Assembly: GCA_002256595.1 (NCBI GenBank)
Contig: NOLC01000045.1
Location: 1-20,322 of the forward strand
Source of the DNA: Methanosaeta sp. NSP1
GTDB lineage: Archaea > Halobacteriota > Methanosarcinia > Methanotrichales > Methanotrichaceae
DNA: 20,322 nt
Direction: 5' to 3'
A program made the position numbers and the translations under genes. This document shows positions 1 to 20,322 of the stretch, one piece after another. Position 1 is the first letter of the stretch, and every line of letters begins with the position of its first letter. The notes beneath the pieces were generated by a model. That model ran no database searches. It was not told the DNA's origin and saw only the letters and a list, made by a program, of their open reading frames with translations.

Positions 1-1
1 C

Positions 2-217
2 CTGGTACCTCATCTTCTAGGAATCCCGCAAAAGAAGATCTGGGTTGATTACGATCAGTTAGCCGATGTCCTTTATGTCAACTTCAAGAAGCCCAGCCAT
101 GCCGATGATTCGGATATTACCGATGACGATGTCATAGTCAGGTATGAGAAAGGCAAGATCGTGGGAATGACCTTCCTCAATGCCAGCAAGAGGCAGAAAG
201 CACGGCAGCAACTTTGA
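2..217 (+). CDS. DUF2283 family protein, 5'-partial
   Basis: The frame is open from the window edge to a TGA at 215-217 and has no ATG, GTG or TTG in frame inside the window, so the start lies upstream. The visible 71 residues have the DUF2283 pattern: K-I-W-V-D-Y-D, then A-D-V-L-Y-V, then an acidic D-D-D-V-I-V-R-Y strand and a closing G-K-I-V-G-M-T-F-L-N-A-S-K-R. Family members are small proteins of unknown function, often next to toxin-antitoxin genes. Here the gene converges with a RelE-type toxin gene on the other strand with 7 bases between them. I cannot tell whether the gene is complete upstream. The family call rests on motif recognition. Confidence 0.75.
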   Translation: MVPHLLGIPQKKIWVDYDQLADVLYVNFKKPSHADDSDITDDDVIVRYEKGKIVGMTFLNASKRQKARQQL

Positions 218-224
218 TAGACTT

Positions 225-701
225 TTAGGCTTGAGACACATCCATCTCCAGAATGCTGCCCCTCGAGATTTCCTTTGCGCTCCTACCGCCGCCTCGCCCA
301 TCTCCGGCCCCCTCCGCAGCAAGCCCACACGCACAGGCGGGCGCGGGACGCGGGCGAGCGGGGCCACGATCGGGAGGGGCGGCGCACAATCCACGAAATC
401 TCATTCTTATCTCAGCCATTTGAGCTGGCGTAAAAATGGATTCGGCATTATAAACACGATCGTGGTGATCAAAATGCAGGAATACGATTTGATCATCGAT
501 AATGGAATAGACTATGACAAAAGGATCAACATGCACTCCACGCAAGCCTTTCAGCTCGTTCTTTTTCGGCTCACCAATCTCCGGGTTCTCAATGATCTCT
601 GAGATCTTCCCGAATACCCGATCATTCAATGCTTGATTCTTTCTGGTTAATTTACGGAACTTCTTATCAAACTGCCGTGTAGTCGTGAATGAGAATGTCA
701 T
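225..701 (-). CDS. RelE/ParE-superfamily mRNA-interferase-type toxin with aberrant C-terminal tail
   Basis: The first ~85 residues look like an archaeal RelE-type toxin: F-T-T-T-R-Q-F-D-K-K-F-R-K-L near the start, then P-K-K-N-E-L-K-G-L-R-G-V-H-V, then F-V-I-V-Y-S-I-I and F-L-H-F-D-H-H-D-R-V-Y. Family members usually stop soon after the D-H-H-D-R motif, at about 85-95 residues. This frame runs on to 158 residues. From about residue 100 the tail is rich in Ala, Arg, Pro and Gly and is coded by very GC-rich DNA at about 270-390. The tail therefore looks like foreign or non-native sequence joined in frame, and activity cannot be assumed. The ATG at 701 has no clear Shine-Dalgarno. It lies 12 bases after the antitoxin stop, which suggests translational coupling. 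The toxin is expected to cleave or block translated mRNA (family knowledge). Confidence 0.75.
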   Translation of the reverse strand: MTFSFTTTRQFDKKFRKLTRKNQALNDRVFGKISEIIENPEIGEPKKNELKGLRGVHVDPFVIVYSIIDDQIVFLHFDHHDRVYNAESIFTPAQMAEIRMRFRGLCAAPPDRGPARPRPAPACACGLAAEGAGDGRGGGRSAKEISRGSILEMDVSQA

Positions 702-713
702 GCGCAGGCTGAA

Positions 714-878
714 CTAAAGGCTTTTCAGATGGCGTATCAGCTCTTCTTTGCTCTTAAAATTTGTTACACGGCCTGCTTTGTAGTCTTCAATGCCAGTTAG
801 AACTCCTTCAACAAGGTCGTCTCCTTTTGGGAGATTTAAATCGGAGATCTCCTTAAGCCGTCTATCTGAGCTTGCCAT
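714..878 (-). CDS. Small antitoxin of the RelE-type pair
   Basis: A 54-residue acidic/basic protein starts M-A-S-S-D-R-R-L-K-E and ends in K-S-K-E-E-L-I-R-H-L-K-S-L. It lies immediately upstream of the toxin in transcription order, with a 12-base gap. The size, position and final helix ending in E-E-L-I-R-H-L are typical of archaeal RelB-like antitoxins, which wrap the toxin and often repress the operon. I chose the ATG at 878, not the far-upstream in-frame start near 1205, because upstream residues are coded by an unrelated GC-rich stretch and because 54 residues fits the family. A TATA-like stretch (TATAAATA on the minus strand, 899-892) lies only about 16 bases upstream. That spacing is too short for this start unless transcription begins from the A/T-rich DNA a little further up. 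Confidence 0.7.
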   Translation of the reverse strand: MASSDRRLKEISDLNLPKGDDLVEGVLTGIEDYKAGRVTNFKSKEELIRHLKSL

Positions 879-932
879 TAGCTCTAACTTGTATTTATAT
901 GCTAAATAGATTTTGTTTGATATGCTGATTGG

Positions 933-1202
933 ATGAAGCTCAGTCCCTCTGCTCCTGCATTCTGCTTCTGGCTCTCCTGCCCTCTGGCCACAACCCTGCC
1001 CATCCCCTACCAGCCGGAAACGAACCTTGACTCCATCCGCGAGTCCTGGATCCAGGCCTGCATGGAATTCAATGAATCCGCGGCAGAGCAGACTTTGAAC
1101 CAGGCGTTCTCCATGTTCCCGGTGGAGGCCCCCGGAAGGAAGGCGCACGGGAATGCGAGGCGAGCCTGGGAGAGAGGCGAGCAGCGCGCCATGCCGGATT
1201 AA
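933..1202 (+). pseudogene. Possible decayed fragment of a B12-binding (corrinoid cap) domain protein
   Basis: Within an 89-codon frame, residues ~31-67 (about 1023-1133) read as two amphipathic helices: E-S-W-I-Q-A-C-M-E-F-N, then A-A-E-Q-T-L-N-Q-A-F, then S-M-F-P-V-E. This resembles the helical cap that precedes B12-binding domains, for example in MerR-type B12 photoreceptor or regulator proteins. A little further on R-A-W-E-R-G-E resembles the I-G-x-x-W-x-x-G-E stretch of the same fold, but the intervening helix is missing and no B12-binding D-x-H-x-x-G is present. The first 30 residues look like random translation. I read this as a remnant; a chance open frame is the main alternative. There is no recognisable promoter or ribosome site. 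Confidence 0.3.
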
Positions 1203-1249
1203 CAATAAGAGGGACGGATCCAGTTAAAGATCGGTCGCACCCTGAAAAG

Positions 1250-1256
1250 TATAAAG
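1250..1256 (+). promoter_or_regulatory. TATA box for the MNT gene
   Basis: TATAAAG is preceded by an A-rich stretch (GAAAAG), as in an archaeal BRE-TATA element. A start site about 26 bases downstream would fall near 1279, just before the GAGG at 1282-1285 and the ATG at 1292. This gives a short leader. Confidence 0.5.
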
Positions 1257-1291
1257 TGCCTTGAACCCATCTATTCTCAGAGAGGATGGCC

Positions 1292-1552
1292 ATGAGCGAT
1301 CAGATGCAGCCTGTGAGTGAAAGGATAATCGATATACTGCGCAAGAATGGCGTAAAGAGGGCCTCCTTTTTCGGATCCATCGTCAGAGGAGAGATGACCG
1401 AAGACAGCGACGTGGATAGCCTTCTGGATCTGGCCCATTTGAAGAATGAACTTGAAGATGCTGTAAACAGGCGCGTTGATCTTCTAACCTACAAATCAAT
1501 TAACCCGCTCCTCAAAGATAGAATTCTGGCAGAACAGGTTCCGATAATATGA
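1292..1552 (+). CDS. MNT-type minimal nucleotidyltransferase (MntA-like antitoxin), internally shortened
   Basis: The protein has the MNT signature F-F-G-S-I-V-R-G-E followed by D-S-D-V-D and later R-R-V-D-L-L-T-Y, which carries the usual third acidic residue. The end P-L-L-K-D-R-I-L-A-E-Q is also typical. Compared with the usual family layout, about 9-10 residues are missing directly after D-V-D: the strand normally reading like L-V-x-F-x-x-G is absent, and S-L-L-D-L-A-H-L-K follows at once. This is an in-frame deletion in the catalytic core. I prefer the ATG at 1292 because GAGG at 1282-1285 is well spaced for it; the ATG at 1286 is too close. In intact systems MNT proteins AMPylate a partner HEPN toxin. 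The partner overlaps this gene by ATGA but is truncated, so the pair is probably defunct. Confidence 0.75.
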   Translation: MSDQMQPVSERIIDILRKNGVKRASFFGSIVRGEMTEDSDVDSLLDLAHLKNELEDAVNRRVDLLTYKSINPLLKDRILAEQVPII

Positions 1553-1692
1553 AAAAGGATCCTCTGGTTTTTCTAAGCCATATCCTGGACAGCATAGAGC
1601 TTATTGAAAGCTATTCCAGAGGAAAGACCGAATTTGATTTGATGAATTCTATCGGCTTGCAGTTCAACTTAGGTTTGGATAGGCTGCAATGA
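1549..1692 (+). pseudogene. Truncated HEPN-domain toxin gene (partner of MNT)
   Basis: A 47-codon frame begins in an ATGA overlap with the MNT stop. Its start, M-K-K-D-P-L-V-F-L-S-H-I-L-D-S-I-E-L-I-E, is that of DUF86/HEPN proteins, normally about 110-140 residues. The frame then degrades (S-I-G-L-Q-F-N-L-G-L-D-R-L-Q) and stops at 1690-1692. Just past the stop, other frames show weak traces of the next expected helix (A-M-I-K and N-L-E-M), consistent with indels in a decayed gene. The R-x4-6-H ribonuclease motif, which lies further on in intact proteins, is absent. It is not expected to be a functional RNase. Confidence 0.6.
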
Positions 1693-1705
1693 TAAAATCT
1701 GGAGA

Positions 1706-1734
1706 TGAGCCGGATGGATAGAGTATCCGGCTCA
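1706..1734. terminator. Hairpin between convergent genes
   Basis: A perfect 10-bp inverted repeat, TGAGCCGGAT / ATCCGGCTCA, surrounds a 9-base loop. It lies between the HEPN remnant and the end of the convergent DUF1699 gene. No clear T-run follows on either strand, so a role as transcript end or stabiliser is only inferred from position. Confidence 0.45.
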
Positions 1735-1744
1735 AATTGCCTGT

Positions 1745-2152
1745 CTAAGATGTAATCTTGGTCTTGGCAATATACTTGACCAGATCCGATCCAAGTCTGG
1801 CCTTCTTTTGCATCTGTCCGGCCACATCATCCATGTTTGCACCGCTGGCAGCAAGAGATCGAATCTCCTCCATGGTGTTATCTTCTACTGTGAAATACTC
1901 GTCAAGATCCTTTCTGTGTCCCCAGACATCTCCTTCCAGCATCTCTATGCCCTGCATATCCAGGAAAACCTGGATGGCATTGGACATGGTCTTTTTGTAG
2001 GAGGGTGGGACCTGAATCATCCTTAGCCGGGGGCATCTTTGCATCAAATTAAGGAAATCAACATTGCTGGCGCGAAAAGCCAGATGAATCATCTTCTCAT
2101 TGGGATTTAGGTTGGGTATCTCATTTCTTGCACTAACAACTCTCAGCCTCAT
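1745..2152 (-). CDS. DUF1699 family protein
   Basis: A 135-residue protein recognisable as the archaeal DUF1699 family. Its conserved stretches are L-N-P-N-E-K-M-I-H-L-A-F-R-A-S-N, C-P-R-L-R-M-I-Q-V-P-P-S-Y-K-K-T, and E-M-L-E-G-D-V-W-G-H-R-K-D-L-D-E-Y-F. The family is highly conserved in methanogens and has no known biochemical role. The C-terminal third (I-R-S-L-A-A-S-G-A-N-M-D-D-V) resembles a small helical, HTH-like segment; this is only an impression. I chose the ATG at 2152, not the GTG at 2161, because GGAG (2164-2161 on the minus strand) lies 8 bases before the ATG, whereas the GTG overlaps that site. The gene stands alone with its own A/T-rich promoter region and a striking palindrome further upstream. 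Confidence 0.85.
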   Translation of the reverse strand: MRLRVVSARNEIPNLNPNEKMIHLAFRASNVDFLNLMQRCPRLRMIQVPPSYKKTMSNAIQVFLDMQGIEMLEGDVWGHRKDLDEYFTVEDNTMEEIRSLAASGANMDDVAGQMQKKARLGSDLVKYIAKTKITS

Positions 2153-2204
2153 AATAGTCACTCCAATTTCTAAGCATCATTCATATTATTAATAGACACT
2201 TCCG

Positions 2205-2222
2205 CTGTACGCATGCGTACAG
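2205..2222. promoter_or_regulatory. 18-bp perfect palindrome, candidate operator of the DUF1699 gene
   Basis: CTGTACGCATGCGTACAG is an exact palindrome with no spacer. It lies 53-70 bases upstream of the DUF1699 start codon and about 10 bases upstream of an A/T-rich promoter-like stretch (2181-2195). Such a site upstream of a TATA element suits binding by a dimeric regulator. I saw no second copy in the window. Confidence 0.5.
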
Positions 2223-2490
2223 ATCGAATTCAATAAACATTTGATGTTCGGCAAAAATTAGCTTATCAGTGTTTTAGCAGGGAAATGGATTAAGAGTTCA
2301 TAAGGCAATAGCATAGATCGAAGGCCTCAATAACCATCAGAGCGAACTATCAGGAAATATATCCTGCGTTAATAGTTTTACAGATTTGACTAAATTATCT
2401 AGTATCCATAAAAATAGATTCTTTTGTCATTTAAAGGAAAAGCAAAAATTGGTATTTCTTTTATGCCACCTCTCTGCTCCTCTCCATCCT
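2223..2490. other. A/T-rich intergenic stretch, no gene seen
   Basis: Together with its flanks, the gap between DUF1699 and pycB is about 460 bases. Stops are frequent in all frames and I see no RNA gene fold. The only local symmetry is a weak hairpin, CAGGA/TCCTG around AATATA, near 2350-2366. Confidence 0.5.
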
Positions 2491-2498
2491 TGCACTAG

Positions 2499-2507
2499 TT
2501 TTATATA
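2499..2507 (+). promoter_or_regulatory. TATA box for pycB
   Basis: TTTTATATA in a locally A/T-rich setting. Transcription about 25 bases downstream would start near 2530 and leave a leader of roughly 80 bases. The leader carries GGAG at 2601-2604, 9 bases before the pycB ATG at 2614. This is the best TATA match between the palindrome and the gene. Confidence 0.55.
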
Positions 2508-2613
2508 GCATATCCGTGGTTGTGCTGAGGAATTAATATCAATGCCATTAATTGCAGTCAAAGCCAAAGCGAAGGGAATTTAAAGAAGAGGGACCGAAAA
2601 GGAGAAGATCTTC

Positions 2614-4320
2614 ATGGGCAGGGTTAAGCTAACAGACACGGTTTTTAGGGATGCTCACCAATCTCTTCTGGCCACCAGGATGAGGACCAGAGATATGTTA
2701 CCCATAGCAGAGAAGATGGACCAGGTTGGTTTCTTCTCTCTTGAGACTTGGGGAGGGGCTACGTTCGATACCTGCATTCGGTACCTGAACGAGGACCCCT
2801 GGGAAAGGCTGAGGGCATTGAAGAAAGCCATGCCCAATACTCCGATGCAAATGCTGCTTCGCGGGCAGAACCTGGTCGGATACAGGCATTATGCCGATGA
2901 TGTGGTAGATAAGTTCGTTGAAAAGGCGGCCATTAACGGCGTCGATATATTCAGGATATTCGATGCTGTGAATGACATTCGCAATATGGAGCGCTCCATC
3001 AAAGCAGCCCAAAAGATGGAAAAGCATATTCAGGGGGGCATAAGCTATACCATAAGTCCGGTACATAGCAATGAGCTCTTCGCCCAGTTTGCGGTCCGCC
3101 TCGCGGAGCTTGGCTGTGATTCCATATGCATTAAGGATATGGCTGGACTTATCACCCCCAAAAATGCTCATGATCTCATCCGGGCGGTGAAAAAGGAGGT
3201 CAGCTTACCCATAAATTTGCATACTCATTGCACCAGCGGCATGGCTCAGATGAGCTACTTTTATGCCTGTCAGGCGGGAGTTGATATCCTGGATACGGCC
3301 ATGTCTCCTCTCTCAGGAGGGAGCTCCCAGCCCGCCACAGAGAGCCTTGTAGCATCATTGCAGGGCACTCCTTACGATACCGGACTCGATCTGGAGCTCT
3401 TGACCGAGATCAAGAGGTACTTCGAGAAGATCATGGAGGTCTACGCTCCCGTTTTCAATCCCATTTCAGCACGCCTGGATACCAATGTGCTTGTATACCA
3501 GGTTCCTGGAGGCATGCTATCCAATCTTGTCTCCCAGCTTGTCGAGCAGAAGGCGCTGGATAAATACGAAGAGGTCCTGGTGGAGATACCAAAGGTCAGG
3601 AAGGATCTGGGATATCCCCCTCTGGTCACACCTACCAGCCAGATTGTGGGCACACAGGCGGTTCTGAATGTGATCACTGGAGATCGGTACAAGATGGTTC
3701 CTAAAGAGGTCAAGGACTATGTCAAGGGCCTCTATGGAAAGTCTCCGGCTATGATCGACCCCAAGGTGCGTCTCAAGGTCTTATGCGATGAGGAACCAAT
3801 CACCGTTCGGCCGGCAGATCTGCTTGCACCGGAGTATGAGAACGCCAGGAAGGCGGTGGACGCACTCAAGCTGGCCAAGCAGGAGGAAGACTATCTCACT
3901 TATGCCTTATATCCCCAGGTGGCACTCAAGTTCTTGCAGGGTGCAGCCGTTGAGGAGCAATTGGTCAAGAAGTCGCCTGCTGCTACTGTATCTGCACCGA
4001 TTAATGCCGAGCCCATGGCCCTTAATGTGGAGATTGATGGAGAATCCTATCTGGTCAAGGTTGCCCCGGCGGGCATGACCATAGAGGAGGCCAAGCCCAA
4101 GGCTCCCAAGGACGGTGTGACTGTGCCCATGCAGGGCGTAATCATTCGCTACAAGATCAAAAAAGGCGATCGAGTAGCAGAGGGTGATGTGGTGGCGGTT
4201 TTAGAGGCCATGAAGATGGAGCAAAACATCCTGGCCAACAAGAGCGGCACAGTCAAGGAGATATACATCAATGCCGGCACGACCGTAACGCCGGGAGATG
4301 TGCTGATGACCATAGAATAG
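2614..4320 (+). CDS. pycB: Pyruvate carboxylase subunit B (biotin-carrying carboxyltransferase)
   Basis: 568 residues. The N-terminal HMGL-like TIM barrel (about 4-265) opens with L-T-D-T-V-F-R-D-A-H-Q-S-L. It includes I-K-D-M-A-G-L, with the likely carboxylated K174, and L-H-T-H-C-T-S-G-M with metal ligands H203 and H205. A conserved PYC/OADA domain follows (about 285-465). The C-terminal biotinyl domain (about 500-568) has E-A-M-K-M-E with biotinyl-lysine K534. In methanogens this subunit works with PycA (biotin carboxylase) to make oxaloacetate from pyruvate for biosynthesis. The close relative OadA (oxaloacetate decarboxylase alpha) has the same layout, so PycB is chosen on the archaeal context. 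PycA and biotin ligase are not adjacent here, unlike in Methanosarcina where they cluster. A GGAG at 2601-2604 supports the start. Confidence 0.93.
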   Translation: MGRVKLTDTVFRDAHQSLLATRMRTRDMLPIAEKMDQVGFFSLETWGGATFDTCIRYLNEDPWERLRALKKAMPNTPMQMLLRGQNLVGYRHYADDVVDKFVEKAAINGVDIFRIFDAVNDIRNMERSIKAAQKMEKHIQGGISYTISPVHSNELFAQFAVRLAELGCDSICIKDMAGLITPKNAHDLIRAVKKEVSLPINLHTHCTSGMAQMSYFYACQAGVDILDTAMSPLSGGSSQPATESLVASLQGTPYDTGLDLELLTEIKRYFEKIMEVYAPVFNPISARLDTNVLVYQVPGGMLSNLVSQLVEQKALDKYEEVLVEIPKVRKDLGYPPLVTPTSQIVGTQAVLNVITGDRYKMVPKEVKDYVKGLYGKSPAMIDPKVRLKVLCDEEPITVRPADLLAPEYENARKAVDALKLAKQEEDYLTYALYPQVALKFLQGAAVEEQLVKKSPAATVSAPINAEPMALNVEIDGESYLVKVAPAGMTIEEAKPKAPKDGVTVPMQGVIIRYKIKKGDRVAEGDVVAVLEAMKMEQNILANKSGTVKEIYINAGTTVTPGDVLMTIE

Positions 4321-4338
4321 AGGCGTTTTTTCAATTCA

Positions 4339-4365
4339 GGGTGCTCCAAGCACCTCTTTTATTTG
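4339..4365 (+). terminator. Terminator after pycB
   Basis: A 6-bp stem GGTGCT/AGCACC with a CCA loop (4340-4354) is followed directly by the T-rich TCTTTTATTT. It lies 20 bases after the pycB stop. A T-run (TTTTTT, 4326-4331) just before the hairpin may add to termination, since archaeal polymerase stops at U-tracts. Confidence 0.6.
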
Positions 4366-4469
4366 CATCCTGGAGAGAATGCGGATTTATATAGTTTAGC
4401 TATTCCATATTTTAAAATTTCAACCAATTAGGTTATCACGACCTAACCAGGAGCCAAAATCAAATTGAA

Positions 4470-4544
4470 AGCCGCCGATGGGATTCGAACCCATGAACTG
4501 CTGATTACGAATCAGCCGCTTTAACCGGGCTAAGCCACGGCGGC
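4470..4544 (-). tRNA. tRNA-Thr, anticodon CGU
   Basis: The minus strand folds as a full cloverleaf. The acceptor stem is GCCGCCG/CGGCGGC, and the D-stem GCTT/AAGC includes GG in the loop. The anticodon stem GCTGA/TCAGC encloses loop TTCGTAA, which gives anticodon CGU for the ACG codon. The T-arm is ATGGG-TTCGAAT-CCCAT. The discriminator is U, as expected for archaeal tRNA-Thr, and CCA is not encoded. There is no intron. A possible box A (CTTAAATT on the minus strand, around 4577-4585) lies about 35-40 bases upstream. The gene follows the cyclodeaminase gene by about 50 bases on the same strand, with a small hairpin (GCAGGG/CCCTGC, 4552-4574) between them. Confidence 0.95.
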
Positions 4545-4595
4545 CCGCTGAGCAGGGAACCACAGATCCCCTGCCAATTTAAGTTTTCCGCTTCC

Positions 4596-5840
4596 CTAGC
4601 AGGGCCTCTCCTTCTCTTCCGCCCCGCTCTCAAGCCTTTCAATCTCCTCCGCCAGCCGGGGCAGGAATATGCCGATATCTGTGACCAGTCCGATAGCCTG
4701 GGCCGAGCCCCGGTCCATGAGCTTGGTCACCGTTGACGGATTGATGTCCACGCAGATGGTCTTGACATAGGATGGCAAAAGGTTTCCCACGGCAATTGAG
4801 TGCAGCATGGTTCCCAGCATGATGGTCATGTCCACCCCGCGCAAAGCCTGGTCCATGGCATCCTTGGCCTTGACCGTGTCTGTGATCACCTCGGGCAGGG
4901 GCCCGTCATCGCGAATGGACCCGGCCAGGATGTATGCGATGCCCTTCTGGGTGGCCTCGTACATGATGCCGCCTTTCAGCTTTCCTTCGGCTATGGCGTT
5001 CTTGATGGAGCCGCTGGCCATGATCTCGCTTATAGCGTAGAGGTGATTTCGATGCCCACCCGAGATGGCGTTGCCCTGACAGTTCATGCCCAGGCTGGTC
5101 CCGAATAGCTGCCGCTCGATATCATGCACCGCCACAGCGTTCCCGGCCAAAAGGACATCCACATAGCCATCCCGAATCAGCCTGGCCAGAGCAGGAGCCG
5201 CCCCGGTGTGTACCAGCGCCGGGCCGCAGACTACAGCAATCTTTCCGCCCGCTTTCTTGGTCTGGACGATCTCTGCTGCAAGCTGGCGCACCAGCTCCCC
5301 GCTGGGCCGCTCCGAGCTGACCTCATTGGACATGAAGCCGAAGAATGTCTTCACCCTGGGCCGCTCCGGCGGAACCACCTTGACCCCGGAGGTGCCTATG
5401 ACCACACGATCGCCTTTCTTGATGTGGCCTATGGGCGTGCAGATGGCCCGCCCGTCCTGCAGCACAACCTGGCAGTCCATGTGATTGTGCTCCACCTCCA
5501 CCCAGGAGCCCTGGTACCGGACGTAGGTGGGATGATTGGTGGTGGAGTAAAATCCCCTGGGCACGACCATATCCCCCGGTGAGACGCCGGTCTTGACATC
5601 CTCCATCTCCACCAGTCTTGCCCCCAGGGCATGCAGCTCCAGGAGTATGCGGTCCAGATGAGCCTCATCCTCGCCGGTGACAGTGATCTGGACATAGCTG
5701 GTGTCGTTCTTCTTCTGGCCTATCTGAAAGTTTTTGATCTCGAACTCGCCTCCCATGTCCATGATCTTGTCCAGGACGCGGGTCATCATCTGCGAGTCTA
5801 TGAGATGCCCCTGCATCTCTATGTCTGCAATCTCACTCAT
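4596..5840 (-). CDS. TIGR00300/LOR-SDH family protein, probable archaeal ornithine cyclodeaminase
   Basis: 414 residues. The N-terminal part resembles the LOR/SDH domain: G-H-L-I-D-S near the start, then P-R-G-F-Y-S-T-T-N-H-P-T and a D-G-R-A-I-C-T-P-I-G loop. The C-terminal part has nucleotide-binding-like segments C-G-P-A-L-V-H-T-G, L-L-A-G-N-A-V-A-V-H-D-I-E and M-L-G-T-M-L-H-S-I-A-V-G-N. Relatives include the C-terminal half of cyanobacterial ArgZ/AgrE and an archaeal enzyme reported to convert ornithine to proline. The proline role is therefore family knowledge and not proven by this sequence. It is the last gene of the CBS/RNA-ligase cluster, starting 13 bases after the ligase stop, with GAGG a few bases before the ATG. 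Confidence 0.8.
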   Translation of the reverse strand: MSEIADIEMQGHLIDSQMMTRVLDKIMDMGGEFEIKNFQIGQKKNDTSYVQITVTGEDEAHLDRILLELHALGARLVEMEDVKTGVSPGDMVVPRGFYSTTNHPTYVRYQGSWVEVEHNHMDCQVVLQDGRAICTPIGHIKKGDRVVIGTSGVKVVPPERPRVKTFFGFMSNEVSSERPSGELVRQLAAEIVQTKKAGGKIAVVCGPALVHTGAAPALARLIRDGYVDVLLAGNAVAVHDIERQLFGTSLGMNCQGNAISGGHRNHLYAISEIMASGSIKNAIAEGKLKGGIMYEATQKGIAYILAGSIRDDGPLPEVITDTVKAKDAMDQALRGVDMTIMLGTMLHSIAVGNLLPSYVKTICVDINPSTVTKLMDRGSAQAIGLVTDIGIFLPRLAEEIERLESGAEEKERPC

Positions 5841-5853
5841 AATCCTCGGCCTT

Positions 5854-6948
5854 CTACCACATCTCTCCGTCTAAGAGCGCCTGGGTCTTATCATTTGTGC
5901 TCATGACCAGCTTGGTGATGCCGATCCGATATCCTTCGTCGTCCGGCATGGGCGGATCGAATATGGCCCTAATTCCGCTCCGGCGCAGGTGGTACTCGAA
6001 GTCCCTGGCCGTCTGCAGGTTCTGAATCTCCCCGGCGCGCTTGCTCTCGATGGTCTCAATCATAGGCAGGAGAATGCTCTCTCCAATGCGCTGCGCCCTC
6101 TTCCGCCTCTCCTCCTCCGACTCATTCCACTCCACGGACTGAAAGCCCTCCCGCACCACCCGGGAGAGAAAGAAGTCCGTGGCATAATCATTGTAGTATT
6201 GAAATCCCACTGCAATGTCGCTGCAGTTGGTGGCCGAGCTGGTGTACTTTATTGGGGGAACCTGGTTTTCCGGGTCCTTGAGCACCACTCCCTCCCGGCC
6301 TTGCCGGCCCAGGCGGACCACAATCTGCCTGATCTTCTCCGCTGCCCCATCCTTCTGAAACTGGCCCAGGAAAGCCGTGGCCTTCAGTCCGAACCGCTCC
6401 GCCAGCTCGTGGGTTTTATGCACGCCCAGGGTTTTCTTGCGATTTTTCTCTGCCACATCAAAGAGGTAAAAGTCGATGCTGTCTGTGGGATAGACCTCCT
6501 TGGCCACATAGGGATTCTCCGGCCCCACCATCTCACCGCATAAGATCAGGCTGGGCTGCTTTAGAAATATCTCCTCCGGAACCAGCCTGCGGGCCACCTC
6601 GGTGGAGTAGGGGCAGATGAATCCGCCCCGGGTCAGGGCCACCATCTCGCTGCTCACGGATAAGATCCGCACATTGTGGCCGTTCATCTTCTCCTCAACC
6701 GCCACAGCTTTGGAGAAGTGGCGCTCTATGGCCGGGGCCAGGAACAGGGGCCGGCGGATCTTGGGATAGCCGAAGGCTATATCCCCATTTTCAAAAACAA
6801 CTGTGCCTGCCTCGACCCCCGAGGCTTCTTTCTCAAAACGGAGCAGTCGGGGCTCGGGCCAGGCAGACTCTCGAATTATGGTCTCTTGCAGGCCTTGCAG
6901 CCTGCTCTCTGTCATTCCCAGTATCTGTGCCACTCTGGCCAGATTCAT
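5854..6948 (-). CDS. Archaeal ATP-dependent RNA ligase (Rnl3 type)
   Basis: 364 residues with the nucleotidyltransferase motifs in order. Motif I is E-E-K-M-N-G-H-N-V-R with adenylated K87. G-E-M-V follows near 138-141, D-F-Y-L-F-D-V near 159-165 (motif III), E-G-V-V-L-K at 219-224 (motif IV), and P-I-K-Y-T at 232-236 with K234 (motif V). The long C-terminal region matches the homodimer-forming tail of the Pab1020/MthRnl family. These enzymes join 5'-phosphate and 3'-OH ends and circularise single-stranded RNA. The ATG overlaps the stop of the upstream CBS gene by four bases (ATGA) and has GAGG five bases before it, so the two are almost surely co-translated. All catalytic residues I can recognise are intact. 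Confidence 0.93.
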   Translation of the reverse strand: MNLARVAQILGMTESRLQGLQETIIRESAWPEPRLLRFEKEASGVEAGTVVFENGDIAFGYPKIRRPLFLAPAIERHFSKAVAVEEKMNGHNVRILSVSSEMVALTRGGFICPYSTEVARRLVPEEIFLKQPSLILCGEMVGPENPYVAKEVYPTDSIDFYLFDVAEKNRKKTLGVHKTHELAERFGLKATAFLGQFQKDGAAEKIRQIVVRLGRQGREGVVLKDPENQVPPIKYTSSATNCSDIAVGFQYYNDYATDFFLSRVVREGFQSVEWNESEEERRKRAQRIGESILLPMIETIESKRAGEIQNLQTARDFEYHLRRSGIRAIFDPPMPDDEGYRIGITKLVMSTNDKTQALLDGEMW

Positions 6949-7727
6949 CCGGTCCTCGCCAGATAATCCAGTATGGACCGCCGGGTGATCATGCCCACCA
7001 CCTCTTCCCTGCTGCGGCTCAAGACCGGCAGGCCTCCACGGTTATCCTCCAGAATGGTCTTCTTGACCTCATCCAGGGGGGTGTCCACATAAACATACTG
7101 AACATCATGGGTCATGACATCGGAGACCAGTATATTGTAGATTCTGGCATACTGCTTGCTGGCGGTATCATTGAGGTCCCGGAAAGCCCGCATGGATTTG
7201 GCTATATCCCTCTCCGAGATGATGCCCACCAGCCTGCCGCTCTCCACCACAGGCAGACGTCCTACGTCCCGGTCCAGCATCATGCGTCGGGCATGAACCA
7301 GCCTGTCGTTGGGATTGACGGTAAGGGGGAATCTCATGGCATCGCCCGCCGTGCCGCTTACCTTGACTGCTGCCAGTACATCCCGGGGCCGAACCCATCC
7401 CAAAACCTTCTCTCCATCCATGACCACCAGCACGCCGGTCTTCTGCATCAGAGCCATGGCATCTTCCACCTGCATATCGGGAAGGACCTTGATCAGCGAG
7501 TCCATGGTGGCGGAAGCCACATGAAGAGATGAGGCGGGCATTCCCAGGGACTTGCGGGCGCCAAGCACCCGAGCGATCTGTCTGGTGGTAATCACTCCAC
7601 CCAGCTTATCCTTATTGGTGACCAAAAGCCTTCGAAGATCGTTTTTCTCCATCAGATCCAGAGCATGGCCCAGCCTCTCTGATTTGTCAATGCTCATCGG
7701 CTCGCTCATGATATCTTTGACCTGCAT
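6945..7727 (-). CDS. Four-CBS-domain protein (cluster member 5)
   Basis: 260 residues made almost wholly of CBS motifs. The first is V-K-D-I-M-S-E-P-M-S with G-G-V-I-T-T-R-Q-I. The second is divergent and centred on V-L-G-W-V-R-P-R-D-V. The third has G-R-L-P-V-V-E-S-G-R-L-V-G-I-I-S-E-R-D. The fourth is V-S-D-V-M-T-H-D through G-M-I-T-R-R-S. Paired CBS motifs form Bateman modules that commonly bind AMP, ATP, SAM or similar ligands; there is no attached enzyme domain. An insert before the last motif (D-T-A-S-K-Q-Y-A-R-I-Y) has a counterpart in the upstream 286-residue paralogue, so the two look like a duplicated pair. A near-perfect ribosome site (GGAGGTG) lies 7 bases before the ATG, which immediately follows the upstream stop codon. 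It overlaps the RNA ligase gene. Confidence 0.9.
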   Translation of the reverse strand: MQVKDIMSEPMSIDKSERLGHALDLMEKNDLRRLLVTNKDKLGGVITTRQIARVLGARKSLGMPASSLHVASATMDSLIKVLPDMQVEDAMALMQKTGVLVVMDGEKVLGWVRPRDVLAAVKVSGTAGDAMRFPLTVNPNDRLVHARRMMLDRDVGRLPVVESGRLVGIISERDIAKSMRAFRDLNDTASKQYARIYNILVSDVMTHDVQYVYVDTPLDEVKKTILEDNRGGLPVLSRSREEVVGMITRRSILDYLARTG

Positions 7728-8588
7728 TTACTTCCACCTCCCTATCTCAGCGATGATCTCGTCTGCAGAGAAGTAGCCCACTACCTCATCATTGTCCAGC
7801 ACCGGCATGCCTATGATGTTCTTGTCCACCAGCATCCGGCTGGCAGAGGCTGCCTTCTCCTCCGCTCCGATGGTGAAGATGGGCGATGTCATGATGTCCT
7901 CGGCCACAAATGGCACCTGCTTGACATAGCGATACTGCTTTCTGCCGGCGGTGCTGTCCTTTCGGGTCATCTTTATGTTCTTGGTCTCCATTTCGTCCTT
8001 GGGCCCCATGATCTCGGAGAAGGTGAGGCCCGATCTGGTAACTATCCCCACTGGTTTGTTGCTGTCCTCATAAACCAGGGCTCGGCTCTGTCCCTGCACA
8101 TTCATCTCCTCCAGGACGTGGCCTATGGTATGGTGGCGGTGAACCGCCAGGATATTCCTGGTCATCAGGTCGCCAACTGTGGCCTTGATGTCCTGCTCGG
8201 AGAAGTATCTCATCATATCTCGGGAGGTGATCATGCCTGAGATCTGACCTTCGCGTTCCACCGGCAGTCCTGATATGTCGTTTTCAATTAGAAGCTGTGC
8301 TGCCTGGGGCATGGTGGCGTCGGGGAATATGGTGATGGGCTTTTCGGTCATCACCACCTGGATGGGAACCTTGTCTATGGGCCTGCGGCGCCACTCAGGG
8401 GTAGCCTGGTTGAGCCGGTTAGTGATATCGTATTTAGTGACAATGCCTACCAAGCGCCCGTCCTCCATAACCGGCAGTCTGCCGATGCCATACTTGAACA
8501 TCAGATTCCTGGCTCTCTGAATGGGCTCATTTCGCTCAATGATATATATGGGAGCGCTCATGTAATCTTTGACTTTCTTTATGATCAT
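7728..8588 (-). CDS. Four-CBS-domain protein (cluster member 4)
   Basis: 286 residues with four CBS motifs: V-K-D-Y-M-S-A-P / G-I-V-T-K-Y-D; V-M-T-E-K-P-I-T / G-M-I-T-S-R-D; V-G-D-L-M-T-R-N / G-I-V-T-R-S-G; and A-E-D-I-M-T-S-P / G-Y-F-S-A-D-E. A basic insert between motifs 3 and 4 (R-K-D-S-T-A-G-R-K-Q-Y-R-Y-V-K) parallels that of the next gene. The ATG overlaps the upstream CBS stop (ATGA), and GAGG lies 9 bases before it. The stop codon abuts the next ATG with no spacer. There is no catalytic domain, membrane segment or signal peptide. It is probably a cytoplasmic regulatory subunit; the ligand cannot be read from sequence. Confidence 0.9.
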   Translation of the reverse strand: MIIKKVKDYMSAPIYIIERNEPIQRARNLMFKYGIGRLPVMEDGRLVGIVTKYDITNRLNQATPEWRRRPIDKVPIQVVMTEKPITIFPDATMPQAAQLLIENDISGLPVEREGQISGMITSRDMMRYFSEQDIKATVGDLMTRNILAVHRHHTIGHVLEEMNVQGQSRALVYEDSNKPVGIVTRSGLTFSEIMGPKDEMETKNIKMTRKDSTAGRKQYRYVKQVPFVAEDIMTSPIFTIGAEEKAASASRMLVDKNIIGMPVLDNDEVVGYFSADEIIAEIGRWK

Positions 8589-9559
8589 GGTAGAATTCCT
8601 CTGTTCTCGGCCAAAGCCCTCACATAGTCTCTCTCGGTCAGAATGCCAGCCAGAGATCCCCGGTCCATAACCGGCAGAGATCCGATGTCGTTGTCCATCA
8701 TCTTCCTGGCCGCCTGGCCCAGGTCTGCCTTCCTTTCTGTGGACAGCAGGCTTCTCTTTATAAGGCTTTTTATGGGCTGGTTCATGACCTCGGTGATGTC
8801 TCCAGTGATCACCTTCTGGAAGGCCTCGCCTCCTCCCAGATACTTCATGATATCCGATGCGGTTACCATGCCCATCAGCACCCCGTCCTGGACTACAGGC
8901 ATGCGCCGGAATCCCTTCTGGATGATCATCCTGGTCATCTTCTCAATGGTGGTCTGGGCCGGCGCTGTCACCACATTGGGGCTCATGAATGCCTCTACCT
9001 CCAGCCCGGTCTCCAGGCCGCGGCAGAAGCGCACGAAATCCTCTTCTGTTATTATGGCCTTGATGCGCAGATCTTCATCTAATATGGGCAGGCCGCCCAC
9101 ATTCTTCTCGTACATCAGCTTCAAAACGTCATTTAGGGAGGCCTTGTCGTCGGCATAGGTGAGATTGGTGCTCATTATATCCCTGATGTCGGCATTGATT
9201 GCGGTGTAGATGTTTCCGCCATACTTCTCTGCCAGCAGATTATGCCGCAGCCCTCCTCCCAGGAAATCGACTACATCCACGGATGTGACAAAGCCTATCA
9301 GCCTCTTGGTGCCGGGATCGGCTATGGGAAGCCGGGAGAAGCCATAGAATATCATGGTCTTTATGGCACCCATGATGGTGGTGGTAGGCGGAACGGTGAC
9401 CACATCCGGTGAGGCCACTCCCACCACATTGCTGATGCTCTTGGCATTTCGGGAGTCGAATTGAAGTGGTCCTCTCTCCCCTGACCCGGGGGTAGGCATA
9501 CGATCGCTCTTTAGCGGAATCCTGGTTACTTCCTTTCCCGTTGTTGGCCCTTTGCTCAT
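8585..9559 (-). CDS. Four-CBS-domain protein (cluster member 3), with basic N-terminal extension
   Basis: About 324 residues. The first ~40 are a low-complexity, Lys/Arg/Pro/Gly-rich segment without a CBS fold. Four CBS motifs follow, marked by G-F-V-T-S-V-D, I-I-T-E-E-D, G-M-V-T-A-S-D and G-I-L-T-E-R-D. The last is preceded by an insert rich in Ser and Lys. I chose the ATG at 9559 because GGTGA, 6 bases before it, is a good ribosome site. A GTG at 9565 in the same frame would overlap the upstream stop by ATGA-style coupling (GTGA) and is possible. It is the longest member of the array and the only one with such an N-terminal extension, which might contact a partner or nucleic acid (inference). 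Confidence 0.9.
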   Translation of the reverse strand: MSKGPTTGKEVTRIPLKSDRMPTPGSGERGPLQFDSRNAKSISNVVGVASPDVVTVPPTTTIMGAIKTMIFYGFSRLPIADPGTKRLIGFVTSVDVVDFLGGGLRHNLLAEKYGGNIYTAINADIRDIMSTNLTYADDKASLNDVLKLMYEKNVGGLPILDEDLRIKAIITEEDFVRFCRGLETGLEVEAFMSPNVVTAPAQTTIEKMTRMIIQKGFRRMPVVQDGVLMGMVTASDIMKYLGGGEAFQKVITGDITEVMNQPIKSLIKRSLLSTERKADLGQAARKMMDNDIGSLPVMDRGSLAGILTERDYVRALAENRGILP

Positions 9560-9561
9560 CT

Positions 9562-10338
9562 TCACTCACCAAGGTAACATTTGATCAGATCATTTCTGTC
9601 CACAATTCCCACGAGCTTTCCATCATCCACCACAGACATCCTGCCCACGTCATGCTTGAGCATCAGCTCGATTGCCGTCCGTACGCTGTCTTCCGGATTT
9701 ACGCTGAATAGTGGCGTGCTCATAAATTTCTCCACAGCCATCTGCATCGAGTCCGACGGCCTTCTCTCACTCTCTTTGCCTATCCTGGCAGTGCCTTTGA
9801 GCAGATCAAATCTGGTGATCATCCCCATTATCTTGTCGTCCTTGACCACCGGAAGGCCGGTGAAGTCCTTCTCCACCATGAGATCCCAGATCCTGGTTAT
9901 GGGATCATCCGGACGAGTGGTTACCACCTTGGTGGTCATGATATCTGATACATTTTTCTTGGGCACGCTACCCAAATCGATATTCTTAAACACATCCAAA
10001 AGGCTGACCACACCATTGAGGACCGGCTTTTCCTGGGACTCGATAACCGGGAGCAGACTTCTTTTTTCCTTGAGCATAATCCTGGCGGCTTCAAGAATGG
10101 GCGTCTTTCCCGTCACAGTGGGAACCGAGACTACATAACCCGATACAGTCACATTTGACTTGGTCGAGGTCACTCTCAGCATATCCTGGCTGGTGATAAT
10201 GCCCAGGACTGTGCCCTTGCTGCTCAGTACTGGCAGTCCACGTACATGATGGTCTCGAATAATCTGACGGGCTTTGGTGAGATAAGTGGAATCCTCTACG
10301 TATAGAGGATCTCTGGACATAATGTCTTCAACCAACAA
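9562..10338 (-). CDS. Four-CBS-domain protein (cluster member 2), TTG start
   Basis: 258 residues with four CBS motifs: V-E-D-I-M-S-R-D / G-I-I-T-S-Q-D, a divergent second motif ending G-V-V-S-L-L-D, V-S-D-I-M-T-T-K / G-M-I-T-R-F-D, and V-E-K-F-M-S-T-P / G-I-V-D-R-N-D. The start is TTG at 10338, 8 bases after a GGAGG ribosome site. A second TTG follows at 10335, and no ATG fits before motif 1. The GGAGG partly overlaps the 3' arm of a small hairpin (10350-10363), which could modulate initiation. It lies 36 bases after the CBS/zinc-ribbon gene, the widest gap within the cluster. Confidence 0.9.
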   Translation of the reverse strand: MLVEDIMSRDPLYVEDSTYLTKARQIIRDHHVRGLPVLSSKGTVLGIITSQDMLRVTSTKSNVTVSGYVVSVPTVTGKTPILEAARIMLKEKRSLLPVIESQEKPVLNGVVSLLDVFKNIDLGSVPKKNVSDIMTTKVVTTRPDDPITRIWDLMVEKDFTGLPVVKDDKIMGMITRFDLLKGTARIGKESERRPSDSMQMAVEKFMSTPLFSVNPEDSVRTAIELMLKHDVGRMSVVDDGKLVGIVDRNDLIKCYLGE

Positions 10339-10349
10339 ATGTGATTCCT

Positions 10350-10363
10350 CCGCTGTCCAGCGG
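10350..10363 (-). promoter_or_regulatory. Short hairpin abutting the ribosome site of CBS member 2
   Basis: CCGCTGTCCAGCGG reads as a 5-6 bp stem with a 2-4 base loop. On the mRNA the last two G of the 3' arm are the first two of GGAGG, before the TTG start. It could limit initiation or mark a processing site between the first and second CBS genes. This is inference from position. Confidence 0.35.
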
Positions 10364-10374
10364 TGATTACAATT

Positions 10375-10929
10375 CTATCTATTTCCGTCCCTGCAGCTCC
10401 AGCAGAGCAGTTCCCCGTTAACATTCTCCAGGGTATCGGATAGCATGCTGCAAACCTCGCAGATGCCTCTTGCCATTCCCTGAGGCGCATCAAAGTGAAC
10501 GCTCTCCCGGTGCATCTCCAACAGGTCGCTTAAAATATCATTCATGCCCACAGAGGAGCCCGAGGCCAGATCGGTGTCTGTGATTATGCCGACCAGCCTT
10601 CCCTTGGCTATCACAGGTAGCCGTTTTACTCCGGAGCGAAGCATCAGGGCGGCTGCTTCTCGCAAACTGGCCTCCGGCTCAATGGAGACGACGGGTGAAC
10701 TCATGATCTCGGCCACCTTGATGGTGCGGGGGTCTTTTCCTTCCGCCAGGACCTTCTTTACCAGGTCCCTTTCGGTTAGTATTCCTGTGGTATTTCCGCT
10801 GTCTACTATAATCAGGCTGCCCACATTGGCCGAGCCCATCTTCTTGGCAGCGCTTAAAATGTCCAGGTCGGCTCCGATCGTGATAACCGGTCGGGTCATT
10901 ATATCTCGCACTGGAATCTCCGTCTCCAT
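10375..10929 (-). CDS. Two-CBS protein with C-terminal zinc ribbon (Ta0289-like), first gene of cluster
   Basis: 184 residues. CBS motif 1 (V-R-D-I-M-T-R-P to G-I-L-T-E-R-D) and motif 2 (V-A-E-I-M-S-S-P to G-I-I-T-D-T-D) form one Bateman module over about residues 1-125. The C-terminus has two CxxC knuckles, C-E-V-C and C-W-S-C, 16 residues apart, a zinc-ribbon layout. This architecture matches Thermoplasma Ta0289, a structurally studied CBS/Zn-ribbon protein of regulatory nature. A TATA box at about 10976-10988 lies 50-60 bases upstream. The A/G-rich AGGGGGAAG, about 9 bases before the ATG, serves as ribosome site. As first gene with its own promoter it probably leads the operon. Confidence 0.88.
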   Translation of the reverse strand: METEIPVRDIMTRPVITIGADLDILSAAKKMGSANVGSLIIVDSGNTTGILTERDLVKKVLAEGKDPRTIKVAEIMSSPVVSIEPEASLREAAALMLRSGVKRLPVIAKGRLVGIITDTDLASGSSVGMNDILSDLLEMHRESVHFDAPQGMARGICEVCSMLSDTLENVNGELLCWSCRDGNR

Positions 10930-10975
10930 TGGCCAATCTTCCCCCTGATAGCTCTATATCCTTATCAGAGTGCTA

Positions 10976-10988
10976 ATCATATAAAAGG
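10976..10988 (-). promoter_or_regulatory. BRE/TATA promoter of the CBS cluster
   Basis: The minus strand reads CCTTTTATATGAT, with TATA centred near 10982. A start about 26 bases on would leave a leader of roughly 25 bases before the ATG at 10929. The box is flanked by an imperfect inverted repeat, GTGCTAA (10970-10976) and TGAGCAC (10993-10999), which may be an operator. Confidence 0.5.
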
Positions 10989-11036
10989 CTACTGAGCACG
11001 TACAAGATTTAATGCGATTAATATTATTTTTTCATA

Positions 11037-11510
11037 TCATTCCCTTATATGCCCAATAATATGCCCTAATTCCGGCAGGATAAGATCCATGCCCAGCCGT
11101 GCCGCTCCCGGCGAGCCGGGGAGGCAGAATATGGGCCGGCCATTATGAATTCCCGCCGCAGCCCTTGTGAGCATGGCCCGGGTTCCCACCTCTTCCAGAC
11201 TTCTATAGCGAAAGATCTCCCCGAATCCGGGAAGGCTCTTTTCAAATAGGGGTTCCACGGCCTCCAGGGTCAGGTCCGTCTCAGTCAGACCGGTTCCGCC
11301 GCATATGATTAGAGCATCTGCCTTGCTTTTCTCTGCCGTCTGCCGCAGGCCAAGTCCATCCGGCAGAAGTGCATAGCGGGCAGTGTGTCCTGCTTGCCTT
11401 ATTCTCTCCAGGATCAGCTGGCCGGAGAGATCATCTGCCTCCTCCGGGCTTCTCACCGATCCGAAGCGGCTATAGCGAGATGTGCTCGCGACCACCACAT
11501 CTATGATCAT
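11037..11510 (-). CDS. moaB: MoaB/MogA-like molybdopterin biosynthesis protein
   Basis: 157 residues, the usual size for MoaB/MogA. It has the molybdopterin-binding motif G-G-T-G-L-T-E-T-D-L-T (71-81), then L-P-G-F-G-E-I-F-R near the middle and L-P-G-S-P-G-A near the C-terminus. In this family the protein adenylylates molybdopterin before metal insertion; methanogens need the cofactor for tungsten/molybdenum formylmethanofuran dehydrogenase. No strong ribosome site precedes the ATG at 11510. An A/T-rich TATA-like element (AATTTTATCC on the minus strand, 11543-11534) lies about 28 bases upstream, which suits a leaderless transcript. It diverges from the DUF1786 gene and precedes the CBS cluster on the same strand, but the cluster has its own TATA box. 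Confidence 0.88.
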   Translation of the reverse strand: MIIDVVVASTSRYSRFGSVRSPEEADDLSGQLILERIRQAGHTARYALLPDGLGLRQTAEKSKADALIICGGTGLTETDLTLEAVEPLFEKSLPGFGEIFRYRSLEEVGTRAMLTRAAAGIHNGRPIFCLPGSPGAARLGMDLILPELGHIIGHIRE

Positions 11511-11534
11511 GCTGAGCCACTGGGACAGTTGAGG

Positions 11535-11545
11535 ATAAAATTTTT
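11535..11545. promoter_or_regulatory. Shared A/T-rich element between divergent moaB and DUF1786 genes
   Basis: ATAAAATTTTT is the only TATA-like run in the 59 bases between the two genes. Read rightward, a start site about 26 bases on falls near 11565, just before the ATG at 11570. Read leftward, it falls close to the moaB ATG. Both transcripts would have very short or no leaders. Confidence 0.45.
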
Positions 11546-11569
11546 CCCATGAGCGGTAGAACAGGGATT

Positions 11570-12607
11570 ATGTCGCTTTTGGCTATCGATGTGGGAGCAG
11601 GCACCCAGGACATTCTGCTTTATGATCAGGAGGTGCCCCTGGAGGGCTCTACCAAGATGGTCCTTCCCAGCCAGACCGTCCTGGTGGGAAACAGGATAAA
11701 CCGGGCCAGGATGATGGGCAGGAATGTCTTTTTATGCGGCCCGACCATGGGTGGCGGCTCCTCCACCGCTGCGGTGAGATGGCATCTGGCGGCAGGATTG
11801 AAGGTCTCCGCTGCTCCCAGCGCCGCGGCAACCATCAACGATGATCTGGAGAAGGTGGCGGCCATTGGAGTTGTCATCTGCGATGAGGCCCAGGCTGACG
11901 AACTGGTGGTGGAAACAGGAGATATCGATATAGCCGCCCTGAGGAAGGCTTTTGCCCTATTTGATATCGATCTACCCCAGGACATTGCCGTGGCGGTGCA
12001 GGATCACGGCTTCTCTCCCCATAGGTCCAACCGCCTATGCCGCTTCCAATGCCTCGCCCAGGCCATTCGCTCCGGCGGCCGTCTGGAGGACTTCGCTTAC
12101 AGAGATCCTCCTGAGAATATGACCCGGATGCTGGCAGTGCATGGTGTGCTCAAGGCGGCGGGATGCAGGCCTATGCTCATGGACACAGGCCCGGCAGCGC
12201 TTTTTGGTGCGGCTCTGGACCTGGGCGATGATCGGCCGGCTCTGATCATAAATTTCGGAAACGGCCATACCGTGGCTGCAGTGCTGGCGGCGGGGCGGAT
12301 CACAGGCATATTGGAGCATCATACCTCGGAGCTGACGGCGGAAAAGCTGCGCAGCCTGGTCCAGCAGCTATGCCAGGGAACGATTAAGAACAGTGAGGTC
12401 TTCCAGGATGGTGGCCATGGGGCATATGTGGACAGCATTCCAGGCAAGATCGAGAGGGTTCTGGTCACCGGGCCGCGCCGGCAGAGCTTTCTCTCCTGCG
12501 GGGCGATCAAGGGAGCGGTGGCGGCCTCCCCCGGAGGGGATATGATGATCACCGGCTGCATAGGCCTTTTGGAGGCCTGGAAGAAAAGAGAGGAGTTATG
12601 GAGATAG
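11570..12607 (+). CDS. DUF1786 family protein with ASKHA-like phosphate motifs
   Basis: About 345 residues. Near the N-terminus L-L-A-I-D-V-G-A-G-T-Q-D-I-L resembles the phosphate-1 loop of the actin/Hsp70/sugar-kinase (ASKHA) fold. About 230 residues in, A-L-I-I-N-F-G-N-G-H-T-V-A-A resembles the second phosphate loop, and G-P-A-A-L-F-G-A-A lies before it. DUF1786 proteins are archaeal, often mislabelled as pyruvate formate-lyase activators, and have no proven role. I favour the ATG at 11570 because homologues begin just before the A-I-D-V-G motif and the TATA spacing fits. An ATG at 11549 is in frame. The 3' end overlaps bud32 by 10 bases, so the two are translated together. It lacks the H-x-E-G-H metal motif of Kae1, so it is not Kae1 itself. 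Confidence 0.8.
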   Translation: MSLLAIDVGAGTQDILLYDQEVPLEGSTKMVLPSQTVLVGNRINRARMMGRNVFLCGPTMGGGSSTAAVRWHLAAGLKVSAAPSAAATINDDLEKVAAIGVVICDEAQADELVVETGDIDIAALRKAFALFDIDLPQDIAVAVQDHGFSPHRSNRLCRFQCLAQAIRSGGRLEDFAYRDPPENMTRMLAVHGVLKAAGCRPMLMDTGPAALFGAALDLGDDRPALIINFGNGHTVAAVLAAGRITGILEHHTSELTAEKLRSLVQQLCQGTIKNSEVFQDGGHGAYVDSIPGKIERVLVTGPRRQSFLSCGAIKGAVAASPGGDMMITGCIGLLEAWKKREELWR

Positions 12608-13170
12608 GCAGAGGAGCAGAAGCCGTCATCACCTGTGATGGGGAGACGGTTCAAAAGAGCCGGCCGGCCAAAAGCTACCGCCAGCCGCAGCTGGACCAGA
12701 GGATCAGGACGGAGAGGACCCTGCGTGAGGCCAGGATCACATCGGAAGCAAGAAGGCTGGGGGTCACAACTCCCATCATCCGCGATGTATCCCGCTTTGA
12801 TCTGAAGATGGAGAAGATTGAGGGGGAGAAACTAAAGGATGTCATCAGCCCCCATCTATCCCGGATGGTGGGTGAGATGGTGGGAAAGCTGCACCGGGGA
12901 GGCATCATCCATGGGGACCTGACCACTTCCAATATGATTTTCTGCCGGGACAGGATCTGTCTCATAGACTTCGGGCTGTCTTATTATGAGAAGACTGTGG
13001 AGGCGCAGGGGGTGGATGTGCATGTTTACTTCCAGACCCTGGAGAGCACTCATGACCGGCCTGGCGAGCTTATGGAGGCATTTGCAGACGGATACATCAA
13101 GACCAATCCCCAGGCCGAGGCGGTCCTGCAGAGGGTTAAGGAGATAAAGGCACGGGGAAGATACCTTTGA
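12598..13170 (+). CDS. bud32: Bud32, KEOPS-complex kinase/ATPase
   Basis: 190 residues, a free-standing Bud32 (piD261/PRPK family). The N-terminus has the short Gly-poor loop M-E-I-G-R-G-A-E-A-V. The catalytic loop is H-G-D-L-T-T-S-N (105-112), the metal motif is L-I-D-F-G-L-S (122-128), and the family end K-A-R-G-R-Y-L closes it. V-D-V-H-V-Y-F-Q-T-L-E-S-T-H is also typical of the family. Bud32 acts in KEOPS with Kae1, Cgi121 and Pcc1 to make t6A37 in ANN-decoding tRNAs. In many methanogens it is fused to Kae1; here it is separate, and Kae1 is not in the window. It overlaps the DUF1786 gene by 10 bases and is 31 bases upstream of purN. Confidence 0.93.
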   Translation: MEIGRGAEAVITCDGETVQKSRPAKSYRQPQLDQRIRTERTLREARITSEARRLGVTTPIIRDVSRFDLKMEKIEGEKLKDVISPHLSRMVGEMVGKLHRGGIIHGDLTTSNMIFCRDRICLIDFGLSYYEKTVEAQGVDVHVYFQTLESTHDRPGELMEAFADGYIKTNPQAEAVLQRVKEIKARGRYL

Positions 13171-13201
13171 TGAACAGATGGTGTTTGGCTGAGGGTGCGA
13201 T

Positions 13202-13837
13202 TTGACAATCAAAACTGCTAAGTTGGGGGTCATATCCTCAGGACGGGGAGAGAACCTGCGCTACATACTCCAGGCTGAGCGGGACGGCTGGCTTCCGGGG
13301 AGAGTTGTTCTGGTGCTGGCAGATCAGCCTGATGCAGGAGCCCTCCGAATCGCAGGGGAGTTTTCTGTGCCCCATCAATTCCTGGACCCGGGAGGCCAAA
13401 CCCGCCAGGAGTATGATCGGCAGCTCGTAGATCGGCTGGAGGAGGCGGATGCGGATCTGGTAGTCCTCACCGGATACATGAGGATCCTCTCTCCCGAGTT
13501 CGTTCGCCACTATAAAAACCGAATTTTGAACATCCATCCTGCCCTTCTTCCATCCTTCCGGGGCCTTGATGCCTTCTCCCAGGCTCTGGAATATGGAGCC
13601 AAGTGGACCGGGACCACGGTTCATGTGGTGGACGAGGATGTGGACCACGGCCCCATAGTTTACCAGCGGCCCGTTCCCGTCCGGGAGGGAGACACCCATG
13701 ATAGTCTCAAAGCCAGGATTCAGAGGGCAGAGTACAAGGCCTATCCCAGAGCCATAAAGATGTTTATAGAGGGAAATCCCAGAATCGAGGGCAGAAGGGT
13801 AGTCTGGAAGAGGGATGAGAGGAGAGCGGAGGGATGA
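13202..13837 (+). CDS. purN: Phosphoribosylglycinamide formyltransferase, TTG start
   Basis: 211 residues, matching PurN. S-S-G-R-G-E-N-L near residue 13 is the phosphate-binding loop. I-L-N-I-H-P-A-L-L-P-S-F-R-G contains catalytic N110 and H112, and V-D-E-D-V-D-H-G-P-I supplies catalytic D148. The enzyme formylates GAR in the third step of purine synthesis, usually with formyl-tetrahydrofolate; a methanopterin donor is conceivable in methanogens. A TGA lies in frame at 13190-13192 and no ATG is available, so TTG at 13202 is the start. It is supported by GAGGGTG at 13191-13197. It lies between bud32 and a HIT gene in one run of plus-strand genes. Confidence 0.92.
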   Translation: MTIKTAKLGVISSGRGENLRYILQAERDGWLPGRVVLVLADQPDAGALRIAGEFSVPHQFLDPGGQTRQEYDRQLVDRLEEADADLVVLTGYMRILSPEFVRHYKNRILNIHPALLPSFRGLDAFSQALEYGAKWTGTTVHVVDEDVDHGPIVYQRPVPVREGDTHDSLKARIQRAEYKAYPRAIKMFIEGNPRIEGRRVVWKRDERRAEG

Positions 13838-13843
13838 AGAGAG

Positions 13844-14350
13844 ATGGAAAAGCTATGGGCGCCCTGGAGAATTGATTATATCCTGAGCAAAAAACCTGAG
13901 GGATGCATATTCTGCGACAAGCCTGCGGAGAAGAAGGATGATGAGAACTTCATACTTTATCGGGGCAGGCACTGTTTTGTGATCTTGAATGCCTATCCCT
14001 ATAACAACGGCCACATGATGGTGGTTCCCTACAGGCACACAGCCAGCCTGGCCGGCTGGAAGGATGAAGAGCATCAGGAGATGATGCAGCTTGCGGCCAT
14101 GGGCGTGGATCTGCTCAAAAGGGTCATGCGCCCGGACGGCTTCAACCTGGGCATCAACATGGGTCAGGTGGGCGGTGCCGGCATTGCCGATCACATTCAC
14201 CTGCATATCGTTCCCCGCTGGAATGGGGATACCAATTTCATGCCCGTTTTATCCGATACCAGGGTGATATCGGAGGGCTTGGCTGCGACATACAAGAAGC
14301 TGAAGCGGGCACTGGACGATGAGGTAAGTGGATCTGAAGATGGTAGCTGA
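13844..14350 (+). CDS. HIT-family nucleotide hydrolase/transferase
   Basis: 168 residues. It opens M-E-K-L-W-A-P-W-R-I-D-Y-I followed by G-C-I-F-C, the zinc-binding CxxC of the archaeal/bacterial branch close to Ap4A phosphorylases. N-A-Y-P-Y-N-N-G-H follows. The HIT triad is D-H-I-H-L-H-I-V-P-R-W (116-126), with H119 the likely nucleophile. Substrates are probably dinucleoside polyphosphates or AMP-linked compounds; the exact one cannot be read. GAGAG lies just before the ATG. It starts 6 bases after purN and ends the DUF1786-bud32-purN run. Confidence 0.9.
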   Translation: MEKLWAPWRIDYILSKKPEGCIFCDKPAEKKDDENFILYRGRHCFVILNAYPYNNGHMMVVPYRHTASLAGWKDEEHQEMMQLAAMGVDLLKRVMRPDGFNLGINMGQVGGAGIADHIHLHIVPRWNGDTNFMPVLSDTRVISEGLAATYKKLKRALDDEVSGSEDGS

Positions 14351-14357
14351 GAAATAT

Positions 14358-14412
14358 GGCCCTTAAGGGAAAAGCGGGCCTATAGTACCATTCTTCATAC
14401 TTCGAATTTTTT
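14358..14412 (+). terminator. Probable terminator after the HIT gene
   Basis: A GGCCC/GGGCC stem (14358-14362 with 14376-14380) encloses a CCCTTAAGGG palindrome. A T6 run (14407-14412) follows about 27 bases later. Archaeal termination depends mainly on the T-run, so the end is likely near 14412. Confidence 0.4.
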
Positions 14413-14429
14413 AAATGATATTGAATATT

Positions 14430-14700
14430 ATTACATTGAGAGCGCGGAGGATCACGAATACCCCGACCTTCAGGTCGGGGATTAAGTGCACCCTCGCCCG
14501 GTTTTCATATTTTCTCAGATTTGATTAACAAGGACTCTTTAGAAAAAACAAGTTACGATAATTCCGATCAAGGGGTATCCGGGCAAGGAAAGCTCGGCGA
14601 TTTCTGGATTCCATAAAACCGGGCATCCGGCCCGAAGCATCCTTTAGGGTGGGCTGGCCGCATGCAGCCTGATTCAATATATATGCTATCTTTTAGCATC
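14430..14700. other. Structured intergenic region, possible small RNA or IS200/IS605-type end
   Basis: No coding frame is supported between 14351 and 14841. The region holds a perfect 8-bp hairpin, CCCCGACC-TTCA-GGTCGGGG (14461-14480). It has an exact 10-bp inverted repeat, GCCCGGTTTT (14496-14505) with AAAACCGGGC (14615-14624), whose arms are about 110 bases apart. A further hairpin is GGCTG/CAGCC (14652-14669), and another is ATGCTA/TAGCAT (14683-14699). ATACCCC (14457-14463) can also pair with GGGGTAT (14572-14578). Such density suggests a folded transcript or the end of a lost insertion sequence. No transposase is present. Confidence 0.4.
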
Positions 14701-14798
14701 TTTCTACTATCCTACTATTATGATCGGAACATAGCACATGCAAAATTCTTAAATTTAAATATTCTCTATAATCTATTCATTCTTTAAGAAAAACACCA

Positions 14799-14812
14799 AA
14801 AAATTTATATAT
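14799..14812 (+). promoter_or_regulatory. TATA box for the secreted-protein pair
   Basis: AAAAATTTATATAT lies in an A/T-rich block after a poly-A stretch. With transcription starting about 25 bases on, the leader would be very short before the ATG at 14842. This is the strongest TATA match in the right half of the window. Confidence 0.6.
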
Positions 14813-14841
14813 AATTGATTCATAGTAGAGGTATAATCAAC

Positions 14842-15279
14842 ATGAGTTTATGGGGTGAGACTATTAAAAAGATAATCTATGCACTGGCTATGGCGCTGGC
14901 CGTTTTCGCGGTCCCTGCTATGGCGATATGCGGTTCGGACGAGGTTCTGGGACAGGGAATCTATGAGACAGAAAACTCTGCTTTCACCATTCCCGCAAAA
15001 GCTGATGTCAGTTTTGACGAGTTGCAGGTTGGAAATGATATGGCTTTTGCCACTGGCAGAGCCGAGGCTGAGAACAACTTGAAAATAAAGAAGAACCAGG
15101 ATTCCGGAGACTGCGATTGCTGTGCACCTGTGAATGCCGGCTGCAGCGACTGCTGCAATAAAGTTAATGTTGAGAATGTAAAAATCGGAAATAGACTGGC
15201 GATCGCTACTGGCGGCTTCTTCCCTGGACCTATTGCTAAGGCCACAAACAACGTAGAGATCGTGACCAACCAGTGCTGA
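14842..15279 (+). CDS. Small exported repeat protein with Cys-rich centre
   Basis: 145 residues; I do not recognise a named family. Residues 1-28 are a signal peptide: K-K near residue 9-10, a hydrophobic core I-I-Y-A-L-A-M-A-L-A-V-F-A-V, and an A-M-A cleavage site. The mature part has two related repeats. Repeat 1 (about 55-86) has V-G-N-D-M-A-F-A-T-G and E-N-N-L-K-I-K-K-N-Q. Repeat 2 (about 107-144) has I-G-N-R-L-A-I-A-T-G and T-N-N-V-E-I-V-T-N-Q. Between them a Cys-rich loop (C-D-C-C and C-S-D-C-C) suggests disulfides or metal binding. I chose the ATG at 14842 because an upstream TTG at 14815 would lengthen the N-terminus before a good signal peptide and starts too near the TATA box. GAGGT lies 10 bases before it. 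The next gene is a relative, 35 bases on. Confidence 0.75.
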   Translation: MSLWGETIKKIIYALAMALAVFAVPAMAICGSDEVLGQGIYETENSAFTIPAKADVSFDELQVGNDMAFATGRAEAENNLKIKKNQDSGDCDCCAPVNAGCSDCCNKVNVENVKIGNRLAIATGGFFPGPIAKATNNVEIVTNQC

Positions 15280-15314
15280 ACTTTGGGTCTGGCAACCGAC
15301 CCCGAGGAGGCTAA

Positions 15315-16004
15315 ATGGAAAACAAGCTGAGACCCACCGGCCTGATGCTGGTGGGGGCTACTTTTATTTGCATAAGCATTCTCATTGGGGCGGCCAATGG
15401 CGCGGAGCATGCCGGTCTGCCTGATCTGCAGGGCAAGCTCAAGGAGACCACTTCGCTTAGGTTGATCTTGAGCCAGCAGCTTGGAGGCTCGGATATTGTT
15501 CCCAGGACACCTCCGACCAGGCAGTCGATTCCTCTGTCCTCCGATAATCCATCCTGTCAGGTCTCAGATCTAACTGCCATCAACTCTGTGGCAGAAAGAG
15601 ATGTCGTCTTCGATGAGCAGCAAAATGGCGATCCCAATGTCAGGGGTCTGGTTAATTCCCTGGGCGTAAGCGTCAACGGCGACAGGTCTGAGATGAAGGA
15701 GACCTGGTCTGAAAATGATCTCGACTGGGATTCAATTGCCACAGAGGACGTGGAGGCTATCGTGGATGATGCCATAAATTCCAGCATGCTTGGCGAAGAG
15801 GATTTAGTGGGCATCTCTGCGCAGAAGTCCCTGTCAGGTCAAGCGGCGCAGCTTGGAAATAATCTTGACATCGATGTCCAGGGCGTCTCCGTAACCGCTT
15901 TGAATACCGCTGAGGGAGGGAGTGCTAAGGCCATATCCAATATCATCATCAAACCGGTGCAGATCATAATCTGCCCCTCCGAGGTGGGGGAGAAGCTGAA
16001 GTGA
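15315..16004 (+). CDS. Exported protein with a C-terminal GN...N repeat, paired with the upstream gene
   Basis: 229 residues, no named family recognised. The N-terminus is a signal peptide (L-M-L-V-G-A-T-F-I-C-I-S-I-L-I-G core, cleavage near A-N-G/A-E). The middle is acidic and Ser/Asp-rich with few hydrophobic blocks. The C-terminal ~50 residues have Q-L-G-N-N-L-D-I-D-V and, after a Gly/Ser turn, A-K-A-I-S-N-I-I-I-K-P-V-Q. This matches the repeat of the preceding protein in order and spacing. A strong ribosome site (GAGGAGG) lies 4-5 bases before the ATG. The short gap indicates one operon with the first protein, so they may assemble together outside the cell. The operon ends at a T-run at 16029-16037. 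Confidence 0.75.
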   Translation: MENKLRPTGLMLVGATFICISILIGAANGAEHAGLPDLQGKLKETTSLRLILSQQLGGSDIVPRTPPTRQSIPLSSDNPSCQVSDLTAINSVAERDVVFDEQQNGDPNVRGLVNSLGVSVNGDRSEMKETWSENDLDWDSIATEDVEAIVDDAINSSMLGEEDLVGISAQKSLSGQAAQLGNNLDIDVQGVSVTALNTAEGGSAKAISNIIIKPVQIIICPSEVGEKLK

Positions 16005-16028
16005 TTTTACATCGCGTTTTCCCCTAAC

Positions 16029-16037
16029 TTTTTTTTT
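16029..16037 (+). terminator. T-run terminator
   Basis: Nine T in a row, 25 bases after the stop of the second exported protein. This is typical of archaeal U-tract termination. There is no hairpin of note. Confidence 0.6.
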
Positions 16038-16136
16038 GACAGATTTTGCAGGCCGGCATAGCCAAAAAACCAGCGCCGTCGCTGTCGCCAAGAATATCCA
16101 TTATCTGGCTCTGTTTTCGAATCGAGGCCATCACAA

Positions 16137-16146
16137 ACTATAAGGG
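16137..16146 (+). promoter_or_regulatory. TATA-like element for hisS
   Basis: ACTATAAGGG lies about 30 bases before the hisS ATG at 16173. A start about 26 bases downstream gives a leaderless or nearly leaderless mRNA, which fits the absence of a Shine-Dalgarno. Confidence 0.5.
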
Positions 16147-16172
16147 CATTTTGTTTCAATGCTTCTGCCGTT

Positions 16173-17543
16173 ATGACCATCCAGAGACCGAGAGGCACCA
16201 GGGATTTTCTCCCTGAGGAGATGCAGAGAAGAGGCCAGGCTAAGGGGAGCATGCAGGATATTCTGGAACGCTGGGGATATCGCGAGGTGGCCACTCCCAC
16301 TTTCGAACACCTGGATCTGTTTACATTGAAGTCCGGACCTTCGGTGGTTGAGGAGATCTACAGCTTCAAGGACAAGGGCGGAAGGGACCTGGCGCTGCGC
16401 CCTGAGCTTACAGCTCCTGTCATGCGCATGTTTGTCTCAGAGCTGCAAAACTCGCCCAGGCCCCAGAGGCTATGGTATTTCGGCAACTGCTTCCGCTATG
16501 AACGGCCTCAGAAAGGGCGCTTCAGGGAGTTCTGGCAGATGGGAGCGGAGATCATCGGGGGAGCCAGGCCCGATTCAGAGGCGGAGGCTGTGGCTCTGGC
16601 CGAGGATATGCTGAAAAGCGTGGGAGTTTCCGGGGACATTCACATAGGCTACCTGGGTCTGATCCGCAGCATCTTGAGGCGGATCGAGGCAGAACATCGC
16701 TCTTCCATTATGAGGATGATAGACAAAAAGGAGAGAGATGCCCTCTGCTCACTTTTAGAGGACATTGGCTACAGCCATCTGGGTCTATTAGAGCTGATCG
16801 ACAGCAAAGGGATGAATGCACTGAGTCTGGCCTCACAGATCGCTGAGGATCTGAAGACTGTGCCAGAGCAGAAAGAGGAAATTAATCCGGCTACCGGCAT
16901 AAAGGCCGACGGTCTGGCCGGCGGGCCATCAAACCAGGCCGGCCGGGGCTCGGCGCGAGATGGCCGGGCGGTGGAGGCAGAACTTAACCTGGGGGAGTTC
17001 GAGGAGATGATCGATCTTCTCAAGGCCTATGGGGTTGATTTCACCATAGACTTCGAGATCGTGCGCGGCCTGGAGTACTACTCCGGAACGGTCTTTGAGA
17101 TCTATGCCCAGGGCCTGGGTGCGCAGAGTCAGATCTGCGGAGGCGGGACTTATGAGCTGGCCAGCCTCTTCGGAGGAAAGGAGACCTCATCCACAGGCTT
17201 CGGCCTGGGATTCGACCGGATCATGGAGATAGTGAAAATGGATAGCATCTGTCCCGCTCCTCTGGTCCTTGCTTTTACCCCTGATGTAAAGAAGGAAGCT
17301 GCATCCATCGCCAGGGTCCTTCGAAAGAGCATTCCCACAGTCATGGATGTAATGGGCCGGAGCCTGGGGGCTCAGATCAAGGCCGCAGCAGGATCCGGCG
17401 CTGATTATGTGGCAATTGTGGGCCGGGACGAAATTGACTGCGGAAAGCTCACCTTGCGCGATATGCGCCGAGGAGATCAGGAGAGCCTGAGCCTGGCGGA
17501 GATTGAGGAGCGGCTGAAAGCTCATTTTCGTCCCGGAAAATGA
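16173..17543 (+). CDS. hisS: Histidyl-tRNA synthetase
   Basis: 456 residues, class II synthetase. It starts M-T-I-Q-R-P-R-G-T-R-D-F-L-P. Motif 2 is F-R-Y-E-R-P-Q-K-G-R-F-R-E-F-W-Q. The histidine-binding stretch R-G-L-E-Y-Y-S-G-T-V-F-E is present, as is G-G-G-T-Y-E-L-A-S-L-F-G-G, then motif 3 G-F-G-L-G-F-D-R. The C-terminal anticodon-binding domain covers about 365-456. Between about residues 228 and 270 is a Gly/Ala/Ser/Asn-rich low-complexity segment coded by GC-rich DNA; it is not part of the usual core and probably a surface loop insert. The enzyme charges tRNA-His with ATP. The ATG at 16173 lies just after a TATA element and has no ribosome site. Confidence 0.95.
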   Translation: MTIQRPRGTRDFLPEEMQRRGQAKGSMQDILERWGYREVATPTFEHLDLFTLKSGPSVVEEIYSFKDKGGRDLALRPELTAPVMRMFVSELQNSPRPQRLWYFGNCFRYERPQKGRFREFWQMGAEIIGGARPDSEAEAVALAEDMLKSVGVSGDIHIGYLGLIRSILRRIEAEHRSSIMRMIDKKERDALCSLLEDIGYSHLGLLELIDSKGMNALSLASQIAEDLKTVPEQKEEINPATGIKADGLAGGPSNQAGRGSARDGRAVEAELNLGEFEEMIDLLKAYGVDFTIDFEIVRGLEYYSGTVFEIYAQGLGAQSQICGGGTYELASLFGGKETSSTGFGLGFDRIMEIVKMDSICPAPLVLAFTPDVKKEAASIARVLRKSIPTVMDVMGRSLGAQIKAAAGSGADYVAIVGRDEIDCGKLTLRDMRRGDQESLSLAEIEERLKAHFRPGK

Positions 17544-17565
17544 GCCACATAAAAGAGGAACCAGC

Positions 17566-17589
17566 CGCGGCGATCAATTTATGGCCGCG
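17566..17589. terminator. Hairpin between convergent hisS and regulator genes
   Basis: A CGCGGC/GCCGCG stem with a 12-base loop lies between the two stops. No T-run follows on either strand. Placement alone suggests a shared transcript end. Confidence 0.3.
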
Positions 17590-17596
17590 CCTGCCC

Positions 17597-18058
17597 TTAG
17601 CCGTTGACCAGAGATGATATCATGCCGTCCAGCTCTCTGGCCTCATCCTGCAGCGCCCCGTCTCCCTGCTCTATGATCCTGGCCAGATCCCGGCGCAGAG
17701 GCCCCAGGCGAAGGCAGGCAGTTTTTTCCTGGCCCTCCTGAGAGGCCATCTTTCGCAGCCGCTCCAGCCTCTGCCTCATGGCATCCGGCTTTTCCAGGAT
17801 CTTCATCAACTGGCGTAAAGCCAGGGCCAGATTTCTGCCCCTATCGGTCACCTTCAGATAATTGACCCTTCCCACCGGCCGGGATGAGATCAAACCCTCG
17901 GCTTGCATCTCGGCCAGGATGCTGCAGGTGTGGGGGACGGTTGAGTCTATGCGCCTGGCCACCTGGGCGGCATAGGCATTCTCCATCTCCTCTATGGCGA
18001 TCAAAGCCAAGGCGGGCTTTTCCCGCAGGAAAAGCCTTCTCAATCCTTGTTGATGCAT
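17597..18058 (-). CDS. Winged-helix transcriptional regulator (MarR/ArsR-like)
   Basis: 153 residues. Residues about 15-85 read as a winged helix: helix A-L-A-L-I-A-I-E-E-M, then A-Y-A-A-Q-V-A-R-R-I (helix 2), S-T-V-P-H-T-C-S-I-L-A-E-M-Q-A-E-G-L-I (recognition helix and end), then the wing S-R-P-V-G-R-V-N-Y-L-K-V-T-D-R-G. The rest is helical, Arg/Glu-rich, and probably forms the dimer interface. No effector-binding domain or metal-site cysteines are evident. The ATG at 18058 lacks a clear ribosome site. The gene follows the lipoprotein gene by 31 bases on the same strand and may be co-transcribed, so it could regulate that gene. Target unknown. Confidence 0.75.
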   Translation of the reverse strand: MHQQGLRRLFLREKPALALIAIEEMENAYAAQVARRIDSTVPHTCSILAEMQAEGLISSRPVGRVNYLKVTDRGRNLALALRQLMKILEKPDAMRQRLERLRKMASQEGQEKTACLRLGPLRRDLARIIEQGDGALQDEARELDGMISSLVNG

Positions 18059-18089
18059 TTTATTGCCGTTCTTGCCCTGGCGTTAGAGC

Positions 18090-19046
18090 CTACTGGCCTG
18101 AGGCGGGCTGCATTGTGGCTGGAGAGAGCGCCGGAGCGCTCAAGGCCTCCTCGGGCAAGGTGATGCTGGTGGGTTTGTCGAAGTCGTAGAAGCGATCGGA
18201 GGTCTGCACGGAAACCGAGATCTCGCCCAGCGGCCTGGATTGGTTGAACATCTCCATCTGGCCTGTTGAAAGGTTCATGGCTCCAATGATCTCCGGGGTC
18301 ATGGAGAAGCTGATGGCGCTCTCATATTTCACCGGAAGGGTGCTCTTCTTGGAGATCCATATGGTCTTCTCCATCTTGGCAGTCTTATTCAATTCGCTTC
18401 GGTTGATGGAGGGAAGGTTCATCGGATACTGAGTTACCTTGGCTGCTACGGCAAATGCGATATTGAACAGATTGGTCTCATCTGCGCTTGCGGTGACTAT
18501 CCTGAACTTTTGGCTATCTTCTCCCTCTACCGATTCGCTGCCCATATCCTCGAGCTGTGAGAGGTTGAAGGTCCTGGCCAGTGAGAGCACCTGATTATTC
18601 TTGTCCTCGCTCCATACCTCTTCTGCTGCTCTTGGATCGATGAGGTGAGTCCAGTTGCCGTTCTGCTCCTGAAGGTAGGTGGAGTTGCCTATGAGATAAA
18701 CCTCTGCCCCGGTTTCGCTGTTGTTTTCGGGCTGCCCCTCTACCTCAATCTTGCTCTTGGTTGAGCCGCTGACATGAACCATCATTGCAGATAGGTTTAC
18801 TGAGGAGAGCGTCTCCAGGCTCTCGGTGATGGCAGTCGTCTTCTCCTCATTGGCATTGGCTCCTGCATTCAGCTTCATTGTCTGGGCCACCAGGCTATGC
18901 ACCGCAAAGCTGGAAAGGTTCTCCGCAGATGGTGCGGACAGGTTCTTCAGCTCTGCGACGTTTCTATCCGGAACGCTAGGTCCCTTCTCCGTGCAGCCGG
19001 ATATGGCCAGCGCAATCAACATAATGACCAACAATAATCCTTTCAT
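18090..19046 (-). CDS. Exported lipoprotein, sequon-rich, possibly LolA-like
   Basis: 318 residues. The N-terminus M-K-G-L-L-L-V-I-M-L-I-A-L-A-I-S-G-C is a lipoprotein signal with C18 as lipid-anchored residue. I chose the ATG at 19046 because GGAG lies 10 bases before it and the signal begins there; an open frame extends to 19112 but adds a non-signal leader. The mature part has alternating strands and 11 N-x-S/T sequons (for example N-L-S, N-S-T, N-W-T, N-K-T), fitting N-glycosylation on the cell surface. The layout (S-K-I-E-V-E-G, then Y-L-I-G-N-S-T-Y, then a long strand set ending in S-I-T-L-P-E-E) recalls LolA-like or DUF6612-type lipoproteins. That assignment is tentative. Its function is unknown. 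Confidence 0.7.
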   Translation of the reverse strand: MKGLLLVIMLIALAISGCTEKGPSVPDRNVAELKNLSAPSAENLSSFAVHSLVAQTMKLNAGANANEEKTTAITESLETLSSVNLSAMMVHVSGSTKSKIEVEGQPENNSETGAEVYLIGNSTYLQEQNGNWTHLIDPRAAEEVWSEDKNNQVLSLARTFNLSQLEDMGSESVEGEDSQKFRIVTASADETNLFNIAFAVAAKVTQYPMNLPSINRSELNKTAKMEKTIWISKKSTLPVKYESAISFSMTPEIIGAMNLSTGQMEMFNQSRPLGEISVSVQTSDRFYDFDKPTSITLPEEALSAPALSPATMQPASGQ

Positions 19047-19116
19047 ATTCGGTATTCTCCTCTGATAACTAATTAAATTCTGCTGTGATATCGCCACCAA
19101 TTCCATCTCCATGAAA

Positions 19117-19979
19117 TCAGCTTTTCCCGGCCGGCTGGAAGCTCTCGCCGGTGATCATCTCAAACAGCCGGATGTAGATGCGGCTGGTCTCAGCCACCAC
19201 CTCAGGGGGCAGGGCTGGAATTGCCGGCTCCGGCTGGCCTGCATCTCGAGCCGCATAAAGCCGGTCTTTGTAGCCGCTCTGGCGGTAGTGCTGGCGGACA
19301 TATTCCTTGGAGAGGTCCACCAGCTCCCCCGCCTCGTAGCGGGCCTTATCCCAGAAGCGGTCCTCGTCCGCCGTTCCGTAGACATCGATGACCATGATCT
19401 GACGATTTTCGTCGAAGGCCAGCTCTTTCTTGCCGTCAGCGTGGATGAGGCCGCGAGATGAAACGCTTCTGCCTATATCCTCATCGATCCGGAGCACAAT
19501 CTCCCGGGCCTGGTCATACTCCTGGGGCGAGAGCCCGGAGATCTGGAGAGCCTCCTCCTTTTTCAGCAGCCGGTCCGTCTTCTCCAGCTTTGTGGATACC
19601 TCCAGAAAGGGCTGGGGGAGGGGCTCACCTTGCGTGACGGTGTGCCCGGAGTGATAGCCAAGATCGCTGGCCGAGAGCTTGCCCTCCTTGATCCGGTCGT
19701 AGAGAGAGCCGGCCACATACCAGCGGCAGATCCACTCCAGGGGAATGAGGTAGTTTTTAGATTGAGGAGTAATCTGGGCAGGCTGGAGGATGTCGACTTT
19801 TTTGCAGAGCATTCCTGCCGGAGGCAGATACTCCAGAAAGTGGGTCTTGATGCCCATCCTGGCTGCCCGGTTAAACCAGTAGACGCCCTCTCTGCTGAGG
19901 GTCTCGCCCTTGAAGGCAGCCTGTCCCCGCGGTCGTAGGCCTCCTTGACCTTGCCCTTCATCAAAAGCTTGCGCTGCAT
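19117..19979 (-). pseudogene. purC: purC, SAICAR synthetase, disrupted by N-terminal deletion and frameshift
   Basis: The N-terminus from the ATG at 19979 is normal: M-Q-R-K-L-L-M-K-G-K-V-K-E-A-Y-D-R-G-D. After about 19 codons the frame becomes nonsense. A second frame picks up the family directly with A-A-F-K-G-E-T-L, then Y-W-F-N-R-A-A and G-I-K-T-H-F-L-E. It continues to the end, with G-L-I-H-A-D-G-K-K-E-L-A-F-D and V-I-D-V-Y-G-T-A-D-E-D-R-F-W-D intact. The segment normally between (about 22-25 residues, F-T-D-x-x-S-V-F-D and following, part of the ATP/substrate site) is missing, and the join (about 19910-19925) is out of frame. Either the gene is broken or the assembly lost about 70 bases. 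The intact enzyme joins CAIR and aspartate in purine synthesis. A TATA-like CTTAAATTT lies at 20050-20042. Confidence 0.8.
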
Positions 19980-20041
19980 CAGATCGCCTGTAGCCTGGAA
20001 GTATGATAACCTTTTGCCTTGTCCTGATGCCCAGGCCTGAG

Positions 20042-20050
20042 AAATTTAAG
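20042..20050 (-). promoter_or_regulatory. TATA-like element upstream of purC
   Basis: CTTAAATTT on the minus strand lies about 65 bases before the purC ATG. It would start transcription near 20020. AGGCGAT just before the ATG is a weak ribosome site. Confidence 0.4.
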
Positions 20051-20068
20051 CGCGGGGATAATGACCTG

Positions 20069-20081
20069 AAATAAAAAAAGA
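20069..20081 (-). terminator. T-run terminator after the thermosome gene
   Basis: The minus strand reads CTTTTTTTATTTC about 27 bases after the thermosome stop. This is a typical archaeal U-tract end, with an additional T-rich block just before it. Confidence 0.6.
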
Positions 20082-20106
20082 TTTTTGAAAGGAGGATAAG
20101 AGAGGC

Positions 20107-20322
20107 TCAATCGAAGTCCTCTCCTCCCATGCCGCCCATGCCACCTGGTCCGCCCATGCCGCCGGGCATTCCGCCCGGTCCGCCGGACTTGGAGGCGATG
20201 ACATCGTCGATGCGCAGAATCATGACTGCGGCCTCGGCAGCGCTGTTGATGGCCTGGGTCTTGACCCTTAGGGGCTCGACCACGCCCAGCTTGAGCATAT
20301 CCACCGGCTCGCCGGTGTCCAT
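20107..20322 (-). CDS. Thermosome (group II chaperonin) subunit, C-terminal part
   Basis: The final 71 residues of a chaperonin subunit; the gene continues past the window edge. [19 protein letters not shown] is the conserved end of the equatorial domain, and [11 protein letters not shown] follows. The tail of repeated G-G-M and G-P-G-G-M units ending in E-D-F-D is the unstructured chamber tail. The full protein is usually about 540-560 residues and builds an ATP-driven double ring that folds cytosolic proteins. It is followed by a T-run terminator. Which thermosome paralogue this is cannot be told. Confidence 0.93.

Follow-up and report, generated by a model that had tools for sequence, protein, structure and literature searches.

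The minus-strand run of seven ORFs at positions 4596-10929 of the window, by which we mean the whole analysed stretch of 20,322 nucleotides from Methanosaeta sp. NSP1, comprises five CBS genes, a gene for an Rnl3-type RNA ligase and a gene for a nickel-pincer-type ornithine cyclodeaminase (Table 1), and is probably an archaeal operon of the sri type, silencing ribosomes through CBS-module proteins, with the ligase a member by long co-inheritance. For each of CBS2-CBS5, the best match in the PDB is a different chain of a ribosome complex, aligned over nearly full length (E 2.2e-59 to 3.1e-80). The entries are titled as the Methanosarcina acetivorans 70S ribosome with SriA/SriB (9ZNF), SriD (9ZNG), and SriC/SriD (9ZNI), and a comparison of the last two titles identifies the CBS4 homologue as SriC; if the Sri letters follow gene order, CBS2 would correspond to SriA and CBS3 to the other member of the SriA/SriB pair. 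Because CBS2-CBS5 match four distinct Sri chains, we read the run as a ribosome-silencing operon rather than as a sensor acting freely on the ligase. CBS1-CBS5 stand in the same order as in the window in Methanosarcina loci (L112, L116, L132, and L138) and also in loci L172 and L173. On the other hand, a PDB search with the ligase matched no chain of the Sri entries, and the search with CBS1 gave no full-length match, the Sri chains aligning to its CBS part only. The Sri proteins come from M. acetivorans, whereas the CBS genes of the window come from a Methanothrix-like genome and are known here from sequence; homology suggests a silencing function in Methanosaeta sp. NSP1 itself.

Table 1. 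Features of the CBS-ligase run, with positions in the window
Feature	Position	Strand	Support
CBS1, which opens the run; two CBS domains and a CxxC...CxxC ribbon at the C terminus	10375..10929	-	PF00571
CBS2, four CBS domains; homologue of 9ZNF chain 4 (SriA or SriB)	9562..10338	-	PDB sequence match
CBS3, four CBS domains and an N-terminal extension; homologue of 9ZNF chain 5 and MJ1225	8585..9565	-	E 2e-76 and 2.6e-55
CBS4, four CBS domains; homologue of 9ZNI chain 6 (SriC)	7728..8588	-	E 3.1e-80
CBS5, SriD homologue (chain 7 in 9ZNG and 9ZNI) with four CBS domains	6945..7727	-	E 5.7e-75
RNA ligase, ATP-dependent, Rnl3 / Pab1020 type	5854..6948	-	TIGR01209, PF09414, PF18330
Ornithine cyclodeaminase, nickel-pincer-nucleotide type; lineage-specific neighbour	4596..5840	-	TIGR00300, 583.4 bits
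Gap before CBS1 with AT-rich, TATA-box-like stretch	10930..11036	-	Read by eye

The gene calls agree well with the original prediction, which had counted about 18 CBS motifs in five proteins, seen a ribbon in the first of them and noted no enzyme domain in any: Pfam found CBS domains alone in all five, with exactly 18 PF00571 domains above the curated cut-off (2+4+4+4+4 from CBS1 to CBS5), of 29 in the genome as a whole (a draft, 69.7% complete). In CBS2-CBS5, which are 258-326 aa long, the four domains extend almost to the C terminus, and CBS4 carries a conserved basic loop ahead of its fourth domain (alignment A5). The predicted joining of CBS2-CBS5 and the ligase by 4-base overlaps or zero spacing was also recovered (-4 between CBS2 and CBS3, -4 between CBS3 and CBS4, 0 between CBS4 and CBS5, -4 between CBS5 and the ligase), flanked by spacings of +36 between CBS1 and CBS2 and +13 between the ligase and the cyclodeaminase. 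G-rich stretches resembling ribosome sites, read by eye and unscored, precede most starts. The AT-rich stretch ahead of CBS1, likewise read by eye, is the likely promoter of the operon. The grouping of these genes is more than chance, since other families show this gene order too.

CBS-module proteins have been interpreted as hibernation factors in the paper describing HibA, which reports some of them in dormant M. acetivorans ribosomes (PMC13324472); its CM-1 to CM-6 families resemble the genes of the window in being clustered four-CBS genes and proposed ribosome hibernation factors. None of the window's CBS proteins is HibA, as they lack the fused HPF/RaiA-like domain of about 120 residues, Pfam finding CBS domains only. 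Another relative is Dri of Pyrobaculum calidifontis, whose four-CBS modules sit on ribosomal subunits and match the window's proteins in fold, although Dri carries two modules in a single chain, whereas those of the window are separate genes. The best fold match of CBS1 is to TA0289-type proteins, which likewise combine two CBS domains with a metal ribbon, but the ribbon portion falls outside the alignment. The four ribbon cysteines are invariant throughout alignment A3 (22 rows, counting the window itself; one genome supplies two of them), making CBS1 a conserved fifth CBS protein for which the PDB search found no ribosome structure. The [TS]xxD nucleotide-site motif is present at both sites of CBS1 (in 22/22 rows) and at three of four sites in CBS2, four of four in CBS3, two of four in CBS4, and one of four in CBS5; CBS1-CBS4 may therefore still sense adenylates. 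For HibA, AMP or ATP is reported to have had no clear effect on ribosome binding (PMC13324472).

The ligase scored 355.5 bits against TIGR01209 (cut-off 136.9) and contains the Lig_C domain (PF18330, 5.7e-34) and an intact nucleotidyl-lysine (KxxG) motif, EEKMNG, of which E85-G90 are invariant in 14/14 sequences. These three features place it with the Rnl3 enzymes, and its PDB matches are 5d1o (2.3e-79), which we take to be MthRnl, and Pab1020 (2vug, 9e-56). The natural role of Rnl3 is unsettled, the candidates being C/D sRNA circularisation, a partnership with HARP, or general repair. The portions of the literature that we searched held no link between Rnl3 and CBS proteins, and neither "RNA ligase" nor "operon" occurs in the main text of the HibA paper (PMC13324472).

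Conserved synteny, which the original prediction had anticipated, is strongly supported. The ligase was found above cut-off in 126 of 295 genomes of the phylum, namely 71 with CBS5, 42 of family f8 (apparently Archaeoglobaceae), and 13 without CBS3 and CBS5, so that CBS5 or CBS3 is present in 113. Among the 110 genomes for which coordinates were compared, 109 have CBS5 or CBS3 upstream, in the ligase's own orientation and at most 4.4 kb away, 96 of them within 250 bases. CBS5 occupies this position in 70 of the 71 genomes with both genes (57 at no more than 250 bases, 13 at 1.27-4.4 kb), the remaining genome carrying the two on different contigs. In f8, CBS2, CBS4, and CBS5 have been lost from the cluster, but order and strand are retained, with CBS3 44-90 bases upstream of the ligase in 39/39 genomes compared (of 42; G142 was seen as locus L152, and G043 and G094 were left out). 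Altogether, CBS order and strand relative to the ligase are kept across nine families. Inspection of 120 ligase loci, comprising the best 80 of 241 (the named loci, which lean towards genomes close to that of the window and in part share genomes with the survey, e.g. L097 and L153) and 40 others hand-picked to spread over families, gave same-strand CBS genes upstream in 107; the members present always follow the order CBS1-2-3-4-5-ligase, some loci being cut by contig ends and some lacking members. CBS5 is the nearest upstream cluster gene in all 80 named loci from the best 80 of 241, in five of them across a gap of 1.26-1.35 kb.

Against the silencing reading with a co-inherited ligase, the two parts of the cluster are also found apart. 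Of 148 genomes carrying CBS5 (at E up to 1e-30), 77 have no ligase above cut-off, and all five CBS genes are kept in 14 of 20 ligase-less loci hand-picked to spread over families, showing that the CBS set can do without the ligase; conversely, the 13 ligase genomes without CBS3 and CBS5 show that the ligase can do without the CBS set. No common substitute for the ligase was found downstream of CBS5 in these 20 loci, where the next genes vary. In seven of the 20, one of the first two downstream genes is deoxyhypusine synthase-like (one Pfam-checked), and in eight such a gene lies inside the flank.

Under the ribosome-silencing reading, the four 4-CBS proteins, as SriA-D homologues, would fill vacant ribosome sites during starvation, leaving the ribosome inactive and protected, while CBS1 may be an accessory and possibly sensing subunit, and adenylate sites in CBS1-CBS4 could adjust ribosome binding or release. 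The Rnl3 ligase would use ATP to seal RNA breaks with 5'-phosphate and 3'-hydroxyl ends, its substrate plausibly being the rRNA, tRNA, or guide sRNA of ribosomes in storage, and would do so in dormancy or on exit from it; the cyclodeaminase would be a later gain in the Methanotrichaceae. That the ligase stays beside homologues of ribosome-bound CBS proteins in most relatives having it hints that ribosome sleep and RNA mending are linked, and we infer that it may repair RNA around dormant ribosomes. In the Methanosarcinaceae (f3), the CBS cluster is flanked by genes for RtcA and KptA, two enzymes that heal RNA ends, and in family f6 (three genomes, ligase-less loci) RtcA lies beside CBS5, the RtcA positions coming from 48 genomes with listed coordinates and not from every genome of the families. 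In a Thermococcus Rnl knockout, the recovered rRNA fragments were reported to be altered (one replicate). Tentatively, and with somewhat less than even confidence, these loci could form a "sleep and mend" island of the Halobacteriota, in many methanogens and their relatives, joining CBS proteins that shut and shield ribosomes to RNA healing and sealing enzymes (Rnl3, with RtcA and KptA in the Methanosarcinaceae) that would mend rRNA or tRNA ahead of the return to translation. If true, this would be an archaeal counterpart, built from unrelated parts, of the bacterial Balon neighbourhoods, in which the rRNA-repair ligase RtcB is described among the common neighbours of a hibernation-factor gene; the proteins on both sides are unrelated to those of the window, and RaiA is given as the most frequent Balon neighbour. 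The rows of CBS genes in methanogens thus gain a likely job, and a ligase fixed at the end of a silencing cluster in nine families provides a testable lead to RNA repair or sealing around dormant ribosomes.

Another possibility, which we consider serious though not the favoured one, is that the ligase serves C/D sRNA maturation, in partnership with HARP or by itself, and keeps its place after the CBS genes as an old operon arrangement with no joint function. HARP is present in 124 of the 126 ligase genomes and in 129/295 overall, so that ligase presence tracks HARP more closely than it tracks the CBS set. Whereas the genomic neighbour of Rnl3 is the CBS set in the window, it is HARP in families f12, f17, and f21 (probably haloarchaea), where 11 of the 12 genomes with the ligase have HARP next to it in divergent orientation, 143-2489 bases away. 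HARP and Rnl3 have been coupled in a published hypothesis, and C/D sRNA circularisation is reported to be lost in the Thermococcus knockout. Against an inert arrangement stand the order and strand kept over nine families, even after the losses in f8, and the presence in this neighbourhood of RtcA and KptA in one family and of RtcA in a second. A by-eye comparison of CBS-bearing genomes also showed no HARP gene beside the ligase (closest 9.8 kb, in G111).

The original prediction had proposed that the five CBS proteins form a free, nucleotide-sensing hetero-oligomer directly switching the ligase and/or the cyclodeaminase. The conserved cluster, its 4-base overlaps in the window, and the conserved nucleotide-site motifs speak for such a complex, but the closest solved relatives of CBS2-CBS5 are chains of ribosome complexes with no ligase chain among them, the CBS set is complete without the ligase in 14 of the 20 loci inspected, and the cyclodeaminase is confined to one lineage among the loci examined. 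One of the signs that the proposal had itself named as refuting also occurs: in Methanosarcina (seven loci) an opposite-strand AIM24-family gene separates CBS5 from the ligase, which counts against the silencing reading as well. We have set this model aside as the main function in favour of the ribosome-bound Sri homologues, and regard it as very unlikely. A reversed flow of information is no more credible: the adenylated ligase, when RNA ends are scarce or under stress, would make an Ap4A-like dinucleoside polyphosphate that the CBS proteins bind, the ligase thereby reporting to silencing factors. According to a review, the makers of Ap4A include RNA and DNA ligases (T4 phage, Pyrococcus furiosus), and Ap4A binds in the CBS domains of IMPDH, and the CBS protein AcuB has been solved with Ap4A according to its PDB title; the 14 complete ligase-less loci again weigh against it. 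Finally, M. acetivorans ribosomes are reported to contain circular 23S rRNA, but a ligase making or maintaining it, with the CBS proteins acting on those ribosomes, is highly improbable, as this circularisation has been ascribed to EndA and RtcB, circular 16S/23S reads are reported to persist in the Thermococcus Rnl knockout, and 169 of the 295 genomes have no Rnl3 above cut-off.

The cyclodeaminase lies, probably, outside the conserved module that the preferred silencing reading describes. Among the 80 named loci (best 80 of 241), 36 carry it, all of Methanotrichaceae type (f1), and of the 40 loci added to them one has it, at a distance of about 4 kb from the ligase, so we do not count this lineage-specific gene as part of the module, and the suggested link to ornithine/proline status is weak. 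Its identity, on the other hand, can be sharpened from the initial "cyclodeaminase-like" to more than that, since it exceeds the equivalog cut-off of TIGR00300, "ornithine cyclodeaminase, nickel-pincer nucleotide-dependent" (583.4 against 410.8 bits).

The association between the CBS cluster and the RNA ligase is real as genome organisation, and a functional link between the two is putative. In the source genome, a Methanothrix-like draft that is 69.7% complete, the predicted seven-gene run of five CBS proteins, an RNA ligase and a cyclodeaminase was borne out (see table), and the estimate of about 18 CBS motifs matches the 18 CBS domains that pass the Pfam cut-off, out of 29 in the whole genome. 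The joining of CBS2-CBS5 and the ligase by 4-base overlaps or zero spacing is likewise recovered in the gaps measured from CBS1 to the cyclodeaminase (+36, -4, -4, 0, -4 and +13 bases), a tight spacing that is compatible with a single predicted transcript. Judged from sequence, the genes with four CBS domains are very probably ribosome-silencing genes of the sri type. The window ligase is 90% identical to its closest named relatives, one in a Methanosaeta bin and one in a Methanothrix bin, and its C-terminal domain lacks nine residues present in the other 13 aligned ligases.

Features of the CBS-ligase run and its 3' flank
Feature	Position	Strand	Description
Whole run	10929-4596	-	CBS1-CBS5, Rnl3-type RNA ligase, nickel-pincer-type ornithine cyclodeaminase
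CBS1	first gene of run	-	two CBS domains and a four-cysteine ribbon
CBS2, CBS3, CBS4, CBS5	within run	-	four CBS domains apiece
RNA ligase	5854-6948	-
tRNA-Thr (anticodon CGT)	4469-4545	-	directly 3' of run

The gene-neighbourhood comparison called for in the original prediction revealed conserved synteny: among 120 ligase loci (the best 80 of 241 and 40 picked by hand), CBS genes lie upstream on the same strand in 107, invariably in the order CBS1-2-3-4-5-ligase among the members present, and are missing from 13. All five were seen in 76 loci, CBS1-CBS3 alone precede the ligase in 12 loci of family f8 (inferred Archaeoglobaceae), and 19 loci carry other subsets, some reflecting contig ends and some genuinely lacking CBS2 or both CBS2 and CBS3. 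The phylum was also sampled evenly, and of the 295 genomes drawn 126 had the ligase above the cut-off, 148 had CBS5 (E up to 1e-30) and 189 had CBS3 (E up to 1e-50). Where ligase and CBS5 co-occur (71 genomes), CBS5 is upstream on the same strand in 70, within 250 bases in 57, the exception having them on separate contigs; CBS3 lies 44-90 bases upstream of the ligase in all 39 f8 genomes compared. In genus g7 (loci L174, L176 and others) the cluster is without CBS2 and CBS3, CBS3 being found nowhere in ten genomes and away from the cluster in others, e.g. G252, G264 and G274. In the Methanosarcina group (genera g8 and g14) the CBS5-ligase gap is 1.27-4.4 kb in 13 genomes, and all seven loci inspected there hold an opposite-strand AIM24-family gene inside it. 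The cyclodeaminase is a lineage-specific neighbour, found in 36 of the best 80 of 241 loci (L061-L096 except L091, whose contig ends at that position, plus L100) and in none of the others among those 80.

Old and stable as the partnership is, neither side requires the other, since ligase loci with no CBS genes nearby and CBS sets without a ligase both occur. Families f12, f17 and f21 (inferred haloarchaea) supply 11 of the former, which are all of their loci compared, and two other loci complete the set. The latter emerged from 20 loci picked around CBS5 in genomes with no ligase above the cut-off: 14 retain all five CBS genes, five have fewer, and in L200 the five include a split CBS5 adjoining a 54-residue C-terminal ligase remnant (7580-7867) fused to the start of an RRXRR domain, as might be left after an insertion. 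Ligase presence tracks HARP, which occurs in 124 of the 126 ligase genomes and in five genomes without a ligase above the cut-off, and which in f12, f17 and f21 is the divergent neighbour of the ligase in all but one of the 12 genomes that have a ligase. This very tight co-occurrence agrees with a published survey.

Further neighbours concern RNA ends. Upstream (5') of CBS1 in Methanosarcinaceae lie RtcA, KptA (opposite strand) and an RPA-like OB-fold protein (Pfam names from L175 and L180); six loci (L174-L177, L179 and L180) contain the complete trio, L178 has KptA together with the RPA-like gene, and another six show the RPA-like gene alone, the available sequence ending shortly beyond it. 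Of 48 genomes entered, representing part of these families' genomes, 43 have RtcA no more than 15 kb from CBS5: on the same strand 4.4-10.3 kb upstream in 40 Methanosarcinaceae, and convergent, 120-132 bases after CBS5, in all three of family f6, arrangements that look independent. The other five, from one genus, have no RtcA within that distance, nor was it seen near CBS5 or CBS3 in the other families' genomes compared by eye; RtcA itself is widespread (228 of 295 genomes). In bacteria RtcB counts among the common neighbours of Balon hibernation genes. This bacterial parallel, the RtcA/KptA neighbours and the synteny are the main grounds for proposing that the ligase may partner dormant ribosomes in the repair or sealing of RNA. 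Alternatively, though we regard this as improbable, the ligase could make a ligand for the adjoining CBS proteins, since RNA ligases are listed in the literature among Ap4A makers and CBS domains among Ap4A binders, and one structure is titled as AcuB with Ap4A.

A deoxyhypusine synthase-like gene, a further translation-related neighbour, is first or second after the CBS cluster in the ligase-less loci L187, L188, L191, L193, L194, L196 and L198. Some relatives carry irregular ligase genes. L001, L003 and L004 belong to a single genus of Methanosarcinaceae, and their ligases all carry an in-frame TAG in the same position, near residue 44 of the match, a candidate pyrrolysine site; L030 has one at residue 229, a position occupied by glutamine in all 14 aligned ligases, and genome G025 of the same family also has one TAG in its ligase. 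In L180 (genome G026) the five CBS genes are intact and the ligase (7001-8184) is split into two overlapping frames, suggesting either a frameshift or a decaying gene.
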